Source of the DNA: Pseudomonadota bacterium
Lineage (GTDB): Bacteria > Myxococcota_A > Bradymonadia > UBA4248
Direction of reading: 5' to 3'
DNA: 46,835 nt
Assembly: GCA_017441205.1 (NCBI GenBank)
Contig: JAFRYG010000120.1
Span: forward strand, 1-46,835
Shown here: in pieces, positions 1 through 46,835 of the stretch
Layout of the letters: each line of letters starts with the position of its first letter
Position numbering within the stretch: position 1 is the first letter of the stretch
Made by a program: the position numbers and the translations under genes
Notes under the pieces: generated by a model
Told to the model about the DNA's origin: nothing
The model's database searches: none
The model's input: only the letters and a program-made list of their open reading frames with translations

Positions 1-11
1 CGTCGAGGACG
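1..11 (+). tRNA. 3' end of a tRNA-Glu, cut by window edge
   Basis: The first 11 bases are identical to the last 11 bases of the tRNA-Glu at 235-307 (end of the T arm, acceptor strand CGAGGAC and discriminator G). The window therefore begins inside a further tRNA-Glu copy of the same cluster. No CCA follows. The call rests only on this short match and the tRNA context. Confidence 0.6.
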
Positions 12-56
12 TTTCCATGTGTCGCGCATGGCTTTGGCTTTATGCCAGAGTCCAGT

Positions 57-129
57 GGGACATTAGCTCAGTCGGTAGAGCAGCAGACTTTTAATCTGTT
101 TGTCGACAGTTCGATTCTGTCATGTCTCA
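57..129 (+). tRNA. tRNA-Lys (anticodon TTT)
   Basis: The cloverleaf is complete. Acceptor GGGACAT (57-63) pairs with ATGTCTC (122-128) with one G-T wobble, and the discriminator is A129. The anticodon loop reads CT-TTT-AA. T stem GACAG/CTGTC (105-109/117-121) encloses TTCGATT. The 3' CCA is not encoded. It is the first complete gene of the cluster and is followed four bases later by tRNA-Glu. Confidence 0.95.
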
Positions 130-132
130 TGC

Positions 133-208
133 GTCCCTGTCGTCTAGAGGCCTAGGACATCGGCCTTTCACGCCGACGACACGAGTTCGAATCTCGTCGG
201 GGACGCCA
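133..208 (+). tRNA. tRNA-Glu (anticodon TTC), CCA encoded
   Basis: Acceptor GTCCCTG (133-139) pairs with CGGGGAC (198-204), the discriminator is G205, and CCA is encoded at 206-208. The anticodon loop reads CT-TTC-AC. The T arm has the loop TTCGAAT. The body is identical to the copy at 235-307 except for compensating acceptor-stem changes. Confidence 0.95.
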
Positions 209-234
209 TTTTTTTATGCGGCACATTCATTTGT

Positions 235-307
235 GTCCTTGTCGTCTAGAGGCCTAGGACATCGGCCTTTCACGCCGACGACACGAGTTCGAATCTCGTC
301 GAGGACG
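235..307 (+). tRNA. tRNA-Glu (anticodon TTC), no encoded CCA
   Basis: Acceptor GTCCTTG (235-241) pairs with CGAGGAC (300-306) and the discriminator is G307. The following bases are CTG, so CCA must be added by nucleotidyltransferase. It differs from the copy at 133-208 by C-to-T and G-to-A changes on opposite sides of the same acceptor pair, which keeps the stem intact. It is the last tRNA before the terminator at 319. Confidence 0.95.
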
Positions 308-318
308 CTGTGCCTCAT

Positions 319-351
319 ATCCCCAAATCATTCGGTTTGGGGATTTTTTTT
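319..351 (+). terminator. Rho-independent terminator of the tRNA cluster
   Basis: A nine-pair stem ATCCCCAAA/TTTGGGGAT (319-327/336-344) with an eight-base loop is followed by an unbroken T run. It lies 12 bases after the last tRNA and fits termination of the tRNA transcript. Confidence 0.9.
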
Positions 352-375
352 GGTTTTTTTTCGGGAGGCGCGCTT

Positions 376-400
376 ATTTTGTCACTTTCAGTGACAAAAT
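376..400. repeat. Perfect inverted repeat, ATTTTGTCAC arms
   Basis: Ten-base perfect arms (376-385 and 391-400) flank TTTCA. No T run follows on either strand, so it is not a typical terminator. It could be an operator or an mRNA 3' stabiliser of the minus-strand run ending at 455. The function is unknown. Confidence 0.6.
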
Positions 401-411
401 ACAGCCGCGCT

Positions 412-445
412 CTGCCGCCTATTGGCTTGGCCAATACGGCGGCAG
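412..445. repeat. Palindromic repeat, TATTGGC core, copy 1
   Basis: Core TATTGGC-TTG-GCCAATA lies inside longer arms CTGCCGCC/GGCGGCAG with a one-base bulge. It is a member of the dispersed family also seen at 3136, 15707 and 40438. It sits directly after the stop of the small membrane protein gene at 455 and may end or protect that mRNA. Confidence 0.75.
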
Positions 446-454
446 CTCTCTTTA

Positions 455-862
455 TTAAACCCCTCCAAGCCGATTGGCCCAGTTCTCCGGATAATGGGCA
501 TCGTACCACCTGGAATCTTTTTTCTTCCAGGACTGATACCAGAACAGACAACACGACGGAAGACCAACCGCTAAGAGATACAACGGGCCCAGCCACAGCG
601 ATTGCCAGGAATGTCCCGATTCATGTTTGCACATCTGAGGCGATGCATCTTCGGGAACGAAAATGAAGGGCCCCAGGGAAAACCCAAAAGATGCATTCCC
701 CAAAGATACCCTGAACAGCGTCAGTGTATCATTGGTATAAACCCGACAGTTTCGGAAAATGGCGCAAATCACCAGCCCGACGATGAGCTGCGGAAACTGC
801 CACAGGCAGGCAAATACCGCATACGGGCTGGTGTAATTCATGGATTTTGGCCATTTTTTCAT
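455..862 (-). CDS. Small HEXXH integral membrane protein
   Basis: This 135-residue protein belongs to a type I have seen as a short hypothetical membrane protein with a conserved H-E-x-G-H-x-x-Q-S-L-x-L-G-P-L-Y-L core. Here the core begins at His80 (HESGH, residues 80-84), followed by a hydrophobic stretch, a basic segment, and a C-terminal W-A-N-R-L-G-G-V. Hydrophobic segments lie near residues 14-36, 47-70 and 88-110. HESGH matches the zinc metallopeptidase HEXXH pattern, but no third ligand can be assigned, so protease activity is only a possibility. Its ATG overlaps the TGA of the upstream prolyl oligopeptidase as ATGA, indicating translational coupling. It is the last gene of the Mla-like run. 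Confidence 0.75.
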   Translation of the reverse strand: MKKWPKSMNYTSPYAVFACLWQFPQLIVGLVICAIFRNCRVYTNDTLTLFRVSLGNASFGFSLGPFIFVPEDASPQMCKHESGHSWQSLWLGPLYLLAVGLPSCCLFWYQSWKKKDSRWYDAHYPENWANRLGGV

Positions 863-3081
863 GGCAGAACTTCATCCAGAAAAGCAAAAATATCCGCGAA
901 CTGAGCGATTCTCTGACGCGTCATGTCGGCGCCGCCATGTCCGGAATTCTTCTCGATTCTGAGCAGAACCGGGGCATCCGGATTCGTCGTATGATCCTGA
1001 ATGGCAGCCGTCATCTTGCGCGCATGCATGGGATCGACGCGATCATCGCTGTCTGCCCCAAGGAACAGCACCGGCGGATATTTTTCCGAACGCACATTGG
1101 CATAGGGTGAGTAGGCACGGATGTTTTTGAATTCGGCTTCGCTGGCTTCTGCATTGCCGTATTCGCTGATCCAGGTGCGGCCCGAACCAAATTTCTGATA
1201 CCGAATCATGTCGAGCAGCGGTACCGCACAAAGGATTGCGCCGTACAGGCCGGGACGCTGCGTCAGTGCAGCACCCGTCAGGAGTCCGCCGTTGGAACCA
1301 CCATAGGCCGCGACTGTGGCTGAACTCGTATACTTGTTTTGAATCAAATCTTCTGCGACGGCATAATAATCATCGAATACATTCTGCTTGTTCATGCCCA
1401 TGCCGGCCTGATGCCAGGATTCGCCGTATTCCGAACCGCCGCGAAGAATGGAATACACATAAATGCCGCCATTCTCGACCCACGCATAGGCGACGGGATT
1501 GAACCACGGTGTGATGGAAACATTGAATCCGCCGTAACCATAAATCATGGTTTTGGCCGTGCCGTCGAGTTTTGTGTCTTTGTGGCGCAGTACAAAGTAT
1601 GGCACTTTTGTGCCGTCCTTCGATGTGGCGAACCGCTGTTCACTGATGACATCGCCGGTTTTGGCCGGCGTCTTGATCTCGGCCCACATGCTGAGTTCCA
1701 GACTTTTGGGATCGAGTTTGTAAACACTGCCCGGGAGTTTGAACGAAGTAAACTTAAAATACGCTGCCTCTGATTTGTCTCGCCCGAACACGTGTTCTAT
1801 GGAGCCATTATCGGGAAGTTCAATCGTTTTTATCCATTGTCCCGAAAGATCGTAGACTTCGAGCTGATTGACGACATCCTTGAGGGTGACGACGAGGAGT
1901 TTGTCCTGAACGATTGCAAATTCCTGAATTACGCGGTCCTCAAATTCGGGAACGATCGGCTGCCAGTTGGATGCATCCATACGCTTTGCAAATTCCGAAG
2001 CGACATCGTTCCAGTCGACGGAAGCATTCGGGGATATTTTGTCTGACCTGAGATCGATTTTGACGATCCTGAACTTTGGCGCGCCGTCATTGGTGAGCAG
2101 ATACAGAATATTATCGACGATCATCGGTGAATACGTCGTTTTATCTTTTGCAGGAAGGGGGAACCATGCGGTGTTTGCCGGATCCCGGTATTGAATTTTG
2201 AGTGAATTCCCGTTCCATCCGTCATCGATAATGTAGGCGAGCCAGTTCCCGTCATTCGAAAGCATGGGATAATGGAATTTGGTCGGATCCCTGAGCGGTT
2301 CGACGATGACTTTATCTTCGGACGCAGCAGTTCCCAGTTTATGGAAGCGGACATCGGTCATGCCCGGGCGCTCATCGACGGGAATTGCAGGATCGGTCGG
2401 GAAATACGTGTAATAAAAGCCGCTTTCATCTTCGAGCCACTCCGGATCTGCATAGCGGGCGCCTTCGATGATATCGGGCAGATTCTTTCCGGAATCGACA
2501 TCCATGATGTAGAGCGTGGCCTGATCGGCATTATTCTGTTTGAGCGTATAGGCCATGAACTTTCCATCCGGAGAGGGAAAATAATGGCCGATGGATACGG
2601 AACCATCGGAAGAGAGCTGGTTGGGATCGAGCAGGACGCGCTTCGCGCCATCATTTGCGGACAGATCCCGGACGTAGATGATGCTCTTTTCGTCCTTTGC
2701 ACCGCGTTCGCTGAAAAATGCCTTATTCTTTCGGACGAGCGGGGCTGAGATGGCGGGAACGTAGAGCAGTTCAGACAATCGCGATTCATATTTATTCCGC
2801 GTCGGCAGATTTTCGAGATAATCGCGGGCGCGCTTATCCTGAGCTTTCATCCAGGTCTGGACGTCCGGATTGGAAGCATCTTCGAGCCAGCGATAGGGAT
2901 CGGGGACTTTTTCGCCCCACAATTCGTCATAATCATCGCCCGGGCGATTGTCGGGATGCGATGCGATTACCGGGGCTGATGCCGTTTGGGATTCGGCTGG
3001 AGATTGTACGGGAGCGGAAGGAGCTGCGGCACAGGCTGTGACGAACAGGGAGAGTGAGAACATGGCAATTCGTTTAATCAT
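859..3081 (-). CDS. Prolyl oligopeptidase family lipoprotein (S9A)
   Basis: This 740-residue serine peptidase would cleave short proline-containing peptides in the periplasm. The chosen ATG gives a lipoprotein signal (MIKRIAMFSLSLFVTAC). The longer reading frame to 3210 would translate a palindromic repeat and is not credible. An N-terminal beta-propeller is followed by the alpha/beta hydrolase domain. The catalytic set is visible: Ser596 in GGSNGG, Asp in DSDDRV (677-682), and His715 in NSGHGG. Length and motif order match the S9A family. Residues after the lipid Cys are Ala-rich and non-acidic, which fits a periplasmic location. It overlaps the next gene by ATGA and belongs to the Mla-like run, although a gap of about 140 bases with a palindrome separates it from the preceding gene, so it may be partly uncoupled. 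Confidence 0.93.
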   Translation of the reverse strand: MIKRIAMFSLSLFVTACAAAPSAPVQSPAESQTASAPVIASHPDNRPGDDYDELWGEKVPDPYRWLEDASNPDVQTWMKAQDKRARDYLENLPTRNKYESRLSELLYVPAISAPLVRKNKAFFSERGAKDEKSIIYVRDLSANDGAKRVLLDPNQLSSDGSVSIGHYFPSPDGKFMAYTLKQNNADQATLYIMDVDSGKNLPDIIEGARYADPEWLEDESGFYYTYFPTDPAIPVDERPGMTDVRFHKLGTAASEDKVIVEPLRDPTKFHYPMLSNDGNWLAYIIDDGWNGNSLKIQYRDPANTAWFPLPAKDKTTYSPMIVDNILYLLTNDGAPKFRIVKIDLRSDKISPNASVDWNDVASEFAKRMDASNWQPIVPEFEDRVIQEFAIVQDKLLVVTLKDVVNQLEVYDLSGQWIKTIELPDNGSIEHVFGRDKSEAAYFKFTSFKLPGSVYKLDPKSLELSMWAEIKTPAKTGDVISEQRFATSKDGTKVPYFVLRHKDTKLDGTAKTMIYGYGGFNVSITPWFNPVAYAWVENGGIYVYSILRGGSEYGESWHQAGMGMNKQNVFDDYYAVAEDLIQNKYTSSATVAAYGGSNGGLLTGAALTQRPGLYGAILCAVPLLDMIRYQKFGSGRTWISEYGNAEASEAEFKNIRAYSPYANVRSEKYPPVLFLGADSDDRVDPMHARKMTAAIQDHTTNPDAPVLLRIEKNSGHGGADMTRQRIAQFADIFAFLDEVLP

Positions 3082-3135
3082 GTGAACCAGCGTATGGGGG
3101 ATGAATCGGGCAGTGCCGGATTTGAACGGAAAGAA

Positions 3136-3169
3136 CGCGCGGCGTATTGGCAGCGCCAATAGCAGCGCG
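3136..3169. repeat. Palindromic repeat, TATTGGC core, copy 2
   Basis: Core TATTGGC-AGC-GCCAATA (3145-3161) lies within GC-rich imperfect arms starting CGCGC and ending GCGCG. It is located between the outer-membrane-type gene and the prolyl oligopeptidase gene. Its presence argues against an upstream start for the latter. Confidence 0.75.
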
Positions 3170-3221
3170 GAGGTGCCGTATTTTGCCTGCAAAAAAGGCA
3201 CCTCATACAAAAGTGATAAAA

Positions 3222-4934
3222 TTACAATACTTTGTAGGAGAATCGCAGCTGAACGAACTGATCGAGCTGAACTTCAGAGATGACCCTGACGTCGTAATTC
3301 AGTCGCAAAGTATAGGAAAGACTTGCAATCGAAGAGAGGCGGATGGCGGCATCCAGCTTAAAATCGACGATAGGATATTTCATATTGTCGAAGGGATCGA
3401 TCATCGTGGCATCGATCTTGAGGGTAAACCACTGAATGGGCGTCAGATCGAGCGTCGTTGCGGCCTCGATACCAAACTGCGAAGAACCTTCCAGAGGCAT
3501 CAAATCCACGATTTTATCATCGTTGTCTATATGTGAGACGATGAACAGATCGCGGATGTTGACATAGCGATAGGCCAGACCGAGCCTTGCGGCCATTTTA
3601 AACCAGTTTCCGACGGTAAAATCGAAGCGTCCGCCGATACCGGTATTGATTTCGATGGGAGAGAAGGAGGGGGAGAGCTTGATTTCGGTCTGGTCTGGCT
3701 TGACGGATTTGATCTCGTCATTTTTATCGAGCACGTGGACGGTATAGTTTCCGGTCAGTTCCTGCCATGCGGGAGCCATATTGGATTCGAACGAAAACCT
3801 GACGTAGGGACCAAACCAGTCGATGAAGCGATAGGTATAGAGCAGTTCCAGGTTGAGCTCGTCGACGGACGTGATGAAGGGTTTGTCTTCGAAACGAATC
3901 GTGCCGCCGATTTCGGCATTGAGGCGCGTGTAGAGGAAATGTCTTTTCAGCCCGAGCGTGTAGTAGGATTCGAGGAATGCGCTGACATCGAGGACTTGTC
4001 CGGGCGCTTTGCCGACGACATTGTCGGTTCTGTTAAAGCGGACGGAACCGCCGATGAGCAAACCGGCCCACCACCAGCGTTCCTCCATATCCTCGATGAG
4101 GTCATCGATTTCGCCGCCGCCGAGGACATTTCCGTTTTCTTCATCCAGGACGAGGGTGATGCGCGAGAGCTGGCCGGGTTCGAGTCTGACCGTAATGAAA
4201 TTCTTTCGAGCCTGATAGCCTTCGCCGGCCGAAATGATCATGTACTGCCCCGGCCACAGAAGCCACGTCGAGAGTCTTTCGCCTTCGTTGAGAAGCGCGC
4301 CGGAACCCAGGCCGATGTATCTTCGATCGGGCAGGCGGACGATTTCGTAGTTTCCTCTGAAATTGGAACCGCGATCATTGACGACTTTGATAATCAGTCC
4401 CGACCACTCGACGGGGATCGTCGTGATGGCTCCCTCGACGACATGAACATCGAATTCCGGCAAATCCGCAGAAACATTGGATCCGACAGTGACCGTATAA
4501 TCTCCGGCCGGGACGAACGCCGTGGATCCCGTAAAAGATTCCTTGACGAGTTTATGGGATGAGTCGCGGATTTGAATTTTGGGTTCGGTGATGCCGGCGG
4601 TCATGGCCGGAACGAAGATACCTCCGTTGAGCATGGGCATGAGCTGGGCATCGCGTTCTCTCTGGATGGCCGGATCGGGACTGAGCCAGGTCGCGGATCC
4701 TTTGTGGGGATCGCCAACATCCTCCTGATTCTCGTCAGACGATACGGATTCGAATCCAAGATCCGTGTTTTCGCCGGGATTTGAATTATCGACAGAAATC
4801 AAGGCCCAGCGAGAGGTATCGAGCTTGTCGCTTTCGCTTTCCTGAGCTATCGCAGATACAGCAAATCCCAGCGTCGAGATGGCGAACGCGAAGGGAAAAA
4901 GCTGTTGTATGCAATGAGAAAGGAATCTGGGCAT
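3222..4934 (-). CDS. Outer-membrane-type protein with PEGA-like segment
   Basis: This 570-residue protein has a cleavable signal peptide (ending about AIAQES, residue 31). Residues about 105-140 resemble a PEGA-type surface beta domain (FVPAGDYTVTVGS). Residues 250-290 hold an acidic linker. The last 280 residues alternate aromatic and polar residues in strands and end FVQLRFSYKVL, as expected for a transmembrane beta-barrel. I do not recognise a named family. It starts 19 bases after the auxiliary lipoprotein gene of the Mla-like locus, so it may be the outer-membrane end of that lipid pathway. That role is inferred only from position. An autotransported or surface protein unrelated to lipid traffic is the alternative. 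Confidence 0.75.
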   Translation of the reverse strand: MPRFLSHCIQQLFPFAFAISTLGFAVSAIAQESESDKLDTSRWALISVDNSNPGENTDLGFESVSSDENQEDVGDPHKGSATWLSPDPAIQRERDAQLMPMLNGGIFVPAMTAGITEPKIQIRDSSHKLVKESFTGSTAFVPAGDYTVTVGSNVSADLPEFDVHVVEGAITTIPVEWSGLIIKVVNDRGSNFRGNYEIVRLPDRRYIGLGSGALLNEGERLSTWLLWPGQYMIISAGEGYQARKNFITVRLEPGQLSRITLVLDEENGNVLGGGEIDDLIEDMEERWWWAGLLIGGSVRFNRTDNVVGKAPGQVLDVSAFLESYYTLGLKRHFLYTRLNAEIGGTIRFEDKPFITSVDELNLELLYTYRFIDWFGPYVRFSFESNMAPAWQELTGNYTVHVLDKNDEIKSVKPDQTEIKLSPSFSPIEINTGIGGRFDFTVGNWFKMAARLGLAYRYVNIRDLFIVSHIDNDDKIVDLMPLEGSSQFGIEAATTLDLTPIQWFTLKIDATMIDPFDNMKYPIVDFKLDAAIRLSSIASLSYTLRLNYDVRVISEVQLDQFVQLRFSYKVL

Positions 4935-4953
4935 ATCGCAATGATATCAGAAT

Positions 4954-5778
4954 TTACCGTTCGGGGGCTTTCGGTTTGTTTTTCAGCGTCGCTCTGGGCA
5001 TGTCACGCGAATCATCTTCGGAAGGATTGTTTTCGGATTCTGCAGAAGATGCGTCAAAATCGAGTGCTGGTGAACTGTCGGCAGAATCCGGCTCAGAATC
5101 ATCCTGGCTCTGTGAGTGGGATGACGACAGCCTGGCAGACAAACTCTTATCCAGATTATCAAAGGTTTTGACGAGTTCAGAGTCCAGAAGTTCGCTGATT
5201 GCCTTGACGACGTAGACCGGCTTGTTGTCGGCCACCGGTCGTCTGACATCGAATGAATACGTCCATACGTTTGCACTGTCTTCGGTTCTCTGAAGCGTGA
5301 ACCTCAGGGCAAGATGCGCGTACCATTCCGTTTCGGAGACATCGAGCTCTTCGATGGCGTTGATTTCAATGTCGAGAATATAGTCGGGCAGACGATCTTC
5401 GATGGTCGTGGATACGGTTTTGAAAATATTCGTGTAGCGCAGATGTCCCGAGATGAGTTCGGGGAGCATTTTTCTCGGTTTGGCGGCCCAAAGACGATAC
5501 CAGTAGTACTGAAATTCGTAGGGATTGGCGCGATAGACGATTTCCTGGCGGTCATACGCCAGGGCCGACGTGACATTTTGAATCACCACACTTTTGTTGA
5601 ATTTCGGTGCATTGTATTTGGGCTGAGTCCCAAGGGTATAGTCGATGCTGAAGTAGGTGCGTTCCGGAGCTTTGCTGCCGAAACACCCGGACAGGAAAAG
5701 ACATCCGAGTGCCATGAACAGACACAGGATGATGCCCTTCGAAAAACCATTCCAATGTGACATATGCAAGGATTTCAT
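4954..5778 (-). CDS. ABC transport auxiliary lipoprotein (PqiC-like)
   Basis: This 274-residue lipoprotein has lipobox LFLSGC (Cys at about residue 32). The mature part, with TYFSIDYTLG and ALAYDRQEIVYR, matches the ABC_trans_aux/PqiC family, the outer-membrane lipoprotein partner of MCE transporters. The C-terminal 70 residues form a Ser/Asp/Glu-rich tail that is longer than usual for the family. Its ATG overlaps the stop of the MCE gene as ATGA, so the two are translationally coupled. It probably links the MCE tunnel to the outer membrane. Confidence 0.85.
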   Translation of the reverse strand: MKSLHMSHWNGFSKGIILCLFMALGCLFLSGCFGSKAPERTYFSIDYTLGTQPKYNAPKFNKSVVIQNVTSALAYDRQEIVYRANPYEFQYYWYRLWAAKPRKMLPELISGHLRYTNIFKTVSTTIEDRLPDYILDIEINAIEELDVSETEWYAHLALRFTLQRTEDSANVWTYSFDVRRPVADNKPVYVVKAISELLDSELVKTFDNLDKSLSARLSSSHSQSQDDSEPDSADSSPALDFDASSAESENNPSEDDSRDMPRATLKNKPKAPER

Positions 5779-6761
5779 CGAGGTAACTGGCGCTCCTTTT
5801 CGGTTCGTCCGCTAATCAGGACTGACGGATTTTCGACAAGAATCTGTGTAAATTCATTGATATTTTCGACGCTCGTCTCAAGTTCTCTCATAACTCGCTG
5901 GAGATCTGTTCTGAGTCGCAAAACCGTGACATTCGTATCCGAAACGAGCCTGTTGACGGACTGGATCGTCTGTCCGAGTTCCTGATCACTGGCCCGGTTC
6001 GAGACATTCTCCACCAACAGGTTGACGGAATCGAGGATCGTCGTCACTTTCTTTGTATTGTGCGGTGTTGCGATATCTCCGATGGCTTTCTGGGCCACCT
6101 CTACAGCACTCTCGATTTTGTCCATGCTGGAATCGACTTTGGCAATGACATCTTTGGCATTGAGGACGATTTCGTCGATATTGCCTTTATTGTTGTCGAG
6201 GAGCTGATTGACATTATTGGTGATGCCTTCGACTTCGGCGAGTATTGTGGAAATCTTGTCCATATTGGTCGGATTGGTGACGGCGACGAGATTGTCGAGC
6301 AAATCCTCGAGTTTATCCGCAATATTGATGACTTTGGTCACGACGGCACCGAGATCCGAATTCTGAGCGACGATGGTGTCACCGGGCTTGAGCTTTTTGG
6401 AATTCTTGTTTCCGCCCTTCATTGCAAGTCTTTTGGACCCCGTAATACCGGTCATTTCGGGCATGGCAACGGTATCATCGGTAACCGGCGTTCCATGTTC
6501 CAGACTGATGATGATCCGGATGAGGCTGGGATCTTCTTCATCCAGTCTGACGCTTTCGATGCGGCCGACGTTGATATCGTTGAAGCGAACCTGTCCGCCG
6601 ACTTCGAGTCCGCCGGAACCACCGTGAAGCAAAACCGTGTATTCATCGCGCACCTGCAGCAGACTTGCACCCATCAGGTAGAGCAGGGTAGCGATAACGA
6701 TCACCGTGGATGTAATGAGAAAAATACTCAATCGTATTTTTTGCGAGCGTGTTGCTGCCAT
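5775..6761 (-). CDS. MCE-domain (MlaD-like) substrate-binding protein
   Basis: This 328-residue protein is anchored in the inner membrane by one helix (about residues 11-33). A single MCE domain (about 38-115, with GLEVGGQVRFNDINVGRIESV) is followed by a long alpha-helical region rich in heptad-like Asn/Val/Ile patterns up to about residue 300. MCE proteins form hexameric rings that carry phospholipid between inner and outer membrane. It lies between mlaF-like and pqiC-like genes in the same run, which supports that job. The long helical tail is like PqiB/YebT-type tunnels more than short E. coli MlaD. Confidence 0.92.
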   Translation of the reverse strand: MAATRSQKIRLSIFLITSTVIVIATLLYLMGASLLQVRDEYTVLLHGGSGGLEVGGQVRFNDINVGRIESVRLDEEDPSLIRIIISLEHGTPVTDDTVAMPEMTGITGSKRLAMKGGNKNSKKLKPGDTIVAQNSDLGAVVTKVINIADKLEDLLDNLVAVTNPTNMDKISTILAEVEGITNNVNQLLDNNKGNIDEIVLNAKDVIAKVDSSMDKIESAVEVAQKAIGDIATPHNTKKVTTILDSVNLLVENVSNRASDQELGQTIQSVNRLVSDTNVTVLRLRTDLQRVMRELETSVENINEFTQILVENPSVLISGRTEKERQLPR

Positions 6762-6822
6762 TTGTTATTGTCCCAAATATGGAGTAAAGTGCAGGAGACT
6801 GAAAACCTATAATGATTGCGAA

Positions 6823-7620
6823 TTAATCCCGGTATTTCTGCCAGAGACTCTGAACACCGGGATGGCCTTCGTTTGAAGCACGAGCAAAGAAATTCCTGAC
6901 GAGAGGAAGATCGCAGTTCAATGCCTCATTGAGCGGGCCGTCAAATTTGACATACCCCTTATCCAGCATAACGATGCGATCTGCAATGCGTTTAATGCTG
7001 TCGAGATCATGGGTAACGACGATGAGCGTCATGCCGAGTTCTTCCTTTAGCCGGATCATGAGAGCGTCGAGATCTGCTGCAGTGACGGGATCGAGTCCGG
7101 CGGACGGCTCATCGCTCAGAACGAGTTCCGGTTCCAGGACCATGGCGCGCGCAAAACCTGCGCGCTTGAGCATACCGCCGCTGAGCTCACCCGGAAGGAG
7201 ATGAACGGCATGCGTGAGCTGAACCTGGGCGAGTTTGTGATAGACGAGCTCCTCGATGACATCGTCGGGGAGTTTTGTATGTGCCATGAGCGGGATTTTC
7301 AGGTTGTCCAGGACAGTCAGGGAATTGATGAGTCCGCCGTTCTGGTACATGAATCCGACGCGGCTCAGGAATTCCGATCTGGCATCGTCATCCAGACTGT
7401 TGACATCTTCCCCGAGGACCCTGACGGAACCGCCCTTGTGAGGAACGAGCCCTATCGTCGAACGCAGAAACGTCGACTTGCCGCATCCCGAACCGCCGCA
7501 GATACAGGTCACACTGCCGCGCGCGATTTTGGTCGTTATATCGTGCAAAATCGTGCGTTCGCCGTATCCGACAGCAAAATGTTCCGCCTCAATGACGTAT
7601 GGGGATGGTTCAGAACTCAT
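6823..7620 (-). CDS. MlaF-like ABC transporter ATPase
   Basis: This 265-residue cytoplasmic ATPase powers the MCE lipid transporter. Walker A GGSGCGKST is at residues 42-50, the signature LSGGM is near 145, Walker B LVLSDEPSAGLDP is near 166-178, and the switch His is in VVTHDLDS. The length is normal for the family. It begins three bases after the stop of the MlaE-like gene. It is the only ATPase gene of this type in the window, and the second MCE/MlaE locus at 31-33.5 kb may depend on it. Confidence 0.93.
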   Translation of the reverse strand: MSSEPSPYVIEAEHFAVGYGERTILHDITTKIARGSVTCICGGSGCGKSTFLRSTIGLVPHKGGSVRVLGEDVNSLDDDARSEFLSRVGFMYQNGGLINSLTVLDNLKIPLMAHTKLPDDVIEELVYHKLAQVQLTHAVHLLPGELSGGMLKRAGFARAMVLEPELVLSDEPSAGLDPVTAADLDALMIRLKEELGMTLIVVTHDLDSIKRIADRIVMLDKGYVKFDGPLNEALNCDLPLVRNFFARASNEGHPGVQSLWQKYRD

Positions 7621-7623
7621 GAA

Positions 7624-8730
7624 TCAGAAATAGAAAATAATGCTGAACAGTGCATCGGCAATGATGCACCAGAAAATACTCAGAACGACGCTGGACGTCG
7701 TGACCCTGCCGACGGCATCCGAACCGCCGTAAGCACTGAATCCCTGATGCGCCGCGACCCAGACGATGATCCAGGAAAAAACGAGGCTCTTCAGGAGTGT
7801 GACGAGAACATCCTTGAGGAATACAGCCGTCGACAGTTCATGAAAGAATGCCGATGGACTCAATCCCATGTAAAATACGCCAATTAAAAAACCGCCCAAA
7901 ATACCGCAGACCATCGAAAAGACGGTCAGTCCGGGCATCGTCAGGGATATTGCCCTGAATTTGGGTAATACCACATATTTGATGGGGTCCAGTCCCATCG
8001 TGCGAATGCCGGCGATTTCTTCGTTGATCATCATCGTCGCAATTTCTGCGGCAATCGAAGCACCACTTCGGCCTGCCATAATAATTGCAGTCAGCAGCGG
8101 GGCCAATTCCCTGACCATCGAGATGCCGATCATGTCGGCCATCAAAATATCGGCACCAAATAACTTCAGGAGTGAAGCCGCCTGAAGCGCAACGACGATA
8201 CCGACGAGCAGCGTCAGGAGACTGACGATGCCGAGTGCTCCAAGCCCAATCTGATTGGCTTCCTGCCAGACAGCACCCTTGCGGACCCTTTTGGTTCGCT
8301 TGTCCTCAAAAATATTAAAGAACAGGGTATCCGCGACGAGCTGAAGAAAATCGATGCCCCTGTCCTTATAGGCAATGATCTTGTCTCCGTTGGACTCGAG
8401 CCAGTCACCAAGCGTAAATTTCTTCTTTTGAGGCGTATCCAGCCATAAAAAACGATCGAGAACTTTGGCTACCTGAGCGTTTGCACCCTGAATTTCTATG
8501 CCTACCGAACGCTGTTCGGCATTGCGTTTGAGCAGCGAAAACAAGCCGCTTCCAACCGTATCGATGGTTTCGAGTTTGGACAGATCGAAGATAATCGTCG
8601 ACCCTCCTGAGGCATGCGCAACAATATCCTTGAGAGACTTCGAGCATCGTTCGACATCGTGGATCGTCAGTTCACCCGACAAACTCACGCATTTGCGCCC
8701 CTCGCGCACTGATTCCGACAACTCAAACAT
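7624..8730 (-). CDS. STAS-MlaE fusion permease
   Basis: This 368-residue protein joins an N-terminal STAS domain (about residues 1-95, with IIFDLSKLETIDTVGSGLFSL) to a MlaE-type permease (about 130-368, with ELAPLLTAIIMAGRSGASIAAE, split here over the permease loop). In E. coli the two parts are separate proteins, MlaB and MlaE. Fusions of this kind are known in other phyla. The permease has five to six membrane helices. It is the first gene of the minus-strand Mla-like run and directly precedes the ATPase gene. Confidence 0.92.
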   Translation of the reverse strand: MFELSESVREGRKCVSLSGELTIHDVERCSKSLKDIVAHASGGSTIIFDLSKLETIDTVGSGLFSLLKRNAEQRSVGIEIQGANAQVAKVLDRFLWLDTPQKKKFTLGDWLESNGDKIIAYKDRGIDFLQLVADTLFFNIFEDKRTKRVRKGAVWQEANQIGLGALGIVSLLTLLVGIVVALQAASLLKLFGADILMADMIGISMVRELAPLLTAIIMAGRSGASIAAEIATMMINEEIAGIRTMGLDPIKYVVLPKFRAISLTMPGLTVFSMVCGILGGFLIGVFYMGLSPSAFFHELSTAVFLKDVLVTLLKSLVFSWIIVWVAAHQGFSAYGGSDAVGRVTTSSVVLSIFWCIIADALFSIIFYF

Positions 8731-8805
8731 GCTTCAGTCCACACACTTACACAGACACACACTGCCCCGTCGTGTTTTTTTACTCATAATGAGTCTGAAT
8801 ATCAA

Positions 8806-8846
8806 TGGTTAGATGAGTCGTTAGTGGTTAGTGGTTAGTATGGCGT
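8806..8846. repeat. Heptanucleotide tandem repeat, TTAGTGG
   Basis: Two exact TTAGTGG units (8821-8834) and a third degenerate one, preceded by related words such as TGGTTAG. It lies in the gap between uvrC and the Mla-like run. It is part of a dispersed set of seven-base repeats. Confidence 0.7.
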
Positions 8847-8929
8847 CAGGGAGTGAAAGAGACGTTCCGCAGAACGTTTGTACATAATAAGATTAGGCAC
8901 GCCCCGCAGTGGTGTAACTCCCCACGAAT

Positions 8930-10798
8930 TCACAGTTCATCGAGAATCTTTTGAGCGAGTGCCAGACTGATACCTGCGACCTGAGCGAGTTTTTCCGGGG
9001 TCTGACGGGCGATTTCGCGGACGCTTCCGAATTCGTTGAGCAATTTGGATTTTCTTTTCGGTCCAATGCCGTCGATTTCATCCAGCTTGCTTCGCAGACC
9101 GGCATTTTCCCTTTGTTTGCGATGAAATCCGATGGCGCGCTTGTGCGTTTCGTCCCGGATATTGGCCATGAGCAATATTTCCGGACATGTCTGATCGAGG
9201 ATGAGAGGATCCGGAACATCCGGATAATAGAGCCTTTCGGGACTGTGTTCCACCGTCTGAACATCCGTTTGTTCCTGTACGCGGGCCTTGCCGATGCCAA
9301 TGATATCGAAAGCACCATACAGTCCGGCGGCCTGAACGGCTTCGACGACGGCATTGACCTGTCCGTGGCCGCCGTCGATGAGCAGGAAATCCGGCATTTC
9401 ACAAAAACTCTTTTCGGATGCACTCAGGGTTTCCTCGTCGGAATCCGGCTTTTCGACCAGATAGCGCAGGCGACGGGTCAGAACTTCATTCAGACTGCCG
9501 AAATCATCCTGTCCTTCTGTCGTTTTGACCTTAAAATTCCTGCATCTCGAAGCATCGAGTCTGCCCTCGATAAACACGACCATTGCTGCGACGATTTGTC
9601 CCCCCTGCATATTCGAAATGTCGTAGCATTCGATTCGGTGCGGATATCGGGACAAATGAAGGGTTTTCTGAACGCGTTCGAGCAATGCTTCCTCCGTCGT
9701 CCTGCGCTGAATAAACTGCTGATGCGCATTGGCATACGCGTTGGCGAGCAACTCACTCTTGATGCCTTTTTTTGGAAAAACGACGGATATTTTTTTTCCG
9801 GCCAGTGATTCGAGCGTCGATTCGAGAAGTTCTCCCAGATTCCCAAACATCTGATCGAGCATGACCTCGTTGGGAAACAGTTCAAAGTTCTGATAGTGGT
9901 GAACCATGATCTGGCTCATGATATCTTCGGGAGAACTCAGAACATCCCGGGCTTCGTAGGTCTGCATGTGCTGAAGCCTTCCGTTTCGGACCATCATGAC
10001 GACGACAGTCCTGAAGTCCGGTGTGCCGTCCATTGCCCAGAAATCCTGATTCACAGGCGTTTTCTGGACGATTTTCTGCGAAGCGCATACTTCCTCGACG
10101 GCTTTGAGCTGATCACGGTAGCTGGCGGCCTGTTCAAACTGAAGCGCTTCAGATGCCGCCATCATTCTGGCTTTGAGAATTTCCTGAAGCGAATCGAACT
10201 TACCCGACAGAAAAAGTTCAGCATCCCGGCAGTTCTGCGCATATTTTTCGCGATCGACTTCCAGAACGCACGGTCCCGGACAGCGGTGAATTTCGTACTG
10301 CAGACAGGGCCGGACCCGGTTGTGAAACATGATGTCCCGGCATGTGCGCAGCATAAAGTAACGATTGATCACGCCGAGCGTCATCCTGCAAGCCAGCGCG
10401 CTGGGATAGGGCCCAAAATAATGCGCGCCGTCCTTTTTTCGCCGCCTGACCAAATCGACGCGCGGCCATTCATCCCTGGGATCGATGCGCAGCTGCAGCA
10501 TTTCCTTGTCATCCTTGAGAACGACATTGAATCTCGGTCGATACCGCTTGATCATCCCGGCTTCGAGTATCAGGGCTTCACGCTCGTTGCTCGTAATAAT
10601 GACGTCGATTCTGTCCAGAACGTCGTCGAGCATGGATACAAAGGCCCGATCATCATGCCCCGAAAAATACTGACTGATGCGGCGGTGCAGATTCTTGGCT
10701 TTTCCAACATAAATCACGGTATCGCGCTTGTCTTTCATCAGATAAACGCCCGGATTATCCGGAATCTTCGTCAGTGCTTTTTCGAAGTCAAAGGACAT
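8930..10798 (-). CDS. uvrC: UvrC, excinuclease ABC subunit C
   Basis: This 622-residue nucleotide-excision-repair nuclease makes both incisions around a UvrB-bound lesion. It starts with the GIY-YIG domain (GVYLMKDKRDTVIYVGKAKN, residues 18-37), then a Cys cluster (about 160-180), the UVR motif (about 205-240), the RNase H-like UvrC endonuclease core (ECYDISNMQGG, LLIDGGHGQ) and a C-terminal tandem helix-hairpin-helix region. The length is normal. No uvrA or uvrB is nearby. The ATG is preceded by AGGCGAG on the minus strand. Confidence 0.97.
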   Translation of the reverse strand: MSFDFEKALTKIPDNPGVYLMKDKRDTVIYVGKAKNLHRRISQYFSGHDDRAFVSMLDDVLDRIDVIITSNEREALILEAGMIKRYRPRFNVVLKDDKEMLQLRIDPRDEWPRVDLVRRRKKDGAHYFGPYPSALACRMTLGVINRYFMLRTCRDIMFHNRVRPCLQYEIHRCPGPCVLEVDREKYAQNCRDAELFLSGKFDSLQEILKARMMAASEALQFEQAASYRDQLKAVEEVCASQKIVQKTPVNQDFWAMDGTPDFRTVVVMMVRNGRLQHMQTYEARDVLSSPEDIMSQIMVHHYQNFELFPNEVMLDQMFGNLGELLESTLESLAGKKISVVFPKKGIKSELLANAYANAHQQFIQRRTTEEALLERVQKTLHLSRYPHRIECYDISNMQGGQIVAAMVVFIEGRLDASRCRNFKVKTTEGQDDFGSLNEVLTRRLRYLVEKPDSDEETLSASEKSFCEMPDFLLIDGGHGQVNAVVEAVQAAGLYGAFDIIGIGKARVQEQTDVQTVEHSPERLYYPDVPDPLILDQTCPEILLMANIRDETHKRAIGFHRKQRENAGLRSKLDEIDGIGPKRKSKLLNEFGSVREIARQTPEKLAQVAGISLALAQKILDEL

Positions 10799-10815
10799 TT
10801 TTTTCTCGCCTATTT

Positions 10816-10880
10816 GTCCCGCGCTCTGCGCGGGACTGCATACGGCTTCGCTTGTGCGCCGCTATGCCGCAAGCGGCATA
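10816..10880. repeat. Paired palindromes upstream of uvrC
   Basis: GTCCCGCG-CTCTG-CGCGGGAC (10816-10836) and TATGCCGC-AA-GCGGCATA (10863-10880) are two strong hairpins. The second has the TAT..ATA layout of the TATTGGC family but different inner bases. They separate murG from uvrC and could end the murG transcript. Confidence 0.65.
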
Positions 10881-10927
10881 CGCGCCGCATTCATTTTGGG
10901 GGCAATATCAGTCAATCGTGCTGATAC

Positions 10928-11004
10928 CAGCTCTAAGCCCTAAGCTCCAGGCTTTGAGAATGCATTCACTACTCCAGGCTCTAAGTTCCAGGCTCCAAGC
11001 CCTG
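10928..11004. repeat. Degenerate heptanucleotide array
   Basis: Words such as AGCTCTA, AGCCCTA, AGCTCCA and later CAGGCTC, TAAGTTC, CAGGCTC, CAAGCCC follow each other in steps of seven bases. It lies just after the end of murG on the minus strand. No coding signal is seen. Confidence 0.65.
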
Positions 11005-11057
11005 AATAGCAAATGTTCACGAACAAAATATCCATGCTCGTATCACAGAGCCTTTCC

Positions 11058-12176
11058 TTACGATATTTCCAGACAATTCTTCGCGATGTCAATAGATGCA
11101 TTGGGTTTGGCATCCTTGAAAGCCGCCTGTTCCATGTCTGAAATTTTCGACGGATTGGCGATTAAGTCATTGATAATATTGGAAAGTTTTTCACCAACAT
11201 CGTCGTTCATGAGCTTGATCGAAGCCCCGATTTCGACCATTGCATCGGCATTTTTTTCCTGGTGATTGTGTGCCGCAAACGGGAAGGGAACGAGGATCGA
11301 AGCGCGCGACGAAGCCTTGATTTCGGCGATGCTCGTTGCGCCGGCGCGGCACACGAGCAAATTGGCCCAGTGATACGCAGCCCCCATATCGTCGATGAAT
11401 TCTGTTGTTTTGACCGTAATGTTATGATTTTTATAGGATTTTTCTGTCTCTTCGAGCTTATTTTTGCCGGCCTGATGCCAGACGACGATTTTTGAGAGCT
11501 GGTCTTTTGTCAGTTTGGACAGCGCAATGGGAACGTCAGTATTGAGTTTCATCGCTCCCTGCGAACCGCCGAAGACGAGCAAATGAAGTGAGGATGCATC
11601 GGCTTGTTCGCCGGTACAGGTCGTTTCCCAGGGTTCTGCAGGGGCCGCATCCGTCTTGGGCAAAACAGTGGAACGCACGGGATTGCCGAGATAAATGCAT
11701 TTTTTTTGCGGCAGTTTGTCTGTGTGTTCGAACGAAATGAAAATTTTGTCGACGTGCCGGCTCAACAATCGGTTCGTCAGGCCGGGGATCGCATTTTGTT
11801 CCAGAATGGCGGTTTTGATTTTTTTCCACGAAGCGACCGCGACGAGCGGTCCCGAAACGTAGCCGCCGGAACCAATGACGAGATCCGGTTTTTCTTCTTC
11901 CAGAATGGCCGCAGCCTTTTTGGCGACGCCCGGCAGAGCCAGGATATTTTTGATTTTTCGTCCCAAAGATGCCCCCTTGATGAAGTCGAGATCCAGCAGA
12001 ATAAAGCGGTATCCGGCTTTTTGTACCCAGTTGGATTCATTGCCGTGGGCTGCGCCGACAAAGGCAATTTCGATCTCGGGTTTGACGGTTTTCATGGCGT
12101 CTGCAACGGCAATTGCGGGAAATACATGACCACCGGTACCACCGGCAGCAAACAACACTTTTCGGATTTCACTCAT
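11058..12176 (-). CDS. murG: MurG, lipid II synthase
   Basis: This 372-residue glycosyltransferase adds GlcNAc to lipid I at the inner face of the membrane. The Gly-rich N-terminal motif AAGGTGGHVFPAIAVADA (about residues 9-26) and the UDP-GlcNAc site (FGGSQGA, then LLVCRAGATSIAEI) are present. The start at 12176 gives the family's usual N-terminus. An open frame continues 41 codons upstream but lacks similarity to the family. No other division-cluster genes are adjacent, so it has left the usual mur/fts cluster. Confidence 0.95.
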   Translation of the reverse strand: MSEIRKVLFAAGGTGGHVFPAIAVADAMKTVKPEIEIAFVGAAHGNESNWVQKAGYRFILLDLDFIKGASLGRKIKNILALPGVAKKAAAILEEEKPDLVIGSGGYVSGPLVAVASWKKIKTAILEQNAIPGLTNRLLSRHVDKIFISFEHTDKLPQKKCIYLGNPVRSTVLPKTDAAPAEPWETTCTGEQADASSLHLLVFGGSQGAMKLNTDVPIALSKLTKDQLSKIVVWHQAGKNKLEETEKSYKNHNITVKTTEFIDDMGAAYHWANLLVCRAGATSIAEIKASSRASILVPFPFAAHNHQEKNADAMVEIGASIKLMNDDVGEKLSNIINDLIANPSKISDMEQAAFKDAKPNASIDIAKNCLEIS

Positions 12177-12380
12177 GGCTGACTTCGTTGAAATAAAGGG
12201 ACAGAAATTATCCGCCGGAAAGCTTTCAGCGGACGAACTATGGTTAATCCCGAATGCATGATGAGGCGAATTTTCGGCGAATTGCTTTGACATTGTCACA
12301 ATTGGGATACATCGTAAATTAATATTCTGTTATACAGATGGTATTGACTTTATTGGTCATTTTACACATCAGGAGAAAAA

Positions 12381-15300
12381 ATGAAGCGAAGGGAATATTT
12401 CTTATCTATCGTTTGCTGTTTGATGATCTGTGGCTGCAGTGACAATTCGAGCGGAAGCAGCACAGATAATTCTGATTGTTCACAGAATGATGATTGTGAC
12501 TCAGGAAAATGTCTGGACAATGGCAAATGCGCCAAACTTGTAAAAAAAGGCGATTCCTGTGACGAAGAACATATTTGCAAAGGTAAGCTTAAATGCAAGG
12601 AGGGAATTTGCAGCAGTACGACAGATCAGGATCCAAATCCTGATGATTGTTCCGGAGATGCTGATTGTGACGGAGATTTAATCTGTGTTCAAGGCAAGTG
12701 CCTTGAAGCGAAGCGACTTCAAGCCGGTGATTATTGCCGTCCGAATGATAAGACTGCCGTTTGTCCAGAAAACCTGGGGTGCTATCTCGGTGAGTGCATG
12801 ACCGAAGAAGAGTATGAAAAAGCCGATAATAAATGCAGCTCGGATGATGATTGTACTGAAGAAAACCACAAGACATGCCTTGTAATTGGTCTTTGTGGAA
12901 CTATCCATTCTTTAGGCGAGGATTGCGAGGGCAAACAGGATGCTTGTGAAGAAGGGCTCGATTGCGTCTATGGTACTTGTTCAAAAAATGGGGCTGAAGG
13001 CGACAAATGCTCAGAGAATGATTACCTGATGTGTGATGAGGGGTTAAGTTGCCTTGAAGGCTATTGCAGAAAATATGAAAAAGATCTCGACAAAGGCAGT
13101 CAATGCAATCAGTCCTATAAACTTTGCAAAGAAGATCTCGTCTGTCGCGATGGCGTATGTATTAAGGAAATTGCAGAAGACGGCAGTTGTGATGATTTCG
13201 CTCAGAATGAACATTGTGCGTCAGGACTCATGTGCGTAAAGGGCAAATGCATCCCCTTCGGCGATACCTGCAAAACGAAAAATGATTGTAAGGAAAAAGA
13301 CTCATTCTGTTGCCAGAGCAATGAATGCGGCCTGAAAGGCTATTGCATCCCCTACAATGAAACGACGACGCATGATGAAACCTGCCGTTATGAGACCAAA
13401 TCCGGCGTCTTTGAAGGACGGATTCAGTGCCGATGGAGCGGAGGCCAGGTCGGGAGAAGTTCTGCTGTCTCCGGAAAAATTGGCAATAAGAAAGGTCTGA
13501 ATACGGTGGTCGCATTTGTATCCTATGGTGGGACAAATAATGGGCTTCAGATCATTGATCCGCAAACCTGCGAAACGCTGGAAACAATAACAACTATAAG
13601 TAGCTGGTATCCGGCCATAGCAGATTTGGATGGCGACAGTGATGGCTTAATGGAAATCATTGCCAATAATGGCGCTTATAAATGGAATAATGAAACGCAA
13701 AAACACGAGCAAATGTGGCAGGCCGGCGTATCGATGATGCCTGCTGTTTTTGATGTAAACGGCGATACTCTGCCAGAAGTGATCTCAGGCACTGCAGTGT
13801 TTAATGGTCAGGATGGTAAGCGCATTACCAATAAAGGCGGCAGTGGAGGTAGAACTGAGGCAATGGGGTATTTTGATGGACAGCCAACGCTGATTTCCGG
13901 TGTGAGTGTTTTGCGTTGGGATAGTGCAAATAATAATTGGCTTACGGTTGCAGCATTACCAGGGAGCGGTCAATATACGGCCTATGCCGATTTTGGTACT
14001 CCGGACAAGACAAATCCCAATCTCTTTGATTATGGGAAACTGGATGGGTTCCCGGAAATCGTCAGCACCGGAAACAGCAAGTTATTTTTGTACGCTCTCG
14101 TTGATAATGGCAGCGGTGGATATAACGTTCAGACTTTGATGAATGTGAGTGGTTTTGATCGCGGCGGTCCGCTTACGATCGGTGACTTCGACAGCGATGG
14201 ACTTCCGGAAATCGGCGTTGCTTCTGGCGGTCTTTTTGGCGTTTACGATCCGCGCTGCAAGCAATATGAGGAAGGAAAATGCGCCGATAAATATGTGCTT
14301 TGGGAACGCTGGTCGCAGGATAAATCATCCGGGCAGACGGGCTCCTCACTGTTTGACTTCGATGGTGATGGACAACCGGAAGCCGTTTATGCCGATGAAT
14401 GCTTTACGCGGGTTTATGAAGGAAAGACGGGAAAAGTGCTGTTCAGTGTCAGGAGACGTTCGGGAACTTCGTGGGAAGCTCCGATCATTGCTGATGTCGA
14501 TGGCGATGGCAGCACTGAAATCGTCATGGGATCAGAGGCCGATTTTAGCTGTACATCAGATACCGGTAATACGGATCCCATTCACGAAGGTATCTGGTGC
14601 ATGGACGATGAAGATTGTCCGACATCCAAAGGATGTAACAAAAATGTCGGATATAAGGACATCGGATTGTGTACATGCACGAGTGACGATGACTGCAATA
14701 CCCAATATCTTCCCGGCGAATCAGAAGTATTAAAACTGCATAGATGTGTGGAGCCGATTCATCCGTCTGTCGGTTTTATGACGAATCCAACCAACAGCAC
14801 TATGAGCAGGACGATGGTAAAGAGTCACGGAACGCGTCCGGATGGCTGGAAAGCAACTGATTACAAAGTTTGTCGGGCAACAGGAGATACGAAACAGATC
14901 GGTTCGAGCGATCTCGTGATCTATAAAGACCGACTCGATCGATGGGTATCTTCGCGCAATATCTGGAATCAGCATTCCTATAACATCATTAATATCGAAG
15001 ATGATGGCAAAGCCCCGACCAAGGCTCAGTGGACACAAAACTGGACTGCGATGCATCCCAATATGTGCATCGATGAAACAACCACGAAAGCACCGTTGTA
15101 CAACAGTTTCCGTCTGAACAAACAGGGGCTGTATGGATCAGGGGCCGTTCCGGATATTACGGGACGATTCATTGCGGGAGCGATTTGCGGCGAAACGAGT
15201 GATGGCCGCCACGTCATCAGCGGAAAACTGTGCAATCGTGGAACCAAGCCGGTTTCGACCCAGCTTCCGGCATCTTTCTTCTATTATGACGAAAGCAATC

Positions 15301-15551
15301 CCGATGATCGCAGCAAACGCATCTGTACGTCCTATACCAAAGAAATCCTCGGCGTCGGCGAATGCGGCCAGGTCGGTTGTGAGGTAAAGGCCGAAGAACT
15401 TGAGGCACTTGCCGGAAAAGACGTCATCATGGTGACGAATCTGGATGAAAATGGATTCGCAAGTACGGTCGAATGCAATTCGAATAACAATACGGATATT
15501 ATCCATATCGAATCGTGCAAGAACGATAATCCGATCGATATCATCAATTAA
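12381..15551 (+). CDS. Cys-rich FG-GAP repeat lipoprotein A
   Basis: This 1056-residue protein has lipobox MICGC (Cys19) followed by SDN. About residues 28-345 hold Cys-rich modules of the form C-x-DDDC-x-GKC. About 410-715 form an FG-GAP/VCBS-type beta-propeller with calcium loops at DLDGDSDG (415), DVNGDTLPEV (457), DFDSDGLPEI (603), DFDGDGQPEA (660) and DVDGDGSTEI (705). The rest is another Cys-rich region and a conserved C-terminal domain. It is probably a surface adhesin or matrix protein; the ligand is unknown. AGGAG stands five bases before the ATG. A close paralogue lies in inverted orientation at 26352-29528, with near-identical DNA at the 3' end. Confidence 0.92.
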   Translation: MKRREYFLSIVCCLMICGCSDNSSGSSTDNSDCSQNDDCDSGKCLDNGKCAKLVKKGDSCDEEHICKGKLKCKEGICSSTTDQDPNPDDCSGDADCDGDLICVQGKCLEAKRLQAGDYCRPNDKTAVCPENLGCYLGECMTEEEYEKADNKCSSDDDCTEENHKTCLVIGLCGTIHSLGEDCEGKQDACEEGLDCVYGTCSKNGAEGDKCSENDYLMCDEGLSCLEGYCRKYEKDLDKGSQCNQSYKLCKEDLVCRDGVCIKEIAEDGSCDDFAQNEHCASGLMCVKGKCIPFGDTCKTKNDCKEKDSFCCQSNECGLKGYCIPYNETTTHDETCRYETKSGVFEGRIQCRWSGGQVGRSSAVSGKIGNKKGLNTVVAFVSYGGTNNGLQIIDPQTCETLETITTISSWYPAIADLDGDSDGLMEIIANNGAYKWNNETQKHEQMWQAGVSMMPAVFDVNGDTLPEVISGTAVFNGQDGKRITNKGGSGGRTEAMGYFDGQPTLISGVSVLRWDSANNNWLTVAALPGSGQYTAYADFGTPDKTNPNLFDYGKLDGFPEIVSTGNSKLFLYALVDNGSGGYNVQTLMNVSGFDRGGPLTIGDFDSDGLPEIGVASGGLFGVYDPRCKQYEEGKCADKYVLWERWSQDKSSGQTGSSLFDFDGDGQPEAVYADECFTRVYEGKTGKVLFSVRRRSGTSWEAPIIADVDGDGSTEIVMGSEADFSCTSDTGNTDPIHEGIWCMDDEDCPTSKGCNKNVGYKDIGLCTCTSDDDCNTQYLPGESEVLKLHRCVEPIHPSVGFMTNPTNSTMSRTMVKSHGTRPDGWKATDYKVCRATGDTKQIGSSDLVIYKDRLDRWVSSRNIWNQHSYNIINIEDDGKAPTKAQWTQNWTAMHPNMCIDETTTKAPLYNSFRLNKQGLYGSGAVPDITGRFIAGAICGETSDGRHVISGKLCNRGTKPVSTQLPASFFYYDESNPDDRSKRICTSYTKEILGVGECGQVGCEVKAEELEALAGKDVIMVTNLDENGFASTVECNSNNNTDIIHIESCKNDNPIDIIN

Positions 15552-15561
15552 TAAGTTTTTT

Positions 15562-15632
15562 TTAGTGGTTAGTGGTTAGTTAAGCTTGGAGCTTGGAGCT
15601 TTAATCGTTGGGAGTGGGAAGTGGGGAGCTGG
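15562..15632. repeat. Heptanucleotide array after FG-GAP gene A
   Basis: Seven-base words run almost without a break: TAGTGGT twice, GCTTGGA twice, then GAGTGGG, AAGTGGG, GAGCTGG. The unit changes but the period of seven is kept. A smaller array with TAACAAC twice follows at 15683-15699. Confidence 0.7.
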
Positions 15633-15696
15633 TTTTGGCTGGCGATAGTCTATTGCTCAGAAACACTTCCGATAATTGCTTGTAACAACTAACAAC

Positions 15697-15740
15697 TAAA
15701 AAAAATGGGCTGATGTATTGGCGGCGCCAATAATCAGCCC
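15697..15740 (-). terminator. Terminator built on a TATTGGC palindrome, copy 3
   Basis: GGGCTGAT-G-TATTGGC-GGC-GCCAATA-ATCAGCCC (15707-15740) is a nearly perfect hairpin. Read on the minus strand it is followed by eight T residues (15699-15706). It lies 57 bases after the stop of the M20 amidohydrolase gene and fits as its terminator. It also belongs to the TATTGGC repeat family. Confidence 0.75.
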
Positions 15741-15751
15741 CAGCGCAGCCG

Positions 15752-15780
15752 TATTCTGACGGCCTGTGGCCGCCAGAATA
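15752..15780. repeat. Palindrome with TATTCTG/CAGAATA arms
   Basis: TATTCTG-A-CGGCC-TGT-GGCCG-C-CAGAATA is a strong hairpin right next to copy 3 of the TATTGGC family. It has the same outer TATT..AATA ends but different inner bases. It lies between the amidohydrolase stop and its terminator. Confidence 0.65.
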
Positions 15781-15796
15781 GGCGCGCCCCACAAAA

Positions 15797-16963
15797 TTAC
15801 TTCAGATACTCCAGGGCCGATGCCGCCAGAAGCGCACTGCCGTTTGCAAGGGCATCATCATCGGTATGGAAGCGCTCATTATGCCATGAATAAACGGTAT
15901 CTTCGGGTTTTCTGGCACCCAGCCAGTAAAAGAACCCCGGAACGATTTGCATGTAGTCGGCAAAATCCTCAGTAGCCATGCAGCTTTCCGATTTTACCGG
16001 CGCATCATCGCCGATGGCTGCTCGCGCACTTTGCAGCGCAACATCCAGGAGTTTCGGTGAATTGATGACGGACGGCACCTGCTCCACGACTTCAAAATCA
16101 GCCGTACATTCAAAGGTTTCTGCGGTCGAAGACACGACACGTTTCAGGCGTTCGAATGCCCGTTTGCCGACCTCCGGATCATGGTAGCGCATGGCCCCCG
16201 TCATTTCGACGCTGTCGACGATGAGATTGGCAGGCGTTCCCCCATGTATGGAACATATCGAGAGAACAATGGATTTCATCGGATCGACATTGCGAGCTGG
16301 AATGGTCAGGACATTCTGGACAATCCCAGCGGCACACACGATGGGATCGACGCATTTGTGCGGCATGGAACCATGGCCGCCGACGCCATGAACGACGACT
16401 TTGAAATTGATTTTGGCTGCCATCAGAGGTTCCGTCTGGACGACGACTTTGCCTGTCGGTATTTCCGGACGGTTGTGAAGGCCGAATATGGCTTCGATGG
16501 AATACTTTTCAAAAATCCCGGTGCGAATGATTTCTCGCGCACCATCTGTCGTTTCTTCTGCCGGCTGGAATATCAGAATGACGCTGCCGGACCACTGCTC
16601 TCTCAGCCGCGACAGGATCATCGCAGCTCCCAGCAGGCATGATGTATGAAAATCATGGCCGCACATATGTCCTTTGCCATCGACGAGACTCATGACGGGG
16701 GATTCCCATTTTTCGTGGACATTCAACCCATCGATATCGGCTCGCAGTGCGACGCATCTTCCGGGCTTTGCGCCCTGAATTCTTGCAACGACGCCGGTTT
16801 TAAGCCCCAGCGACAGGATTTCCACACCGGGAATCGTACTCAAAACGGATTGCAGATACGCCGTCGTCGCAAATTCCTGCCACGAAGTCTCGGGATGACG
16901 GTGAATGTGATTCTTGATTTCCCGCGTTTTAAGGTTTTCCTGTTCGGTCTGTCGATAATCCAT
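15797..16963 (-). CDS. M20 family amidohydrolase/carboxypeptidase
   Basis: This 388-residue metal hydrolase of the M20D group (hippurate/IAA-amino acid hydrolase type) would remove acyl groups from amino acids or peptides. Metal ligands are seen in MCGHDFHT, in PAEETTDGA, in GLHNRPE and in the late AMEDF-like ATEDFADY. The dimerisation lid starts at VHGVGGHGSMPH. The chosen ATG has AAGGGGAG eight bases upstream. An in-frame GTG-side extension of seven residues overlaps the previous gene and is less likely. It follows the HD hydrolase gene by five bases. No signal peptide is seen, so it acts in the cytoplasm. The substrate cannot be told. Confidence 0.92.
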   Translation of the reverse strand: MDYRQTEQENLKTREIKNHIHRHPETSWQEFATTAYLQSVLSTIPGVEILSLGLKTGVVARIQGAKPGRCVALRADIDGLNVHEKWESPVMSLVDGKGHMCGHDFHTSCLLGAAMILSRLREQWSGSVILIFQPAEETTDGAREIIRTGIFEKYSIEAIFGLHNRPEIPTGKVVVQTEPLMAAKINFKVVVHGVGGHGSMPHKCVDPIVCAAGIVQNVLTIPARNVDPMKSIVLSICSIHGGTPANLIVDSVEMTGAMRYHDPEVGKRAFERLKRVVSSTAETFECTADFEVVEQVPSVINSPKLLDVALQSARAAIGDDAPVKSESCMATEDFADYMQIVPGFFYWLGARKPEDTVYSWHNERFHTDDDALANGSALLAASALEYLK

Positions 16964-16968
16964 CTTTG

Positions 16969-17550
16969 TCACTCCCCTTCCCACATTCTTCGGAGTTCAA
17001 TGAGCCGTTTGACCGGTTCTGCGCCGAATTTCTGAGTGCCGGCCAGGATTCGTTCCCACGGCTTTTCTTCGCGCAGATGATTGGGATTCTTGCTGAAAAA
17101 ACTATCTGCATAGGCAATCAGTTTTTCTTCGAAGGTTTCCGGCAAATAATCCTTATGCGGCAGCGGCAGATTGCTTTGAACAATTTCATCGGCGGTCAGA
17201 CCGCTTCCGATATGGCGTTCACACACCCGCGCATGCCTTGCGTAGCGCGAACCATCGAGTTTTCGCAGGTACTCTGCCCCAATAATGCCATGCGCAATAT
17301 AGGGCTGTGTGCCGTAACAGCCGATATCCGGCGCATCGACGCCGATGATGCCGTAGTCGTGAAGCATGACGGCCTCCTGCAAAAATTCATAATCAATTGC
17401 ATCGGCATATCTGCTGGATTTGGCGAGTTCTTCGGCTTTTTTTAATACACAAAGCGAATGAATGCGCATAATCTCAAGGCAGCGCGGCGTTGGTTGCAGA
17501 CGATTTTCTATCATGATGCAGCAGTCACATCGGGGGGGGACAACCCCCAT
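16969..17550 (-). CDS. HD-domain hydrolase
   Basis: This 193-residue protein carries the HD phosphohydrolase pattern: His in MRIHSLCV, HD in VMLHDYG, His in AHGIIGAEYL, His in CERHIGSG, and Asp in AYADSFFSK. It matches the stand-alone HD family annotated as uncharacterised phosphohydrolases, often acting on nucleotides. The ATG at 17550 shares its A with the TAA of the kinase gene (TAATG), which favours coupling. An internal ATG at 17514 is an equally possible start, because the first 12 residues (Cys-rich) look unlike the family. It sits between the kinase and M20 genes in one run. Confidence 0.85.
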   Translation of the reverse strand: MGVVPPRCDCCIMIENRLQPTPRCLEIMRIHSLCVLKKAEELAKSSRYADAIDYEFLQEAVMLHDYGIIGVDAPDIGCYGTQPYIAHGIIGAEYLRKLDGSRYARHARVCERHIGSGLTADEIVQSNLPLPHKDYLPETFEEKLIAYADSFFSKNPNHLREEKPWERILAGTQKFGAEPVKRLIELRRMWEGE

Positions 17551-18845
17551 TAAACGGCTCTGGCAATGACAATAATGATGAGGATAACCAGAATGATACC
17601 GAGTACAATCAATGCATTTCGAATCAAATTTGAATGATCGTTCGGAGCTGGAAGTTCGACAGCAGGTTCCATATCATTCACGGTGATATCGGTATCTTCA
17701 TCCTCAACATCGGATGACGGAACCTGTTGCTCCAATACAGTCCCGGATGAAACAGGCTCAGTATCTGCAGGAGCCGGAACTGCCTCCGCTTTCGGGGCAT
17801 TGGACGCATTATCCTGTTCTTCTGCCGCTTTGCGGAGCTTTTCAATGGGAATGAGCGAACTTCGGGTATGGGGCTGAACCTCATCATCGGCCGCCGTCGC
17901 GCCTTCGGGAATAATGGGATTATCCTCAGACATATCCGAATACTGGGGCGGTTTGATCTTAGCGACGATAGCCCCCAGTTCAGATTTGGGATTGCCAAGC
18001 CTTTCCAGATACCCTCTGAGTTCATCGGCAAATTCTTTCGCCGTCTGATACCGTTCGGTACGATTCCTCGCGAGCCCTTTCAAGACGATGGCTTCGAGTT
18101 CCGGCGTAACCTGGGGATTGAGCTGACAAATGGAAGGTATGATGGATTTCCTGACCAAATCGAGGATCTTCATCTCGACCGGATCATTGAAAAGCGGTCG
18201 GGAGGTCAGCATTTCCCAGAGAATTATGCCGACGGCATACAGATCACTGCGGTGATCGATGCTCTCTCCGTAGGCAGCTTCCGGCGACAGATAGCTGAAT
18301 TTACCTTTGATCAGACCGGGAACAGTTCGTGAGATCTGAGCTTTCGACTTAACGAGGCCAAAATCCGTAATTTTAACATCCCCGTTATAACCCAACAGAA
18401 TATTGGGAGGACTCACATCACGATGAATCAGATGAAGCGGTACGCCCTCATCATTACAGCAGTTGTGCGCATAATCCAGTGCATCGAGAACCGAAATGGC
18501 GATGCGCAATGCTTCGTGAACCGGCAGCGAAAACTTGTATTGATTGGCAAAACTCAATACTTCGCGCAGGTTTGCCCCATCGACGAATTCCATCGATAAA
18601 AACAGGGCTTCATCCATCAGGCCGATCTGATCGACCCGCACGATATTCGGATGATGGAGCGCCAGACACACCGCAGCCTCATCAATAAACATATTGATGA
18701 AACTCGCTTTATCGGCCAGCGCCGGTAAAATGCGTTTAATGGCCATGATCTGGCCATTGCTGAGATTCTTTGCTCGAAAAATCTCAGCCATTCCGCCGAC
18801 ATCAACGCGATTCAATATTTCAAACTGTGTCCCTTCCTGCTGCAT
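17550..18845 (-). CDS. Membrane Ser/Thr protein kinase (Hanks type)
   Basis: This 431-residue kinase has its catalytic domain at about residues 8-275: a Gly-loop variant VDVGGMAEIF, VAIK-type Lys in MAIKRI, HRDVSPPNIL, DFG in ITDFGLVKSK, and APE replaced by LSPEAAYG. A Pro/Ala/Glu-rich linker and one C-terminal helix (LIVLGIILVILIIIVIARAV) anchor it with the kinase in the cytoplasm and almost nothing outside, so it has no extracellular sensor. The frame continues to a TTG at 18866, but ATG 18845 has AAAGGA six bases upstream. The following HD gene overlaps its stop. Confidence 0.93.
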   Translation of the reverse strand: MQQEGTQFEILNRVDVGGMAEIFRAKNLSNGQIMAIKRILPALADKASFINMFIDEAAVCLALHHPNIVRVDQIGLMDEALFLSMEFVDGANLREVLSFANQYKFSLPVHEALRIAISVLDALDYAHNCCNDEGVPLHLIHRDVSPPNILLGYNGDVKITDFGLVKSKAQISRTVPGLIKGKFSYLSPEAAYGESIDHRSDLYAVGIILWEMLTSRPLFNDPVEMKILDLVRKSIIPSICQLNPQVTPELEAIVLKGLARNRTERYQTAKEFADELRGYLERLGNPKSELGAIVAKIKPPQYSDMSEDNPIIPEGATAADDEVQPHTRSSLIPIEKLRKAAEEQDNASNAPKAEAVPAPADTEPVSSGTVLEQQVPSSDVEDEDTDITVNDMEPAVELPAPNDHSNLIRNALIVLGIILVILIIIVIARAV

Positions 18846-18964
18846 CTCAATCCTTTGAGAATTCAATATATTTATGATGCCCAGGCCTGAAGCTCAGACA
18901 TCTGTTCGGGCAAATGTATATAAAATGTGTTGCGAATGTCCACATGGTTTTATTCGCAGATTGA

Positions 18965-18993
18965 ACCCACCCCCAACTAACCACTGACTACTG
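18965..18993. repeat. Short heptanucleotide run CAACTAA/CCACTGA
   Basis: CAACTAA, CCACTGA and CTACTG follow in steps of seven at the 3' end of mpl. The stop codon of mpl lies inside this stretch. It is a short and degenerate member of the heptad set. Confidence 0.5.
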
Positions 18994-20452
18994 TTTTGGC
19001 ATTCAGGGCGTTGAGCAGCTTCCGATGAAGTCCACCGAATGCGCTTCCGCTCATTCCCAGAACGACATCACCGGGTTCGCAGTGATCGGCCAGCCAGTTG
19101 ACGATATCATCGACTTCCGCAATCATCTGCGCATGGACATTGTGAGCATTGAGGTCTTCGACAATCCGGGGAATATTGATCAGCTGTTCCGGCGGAAGAT
19201 CGTCCTTTTTCCAGGGGGCGCTCAGAATAACCTCATTGCATTCCGCAAGGGCGACGGGATATTCGTGCTGAAATACTGCGCGGCGCGAAGTGTTGCTCTT
19301 CATCTCGAATATTCCCCAGATGCGGGCATTGGGATGCCGTGCTCGAATGGCCCTGACGGTTTCGCGCACGGCGGTTGGGTGATGCGCAAAATCATCATAT
19401 ATCGTAACGCCCTGCGCTACACCGATGAGTTCCTGGCGTTTCTTGACGCCTTTATATCCAGCCAACCCCCTTTCGATATCCGTGTGTTCAATACCGAGTC
19501 TGGACGTAATAACTGATGCTGCAGTCAGATTGTAGGCATTGTGAATCCCCGTCATCGGCGAGGAAATATGTGCCACCACTGAGTTGTCACTGGTATTCCG
19601 AACATCCAGGAATAATCCGCCGTCCTTCATTTCTACATTTTCGGCCACGTAATCGCCGTGTCCCTGAAGACTGAACGAAATACATGGACAAGATGCAGAA
19701 CGAACGACACGACAAACATTTTCGCTGTCTGCATTATAAAAAATGATGCCATTCGGGCCCATATCGCGGACGAGCTTTTCGAATACACCGATGATTTCTT
19801 CCAAATCATTGTAAATATCGGCATGATCAAATTCGATGTTGTTGATACACAGAACGTTGGGCGCGTAATGCCAGAATTTGGGAACCTTGTCGAACCAGGC
19901 TGTGTCGTATTCATCGCCATCGACGATGAAGAAATCCCTGTTTCCAAGATGTGCACCGCAGCCATACGCCAGCACTTCTCCGCCGATAAAGACGGATGGA
20001 TCCCGGCCTGCTGCCGAAAGAATCGACGCAATCAGCGAACTCGTCGTCGTCTTTCCGTGCGTTCCCGAAATGACAATGCGCTTTTCATGCGATTTCAAAA
20101 AGAAATGATACAGGGTTTCGGGCTGCGAAAGTGTCACAAACCCGCGTTCCATGGCGGCAATGCATTCCTCATTCGTGCGGCGGCAGAAATTTCCGACGAC
20201 GACTATCGTATCCGCCGGATCCAAACCATCCAGATGCGACGGTTCCCACCCCTGCATTGTTCGAATGCCGCTGCGGGCAAGAATATCACTCATGGGCGGA
20301 TAAAACCCAGTGTCTGAGCCACTTACTTCATATCCGGCTTCACAAAGAAGAACGCCCAGCGCGCCCATCCCCGTACCACAACAGCCCAGAAGATGAAAAC
20401 GTTTCGGATGCTCAAGAAATTCGGGACATTTGCGCTTTTCAGATGCAGTCAT
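18977..20452 (-). CDS. mpl: Mpl, murein tripeptide ligase
   Basis: This 491-residue Mur ligase attaches recycled L-Ala-D-Glu-meso-DAP tripeptide to UDP-MurNAc. Like other Mpl proteins it has the HLLGCCGTGMGALG nucleotide-like N-terminus and GSDTGFYPPMSDIL, which sets it apart from MurC. ATP site GTHGKTTT, the conserved NIEFDHADIY and the FAHHPTAV motif are present. AGGAG lies seven bases before the ATG. It implies meso-DAP peptidoglycan and wall recycling. MurC is the alternative, but the PPMS motif and length favour Mpl. Confidence 0.92.
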   Translation of the reverse strand: MTASEKRKCPEFLEHPKRFHLLGCCGTGMGALGVLLCEAGYEVSGSDTGFYPPMSDILARSGIRTMQGWEPSHLDGLDPADTIVVVGNFCRRTNEECIAAMERGFVTLSQPETLYHFFLKSHEKRIVISGTHGKTTTSSLIASILSAAGRDPSVFIGGEVLAYGCGAHLGNRDFFIVDGDEYDTAWFDKVPKFWHYAPNVLCINNIEFDHADIYNDLEEIIGVFEKLVRDMGPNGIIFYNADSENVCRVVRSASCPCISFSLQGHGDYVAENVEMKDGGLFLDVRNTSDNSVVAHISSPMTGIHNAYNLTAASVITSRLGIEHTDIERGLAGYKGVKKRQELIGVAQGVTIYDDFAHHPTAVRETVRAIRARHPNARIWGIFEMKSNTSRRAVFQHEYPVALAECNEVILSAPWKKDDLPPEQLINIPRIVEDLNAHNVHAQMIAEVDDIVNWLADHCEPGDVVLGMSGSAFGGLHRKLLNALNAKTVVSG

Positions 20453-20628
20453 TGGAACACTCCTGTTGAATCAGTTCCGTCGTGGAACCAAATCTGAATT
20501 TCCTCGCACTTTGAGGATTTTTGGCAATGTTTTGAGGTTCGTTCAGAGATATGGATTCAAAATTTGGTCACCTTCGGACATCGTTTTATAGTTTCATCGA
20601 CTTGTATTGTGCCAAGGAGACAATTCAG

Positions 20629-21672
20629 ATGAAATTGAATTCCCGGATGTTATTGCTGACGACAGCTGCGCTGTCATTGAATGTTTCCTGTGCTACGGGA
20701 AAACATCAGACTGCAGTTCATGAATCTCCTCGTGATGTAACGGATGCTGTCGAACAATCCGGCAATATCTCCGAACCTGCAGCAGACGAAGAACCTGCCG
20801 TTAATTCGCAGTCAACCCCAGTCCCGGAACTCAGTGAAAATGATAAGGCTCTGTTGTCCGAAATCCATAATCTCTTCGATTCCGGTCCCCAATGTTCTGA
20901 GGATGAACCTCAGCTCCCAGAATCGGACACCAACACGCTCTCTGTGTTGGAAAAACCTGAGCTTCAGACAGCTGAATCAGACGCAAGTACGACCTCCGAA
21001 CCGAATCTCGATTCAGAAACCATTCGCAAATACAGTCAGATAATTGCCAGTGAATCCCTGCGAGTGACAACCAATGCCGTTGCAAATGGCATTAAACCTG
21101 CAAAAGTTCCGCTCGATCTGCCCAAAAATACCCGTCAGGTCAGCGAAGGATACTGGCTGGGAAGCATGCCCCAGGCCCAAAATGTCGACGCGCTCTATGC
21201 ACGCAAGATTCGCCTTGTCATTACGGCCACTCGCAAACAGAACGACCTCGAAGCAGCCAATACCCGCATGCAGGAACTTGGAATTACGCATATTGTGCTG
21301 CCATTTGGCGGAAAATTTCCCAAACCATCCCGATTCTACAAAACCGTCATTAAATTTCAGCCGGAACATACCTTCATTCACTGCGATCACGGCGGTGATC
21401 GATCCGGCGCTATGCTGGCCTATCTTCTGGTCGCCCGTCATCACTGGACGATCCAACATGCTCTGCTCGCCGTTCTCAACCCCGGCCAGACGGATGTCAA
21501 CGGCCTGACAAAAGTCCTCGAAGATCGCGGTTATACGATTACACAAAGCGATATCAATCGTTACCTCGGCATCTATTCTGCGACATACAACGGCGGCGGC
21601 GGCGGTCTCAAAGTTCGCAGCGACGATTATAAAAAGCTCATCAACACGCTTATCGACGCCATCGAAATATAG
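20629..21672 (+). CDS. Lipoprotein with tyrosine-phosphatase-like domain
   Basis: This 347-residue protein has lipobox LNVSC and a Ser/Glu/Pro-rich linker to about residue 170. The C-terminal half (about 180-330) resembles dual-specificity/tyrosine phosphatases: GYWLGSMPQAQNVDALYARK, then the CX5R loop HCDHGGDRSG with Cys252 and Arg258, and a following helix. The acid loop Asp is not obvious. The start at 20629 has AAGGAG eight to nine bases upstream; the open frame 26 codons longer is unlikely. The lipid Cys is followed by ATGK, non-acidic, so a periplasmic location is likely. The substrate is unknown. It is transcribed divergently from mpl. Confidence 0.85.
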   Translation: MKLNSRMLLLTTAALSLNVSCATGKHQTAVHESPRDVTDAVEQSGNISEPAADEEPAVNSQSTPVPELSENDKALLSEIHNLFDSGPQCSEDEPQLPESDTNTLSVLEKPELQTAESDASTTSEPNLDSETIRKYSQIIASESLRVTTNAVANGIKPAKVPLDLPKNTRQVSEGYWLGSMPQAQNVDALYARKIRLVITATRKQNDLEAANTRMQELGITHIVLPFGGKFPKPSRFYKTVIKFQPEHTFIHCDHGGDRSGAMLAYLLVARHHWTIQHALLAVLNPGQTDVNGLTKVLEDRGYTITQSDINRYLGIYSATYNGGGGGLKVRSDDYKKLINTLIDAIEI

Positions 21673-21680
21673 TTTTTGTG

Positions 21681-21726
21681 AGGGGGCAGCCGCCCCCTGC
21701 GCGTCTATTGCCCTGCGGCCAATACG
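21681..21726. repeat. Two hairpins after the phosphatase-like gene
   Basis: AGGGGGC-AGCC-GCCCCCT (21681-21698) is followed by TATTGCC-CTGC-GGCCAATA (21706-21726 approximately), the latter an imperfect variant of the TATTGGC family. No T run follows, so termination is uncertain. Confidence 0.6.
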
Positions 21727-21769
21727 CCGCTACCCCCACAGCGGGAGTGCCCGCAACGCCCCGCATCAC

Positions 21770-22215
21770 CATAATCCAAACAATTCGCCTCAGTTCGCAA
21801 AGGGCCATTCACTTCGTCTCCCGCGCCTGTCGGCGCTCCGTCTCGTGACTGGCCGTTGCTCACTGGGCTCTGCGATTCGTACCGTTGTCCGAACACCGAA
21901 TCCAAACAATTCGCCTCAGTTCGCAATGGGCCATTCACTTCGCCTCCCGCGCCTGTCGGCGCTCCGGCTCGTGCCTGGCCGTTGCTCACTGGGCTCTGCG
22001 ATTCGCACCGTTCACCGGACGGTGCGAATCTCGGCCCCCGCGCCTGGCGGCGCTCCGGCGCGTAACTGGCCGTTGCTCACTGGGCTCTGCGATTCGCACC
22101 GTCCACCGGACGGTGCGAGTCTCGGCCCCCACAACGCCCAGCATCACCATAATCCAAACAATTCGCCTCAGTTCGCAAAGGGCCGCTGCTCACTGGGCTC
22201 TGCTGAGAACCCGCA
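21770..22215. repeat. Imperfect tandem repeat field, about 125-base unit
   Basis: The phrase AATCCAAACAATTCGCCTC occurs at 21774, 21899 and 22152, and CCGTTGCTCACTGGGCTCTG at 21853, 21980, 22068 and, as CCGCTGCTCACTGG, near 22183. Units also share CGCGCCTGTCGGCGCTCCG. Two units carry a 12-base hairpin GATTCGCACCGT/ACGGTGCGAATC (near 21999-22030, again near 22090-22120). Open frames on both strands cross it but are low-complexity and contradict each other, so I see no gene in the whole stretch 21673-22361. Confidence 0.8.
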
Positions 22216-22361
22216 ATTCCCAATCATGGTTTGTTCAGGCCTTACTTAGGTATACAATTTTTTTTTACAAATTTTTTTGGGTCGCCAAAAGTGCTAACCA
22301 GCATCCGTCCACTTAGCGCAAAAAGTGGGTCAACCCTCATAACATTTAGGAGTCTGTACAA

Positions 22362-22886
22362 ATGAAACGCTTTGCTCTCATCCTGTTTTCTTCTCTCATG
22401 TGCCTTTCGATGGCTTCCTGCAGTTCGGACGATGATAAGGATTCTGGAACTTCATCCAGTAACGATTATGAAAATTCAGCAAAGGCCGCCTGTGATTATC
22501 TGGTGCCCCGTGCCGGATTAAGTGACTTTGACTTCAAGTTTGAGCCGGATAAAGCCAATGAACAGCAGATAAAGAAAGCGAAAGATGTATGTGTTGAGGA
22601 ATTGAACGGTTTACCTTCTTGCAAAGATAAGTTTATTAAATCCTTCTCTTGCCTTAATGCTATTGAAAGCGGAAAACTCAGCACAAAAGCGTACGACGAT
22701 GCGATAAAAAACTGTGCTGAAGGGGATAAGGATTGCTTAGATAAAGCATATCAAAATCATCCATGCAATGAATCAGAGGGCGAAAGGGAAAAGTGCAAGA
22801 ACGATTTGAATGACAATGACAAAGATGCTGCCAATGCATTGGATAAATATATTGAAGATTATCGTTCGAAATATGAAAATCTCTAG
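22362..22886 (+). CDS. Small lipoprotein, unknown function
   Basis: This 174-residue protein has lipobox SMASC (Cys20) followed by SSDDDKDS, an acidic patch shared with other presumed surface lipoproteins here. The mature part has six or more Cys residues, many Asp/Lys/Glu, and reads as short helices (ENSAKAACDYL, AYDDAIKNCAEGDKDCLDKAY). I do not recognise a family. AGGAG stands seven bases before the ATG. A strong terminator follows at 22909, so it is probably a single-gene transcript. Confidence 0.85.
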   Translation: MKRFALILFSSLMCLSMASCSSDDDKDSGTSSSNDYENSAKAACDYLVPRAGLSDFDFKFEPDKANEQQIKKAKDVCVEELNGLPSCKDKFIKSFSCLNAIESGKLSTKAYDDAIKNCAEGDKDCLDKAYQNHPCNESEGEREKCKNDLNDNDKDAANALDKYIEDYRSKYENL

Positions 22887-22908
22887 TTGGTAGTTTTCGT
22901 ATCGACAT

Positions 22909-22939
22909 AAAGGCTGTCATAATATGACAGCCTTTTTTT
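22909..22939 (+). terminator. Terminator of the small lipoprotein gene
   Basis: Twelve-pair stem AAAGGCTGTCAT/ATGACAGCCTTT with loop AAT, followed by further T residues. It lies 22 bases after the stop at 22886. Confidence 0.92.
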
Positions 22940-23060
22940 GTGATTTCTGAGTAATGTGCTGTCTGTCCACTATTTGTCGATTAGGATATAAAATTATCTA
23001 TCCAACATGCATTAACCCATTAATCATCTGTACAGACGTGTTGCGCCACGGCTCTAACAA

Positions 23061-25532
23061 CTAGATAAACAAATTGACATTCGAGTGTTCTGCTGCGCCG
23101 AGATAATATCCGACACCACCAATCTTCACGCCATCGATGAGTTCTTCCCTGCGAATGCCCATGACATCCATCGACATCTGACATGCGACGAGTTCAATGC
23201 CATTGTTAATCGCACTCTGAATCAGGGTTTCGAGGGAATCTATATTTTTGTCCTTCATCACCCTGCGGATCATTTCTGCGCCCATCCCAAGCATATTCAT
23301 TTTGGAAAGCGACAGTTTCTGACTTCCCTGGGGCATCATCCATCCGAACATCTTTTCAACAATATTCTTTTGTACATTGACGCTCTCCGGGCGCCGCAGA
23401 ATATTCAATCCCCAGAATGTGAAGAACATCGTTACTTTTTTGCCCATCGACGCCGCACCATTGGCAATGATGAAAGAAGCCAGTGCCTTATCCAGATCAC
23501 CGCTGAAAACGATGATGGTTTTATTATCATCCTTTGCTGCACCTGCGCACGAAACTCCGGATGATTCCGATCCTTTGCGAATCCAGACACGAATCAGATC
23601 GTCTGTTTTTTCCCGTCTTATCATGCTGTTGCCTGTGCAGCTGCACCAGGACTCGCTGTCTGCATAAAATCCGGCATCCGATGCCTCTGCACATACGATT
23701 TCGCCGTCTTTCATGGAATCGACATGTTCCTTAAGGCGCATTAAAGGACCGGGGCAGCTCAGCCCCGTTAAATCGAGTTTGTGATCTGCGTTTAGTTCCA
23801 TATCTGATTTTATATTATTGGCCATGCTTTCATCCTTTATTGATATATTTTTTTCTATTATTTTCTGATTGGCGGCCTGAATATCATACTTCTGCGCAGC
23901 AGCGAGCCGATACCCTCCAGATAGATTGCGCACTTTGTAGCCTTTTTGCTTCAGGATACGTTCGGCATAATAGCCGCGAACTCCGACCTGACAATAAACG
24001 ATGAGGTCTTCATCCTTGCTCAGCTCATTCAGACGAGACCTCAGATTGTCCAGAGGGATATTGACTGCTTTATCCAAATGGCCATTCTGATACTCCAATT
24101 CTGTTCTGACGTCGATCAAACGTGCTCCCATCTCAAGGGCACAGTCCAGATCCCGGTATTGTATTGTCTCCGAAACGCCATCCAGAATATCTTCTGCCAT
24201 ATATCCGACCATATTGACAGGATCCTTGGCGGAAGAAAACGGCGGTGCATAGCATAGTTCCAGAGAAATCAAATCCTGAACATTCGCTCCCTGACGAATC
24301 ATAACCGCCAGAACATCGATACGTTTGTCCACACCGCTCTGACCGACACTTTGAGCACCGAGGAGCTTGCCTTCATGATCGAACAATATTTTCAATGTGA
24401 GCTGCCGTGCTCCGGGATAATAGGTGGCATGGGAAAATGGATGAGCAATGACACTGTGAAACTGTATATTCTCTTTTTGCAGAGTTCTTTCGTTCCGTCC
24501 GGTGGATGCTGCAGTCAGGGAAAACACCTTAATGATCGAAGTGCCCTGCAAGCCGCGGACAGTTCTGTTCAGACCGCAGATATTGTCTGCAGCCAGTCTG
24601 CCCTGGTGATTGGCAGGTCCGGCGAGTGCGAGCGTCATGGGCGCACGATCGCCGACGCGGAACAGAGAAATTGCATCACCGACAGCATATATGTCTTTCG
24701 CACTTGTCTGCAGGTTTTCATTCACTCTGATAAAGCCACGTCCATCCAGTTCAATGCCGCTGTCCTTTAAAAAATCAGTATCCGGTTTTACGCCAATGGC
24801 CAAAACGACGAAATCGCTGGTCAGTTCTGTTCCGTCGGCCAGGGTCGTTTTGACAATATCATTGACCGTATCGAATTTCTGAACGCCATTGTTCAGGATC
24901 AGACGAACGCCATTTTCCACGAGTTCACGCTGTAAAAATGCGACCATATCTGCATCAAAAGGCATCATGATCTGCGGCGCAGCTTCGACAAGAGCGACAT
25001 CAAGCCCTCGTTTTTTCAGATTTTCTGCGACTTCGACACCAATGAAGCCACCGCCGATGACGACTGCAGATCCGTTGGCCTCAACAGATTTATCCGCAAA
25101 CTGCTTGAGCAAATCTGCATCATTCACGCTTCGCAGGCTGAATATGCGGTCACTTTCGATTCCAGGAATTCCCGGTCGCAATGGCTTTGCTCCGGGAGCC
25201 AGAAGCAATGCATCAAAAGATTCTTCATAGACTGCATTTGCGTCCTGAATCGTCAGTTTCTTCTTTGCAGCATCGACTGCGATCACTTCGCTTTCGGTTC
25301 GCACATCAATATTAAAACGCGAACGGATCCCTTCCGGCGTCTGAACGAGCAGCTTTTGTCTGTCATGAATCGTTTCACCGACGTAATAGGGCAAACCGCA
25401 GTTCGCAAAAGAGACGTATTTGCCGCGCTCTATCATTATGATTTCAGCATCTTCATTCAATCGCCTCAAACGAGCTGCCGCCGTTGCACCACCTGCTACC
25501 CCACCGACAATAATATACTTTTTCTTCTCCAT
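23061..25532 (-). CDS. CoA-disulfide reductase-rhodanese-TusA-DsrE fusion
   Basis: This 823-residue protein has four parts. Residues 1-445 are an FAD/NAD(P) pyridine-nucleotide-disulfide reductase of the CoA-disulfide reductase/NADH oxidase group, with the single active Cys45 in SFANCGLPYY and a GGVAGG FAD motif at the N-terminus. About 455-545 is a rhodanese with Cys514 in YCQVGVRG. About 570-645 is a TusA-like sulfur carrier with Cys593 in LSCPGPL. About 660-823 is a DsrE/DsrE2-type domain. The order suggests passing of persulfide sulfur from a CoA or protein persulfide through rhodanese and TusA to DsrE. The two-domain reductase-rhodanese form is known; the longer fusion is also found in anaerobes. 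It is cytoplasmic and stands alone. Confidence 0.93.
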   Translation of the reverse strand: MEKKKYIIVGGVAGGATAAARLRRLNEDAEIIMIERGKYVSFANCGLPYYVGETIHDRQKLLVQTPEGIRSRFNIDVRTESEVIAVDAAKKKLTIQDANAVYEESFDALLLAPGAKPLRPGIPGIESDRIFSLRSVNDADLLKQFADKSVEANGSAVVIGGGFIGVEVAENLKKRGLDVALVEAAPQIMMPFDADMVAFLQRELVENGVRLILNNGVQKFDTVNDIVKTTLADGTELTSDFVVLAIGVKPDTDFLKDSGIELDGRGFIRVNENLQTSAKDIYAVGDAISLFRVGDRAPMTLALAGPANHQGRLAADNICGLNRTVRGLQGTSIIKVFSLTAASTGRNERTLQKENIQFHSVIAHPFSHATYYPGARQLTLKILFDHEGKLLGAQSVGQSGVDKRIDVLAVMIRQGANVQDLISLELCYAPPFSSAKDPVNMVGYMAEDILDGVSETIQYRDLDCALEMGARLIDVRTELEYQNGHLDKAVNIPLDNLRSRLNELSKDEDLIVYCQVGVRGYYAERILKQKGYKVRNLSGGYRLAAAQKYDIQAANQKIIEKNISIKDESMANNIKSDMELNADHKLDLTGLSCPGPLMRLKEHVDSMKDGEIVCAEASDAGFYADSESWCSCTGNSMIRREKTDDLIRVWIRKGSESSGVSCAGAAKDDNKTIIVFSGDLDKALASFIIANGAASMGKKVTMFFTFWGLNILRRPESVNVQKNIVEKMFGWMMPQGSQKLSLSKMNMLGMGAEMIRRVMKDKNIDSLETLIQSAINNGIELVACQMSMDVMGIRREELIDGVKIGGVGYYLGAAEHSNVNLFI

Positions 25533-25818
25533 GTATCATCCCGCTAAAGTGTATTCATCCCTTGCCAATGCATGAGCCAGTGCATTCGGCTTTTGGGGAA
25601 TTTTTTTGACTTTTCACTGCATCAGCAAAACTGATGCATGCCTCAGCCCCTATGCCATTAGTAAATGCAGTAAGCAAGCAATTTACAGTGAATTAACAGT
25701 AACTATTCACCCCTACAGGAACGCCGCAGGCGTTCAATATCAATAGCCCCCGGTTGGCGCATCGCGCCTGCCGGGGGCAATGCGTTCCCCTCTTTTTTTC
25801 CGAACTATTTGCCAGCCC

Positions 25819-25887
25819 AAAGCTCAGAGCAATAAAAGCCATATTCTTTGGAACATTGCATAGCCACAGTGGTTAAACACAGCCACA
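25819..25887. repeat. Dispersed GGTTAAACA element, copy 1
   Basis: AAAGCTCAGAGC (25819-25830), then GGAACATTGCATAGCCAC and GGTTAAACACAGCCACA up to 25887. The same words in the same order and spacing occur at 30669-30726, and the last part again near 36545. It lies between two minus-strand genes. Confidence 0.65.
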
Positions 25888-25914
25888 AAAAAAGGCTGTC
25901 TTACGACGGCCTTT
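25884..25914 (-). terminator. Terminator of the YdcH-like gene
   Basis: On the minus strand AAAGGCCGTC-GTAA-GACAGCCTTT forms a ten-pair stem with one G-T, followed by TTTTGTG. It stands 20 bases after the stop at 25935. It overlaps the end of the GGTTAAACA element. Confidence 0.85.
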
Positions 25915-25934
25915 AAAACAGCGATTGTTCCGGA

Positions 25935-26144
25935 TTAAGCCATTTTATCGAGCTTTTCCTGAAGTTCAGTCATGCGTTCTTTCGCCTTGAGTTTGAGTTT
26001 TTTGCATTCTTTCTGCGCAATCTGATCTTCCGGAGACATCCAAACCTGCTCATTATAAGCTTCTACGCGCGCATCCAGTGCGGCATGTTCTTCTTTAAGT
26101 CTGGCTATTTCCTTCTGCATTTCTTCGCGGCTTAATTCGCTCAT
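25935..26144 (-). CDS. YdcH/DUF465-like small helical protein
   Basis: This 69-residue protein is nearly all charged alpha helix: a first helix with EIARLKEEHAALDARVEAY and a second with KKLKLKAKERMTELQEKL, the helical-hairpin layout of the DUF465/YdcH family. That family has no settled function. ATG 26144 is preceded by AAGGAAG at good spacing; a frame nine codons longer lacks such a site. It has its own terminator at 25914-25884. Confidence 0.8.
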   Translation of the reverse strand: MSELSREEMQKEIARLKEEHAALDARVEAYNEQVWMSPEDQIAQKECKKLKLKAKERMTELQEKLDKMA

Positions 26145-26282
26145 GATGTACTTCCTTTGAACAGAGGACAAAAGACGCCTGATAGAGGCGAAAAATAAGA
26201 TGATTTAAAGTATCGTAACGGCTGTTTTTTGTCAACGCATGTATTGTCCTGACTCTGAACTTCCACGCTTACCTTTGGTATG

Positions 26283-26316
26283 GCGTAAGGCCAAATCCGC
26301 TCACCAGACCTTACGC
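26283..26316. repeat. Inverted repeat GCGTAAGG/CCTTACGC
   Basis: Eight-base perfect arms with an 18-base spacer, 36 bases after the stop of FG-GAP lipoprotein B on the minus strand. There is no T run. It could be part of a 3' structure for that mRNA. Confidence 0.5.
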
Positions 26317-26351
26317 AACCATGGAATTCTCCCAATGCATACCAACTCAGA

Positions 26352-29300
26352 TTAATTGATGATATCGATATCGTTCTTACAGGATTCGATATGGATGATA
26401 TCGGTATTGTTATCCGAATTGCATTCGACCGTACTTGCGTATCCATTTTCATCCAGATTCGTCACCATGATGACATCTTTCCCGGCAAGCGCCTCAAAAT
26501 CTTCGGCCTTTACCTCACAACCGACCTGGCCGCATTCCCCGACGCCGAGGATTTCTTTGGTATAGGACGTACAGATGCGTTTGCTGCGATCATCGGGATT
26601 GCTTTCATCATAATAGAAGAAAGATGCCGGAAGCTGGGTCGAAACCGGCTTGGTTCCACGATTGCACAGCTTTCCGCTGATGACGTGGCGGCCATCACTC
26701 GTTTCGCCGCAAATGGCTCCCGCAATGAATCGTCCCGTAATATCCGGAACGGCACCTGATCCATACAGCCCCTGTCTGTTCAGACGGAAACTATTATACA
26801 ACGGCGCTTTCGTGGTTGTTTCATCGATGCACATATTGGGATGCTGTGCTGTCCAGTTTTGTGTCCACTGAGCCTTGGTCGGAGTTTTGCCATCGTCTTC
26901 GATATTAATGATGTTATAGGAATGCTGATTCCAGATATTGCGCGAAGATACCCATCGATCGAGGCGATCTTTATATATGACGAGATCATTGGAACCGACT
27001 TGTTTTGTATCCCGCGTCGTTCGGCATACTTTGTAATCACCCGTTTTCCAGCCATCCGGACGCGTTTTGTGATTCTTTACCATCCTGCGCGAACTGCTGT
27101 TTGTCGGATTCGTCATAAAGCCGACGGACGGATGAATTGGATCTGCGCATTTATACATTTTCAACACTTCAGATTCGCCGGGAAGGTATTGCGTATTGCA
27201 GTCATCGTCACTCGTACATGTACACAATCCAATGTCCTTATATCCGACATCTTTGTTACAGCCCTTGGATGTTGGGCAATCTTCATCATCCATGCACCAG
27301 ATGCCTTCGTGAATGGGATCGGTATTGCCGGAGGAATCTATTGTACAGTTAAAATCATCACGAGATCCCATCATAATCTCAGTGCTTCCGTCGTCATCGA
27401 CATCTGCAACGACCGGTGATTCCCATGCAGTGCCTGAAGCTCTCCGAACACTGAACAGCACTTTCCCCGTCTTCCCTTCGTAAACCCGCACAAAACACTC
27501 ATCGGCATAGACCGCTTCCGTCTGACCATCGCCGTCAAAATCGAATAAAGAAGATCCCGTTCTGCCGGATGTTTGATCCTGCGACCAGCGTTCCCATAAC
27601 ACATATTTATCGGCGCATTTTCCTTCTTCGTATTGCTTGCAGCGTGGATCATACACTCCAAAAAGCCCGCTGGAAGCTACACCAATTTCCGGAAGTCCAT
27701 CGCTATCGAAGTCACCGATCGTCAGGGGACCTCCAAGATTAAATCCACTTACACTCATCAGTGTCTGAACATCATACTTGTCTTTACCGTTATCAATAAG
27801 AGCTAACAACGTGAGTGAACTGCGTCCAGTCCTTACGATTTCCGGAAATCCGTCCAGTTTCTCAAAATCGAAAAGGTTTGGATCTGTCTTATCCGGGGTC
27901 CCGAAATCTGCGTATGCAGTAAATGAACCACTACCGGGCAATGTCGCAACCGTCAGCCACTTCTTACCGGCATCATCCCAACGCAAAACATTCGAATCTG
28001 ATATTAACGTCGGATGACCATCAAAATACCCCATGGCTTCGGTATATTCCGTACTGGAGGTTGTGTTTCCGCCGATACGCTTACCGTTTTGACCGTTATA
28101 CACCGCTGTTATATCGATCACCTCGGGCAGCGTATCGCCGTTTACGTCAAAAACGGTAGGCATTCGTGATAAAGAAGCATTCCACATTTTCTCATGCTTT
28201 TGTGTTTCCTTATTCCATTTATAAGCGCCGGTATTGGTAACAATCTCCATAAGTCCATCAGTGTCACCATCCAAATCCGCTATAGACGGATACCAGCCAC
28301 TCACCCCTGTAATAGTTTCCAGGGTTTCACAGGTTTCCGGATGAATGATATGAAGGCCGGTCTTTCCACCCATAGATACAAATGCGACCACAGTATTCAG
28401 ACCAGCTTTATTGCCGATTTTGCCGACGACGGCCGTACTTGCCTGAACATCACCACCGCTCCATCGACACTGTACGCGAGCCTCAAAAACGCCGGCTTTG
28501 GTCTTGTACCGGCAGGTTTCGTCATGCGTCATAGTTTCATCGTAGGGGATGCAATAACCTTTTAGACCACATTGCTCGCTCTGGCAACAAAACGAGTCTT
28601 TTTCCTTACAATCATTTGTCGTCTCGCAGGTATCGCCAAAGGGGGTGCATTTGCCCTTTACACATGCGAGTCCTGGCGCACAATGGTCATGCTGAACGGA
28701 ATCATCACAATTGCCGTCTTCTTCAATTTCATGAATACATACGGCATCGCGACAGGTGAGGCCTTCTTTGCAGAGTTTATAGGACTGATTGCATGCACTG
28801 CCTTTATCGAGATCTTTTTCATATTTTCTGCAATAGCCATCAATGCAGCTCAATTCCGTTTCACAAATCAAATAGTCATTTTCTGAGCATTTGTCGCCTT
28901 CAGCCCCGATTTTTGAACAAGTACCATAGGCGCAATCGAGCCCTTCTTCACAAACATCCTGATTGCCTTCGCAATCTTCACCGATAGAATGGATAGTTCC
29001 GCAAAGACCAATTGCAAGGCATGTTTTGTGGTTTTCTTCAGTACAATCATCATCCGAGCTGCATTTATTATCGGCTTTTTCGTACTCTTCTTCGGTCATG
29101 CATTTACCGAGATAGCACCCCAGGTTTTCGGGACAAACAGCAGACTTGTCACCCGAGACACAATCGTCGCCGGCTTGAAGTCGCTCCGCTTCAATGCATT
29201 TGCCCTGAACGCAGATTAAATCTCCGTCACAATCATCATCTCCGGAACAGCTGCCTTCAGGCATTGGGTCCTGATCTGTCGTACTGCTGCAAATTCCGTC

Positions 29301-29528
29301 CTTGCATTTAAGCTTATCTTTGCAAATATGTTCTTCGTCACAGGAATCGCCTTTTTTTACAAGTTTGGCGCATTTCCCGCTGTCCAGGCATTTTCCGGAG
29401 TCACAATCATCATTTTGCGAGCATTCAGAATTGTTTGATCCTTCCTGTGTGTTGCTGCCGCCCGAATTATCACTGCAGCCGCAAATTATCAGACAACCGA
29501 TCAAGGACAATAGACGTTGTAACTTCAT
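26352..29528 (-). CDS. Cys-rich FG-GAP repeat lipoprotein B
   Basis: This 1058-residue paralogue of the protein at 12381-15551 has the same layout: lipobox IICGC followed by SDN, Cys-rich modules to about residue 350, FG-GAP calcium loops (DLDGDTDG, DVNGDTLPEV, DFDSDGLPEI, DFDGDGQTEA, DVDDDGSTEI), then the Cys-rich C-terminal part. The propeller and N-terminus differ moderately, but the last 170 residues differ at only a handful of positions. On DNA I count four mismatches over 217 bases against 15174-15390. GGAG precedes the ATG. It is in inverted orientation to its twin. The function is presumably surface binding; the ligand is unknown. Confidence 0.92.
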   Translation of the reverse strand: MKLQRLLSLIGCLIICGCSDNSGGSNTQEGSNNSECSQNDDCDSGKCLDSGKCAKLVKKGDSCDEEHICKDKLKCKDGICSSTTDQDPMPEGSCSGDDDCDGDLICVQGKCIEAERLQAGDDCVSGDKSAVCPENLGCYLGKCMTEEEYEKADNKCSSDDDCTEENHKTCLAIGLCGTIHSIGEDCEGNQDVCEEGLDCAYGTCSKIGAEGDKCSENDYLICETELSCIDGYCRKYEKDLDKGSACNQSYKLCKEGLTCRDAVCIHEIEEDGNCDDSVQHDHCAPGLACVKGKCTPFGDTCETTNDCKEKDSFCCQSEQCGLKGYCIPYDETMTHDETCRYKTKAGVFEARVQCRWSGGDVQASTAVVGKIGNKAGLNTVVAFVSMGGKTGLHIIHPETCETLETITGVSGWYPSIADLDGDTDGLMEIVTNTGAYKWNKETQKHEKMWNASLSRMPTVFDVNGDTLPEVIDITAVYNGQNGKRIGGNTTSSTEYTEAMGYFDGHPTLISDSNVLRWDDAGKKWLTVATLPGSGSFTAYADFGTPDKTDPNLFDFEKLDGFPEIVRTGRSSLTLLALIDNGKDKYDVQTLMSVSGFNLGGPLTIGDFDSDGLPEIGVASSGLFGVYDPRCKQYEEGKCADKYVLWERWSQDQTSGRTGSSLFDFDGDGQTEAVYADECFVRVYEGKTGKVLFSVRRASGTAWESPVVADVDDDGSTEIMMGSRDDFNCTIDSSGNTDPIHEGIWCMDDEDCPTSKGCNKDVGYKDIGLCTCTSDDDCNTQYLPGESEVLKMYKCADPIHPSVGFMTNPTNSSSRRMVKNHKTRPDGWKTGDYKVCRTTRDTKQVGSNDLVIYKDRLDRWVSSRNIWNQHSYNIINIEDDGKTPTKAQWTQNWTAQHPNMCIDETTTKAPLYNSFRLNRQGLYGSGAVPDITGRFIAGAICGETSDGRHVISGKLCNRGTKPVSTQLPASFFYYDESNPDDRSKRICTSYTKEILGVGECGQVGCEVKAEDFEALAGKDVIMVTNLDENGYASTVECNSDNNTDIIHIESCKNDIDIIN

Positions 29529-29605
29529 ATTTTCTCCAAATGCATAAAAACTGAATCAGGGTACAGACGTTTCGTGGAACGTGTCCGGCGCCAATTTCCT
29601 AACCT

Positions 29606-30547
29606 CTAACAACTTCGCAGAGTGTGTCCGGTCGGACGATATCCGTTGAAGAAGCTTTCGGCATCCATTCTTTTTTTGCCTTCGAGCTGTAGGGACCGAA
29701 TGGCCAGAATACCGGATTTGCAGGCAATTTTGAGGGATTTGGTCTGGGGATCGAGATCCATAATGTATCCGGGGGCGAATGAACCCGATTCATCCATGGC
29801 ATAAGCTTCGTGAATGACGAGGCGTTTTCCCTCATAGAATGTATATGCATTGGGCCAACCCGAAAGTCCTCGAATTCTGCAGGCCAGTGCATGTGCATCC
29901 TGATTGAAATCGATGAGTCCCATGGATTTATCGAGCATCGGCGCCATCGTGGGTTCGCCGCTTTGTGCGGTGGGTTCGATCTTGCCGGCTGCAATGTCAA
30001 AGATATGATCCATCAGGATTTGGGCAGATACGACCGAGAGTTTGTCAAACAGGGTAGTCGGCGTTTCTTCGGGGTCGATATCGACGATTCTGCGGGCATA
30101 GACGGGACCTGTATCCATGCCGGCATCCATTTTCATCAGACAGACACCGGTTTGTTTTTCACCATTCAGAATTGCCCATTGAACCGGTGCTGCGCCCCGG
30201 TATTTGGGAAGCAGGGATGCGTGAAGATTGAGAGGCGCGATGCGCGGAATATCCAGGAATGACTGGCGCAGAATCTTGCCGTAGGCAATCGTGATGAAGA
30301 AATCCGGCGCGATGCCCGTCAGAATATCGTACATTTCCTGGGTTTTGAGCTTTTCGGGCTGATAGCAGGGAATGTTGTGTTCGAGAGCGCAGATTTTGAC
30401 AGCGGGCGGCGTCATTTGCTTGCCCCGGCCTGCTGGTTTGTCGGGCTGCGTCACAACTGCACATACCTCGATTTCGGGATGCTGAATCAGGGCTTCGAGG
30501 GTAGGAACGGCAAAGGCCGGAGAACCCATAAATACGATTTTGAGCAT
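29606..30547 (-). CDS. fmt: Fmt, methionyl-tRNA formyltransferase
   Basis: This 313-residue enzyme formylates initiator Met-tRNA using 10-formyl-THF. The N-terminal formyltransferase domain has VFMGSPAFAVPTLEAL, the catalytic LNLHASLLPKYRGAAP loop (Asn, His) and the Asp in MDAGMDTGPV. A C-terminal OB-like domain runs from about residue 205. The length is normal. No def gene is adjacent. The stop codon lies within a short heptad-like stretch (TAACCTCTAACAAC, 29600-29613). Confidence 0.96.
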   Translation of the reverse strand: MLKIVFMGSPAFAVPTLEALIQHPEIEVCAVVTQPDKPAGRGKQMTPPAVKICALEHNIPCYQPEKLKTQEMYDILTGIAPDFFITIAYGKILRQSFLDIPRIAPLNLHASLLPKYRGAAPVQWAILNGEKQTGVCLMKMDAGMDTGPVYARRIVDIDPEETPTTLFDKLSVVSAQILMDHIFDIAAGKIEPTAQSGEPTMAPMLDKSMGLIDFNQDAHALACRIRGLSGWPNAYTFYEGKRLVIHEAYAMDESGSFAPGYIMDLDPQTKSLKIACKSGILAIRSLQLEGKKRMDAESFFNGYRPTGHTLRSC

Positions 30548-30668
30548 GGTATCAATCCTGTCGAAATAAAAGCTCTGTTATACGTGTGTGGACAGTTTGT
30601 CCGCGAATAATTGCAATTCTGGGCCTGGAAACCTAGTGTTTTGATTCATGGATGTATTCCCAGAGAAC

Positions 30669-30726
30669 AAAGCTCAGAGCTTTGAAAGGGAACATCGCAT
30701 ATCCACTGTGGTTAAACATAGCCAAA
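30669..30726. repeat. Dispersed GGTTAAACA element, copy 2
   Basis: AAAGCTCAGAGC (30669-30680), GGGAACATCGCATATCCAC and GGTTAAACATAGCCAAA follow in the same order as in copy 1 at 25819. The spacing between the first and second block is shorter than in copy 1. Confidence 0.65.
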
Positions 30727-30757
30727 TAAAATAGGCTCACCCCGGGGTATAACGAGG

Positions 30758-30789
30758 TTAGCTTATGCTTATAGCCTATAGCTTATAGA
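30758..30789. repeat. Heptanucleotide run CTTATAG
   Basis: GCTTATG, CTTATAG, CCTATAG and CTTATAG follow in steps of seven. It is a member of the dispersed heptad set with a different unit. Confidence 0.65.
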
Positions 30790-30922
30790 GAAAAAAGCAT
30801 GGACTTGAGTGCTGGCTTTTTTTGCAGGTCAGTCATTACCTCTTTAAGTCAGGAGCTGCAAGCGATGGCTTCGGGGCAAGATCTATGACTACGCATATGG
30901 GAAATTGCTCCCCCAAAAAGAA

Positions 30923-30955
30923 GCCGCCGCGTATTGCTTCAGCAATAGCGGCGGC
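30923..30955. repeat. GC-rich palindrome, TATTGC variant
   Basis: GCCGCCGC-G-TATTGC-TTCA-GCAATA-GCGGCGGC is a near-perfect hairpin with one bulge. It has the layout of the TATTGGC family but one G less in each arm. Confidence 0.7.
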
Positions 30956-31089
30956 AAGGCGAGTCGTAGAGGCGCAGCCTCAAGACGAGCAATCAAAAGA
31001 AGAAAAAAGGAGGCGAATTTTTCGTAAGTTCTTTTTGGATGGTTTGGCTATGAAAAAATCATGATCACGTTTAAAATCATGATCAAACT

Positions 31090-32673
31090 TTATGGTTTGG
31101 GAACGATACTCATGATGCTCTTGATATCATTGTCTGAGAATCTGAATCCGAGGCCGACAAAGTAATCGAAGATTTTGGTGTTGATGGGGTCATCAAAGCC
31201 GGCAGAGATGTAGAACGTTTTGGCCCAGGTCCAGCTTTCGGGCATGAAAAGCGAAAGATAGAGCAGGGTAGTTCCGCGCAGACGCGGGTATTCGTTGTCG
31301 TTGAAGGCGAAGAGATCGAAGTTGAATCGCCAGTTGTCATCGAAAAGAATGACGTCGCCGCCGAGGCCGCCGGTATTTTCGATGATGCCGAATCGTCCGG
31401 AGAACCATTTCCATCGCACGCCGTACTGGAGATTGAATTTGACGCTGTCGTTGTTCGTCGTGATGGTTTCGTGGACCGGTCCGGTTGCGGATGAATCCGT
31501 CAGGACGGTTTTGGTGCTCGTCGTGCCATGAGGATCCATGACGAGTCCGAGAGCGTAGTATTTATCGGGGGATGGGATGAGCTTAACGCCGAAATCGACT
31601 TTGAAAGCGTTCGTATTGACGAGATAGTCGCCGCGCAGGGAGATGTCGACATCGAGCGTGGAGATGGGTTTGAGCAGACTGTTTGCACCGTCGACGGTTT
31701 CGGTACCGGATTTAATGAGTGTTCGTGTTTCGGAGAGCAAAGCCTGGGCTTCATTGGCGATAGCATCGTCTTTGAGCAATTTTCCGACGGTACCTTCGCC
31801 ATTTTCGACATTTTGCGCGATGGTTTCGATGTGTGACAGGGTTTGATCGAGCTTGTCGATGGAAGCTCTGAGCTGTTCGATGCCTCCCTGAGTGGAGTCG
31901 AGGGTGTCGCCGACGCCGTTTTTTACGACGCGCATGGTGTCCTTGAGTTCGGCGAGTACGCCGTTGAGTTCGTTGACGAGACGGGGAATTTCCTTGTTTC
32001 CTGTTTCGGAAATGTTGGCGGCATTTTCGGTGATGACTTCGACGTAGGAGATGATGGCGGCGATTTTTTCTGCATTGTCTTCGGTGATGCCTTTGACATT
32101 TTTCATGGTATCATTGAGATCCGTCAGGAGATCCGAAAGCTTTTGCTCGCCTTCCTTTCCGCCGAGGACATTGGAGAGATTCTCGGTAACGACCGAGACA
32201 TCCTTCATGATTTTGCCGGCATCATTGAGCAGTGCTTCGGCCCCGCCGGCCTGAATGACATTGGGAATGCTGTCGCCGGATTTGAGCTGTTTTCCTTCGA
32301 TTCCCGGCGTCAGTTCGAGGTGATAGTCGCCCAGAATTCCGGAAAGTTTTTTGGAGACGGTAGCGCCATTGCGGTAGAAATCATCGTCTTCCTTAATGCC
32401 TTCATAAAGCTCAATATCCTCGCGTACTTTGAGCGTAACGAGAGCTCTTTGACCATCGAGTTTGATGGATGTGACTTCGCCGACCTGGATACCTGCGACC
32501 TGTACTTTTGAGCGCACGGCCAATCCTGTTGCGTCGTCAAAATAGGCATGCAGTTCGACAATGCCATTATCCTGCCCCCAGTTGGCCGAAAATCGAATAA
32601 TCATGACGATTAGAACGATAATGCCAACAATAATGACAAATCCAACTTTGAAGGGCGTTGAAAACTTTGACAT
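31090..32673 (-). CDS. MCE-domain protein with C-terminal barrel-like domain
   Basis: This 527-residue protein has one N-terminal membrane helix (about 9-29), an MCE domain (about 37-115, DATGLAVRSKVQVAGIQVGEVTS), a long helical region (about 135-335) with regular polar repeats, and a C-terminal domain of about 190 residues rich in aromatic strands (for example YYALGLVMDPHG, LLYLSLFMPESW) ending SIVPKP. The last part looks like a small outer-membrane or membrane-facing beta domain, as seen in long MlaD-like proteins of delta-proteobacterial lineages. It could bridge both membranes. It starts ten bases after the MlaE-like gene. No ATPase gene is in this locus. Confidence 0.88.
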   Translation of the reverse strand: MSKFSTPFKVGFVIIVGIIVLIVMIIRFSANWGQDNGIVELHAYFDDATGLAVRSKVQVAGIQVGEVTSIKLDGQRALVTLKVREDIELYEGIKEDDDFYRNGATVSKKLSGILGDYHLELTPGIEGKQLKSGDSIPNVIQAGGAEALLNDAGKIMKDVSVVTENLSNVLGGKEGEQKLSDLLTDLNDTMKNVKGITEDNAEKIAAIISYVEVITENAANISETGNKEIPRLVNELNGVLAELKDTMRVVKNGVGDTLDSTQGGIEQLRASIDKLDQTLSHIETIAQNVENGEGTVGKLLKDDAIANEAQALLSETRTLIKSGTETVDGANSLLKPISTLDVDISLRGDYLVNTNAFKVDFGVKLIPSPDKYYALGLVMDPHGTTSTKTVLTDSSATGPVHETITTNNDSVKFNLQYGVRWKWFSGRFGIIENTGGLGGDVILFDDNWRFNFDLFAFNDNEYPRLRGTTLLYLSLFMPESWTWAKTFYISAGFDDPINTKIFDYFVGLGFRFSDNDIKSIMSIVPKP

Positions 32674-32683
32674 ACGGAGACTG

Positions 32684-33502
32684 TTACCAAATGATCATGG
32701 TCAGAAAATAATCGAGAATCAAAACTGTCACAGAGGCATAAACGACGGCATCCGTTGTGGCTTCACCGACCCCCTTTGCGCCGCCGGACGCATAAAATCC
32801 CTTGTAGCATCCTATAAAACTGACAATAAGTCCAAAAATGGCAGCTTTGATGAGTCCGCCAAAAATATCGAAAGGAATGAGCATCGTATCGATCATGGCA
32901 TCAAATGAGCCAAAATCGACGCCCGAAAAGCCGACGCCGACGACGTACGATGCCACAATACCGACGAAATCGAATACTGCGCAGAGTATCGGCATCATAA
33001 TGACTGTAGCCCATACCCTCGGAACGATCAAATACTGAACCGGATCGACGGCCATTGTTTTCATGGCATCGATTTGTTCAGTCACCCTCATGGTGCCCAA
33101 AACCGTTGCCATTCCTGACGATGCTCTCCCGGCGACCATAATTGCCGCCAGTACGGGACTCATTTCACGGCATAAGGCAAGCGCAACCGTCGAGCCTGTA
33201 AGGGCCTGGGCTCCGAACATACCAAATGCATAGGCACATTGGTATGCGAGAATTGCACCCGCAAAAAAGCCCGTCAGAATGATGATAAAAAGTGACCCCC
33301 ATCCCACAAATTCCATCGAAATCAGTAACTGTCTGAAACGATATGGGGGACGAAACGTGGCGAGTATCATTTGATAGAAGAGCAGGATAAAGTTCCCGAA
33401 AGATTCCGTGAACCGAACAAATGTCTCACCCAAATGCTCAACAATCTGGACAATGCCTGATTTATTTTGTGGATTTTCCTGCAAGCTGACTAACTCTGTC
33501 AC
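32684..33502 (-). CDS. MlaE-like lipid transport permease
   Basis: This 272-residue inner-membrane permease has the MlaE core (REMSPVLAAIMVAGRASSGMAT) and five to six helices, without the STAS domain present in the paralogue at 7624. The start is GTG at 33502: an in-frame TAA six codons upstream leaves no earlier ATG. It heads a two-gene run with the MCE protein downstream. A partner ATPase must come from elsewhere, possibly the MlaF-like protein at 6823. Confidence 0.9.
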   Translation of the reverse strand: MTELVSLQENPQNKSGIVQIVEHLGETFVRFTESFGNFILLFYQMILATFRPPYRFRQLLISMEFVGWGSLFIIILTGFFAGAILAYQCAYAFGMFGAQALTGSTVALALCREMSPVLAAIMVAGRASSGMATVLGTMRVTEQIDAMKTMAVDPVQYLIVPRVWATVIMMPILCAVFDFVGIVASYVVGVGFSGVDFGSFDAMIDTMLIPFDIFGGLIKAAIFGLIVSFIGCYKGFYASGGAKGVGEATTDAVVYASVTVLILDYFLTMIIW

Positions 33503-33661
33503 AAATGATATCCCAAATTAAACACATCCCCGTGCGTTTTGAAGCACGAGCGCGTTCTTCGTAATATAGCAGGGTTTTTTGTTTGGGAAATGTTCAAATC
33601 TTCGAAAGCAGTGAGTTATTGTGTTTTTTTGATGTGCCATAGTGGTGCAACATGTGATAAG

Positions 33662-33667
33662 TATAAT
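33662..33667 (+). promoter_or_regulatory. Possible -10 box TATAAT
   Basis: A consensus TATAAT stands 72 bases before the ATG of the nonapeptide-repeat gene. No good -35 hexamer is seen at the right distance, so the call is tentative. Confidence 0.35.
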
Positions 33668-33738
33668 ATGTTTGCCCTTATTTAGGGGTATCAGGAATGC
33701 ATCCTGATGATAGCCATACGAGTGTAAAGGAAAGCAAC

Positions 33739-35397
33739 ATGAAGCATGAGGCAAAGTTTTCGGTCATACTGCCTGCGGATAATTTTACCAGTGCACAGAT
33801 CGAGACATTCGAACAGACGGCAATTCGTTATAAACTGCCCGTAACTTTGCCTGTGCACGCGGATTCGAAGGGAAATCTGGTAATTTCTTCGGATTTGTCA
33901 TTGCGAGAGGCCCAAATGCTTCGTCGCCAGGTTGCAGGTCTTGGATTTCCGGCAGATGTCATCAGCAGTGTGAATGAGTTATATGATTCGAACAACACAA
34001 ATCCTGATACGCTCGTCGTCAATTTGGCAGGAGTTTCAGGCAATAATTCGGGCAATACAGTTGGTGATATGACTTCAGATGCCTGGGCCAGCCTCGAGTT
34101 ACCGTCCTCGATGGATCTTGGCCTTTCGGATGGAGCTGAGATCAGCAAAGAAGCGCATTGGAGCGGGGAAAACTGGTTGAATCCTGAAGATTCAAATCCC
34201 AATCCAGCAGAGAGAACTCTAAGTCTGAATGCTCATGAACTTCTGAAGGTTGCTCAGGAAAGTGCCAAAGAAGCTGCGCTCAGTGGTTTTGCTTCTTCCA
34301 AAATGAAGAACCCGCCATCCCAGAATCCGAATTTCAATTCTGTATCCCAGAATCCGAATTTCAATTCTGTATCCCAGAATCCGAATTTCAATTCAGCCTC
34401 CCAGGGTTCAAAGTTCCCCACGCCGGCTCAAAATTCGAAGTTCAACTCTGCATCCCAGGGTTCAAAATTCCCCTCGCCGGCTCAGAATCCGAATTTTAAT
34501 TCAGCATCCCAGAATTCGAAGTTCAATTCAGCCTCCCAGAACTCGAAGTTCAATTCAGCCTCCCAGAATTCGAAGTTCAATTCAGCCTCCCAGAATTCGA
34601 AGTTCAATTCAGCCTCCCAGAACTCGAAGTTCAATTCAGCATCTCAGAATCCGAAGTTCAATTCAGCATCTCAGAATCCGAAGTTCAATTCAGCATCTCA
34701 GAATCCGAAGTTCAATTCAGCATCTCAGAATCCGAAGTTTGGTGCAGTTTCTCCGACTAAACCAGAGAATAAGCTGCCGCCTGTCAGTGATACGCTGCAT
34801 GAGCCTGATTCGAATTCAATTTCGCAGAATGCAGCATTTAGTGCTGCAGCTCAAATGGCGAAAAATGCAGGAACAGCAGGGGGGCAAACCATGGGGTCAA
34901 AGGAAATGCCGGAAGGTGATTCCAATCCCCATGAAGTTCAGACCTGCGTCGTCAATGCCAATGAGCTTCTGGAATCCATTCATTCCAGCGAGGATGAAGA
35001 TGAGGACCAGGGAGACAAGACGCTCGATCAGAATGTCATAGAAACACGGGAAATGAGATCTGTCCCGGATCCTCTTTTGATCAAGAAAAACATACCGGAA
35101 CCTGCATCCCCGAGAGTGTCTCCAGCCGCTCCATCAAGCGTGTCACAAACCAGTCAGGCTCAGGCATTTGTTCCTCAAACGGAAAATAAACCTCTTCCTG
35201 TTCCGGAACAGAAGAATGACATGGTACAGGCACAAATTACAGAGCCGGTAGAAGAAGAGAGCAGTGAGAAATCTTCGGCATTGCGGAAGATATCGATCGC
35301 AGCCCTGGTCGTTATTCTTCTGCTTCTGGTTCTGACATGTATAGACATTTGGGTTAATCCGATCGGATTCCTGGAATCATTGACTGCAGCATTTTAA
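33739..35397 (+). CDS. Nonapeptide-repeat protein with C-terminal membrane helix
   Basis: This 552-residue protein starts with a compact domain (about 1-90, with KFSVILPADNFTSAQIE and SLREAQMLRRQVAGLGF) that is seemingly a small alpha/beta sensor-like fold. Residues 195-338 are 16 units of nine residues of the type QNSKFNSAS. A Pro/Ser/Glu-rich linker follows, then one helix (IAALVVILLLLVLTCIDIWV, about 518-538) near the C-terminus. With no signal peptide, the repeat is predicted to be cytoplasmic. I do not recognise the family. AAGGAA precedes the ATG; the frame 14 codons longer is less likely. The zinc-ribbon gene follows after 70 bases on the same strand. Confidence 0.85.
   Translation: MKHEAKFSVILPADNFTSAQIETFEQTAIRYKLPVTLPVHADSKGNLVISSDLSLREAQMLRRQVAGLGFPADVISSVNELYDSNNTNPDTLVVNLAGVSGNNSGNTVGDMTSDAWASLELPSSMDLGLSDGAEISKEAHWSGENWLNPEDSNPNPAERTLSLNAHELLKVAQESAKEAALSGFASSKMKNPPSQNPNFNSVSQNPNFNSVSQNPNFNSASQGSKFPTPAQNSKFNSASQGSKFPSPAQNPNFNSASQNSKFNSASQNSKFNSASQNSKFNSASQNSKFNSASQNSKFNSASQNPKFNSASQNPKFNSASQNPKFNSASQNPKFGAVSPTKPENKLPPVSDTLHEPDSNSISQNAAFSAAAQMAKNAGTAGGQTMGSKEMPEGDSNPHEVQTCVVNANELLESIHSSEDEDEDQGDKTLDQNVIETREMRSVPDPLLIKKNIPEPASPRVSPAAPSSVSQTSQAQAFVPQTENKPLPVPEQKNDMVQAQITEPVEEESSEKSSALRKISIAALVVILLLLVLTCIDIWVNPIGFLESLTAAF
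34321..34752 (+). repeat. 16 tandem 27-base units in frame
   Basis: Exactly 16 in-frame units of 27 bases encode Q-N-x-x-F-N-S-x-S. The later nine differ only at a few bases (AATTCG/AACTCG/AATCCG and GCCTCC/GCATCT), so they arose by recent duplication. The unit number is likely to vary between strains. Confidence 0.95.
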
Positions 35398-35467
35398 AGA
35401 TGTTTGTGTACCAATTATTCTTACTGCAATGACGAACTAACGTTTTTTCAACAGGAGATATCGGGGT

Positions 35468-36508
35468 ATGCAATGTCCCAGATTGCACGGTTCCTTGGAA
35501 TCCATTCTGTTAAATTCTGATTTTTCGAAACCGCTTCAGGCTTATCTTTGCCCTCAATGTCATGGCATTTGGATGCGATCACTGGAATGTCGGGCTTATT
35601 TGGGGCTGGAGTGTGAAAAGCTGGTTTCGCAATCGAATCCGGCAAACATCGGCTTGTCTTGTTCTCATTGTCAAACCGTGTGCCGGTCTGCCTGTGTGCC
35701 GACAGAAAATGGGGATTTGGTTGAATTTCATATCTGTCCGCGCTGTTTAGCCTGTTTTTTTGATGCTGCTCAGTTTGCAATCATTTTTTATCAGCAGCTG
35801 AAGTCGGAACGTGCCATTTCCGGAATCATGTCGCAGTCAGTGCTGGATGATTTGGGCGTCGTATGTTGTGATTGCGGGGCAGCAGTGCGCCAGCTGGATG
35901 ATCTGCATGATGTTGGAACGGGGTATTGCTGCCAGAGTTGTTACAATGCACCGCCTATTTTTTCGGAAAATAAACTTCAAAACGTCCAGCTGGTGACATT
36001 TCATGGCATGGAAATCAAAATTGATCACTGGCAAATGAGCACGCGAAGCCGGATTTCAGTCACTCCGGCGGAACCCTGTCTGCTCGATGTCCGGTTGTAT
36101 TCGCTTTCTCCCTGGCAAAGAATTGCCCGGATGGGTCATCGTAAACTTAAGCTTTTGGGCGAATTGGGACGGCATCTGGATGCTACCGAAGACGCAGCTC
36201 GTGTCACACCATGGCATGTGTTCCTCAAACAACGAGGTGTGCTGGAGAACATAAAGGTGTTGAACCGACTGGGGAAAATAGAAATAACATTTAAGCCGCA
36301 CAGCATTATTTTTGAACTCAATGCAAAGCGTTCGGGTACAGAGACGAAACAAAAGTTCGAAGCCACAACGCGGCGCATTCTGCTGGCATATGAAAAATTT
36401 GTTCAGCTTTCACATGAATATGTGGAAGAGGAAGAAGAACCAGAAATAATACCTGAACCGGATCCTTCTTCAGAAGCTGCGGACGATAAATCATCAGATA
36501 AACCTTAA
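35468..36508 (+). CDS. Zinc-ribbon protein, unknown function
   Basis: This 346-residue protein has three zinc-ribbon-like Cys pairs: residues 3-35 (ending CPQCHGIW, like zf-TFIIB ribbons), about 65-110 (CSHC and CPRC) and about 132-160 (CCDCG and CCQSC). The C-terminal half has a basic helical part (LSPWQRIARMGHRKLKLLGE) and an acidic tail. It is cytoplasmic by all signs. AGGAG stands ten bases before the ATG. It follows the nonapeptide-repeat gene on the same strand, and the two probably form an operon. A role in nucleic-acid or protein binding is a guess. Confidence 0.85.
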   Translation: MQCPRLHGSLESILLNSDFSKPLQAYLCPQCHGIWMRSLECRAYLGLECEKLVSQSNPANIGLSCSHCQTVCRSACVPTENGDLVEFHICPRCLACFFDAAQFAIIFYQQLKSERAISGIMSQSVLDDLGVVCCDCGAAVRQLDDLHDVGTGYCCQSCYNAPPIFSENKLQNVQLVTFHGMEIKIDHWQMSTRSRISVTPAEPCLLDVRLYSLSPWQRIARMGHRKLKLLGELGRHLDATEDAARVTPWHVFLKQRGVLENIKVLNRLGKIEITFKPHSIIFELNAKRSGTETKQKFEATTRRILLAYEKFVQLSHEYVEEEEEPEIIPEPDPSSEAADDKSSDKP

Positions 36509-36815
36509 GGCTCTGTTATTCGAGTGTGGATTTTTTGATTGCTTATCCATGCTGGTTAAACATAGCCAACACATAATGTGAATTGTTGGTGGGATGAGGG
36601 TTACCTGAGTGAATGCCCATAGGTTTTATTGTTCTCTGTTTACGAGTTTACATAATATGCATTATGGGACGTAAAATGGGCGGTTAGAGGTTAGCTGTCT
36701 GTAGTCAGTTTTTACAGGCAATGACCGGTGTTTCCGGAAAAAACTGCTTATGGATCGTGATCATCTGCATGGTAATCCAAGCACATGGATTCACTAAACG
36801 ACTCACAACTCACCA
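36509..36815. other. Non-coding gap between convergent genes
   Basis: No gene is seen. It holds the third, partial GGTTAAACA element (ATCCATGCTGGTTAAACATAG, from 36545), and heptad runs GGTTAGA/GGTTAGC (36683-36696) and GACTCAC/AACTCAC/CACTAAA (36800-36820). Confidence 0.6.
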
Positions 36816-37331
36816 CTAAAATAAAGAGCCATCCCCCAGAATGTGGACGGTTTCGACGCAGATCCCTGCGCCTTTTCCTTCCAATTCAAGACACATCTGA
36901 CGGGCATTCAATTTAACTCGCAGGGCTTTGGGGCTCAATTCCTCAAAAAGATGAGTGGCAATCTGCTTGCACAAATATTCCTGAAACTGCGGGCGGCGGG
37001 AAAAATGATCGATGACTCTGCAAAAACCGCCGAGTCCGGCAATCTTACGGTATGGATAATATTCAATCGAAACCGTACCAAAAAAAGGCACAAAGTGGTG
37101 ACCGCAAAAACTATAGAAAGGCAAATCCTGCAATGAGACTTTGCCCTCTTCGGATGCAGGCATGAGCGACAGGTGAGGAGGAACTGCGTCTACTCCACTC
37201 ATCCATGCTGCCATCAGTTCGGCAGCATGGTGGGCGCTTTCCTCAATATTAATGTGAGCATTCGATGAATTCAGGCCCAATGCCCTTAAAAAATCGGCAT
37301 AGGCCTGAGCTGCTTTTAACAGGTCACTCAT
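36816..37331 (-). CDS. folE: FolE-type GTP cyclohydrolase I
   Basis: This 171-residue enzyme would open GTP to dihydroneopterin triphosphate, the first step to folate or pterins. It keeps the zinc ligands Cys76 and His79 (FCGHHFVPFFG) and Cys147 (QMCLELEG), plus the conserved KIAGLGGFCRVIDHFSRRPQ region. It is shorter than E. coli FolE at the N-terminus and the CGHH motif replaces the common CEHH/CSHH. It starts 18 bases after the polyacidic lipoprotein gene, an unusual neighbour. Function as true FolE is likely; a pterin side branch is possible. Confidence 0.9.
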   Translation of the reverse strand: MSDLLKAAQAYADFLRALGLNSSNAHINIEESAHHAAELMAAWMSGVDAVPPHLSLMPASEEGKVSLQDLPFYSFCGHHFVPFFGTVSIEYYPYRKIAGLGGFCRVIDHFSRRPQFQEYLCKQIATHLFEELSPKALRVKLNARQMCLELEGKGAGICVETVHILGDGSLF

Positions 37332-37349
37332 TGGTTATCATCCACCGGA

Positions 37350-37742
37350 TTACTCATCCTCTTCATCTTCTTCTTCGTCATCACCGGACTTACCGGATTT
37401 ACCGGATTTACCGCTGTCCTCTTCTTCTTCGTCTGCGTCATCATCACCGGATTTACCGGATTTACCGGATTTACCGCTATCCTCGTCGTCCTCGTCGTCA
37501 TCGTCGTCATCATTTTTGCCCGACTTTTTGGAACTGGACTCGTCGACACTATCCTTGTAATTTTTTTCGGCATCAGCCCGATTCTCTGGGCTTTTATAGC
37601 AGCGATGCGTTACGGTGCTGAAGTATGGATAATCTTCCTGGCATTCGAAAATCTTTGTAAAGCCTTCCTCCGCGCACGACATGGCGAAAAAGGCCACGAA
37701 AGCGAATACGACGAACATATAAAGTTTCATATAAAGGTTCAT
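37350..37742 (-). CDS. Small lipoprotein with polyacidic GKSG tail
   Basis: This 130-residue protein has lipobox FAMSC (Cys23) followed by AEEG. A short Cys-containing part (to about residue 55) is followed by a tail of Asp/Glu runs broken twice by DSGKSGKSGKSGDD. The tail is encoded by repetitive DNA (37375-37510). AGGAG stands six bases before ATG 37742; an ATG four codons later is the alternative. I recognise no family. The tail could bind calcium or act as a surface brush. It lies between the TSP3 lipoprotein gene (20 bases upstream) and folE. Confidence 0.8.
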   Translation of the reverse strand: MNLYMKLYMFVVFAFVAFFAMSCAEEGFTKIFECQEDYPYFSTVTHRCYKSPENRADAEKNYKDSVDESSSKKSGKNDDDDDDEDDEDSGKSGKSGKSGDDDADEEEEDSGKSGKSGKSGDDEEEDEEDE

Positions 37743-37762
37743 AGAAGCTCCTGAATTGAAAG

Positions 37763-40240
37763 TTAATCTTCAGCAGTAATTCCGTTGAATTTTTCAGCAT
37801 TGAAGTAAAGCGGCGCGGACTTCCCGAAGCTTGCAGTTCCCTGAACGTGGGATGTCTTGAGCCAATATTTAGGTTTATAGATAACGCCGGTGTTCAGCCA
37901 GTCCTGATTGGTAAGCTTTTCGATACAGGCATCCGTTTTTTTGCCGGAGCATGCGCCGGAGGCAAAATTCTTTCCTTCAAAATGAGTGTATCGGTAATCA
38001 AAACCACCGGTGGTTGAGTTGCCTTGAGACGAATAATACTTGAAGCCGATGATACTATCGTCCCAGGTATCGTGTTCCTTGCAGTTTTTGTCGAGGAATG
38101 AAAGGAATACGACGGCATGTCCTGTACCGCTGGAACGATTCAGATTAATGAAGGATCCCGGAACGAGTTCCTGGAACGGAACCGTAATGCCCATGCCGAA
38201 GGATGACAAGGCATCGCCGGTACCATTGGATCCAATCTTGTTGTCGCACCAGATATGTCCCTTAATGGTCGAACCGGACTGAGATGCCCAGCTCTTCTTG
38301 GGAAGATGATTCCAGACCGAAGTATCGCCGGTTTCCTGAGCATACAGATCCATCGCGACCAGAATCGTTTCGGCAACCGCCGCCACGCACATGGTCAAAG
38401 GAGCCTTGGGGCCTTTCGTGACGACTTCGGATCCATATTTCAGATCGTGCGTATAGGCGCTCGACCCATACCCTCTTCGTGCCCAATTCTTTTCGAGCCA
38501 GGCGACTGCTTTCAAAATGTAGTCATTGAACATGTATTCACCGGTCAGAGCGGCGGGTCTGACACCAAGATCGATGATATAGCGTCCTTTCTTGCCCTGA
38601 CATGCATCTGCAGTCAGATAATAGGTACCTGGATCCAGCGTGGCAAAAGCACGGAAATCCCCTCTCGTAACCAGTTTGGGATCGAGCGATGACAGAATGT
38701 GAATATCCGTATCGGCTCCGGCATCTTCCGGCTTGCGGATCGTTGCCACGACGCGGCTGCGTTCTTTCAGCACGAATTTATAGATAACTTCCGGTCCGCT
38801 TTCGTCGGCATTTTCGTGTCCCGGATAGGTATTGAACACGTTGCTGGTCGCTGTGGCTGTCGAATTGGACTCGGTAAATGCGAAATGCGCCGGCAATGGT
38901 TCTCCGCAATTGATCAGAACCGGATCCTCCTTGGTTCCCGCATAAAACGGTGTAATATCCACGTTGAGGACGTATTTCCCGGGTTTTGTCGTCGAATCAC
39001 CGTAGGTATCCGCGACGATCCAATAGGTTCCGGGGTCAAGCTGCTCTGTAATCGAATTGTCGGAACGATTGATGAAATCCGATGCCGGAACCGTTTTATT
39101 CGAAATGTTGACATTCCTGAGCAGCTGGATATCGATATCGACGTTGCTCGGTTCTGAGTCGAGATAGATGCTGACTTTGGATTTCTTGGTCAGCGTGAAT
39201 TTGTAATAGTACTCGGGACCCGTTTCGGGGGTCTGATTCGGGTTCGGGTATTTGTCGATCAGGCTGTTCGGCGATTTCGAGGTGTCCTGCGTATCCTTGT
39301 ATCCCGACACGCAGCCCTCGACCGGAATGATGAACGGAGAGGTCGGTGAACCGTCGCCTGTTTCGATCTGCGGCAGGAACGGATCGGGCTTGACATCTGG
39401 CGTATCGCATAAATCCCCTACCCCGTTTTTGTTGGAATCCGCCTGATCAGGATTGGGAACGTAGGGACAGTTGTCCTCCGAATCCGGGATTGTGTCGTTG
39501 TCGGCATCTGCCGGTTTTTCTGGAGCGCAGGCATCGCCGATGCCGTCGCCGTCAGAGTCGGTCTGCTCGTGATTGGGAACATCCGGGCAGTTATCTTCGG
39601 CATCCGGGATCGTGTCGCCATCGACATCGGGATTTTCAGCGGGCGTACACACATCACCGATGCCATCCCCGTCGCTGTCCGCCTGATCGGCATTCGAAAT
39701 GCGGGGGCAGTTATCCTCCGAATCCGGAATCGTATCGCCATCCATATCCTCTATGACCGGCTCGGATTCGCTGCAGGCATCCCCTAACCCATCGGTATTG
39801 GAGTCTGCCTGATCCGGGTTCGGAACGAGACGACAATTATCCTTTAAGTCAATGATGGTATCGCCGTCGGTATCTTCAAAAACCTCTTCTTCATCATCAC
39901 AGGCATCGCCCAGACCATTGTTGTTGGTGTCAGCCTGATCCGGATTGGCTACTTCAATGCAGTTGTCACTGACATTCGGAATCGTATCGCCGTCAAAGTC
40001 CGTATTTTCCCCGGTATGTTCATCCTTTTTGCCCGGATATTTGTCGTCATTGTCATCTTCGTCATCTTCTTCATCGTCATCATTGTGTTTTTTGCAGTCT
40101 TTCCCGCACTTGTCCGGATCGCAGTTTTTACCCGAACAGCTTTCACTGTCGGATGCGCTTACATCTTTGTCATCATCGCAAGCGGAAAACAGACAAAACG
40201 CACTCACCAATCCCATAATCAGCAAAGTTTTGTAACGCAT
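37763..40240 (-). CDS. TSP3/PPC lipoprotein with papain-like domain
   Basis: This 825-residue lipoprotein has lipobox LFSAC (Cys21) followed by DDDKD. An acidic stretch is followed by six thrombospondin type 3 calcium repeats (about 80-290, units like DGDTIPDSEDNCP..DQADSDGDGIGD, broken here), two pre-peptidase C-terminal (PPC)-like domains (about 305-425 and 430-560), and a C-terminal domain (about 570-800) with TMCVAAVAET (Cys618) and GTGHAVVF (His708), the Cys/His order of papain-like C39/CHAP enzymes. It may be a surface cysteine peptidase or amidase; the third catalytic residue cannot be fixed. AGGGAG precedes ATG 40240. It heads the run with the polyacidic lipoprotein and folE. Confidence 0.9.
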   Translation of the reverse strand: MRYKTLLIMGLVSAFCLFSACDDDKDVSASDSESCSGKNCDPDKCGKDCKKHNDDDEEDDEDDNDDKYPGKKDEHTGENTDFDGDTIPNVSDNCIEVANPDQADTNNNGLGDACDDEEEVFEDTDGDTIIDLKDNCRLVPNPDQADSNTDGLGDACSESEPVIEDMDGDTIPDSEDNCPRISNADQADSDGDGIGDVCTPAENPDVDGDTIPDAEDNCPDVPNHEQTDSDGDGIGDACAPEKPADADNDTIPDSEDNCPYVPNPDQADSNKNGVGDLCDTPDVKPDPFLPQIETGDGSPTSPFIIPVEGCVSGYKDTQDTSKSPNSLIDKYPNPNQTPETGPEYYYKFTLTKKSKVSIYLDSEPSNVDIDIQLLRNVNISNKTVPASDFINRSDNSITEQLDPGTYWIVADTYGDSTTKPGKYVLNVDITPFYAGTKEDPVLINCGEPLPAHFAFTESNSTATATSNVFNTYPGHENADESGPEVIYKFVLKERSRVVATIRKPEDAGADTDIHILSSLDPKLVTRGDFRAFATLDPGTYYLTADACQGKKGRYIIDLGVRPAALTGEYMFNDYILKAVAWLEKNWARRGYGSSAYTHDLKYGSEVVTKGPKAPLTMCVAAVAETILVAMDLYAQETGDTSVWNHLPKKSWASQSGSTIKGHIWCDNKIGSNGTGDALSSFGMGITVPFQELVPGSFINLNRSSGTGHAVVFLSFLDKNCKEHDTWDDSIIGFKYYSSQGNSTTGGFDYRYTHFEGKNFASGACSGKKTDACIEKLTNQDWLNTGVIYKPKYWLKTSHVQGTASFGKSAPLYFNAEKFNGITAED

Positions 40241-40590
40241 ATAATCGCTCCCTGGCAAAAGACTTGACCCACTACCACCAAATCATTCCCAATATACATG
40301 ATTTGAGCGCAAAACGCCAAAAGCATTTAGCCAATTTGCAATTTTTAAAAGGGATTTTTCCGCGAATGCATAAACACTTGCAAAGTTCCTGTATCCGTGT
40401 ATTTGTCCGTGCTGCGGCCGCCTTTGGGATAAACGGCTATTGGCCTTGCCAATACGCCTTTTGGGGCTCCGCTATCTCGCCGTATCGGCTCAATACGCGT
40501 CGCCCGACTTTTGGTGCGTGTCGGATTTATTGGGTACAGATGTGCAAATCGCACGTCTCTGACAATTCCCAACGCCAACTCCCAATTCAA
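40241..40590. other. Non-coding gap with palindrome and heptads
   Basis: An open frame crosses this region but includes copy 4 of the TATTGGC palindrome and heptad-like text, so I see no gene. The divergent promoters for 40240 and 40591 should lie here. Confidence 0.55.
40430..40463. repeat. Palindromic repeat, TATTGGC core, copy 4
   Basis: Core TATTGGC-CTT-GCCAATA (40438-40454) with outer pairs CGGC/CGCC is followed by TTTT. It is a member of the dispersed family. Confidence 0.7.
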
Positions 40591-40592
40591 AT
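40562..40592. repeat. Heptanucleotide run CAATTCC/CAACGCC/AACTCCC
   Basis: Words in steps of seven directly before the ATG at 40591. It replaces any recognisable ribosome binding site there. Confidence 0.5.
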
Positions 40593-40917
40593 GCCTTACA
40601 TATTGATTAGCCAAAACCAGATTCAGGCCATTCAGGCCCAGCTCGAATTCGTCACCGGTCAGGACTTTCGGTTTCGGATTCTGCAGAACGACGCCGCTGC
40701 GCTGTTATGCGCCTGGCAAAATGAAACGCATGTCGATTACCTTCTGCATGTCATCGCCCATTCGGACCAGAGCTATCAAATCGCATTTGCTGTTCAGCGC
40801 TATCGCGAAATCATTACGCGCTTCGATCGCCGCCTCGACAAAATGCAGGCCCTGCGTCTATTTTCAGATCCGCGCCAGTGTGTCTGTTACATGACCGGAC
40901 AGATTCTGATGGCTTGA
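40591..40917 (+). CDS. Small hypothetical protein
   Basis: This protein of 108 residues would read from ATG 40591 (MPYILISQNQIQAIQAQLEF) to a stop at 40917. The codon pattern looks coding, and the chain reads as alpha/beta with several Cys. No ribosome binding site is visible and I recognise no family. The open frame upstream to 40264 crosses a palindrome and is rejected. A protein relic is the other option. Confidence 0.5.
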   Translation: MPYILISQNQIQAIQAQLEFVTGQDFRFRILQNDAAALLCAWQNETHVDYLLHVIAHSDQSYQIAFAVQRYREIITRFDRRLDKMQALRLFSDPRQCVCYMTGQILMA

Positions 40918-40948
40918 TATTAGCCCCTCAATGGGATCTGCTTCATGT

Positions 40949-40982
40949 ACGCAAAATAGTATTATTTTCTTACACTTTGCGT
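40949..40982. repeat. Inverted repeat ACGCAAA/TTTGCGT
   Basis: Seven-base arms with a 20-base spacer, about 100 bases before the protease gene at 41079. It could be an operator or a weak 3' structure of the preceding gene. Confidence 0.4.
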
Positions 40983-41078
40983 CGTTATTTATTGAATTTT
41001 CTGCTTTTATCTTTAGACCACCGGACTTTTTGGGTATAAACGATCCGTTTTCTTTGACATTAATCAGGGAGATTTTTG

Positions 41079-43964
41079 ATGAAACTGAAACCGATTCTTT
41101 TGTTCGTGGCAAGTATTCTCGCGGTGTCCGGATGTACGGATGCTGTCGATCCGATCGAGCCGGATTTTTCGCAGCACTCAGATCCCATTATGTACGGAAC
41201 CGCCGCACCCAATGAACCAGCGGTCGTGTCTCTGTTTACACCGCATTACCTTCCATGCTCTGAAGAATACAATGAGATTTGTCAGAAATTATATCCAGGC
41301 TATTCAGTAGTCTGTGTTCAGGAGTATGGTGAACCAGAATGCAAATTGGCATGCAAGGCTAAAGGAGAGAAATCTTATAGTTGTAATGATTACACTGATA
41401 GGGGATATGGTTTCATTGAACTTTACACGGAATGTGAGGATTACAACGGGCAGCTGATTCCCGTCCAAAGTCCTAATCTTCATTTCTGCAATAATCGCTG
41501 CGATTCCGAAAATATAAGATGTGATGATAAAGGCCATACAAATTACCTTCCATGCGACAGTGAACTGGCGAAAAAATGCAGTGCAGGGACTGTCTGCATG
41601 ACGGATTTGTCTTATTACTATTGCGCTGAGCCATGTACGACAGAAGGTAAATCAGAAACGGTTTGTGGCCTCAGTGATGCCGGGTATGTCTCAGTAAAGC
41701 ATCAATGCATCAAAATCGGTAATCAATTGCTCAATTTGGTGGATAATGAAAATTTCTATTATTGTAAGAATGGCTGCAACATCTCCCAGACAGACTGCGA
41801 CAACAAAGGCAAACTTAAGAAAATTTCAGGCTCTTCCCACTGCACAGGTACGCTCATTCATCCCCAGTGGGTTCTGACCGCTGCGCACTGCGTTATAGAC
41901 AAGGAAACAGGCAGCCCTTCTTCCAGCAACATATTCGCCAGAATCGGTATCGGCGATAACGAGAATGAACTGATACCGCTTGAAACTGCCGGTGCGGAGT
42001 ATTTTATCGCCAATCCAAAGTATAAATATAGAGTTGGTAATACATCTGATGATGTCACCATTACTCGCGACATTGCGTTGATTAAACTGAAAGAACCTGT
42101 GTCAGCCAATCTGGCAACACCAATTTTGCCGCTTCCAAAGTGGCTGGCATTGACCAACAAAGATATGCCGGTTTCGGTGGAAACCATCGGTTTTGGGTTC
42201 GACGAAAATGGCGGATACGGAACAAAATTAAAGGTTACCCATCCTAAATTGAATTACTGCCCATTCGATCCAAACAATGTTGAGACGAAATGTCCTATGG
42301 GAACCGTCACTGTCAAAGGATGTCATCCGAACAAGGATTATTGTGAACGTTACGGCTATTCCAATGAAACGTACAATTTGGACATTATCAATGGATCGCT
42401 TTTTTCCAAAATCCCGGAAGGTGGTCAATGCCATGGCGATTCCGGCGGTCCGACATTCTATACCGTTGGAAACAAACGTTACGTTGCTGGTGTGACGAGC
42501 TATGGTGATGGCGTATGTCGTGCATACGATGTGGATACCGCAGTTCAGGATTATTACGACTGGATCATCAGCATCGCCCCCGAAGTGGCGGATCAATATG
42601 TCGAGATTTGCGGCAATGGCGTCGATGACGATGGCAATGGACTCGTCGATGGCGATGATCCTGTATGTTTTTGCGGCAATGGCAGACTCGATCCCAAAGA
42701 AACGTGCGACGGTACCCTCTTTGCCGGTGGTTCTGACAAATGCACTGATATCGATGCCGCCTTTACGAGCGGAAAAGCCACATGCAGTAAAAAATGTGAG
42801 CTCGAACTTGCACAATGTTCAAAGGATCCGATTTGCGGCGATGGCCGAATCGATGGCAATGAACTCTGCGACGGCAATCTGTTCGTCGATGAAAAAACGG
42901 AATGCAGCGCGCTGTTCGCCGACCTTTATTCCGGCGGCGACGTTAAATGCAGCGAAAAATGTGTTTACGATACCTCTGCATGCATACCTTTTTGCGGCAA
43001 TGGAATCATCGATACAGATCGAGGGGAAGTCTGTGATGGCAGCGTGTTTGCGGAAGCTGCCGACAGCTGTGAAAGAATCGTTGGTAAGGGGGCTGTCGGT
43101 ACCATCGCCTGTTCAGATGATTGCAAGACTGTGAACACTGCGGCATGTTCCAAGCCGGAGACATGCGGCGATGGCATTCTGAATGGTGATGAGCTGTGCG
43201 ACGGTACACAGATTCAGGATAATAAGTTCTCATGCATGGATTGGGATTCCAAATATATTTCAGGAAATGTCAAATGTAATTCGGAATGCACGCTCGATTT
43301 CGGCGAGTGTAAAACGGATGCTTTGAGCACGAACGAGATTTGTGACAATCAAGTCGATGACGATAATAACGGACTCGCTGACTGTAATGACCCTGTTTGC
43401 TTTGCGAATGAAGTCTGCAAGCCTGCGTCAGAATGCGGCAATGGGATTGTCGATGGCAATGAATTGTGTGATAGGGAATCATTTTTATCGGGTAAAACGA
43501 ACTGCAGTGACTGGATGAGCTCTTACAAATCCGGCACAGTGACGTGCAATAATGATTGTACTATCAATTATGATGCATGTTCGACAGAACCCGGCACTCA
43601 GGAAACGCCGACGACACCCGGAACAGAAACGCCGACGACACCCGGTACTCAAACACCGACGACGCCCGGTACTGAAACACCGACGACGCCCGGTACTCCG
43701 GGAACGCCGACGACGCCTGGTCCTGAAACGCCGACGACGCCTGGTCCTGAAACGCCGACGACGCCCGGTACTCCGGGAGCACCGTCCACTCCGGGTACTC
43801 AGGATCCATCTGTCGATCCGGGATCTCCTGATTCGGAAAAGAAGGGATCTGGTGATTCCGACTGTTCGACGGCACCAAAGGTCCCCTCGGAAATGCCTGT
43901 CACTGCTATTTTCATGGGGTTGCTGGGATGCGGCATACTCGCCCGCAGACGGCGCGATAATTGA
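41079..43964 (+). CDS. Trypsin-like lipoprotein with Cys-rich insertion, MYXO-CTERM-like tail
   Basis: This 961-residue lipoprotein has lipobox AVSGC followed by TDAVD. The trypsin domain begins at Ile37 (IMYGTAAPNEPAVVSLF), is interrupted by a Cys-rich insert of about 195 residues, and resumes at about residue 253 with His270 (TAAHC), Asp331 (RDIAL) and Ser455 (GDSGGP). Residues about 505-835 hold CGNG..D..E.CDG modules. A Thr/Pro linker (PTTPGTE repeats) follows, then DCSTAPK, one hydrophobic stretch and ARRRRDN, as in MYXO-CTERM sorting tails. The ATG has AGGGAG upstream; a TTG one codon earlier is ignored. It probably processes proteins at the cell surface. A tandem paralogue follows. Confidence 0.92.
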   Translation: MKLKPILLFVASILAVSGCTDAVDPIEPDFSQHSDPIMYGTAAPNEPAVVSLFTPHYLPCSEEYNEICQKLYPGYSVVCVQEYGEPECKLACKAKGEKSYSCNDYTDRGYGFIELYTECEDYNGQLIPVQSPNLHFCNNRCDSENIRCDDKGHTNYLPCDSELAKKCSAGTVCMTDLSYYYCAEPCTTEGKSETVCGLSDAGYVSVKHQCIKIGNQLLNLVDNENFYYCKNGCNISQTDCDNKGKLKKISGSSHCTGTLIHPQWVLTAAHCVIDKETGSPSSSNIFARIGIGDNENELIPLETAGAEYFIANPKYKYRVGNTSDDVTITRDIALIKLKEPVSANLATPILPLPKWLALTNKDMPVSVETIGFGFDENGGYGTKLKVTHPKLNYCPFDPNNVETKCPMGTVTVKGCHPNKDYCERYGYSNETYNLDIINGSLFSKIPEGGQCHGDSGGPTFYTVGNKRYVAGVTSYGDGVCRAYDVDTAVQDYYDWIISIAPEVADQYVEICGNGVDDDGNGLVDGDDPVCFCGNGRLDPKETCDGTLFAGGSDKCTDIDAAFTSGKATCSKKCELELAQCSKDPICGDGRIDGNELCDGNLFVDEKTECSALFADLYSGGDVKCSEKCVYDTSACIPFCGNGIIDTDRGEVCDGSVFAEAADSCERIVGKGAVGTIACSDDCKTVNTAACSKPETCGDGILNGDELCDGTQIQDNKFSCMDWDSKYISGNVKCNSECTLDFGECKTDALSTNEICDNQVDDDNNGLADCNDPVCFANEVCKPASECGNGIVDGNELCDRESFLSGKTNCSDWMSSYKSGTVTCNNDCTINYDACSTEPGTQETPTTPGTETPTTPGTQTPTTPGTETPTTPGTPGTPTTPGPETPTTPGPETPTTPGTPGAPSTPGTQDPSVDPGSPDSEKKGSGDSDCSTAPKVPSEMPVTAIFMGLLGCGILARRRRDN
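43600..43830 (+). repeat. In-frame Thr/Pro linker repeats
   Basis: Repeated units of about 24 bases encode PTTPGTE, PTTPGTQ or PTTPGPE. They form the stalk between the Cys-rich modules and the C-terminal tail of the protease. The length is likely to vary. Confidence 0.85.
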
Positions 43965-44453
43965 TTGGATTATGGGGCGTCGATCAGGCGCCCAGTTCTC
44001 TCCTCCTCTCCCAGCGGTTTGTTCGGCAACGTGACTATTTGAATTGACTTTCCAATGCCCGTTTGTCCTTTTTTCAATCCTAAAAATGGGGAATGTCAAT
44101 CAAAACACCTACATACTACGTCTTGCGTTTTGTTTTATATTCAGATATCAACAATAATATAAAGATATCATACAGATAATTATCCAGCAACTGCATTATA
44201 ATCTTCAATATATTAGCAATATTGAATCAAATTTTTTGTTATAGCATAAAAATGTTGATTTTCAGAACTTAATTCACGCACAACCATCAGAAATAATTTA
44301 TTTAGATAAAACAAAGATTAATAATTTTTTAATAAAAATATCTTGAAATAATTGTAACGATCTGGTCTTCTCGTTACAGATATGCAAAAAATGGCTTTTT
44401 TGCTGCGTTTTGCAATCTTATTGTTATTACATTAAAAACGTTTGAGGTATATT
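43965..44453. other. AT-rich non-coding gap
   Basis: No gene is seen. From about 44090 to 44440 the DNA is much richer in A and T than the rest of the window, with many TAAT and ATATTA words. It must contain the promoter of the gene at 44454, but no single -10/-35 pair stands out. I see no clear terminator after 43964. Confidence 0.6.
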
Positions 44454-46835
44454 ATGCGTAACAAATTGTATTTATTGATAATGATTGGTGTTCTTCTTTC
44501 ATCATGTCACGAAAACGAAGATACGCTTGTTCCTTCCGAACTGAGTTCTCATACTCAGGCGATTGTGAATGGTACTCCGGCAACGGATGAACCCTATACG
44601 GTAGCTCTTTTTAACATGTACAGTAAGGACAATTCCAACATTCTATGCAATCCTGAGATGGATGCAGAGGGGATTAAGCTATGTCAGGAATATGGACCTG
44701 ATTATACATGTGGTTTCTACGCTGATCAATTGTCATGCTTCCAAACCTGTTCACATGAAGGTGAAATGCAGGATTTTTGTTATGAGAAGCCAATTTACAA
44801 TATCTTTGGTCAGGATGACAAAGATAATTACAAAAGAGATGTTGCAATTCTGATGCAATGTCTGAATAAAGATGGAACGCTCATCTGGCATCGGATGGAC
44901 AGCACAAAACCAGCAAGAATCTGTCGCAATGCCTGCAATTCCAAGGGGACGGATTGTGATGATGCAGGCGGAGAGGAATACAGAATTTGCGAGAAAGAAG
45001 AAACTGCCAGCTGCAGCCTGCTAATGGAGAATGATACGTGTATTTTTAATGACGAGTCTTTGACCTGTACTGATTATTGTGAAAAAGAGGGGGCGTTACG
45101 AAAAATCTGCGAATATGACTATGTATTTCATGCGTCAACCCGCGTTGAGACTTGTACAAAAGTCGAAGACAAGCTCGTGTTTATTGAGGATAAAGATCAG
45201 AGCTATGTATGCAAAAATGAATGCAATGCATCGAAAACGGACTGCGACGCGGAAGGTCCTGTTGGGTATCCGGATGCAGATTTGGTGAAAGATGGTGATA
45301 TCGTTTCGGGCGATTCATTCTGCACGGGTACTCTGATTCACCCCCGGTGGATTCTGACTGCAGCTCACTGTGTGGTGGATTTGAATTATTTTTTGTTGAA
45401 TGACCTGGTGCGTCATGGCTGGGTTGGCGTCGGTATCAATGACAAAGCAATGATGACGTACCGGATCAACGAGCTTAAAAATATTTATTATCATCCTGAT
45501 TTTTCAAAGGAATATGAGTCGGATATTGCGCTTGTTCAACTCAAATCCCCTGTTCCGTCGAATGTCGCAGAGCCGGTTTTGCCGCTGCCTAAATGGCTTG
45601 CACTGACCTCAAAGAATTTGCCGGTTAAGATGGATGTGAGCGGATTTGGATTTGATGAAAATGGGAAAACCGGAACCAAAAATACGACATCACTGCAAAC
45701 GACGCATTACTGTGGGGTATTCAATCCATCTGATCCCCAAATGGGCTGCTATGCCGGTAACTACACAATAAACGGATGTCATCCCAATCCGACCTATTGT
45801 GCGGTAGATGGGGCTTTCAATAATGAGGTCTATTCCTTGACTATTCCTTATGGATCATTTCTTGCTTCCATGTACAACACCGGCTCCTGTCAGGGAGATT
45901 CCGGCGGACCGAATTATTATACGGTTGGGGGCAAACGTTATGTCGCGGGGATTACGAGCACTGGAGATCCAACCTGTCGCAGTATTGGGATTTCCACGGC
46001 TGTTCAGGATTACTATGACTGGATTATTTCCATCGCTCCAGAAATCGCTGAACAATACAAGGAAATATGCGGCAATGATGTCGATGATGATGGCAATGGT
46101 CTGAAGGATTGTGATGATCCGGCATGTGCAGCGCATGAAAGCTGCAAATCCATTCCCAAATGCGGCAACGGAATTCTGGATGATGGAGAAGATTGCGATG
46201 GAAATGCATTTTTATCTGATAGAAATCAATGTGTTATGTGGTCAAATACATATTCCTCCGGCAATGTGGCATGCAATCCGGACTGCACGATCAATTATGA
46301 TAAATGCACGCTGATTCAAGAAGAAATCTGCGACAATAAAGTCGATGACGATGGCAATGGTCTGGTAGATTGCAATGATCCAGCATGTGCGACGCACGAA
46401 AGCTGCAAATCCATTCCAAAATGCGGCAACGGAATTCTGGATGACGGAGAAGATTGCGATGGAAATGCATTTTTATCCAATAAAAATCAATGTGTTATGT
46501 GGTCAAATGCATATTCATCCGGCAATGTAGCATGCAATCCGGACTGCACGATCAATTATGATCAGTGTTTGGCAAGTTCAGCAGAAGTCTGCGACAATAA
46601 AGTCGATGACGATGGCAATGGGCTGGTGGATTGCAGTGATCCGGCATGTTTTGGCAATACGGCATGCAATGCCAAAGCTGCCTGCGGCAATGGGAACGTC
46701 GATACCGGTGAGGATTGCGACAGGAGTGCATTCAGAGACAATAAAGTACAGTGCAGCTCATGGCGAAGTATCTTTAAGTCCGGGATGGTGACGTGCAATG
46801 ATAACTGTACGATCAATTACGGTGGCTGTTCGACA
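44454..46835 (+). CDS. Second trypsin-like lipoprotein with Cys-rich insertion, partial
   Basis: The frame is open to the window end (794 codons), so the C-terminus is missing. Lipobox LLSSC (Cys19) is followed by HENED. The trypsin domain begins at Ile37 (IVNGTPATDEPYTVALF). A Cys-rich insert of about 230 residues follows, and the fold resumes near residue 290 with His305 (TAAHC), Asp357 (SDIAL) and Ser483 (GDSGG). From about residue 535 there are repeated CDN..DDDGNGL.DC and CGNGILDDGEDCDG modules. GAGG precedes ATG 44454. It is a tandem paralogue of the gene at 41079, with low similarity in the insert and high similarity after His305. Confidence 0.93.
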   Translation, partial: MRNKLYLLIMIGVLLSSCHENEDTLVPSELSSHTQAIVNGTPATDEPYTVALFNMYSKDNSNILCNPEMDAEGIKLCQEYGPDYTCGFYADQLSCFQTCSHEGEMQDFCYEKPIYNIFGQDDKDNYKRDVAILMQCLNKDGTLIWHRMDSTKPARICRNACNSKGTDCDDAGGEEYRICEKEETASCSLLMENDTCIFNDESLTCTDYCEKEGALRKICEYDYVFHASTRVETCTKVEDKLVFIEDKDQSYVCKNECNASKTDCDAEGPVGYPDADLVKDGDIVSGDSFCTGTLIHPRWILTAAHCVVDLNYFLLNDLVRHGWVGVGINDKAMMTYRINELKNIYYHPDFSKEYESDIALVQLKSPVPSNVAEPVLPLPKWLALTSKNLPVKMDVSGFGFDENGKTGTKNTTSLQTTHYCGVFNPSDPQMGCYAGNYTINGCHPNPTYCAVDGAFNNEVYSLTIPYGSFLASMYNTGSCQGDSGGPNYYTVGGKRYVAGITSTGDPTCRSIGISTAVQDYYDWIISIAPEIAEQYKEICGNDVDDDGNGLKDCDDPACAAHESCKSIPKCGNGILDDGEDCDGNAFLSDRNQCVMWSNTYSSGNVACNPDCTINYDKCTLIQEEICDNKVDDDGNGLVDCNDPACATHESCKSIPKCGNGILDDGEDCDGNAFLSNKNQCVMWSNAYSSGNVACNPDCTINYDQCLASSAEVCDNKVDDDGNGLVDCSDPACFGNTACNAKAACGNGNVDTGEDCDRSAFRDNKVQCSSWRSIFKSGMVTCNDNCTINYGGCST
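46062..46835 (+). repeat. Repeated Cys-rich module, about 255-260 bases
   Basis: Two units (46062-46311 and 46324-46567) are almost identical in DNA, sharing long runs around TGCGGCAACGGAATTCTGGA. A third, more divergent unit starts at about 46585 and runs off the window. They encode DDDGNGL..DC and CGNG..D.GEDCD modules and show recent in-frame duplication. Confidence 0.85.

Follow-up and report, generated by a model that had tools for sequence, protein, structure and literature searches.

A duplicated ten-cysteine module in the 37-loop of two neighbouring surface S1 proteases of a gut-associated myxobacterium: a putative target-recognition attachment

The window, that is the whole stretch of DNA analysed (46,835 nucleotides), is the complete contig C37 of the assembly of a gut-associated myxobacterium, which amounts to 4.36 Mb in 221 contigs. 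It carries two single-frame ORFs, 41079-43964 and 44454-46835 (contig end), whose products are neighbouring surface S1 proteases, the second gene being cut by the end of the contig. The features of the two genes are as follows.

41079..43964, + strand: protease 1 (P0001), ORF with ATG at 41079 (Pfam Trypsin 1.8e-20); its layout is a lipoprotein-type signal (VSGC), an S1 domain with insert, disulfide repeats, a Pro/Thr-rich spacer and a MYXO-CTERM-like tail (Cys, hydrophobic stretch and RRRR)
41187..41243, + strand: protease 1, I16 segment and first strand (IMYGTAAPNEPAVVSLFTP), from alignment with insert-free paralogues and an AF2 strand at model residues 19-25
41247..41543, + strand: protease 1, module 1 with ten Cys (profile match 123 bits; alignment)
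41544..41816, + strand: protease 1, module 2 with ten Cys (profile match 114 bits; alignment)
41841..42599, + strand: protease 1, remaining S1 domain with C42, H57 (41886), D102 (42069) and S195 (42441), from PF00089, invariant columns and the motif table
42600..43964, + strand: protease 1, disulfide-repeat stalk (NF033662 3e-7, below cut-off), Thr/Pro repeats and MYXO-CTERM-like anchor (TIGR03901 15.3 bits, cut-off 20)
44454..46835, + strand: protease 2 (P0002), truncated by the contig end, ORF (Pfam Trypsin 4.7e-26)
44562..44618, + strand: protease 2, I16 segment and first strand (IVNGTPATDEPYTVALFNM), from alignment and invariant columns
44637..44975, + strand: protease 2, module 1 with ten Cys and a C6-C7 loop 13 residues above the usual length (profile match 123.9 bits; Cys spacings)
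44979..45263, + strand: protease 2, module 2 with ten Cys (profile match 124.8 bits; AF2 of the insert alone, pLDDT 85.3)
45321..46058, + strand: protease 2, remaining S1 domain from C42 with intact triad (PF00089, alignment, motif table)
46059..46835, + strand: protease 2, acidic double-disulfide repeats up to the contig end (NF033662 64.9 bits, cut-off 41)

The last 99 bases before position 46835 recur identically in contig C73, and the contig break in protease 2 thus sits within a repeat. Contig C73 encodes a C-terminal repeat region approximately 90% identical to that of protease 2 and ending in a MYXO-CTERM-like tail, and it may represent the continuation of protease 2, a paralogue or a strain variant. 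On the opposite strand, 37763-40258 encodes a secreted protein with five thrombospondin type 3 repeats and a PPC domain, the C-terminal part of which (from about residue 590) has no Pfam match and, by eye only, the look of a papain/C39-type cysteine peptidase. Also on this strand is a small lipoprotein-like ORF (37350-37742) made up of acidic D/E runs and SGKSGK repeats.

Both ORFs are, from their sequences, S1 proteases with intact triads and putative activity. They match the Pfam Trypsin family (PF00089) with 74.1 and 92.4 bits (cut-off 20.6), and the triad motifs TAAHC, DIAL and GDSGGP are present in the two and in all other proteins found to carry the insert described below (13/13 carriers). 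Fold matches of the protease in the PDB include thrombin, tryptase and activated protein C (APC). Position 189, six residues before S195, is Gly in all carriers and not Asp, so trypsin-like specificity, with cleavage after Arg or Lys, is not expected. The residue preceding I16 is A, P, G or S in each of the 13 and never Arg or Lys, which makes a trypsin-type activating cleavage unlikely, and another form of control may be needed; such residues could be compatible with self-activation through a small-residue specificity. The insert-free paralogues have a similar kind of sequence ahead of I16. Both proteins are disulfide-rich over their whole length. The insert-bearing proteases have a lipoprotein-type signal, and the 12 carriers whose C-terminus is complete end in a tail of Cys, helix and Arg, protease 2 being the one cut off. 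With TIGR03901, the MYXO-CTERM profile, protease 1 scores 15.3 bits and two carriers of contig C23 score 26.9 and 26.5 bits (cut-off 20), the latter two being among at least 17 tails of this genome which exceed the cut-off. MYXO-CTERM is a tail that places proteins at the cell surface (PMC11980579).

The first-pass annotation had pointed to a long Cys-rich stretch between the first trypsin strand and the CTGTLIHP..TAAHC segment of both proteases, and this is borne out. The distance from I16 to C42 is 218 residues in protease 1 and 253 in protease 2, of which the Cys-rich insert accounts for 198 and 233, while in insert-free paralogues of the same genome it is 29-33 residues (33 in the paralogue on contig C193, MLNGT..AVVGIYQKDGNYSCGDDMLFCTGTLIHP, and 29 in those on C151, C35, C109 and C48). 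The best Pfam Trypsin stretch of both proteases begins barely ahead of C42, at profile position 22-24, because some 200 residues part C42 from the first strand. When 15 related proteins are aligned, the insert falls after the strand that ends VVSLF (protease 1) or TVALF (protease 2) and before C42, a place which is the 37-loop in chymotrypsin numbering. The first strand is canonical in both, reading I-M-Y-G-T..P-A-V-V-S-L-F in protease 1 and I-V-N-G-T..P-Y-T-V-A-L-F in protease 2, and aligns to insert-free paralogues, where the segment is 29-35 residues ahead of C42; in the AlphaFold model strands flank the insert, VVSLFT just before it and CTGTLI just after. With alignment and model in agreement, the I-x-x-G-T segment is the first strand of the protease, as had been proposed, and a misassigned strand does not account for the long spacing. 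Among the S1 proteins collected, the spacing of I16 to H57 is 36-64 residues in 54 and 233-268 in 13, with none intermediate; three further S1 proteins were missed by the motif search and their spacing is normal by eye. The count of proteins with an insert at this place, for which the annotation had called, is therefore 13 carriers against 54 with normal spacing.

Alignment shows that the insert is built from a module of approximately 95 residues and ten cysteines, present as a tandem pair. Exactly two modules are present in every one of the 13 carriers, the link between them has a constant length of 10 residues throughout, and the Cys spacing is nearly fixed. The module profile matches 26 copies at fixed places in the 13 proteins, which excludes chance. 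Twenty Cys per insert are found in 12 of the carriers, and in the exceptional one Cys2 and Cys4 of module 2 are both missing; their joint loss suggests that Cys2 and Cys4 of the module are disulfide-bonded. Between protease 1 and protease 2 the identity is 27% in the insert against 51% in the catalytic part, and among all 13 sequences only 3 non-Cys columns of the insert are invariant, compared to 72 in the catalytic part, the invariant insert columns being Cys, Gly and Asp only. The earlier statement that the insert differs strongly between the two copies is thus correct as regards identity but incomplete, as both share the two-module architecture, the 20 Cys and the same framework.

AlphaFold gives the insert a confident fold, with a mean pLDDT of 85.3 for that of protease 2 alone and 81.7 for a model of the protease 1 insert together with its catalytic domain; each module is predicted to form a helix, a hairpin and three longer strands. 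The models support an independently folding unit. Searches of the profile and structure libraries, which the annotation had also proposed, returned no relative: no Pfam or NCBIfam entry matched the insert module above cut-off, the acid_disulf_rpt family (NF033662) did not match the modules, and no match was found among PDB sequences or relative in the viral contigs searched. A Foldseek search with the module pair as query against the PDB and viral models gave nothing significant (best PDB E-value 0.13, criterion E <0.001). A scorpion toxin and others were considered as PDB relatives of the module profile, but with a best E-value of 0.028 these were judged to be chance. The module would seem to represent a disulfide-rich domain family that has not been described before and is limited to a single, little-studied family of gut Myxococcota.

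The 13 carriers occur in five genomes of one genus, with five in the genome of the window and eight in four MAGs (Myxococcales UBA4248, water buffalo rectum, roe deer omasum and uncultured Myxococcales bacterium). The combination of protease and insert is present in 5/6 genomes of the genus, 0/2 sister genera and 0/50 further genomes. The module itself is wider in occurrence; a profile built from protease and lipoprotein modules finds it in 8/8 genomes of the family of the window and in 0/276 others of the phylum, and an earlier module profile matched 8/143 relatives, all within that family. A pattern scan of the genomes of 84,980 species, which reaches close relatives only, gave matches in the same group only. 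Outside the proteases, other secreted lipoproteins rich in Cys contain one or more copies of the module, which is often their last domain. There is a large family of Cys-rich lipoproteins with short C..G...C..GC..G.C repeats and the module at the end (L039, L040, L042-L044, L090-L097), and the Cys-rich repeat lipoproteins scanned had no significant Pfam match. Within the same genus 13 S1 relatives lack the insert. The UBA4248 contig DGWW01000237.1 (L084, L075) has an array of six S1 proteases in about 20 kb, four with the insert and two without. In a further genome of the same class around eight S1 proteases, all without insert, form an array (L159, G037:C15); one of them has an I16-C42 spacing of 44 residues with an acidic loop.

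In the tree of the catalytic part the 13 carriers make up one side of a branch (support 33/47), which is compatible with, and gives weak support to, a single origin of the insert, for which one change suffices. Of the six catalytic clades, four recur in the insert tree (W1 with UBA4248, C70 with UBA4248, the C23 pair and the trio of UBA4248 and RGIG), and insert and engine are thus inherited jointly. Swapping of modules among paralogues is not favoured, the supported catalytic pairs being kept in the insert tree and no donor being found for the diverged inserts. The question of whether the module was duplicated ahead of the divergence of the paralogues was put to a module tree, which is unresolved, with a module 1 clade not rejected (p 0.37) and a module 2 clade marginally rejected (p 0.04). 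In six of the seven within-clade pairs conservation is lowest in the insert, below both catalytic part and stalk (for example insert 36%, catalytic part 77%, stalk 70%). The seventh, the closest orthologue pair, has the insert as its best conserved part (92% vs 88% catalytic and 85% stalk), keeps 91% of the non-Cys insert residues and has a dN/dS of 0.05 for the insert and 0.09 for the catalytic part, which argues that the insert is not simply drifting. No positive (diversifying) selection on the insert was detected, dN/dS being <1 in every pair with dS saturated in most.

Rapid sequence change around a fixed Cys skeleton makes the module pair a plausible target-recognition attachment, albeit a putative one. 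In related proteases the 37-loop contacts the substrate and shifts site preference, as described for thrombin and APC with PAR1 (PMC13200511). It is estimated that there is about an even chance of the insert being a domain that serves recognition in the manner of an exosite, from the primed side of the cleft. The modules would project from the primed (S1'-S2') rim and bind the substrate or its surroundings, presenting the substrate to the conserved catalytic engine, and paralogues with the same engine would thereby acquire different targets. The engine itself would stand on the disulfide-rich stalk, with the MYXO-CTERM-like tail holding the protease at the outer membrane.

Since the 37-loop makes substrate contact in thrombin and APC and has a controlling role in HtrA proteases, this place in the fold could hold an exosite as well as a lock. 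With an auto-inhibitory or allosteric lock, the modules would obstruct or deform the active site and be freed by a ligand, by cleavage or by a change of oligomer. Precedents are LoopA of HtrA, a 37-loop governing activity from 30 Å away (PMC9445180), and loop LA of DegP, which in the resting hexamer screens the active centre, an effect tuned by the loop's disulfide (PMC4339722), and the missing Arg or Lys before I16 would suit a form of control other than trypsin-type cleavage. However, that trait is shared with the insert-free paralogues and is hence independent of the insert, and no PDZ domain (Pfam, E-value up to 0.1) or other HtrA trait was found in either protease. A common lock would also be expected to retain contact residues, and the few invariant non-Cys columns speak somewhat against it; it is this missing conserved surface which argues for recognition of partners that vary rather than for a shared lock, and the lock is considered unlikely. 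The invariant insert columns, limited to Cys, Gly and Asp, together with the 20 Cys per insert and the disulfide-rich character of both proteins, would fit modules that are merely passive armour or a spacer, stabilising the loop and shielding it from other gut proteases while their surface drifts. Nevertheless, this is judged similarly improbable, given the retention of non-Cys insert residues at a level above catalytic identity (91% vs 88%) in the closest orthologue pair, the 13 relatives in the genus which manage without an insert, and the strict number of modules with their constant link.

A role in docking or oligomerisation, in which inserts pair with each other or with the free-standing modules of surface lipoproteins to form a surface complex, would draw on the many further secreted proteins in which these genomes encode the same module; between modules, however, there is no conserved patch beyond Cys, Gly and Asp, and of the explanations weighed here it is regarded as the least probable. 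The recognition domain is the preferred reading. Of the roles suggested in the first-pass annotation (exosite, lock, or target-binding domain varying between paralogues), what holds is an independently folding unit in the 37-loop that varies between paralogues, as seen in alignment, AlphaFold models and identities, while the duplication of a ten-Cys module that also occurs outside proteases had been missed. The fuller picture can be offered only tentatively and is somewhat doubtful: these would be gut myxobacterial surface proteases with a variable recognition head, in which a fixed two-module scaffold of 20 Cys and undescribed fold is set in the 37-loop, its surface being rewritten between paralogues and so retargeting one conserved engine.

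Terminal domain additions are common in trypsin-like proteases. A folded two-domain insertion within the trypsin-like barrel is, to our knowledge, unusual, and no parallel was found in the literature on S1 proteases with inserted or Cys-rich domains. The triad, I16-x-x-G, C42-C58 and GDSGGP are common to the S1 peptidases (PF00089) and the present proteins, which are set apart by approximately 200 extra residues in the 37-loop and by Gly, not Asp, at 189. In HtrA/DegP the loop at this place of the fold is also enlarged, and in DegP it contains a disulfide and is regulatory, but DegP loop LA is just one loop with no domains inside it, whereas the insert here comprises two predicted folded modules of ten Cys each; with no PDZ in either protease, HtrA/DegP is an analogue at most. 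The acid_disulf_rpt family (NF033662) resembles the disulfide repeats downstream of the catalytic domain and leaves the insert modules unmatched. Vibrio VesB and other C-terminally sorted surface serine proteases likewise have a C-terminal tripartite tag which retains the protease at the surface (PMC11980579). The VesB tag is GlyGly-CTERM while the tag here is MYXO-CTERM-like, and VesB is set beside these proteins by description and not by sequence. We know of no 37-loop domain in VesB. What is known, then, is an ordinary S1 protease and an insert site with functional precedent in DegP loop LA; what is new is the module pair and its placement, without a described match in the libraries and literature searched. 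The module appears to add an undescribed disulfide-rich domain family from gut Myxococcota, and since carriers and insert-free sisters share genomes, the effect of one insertion on specificity is directly testable.
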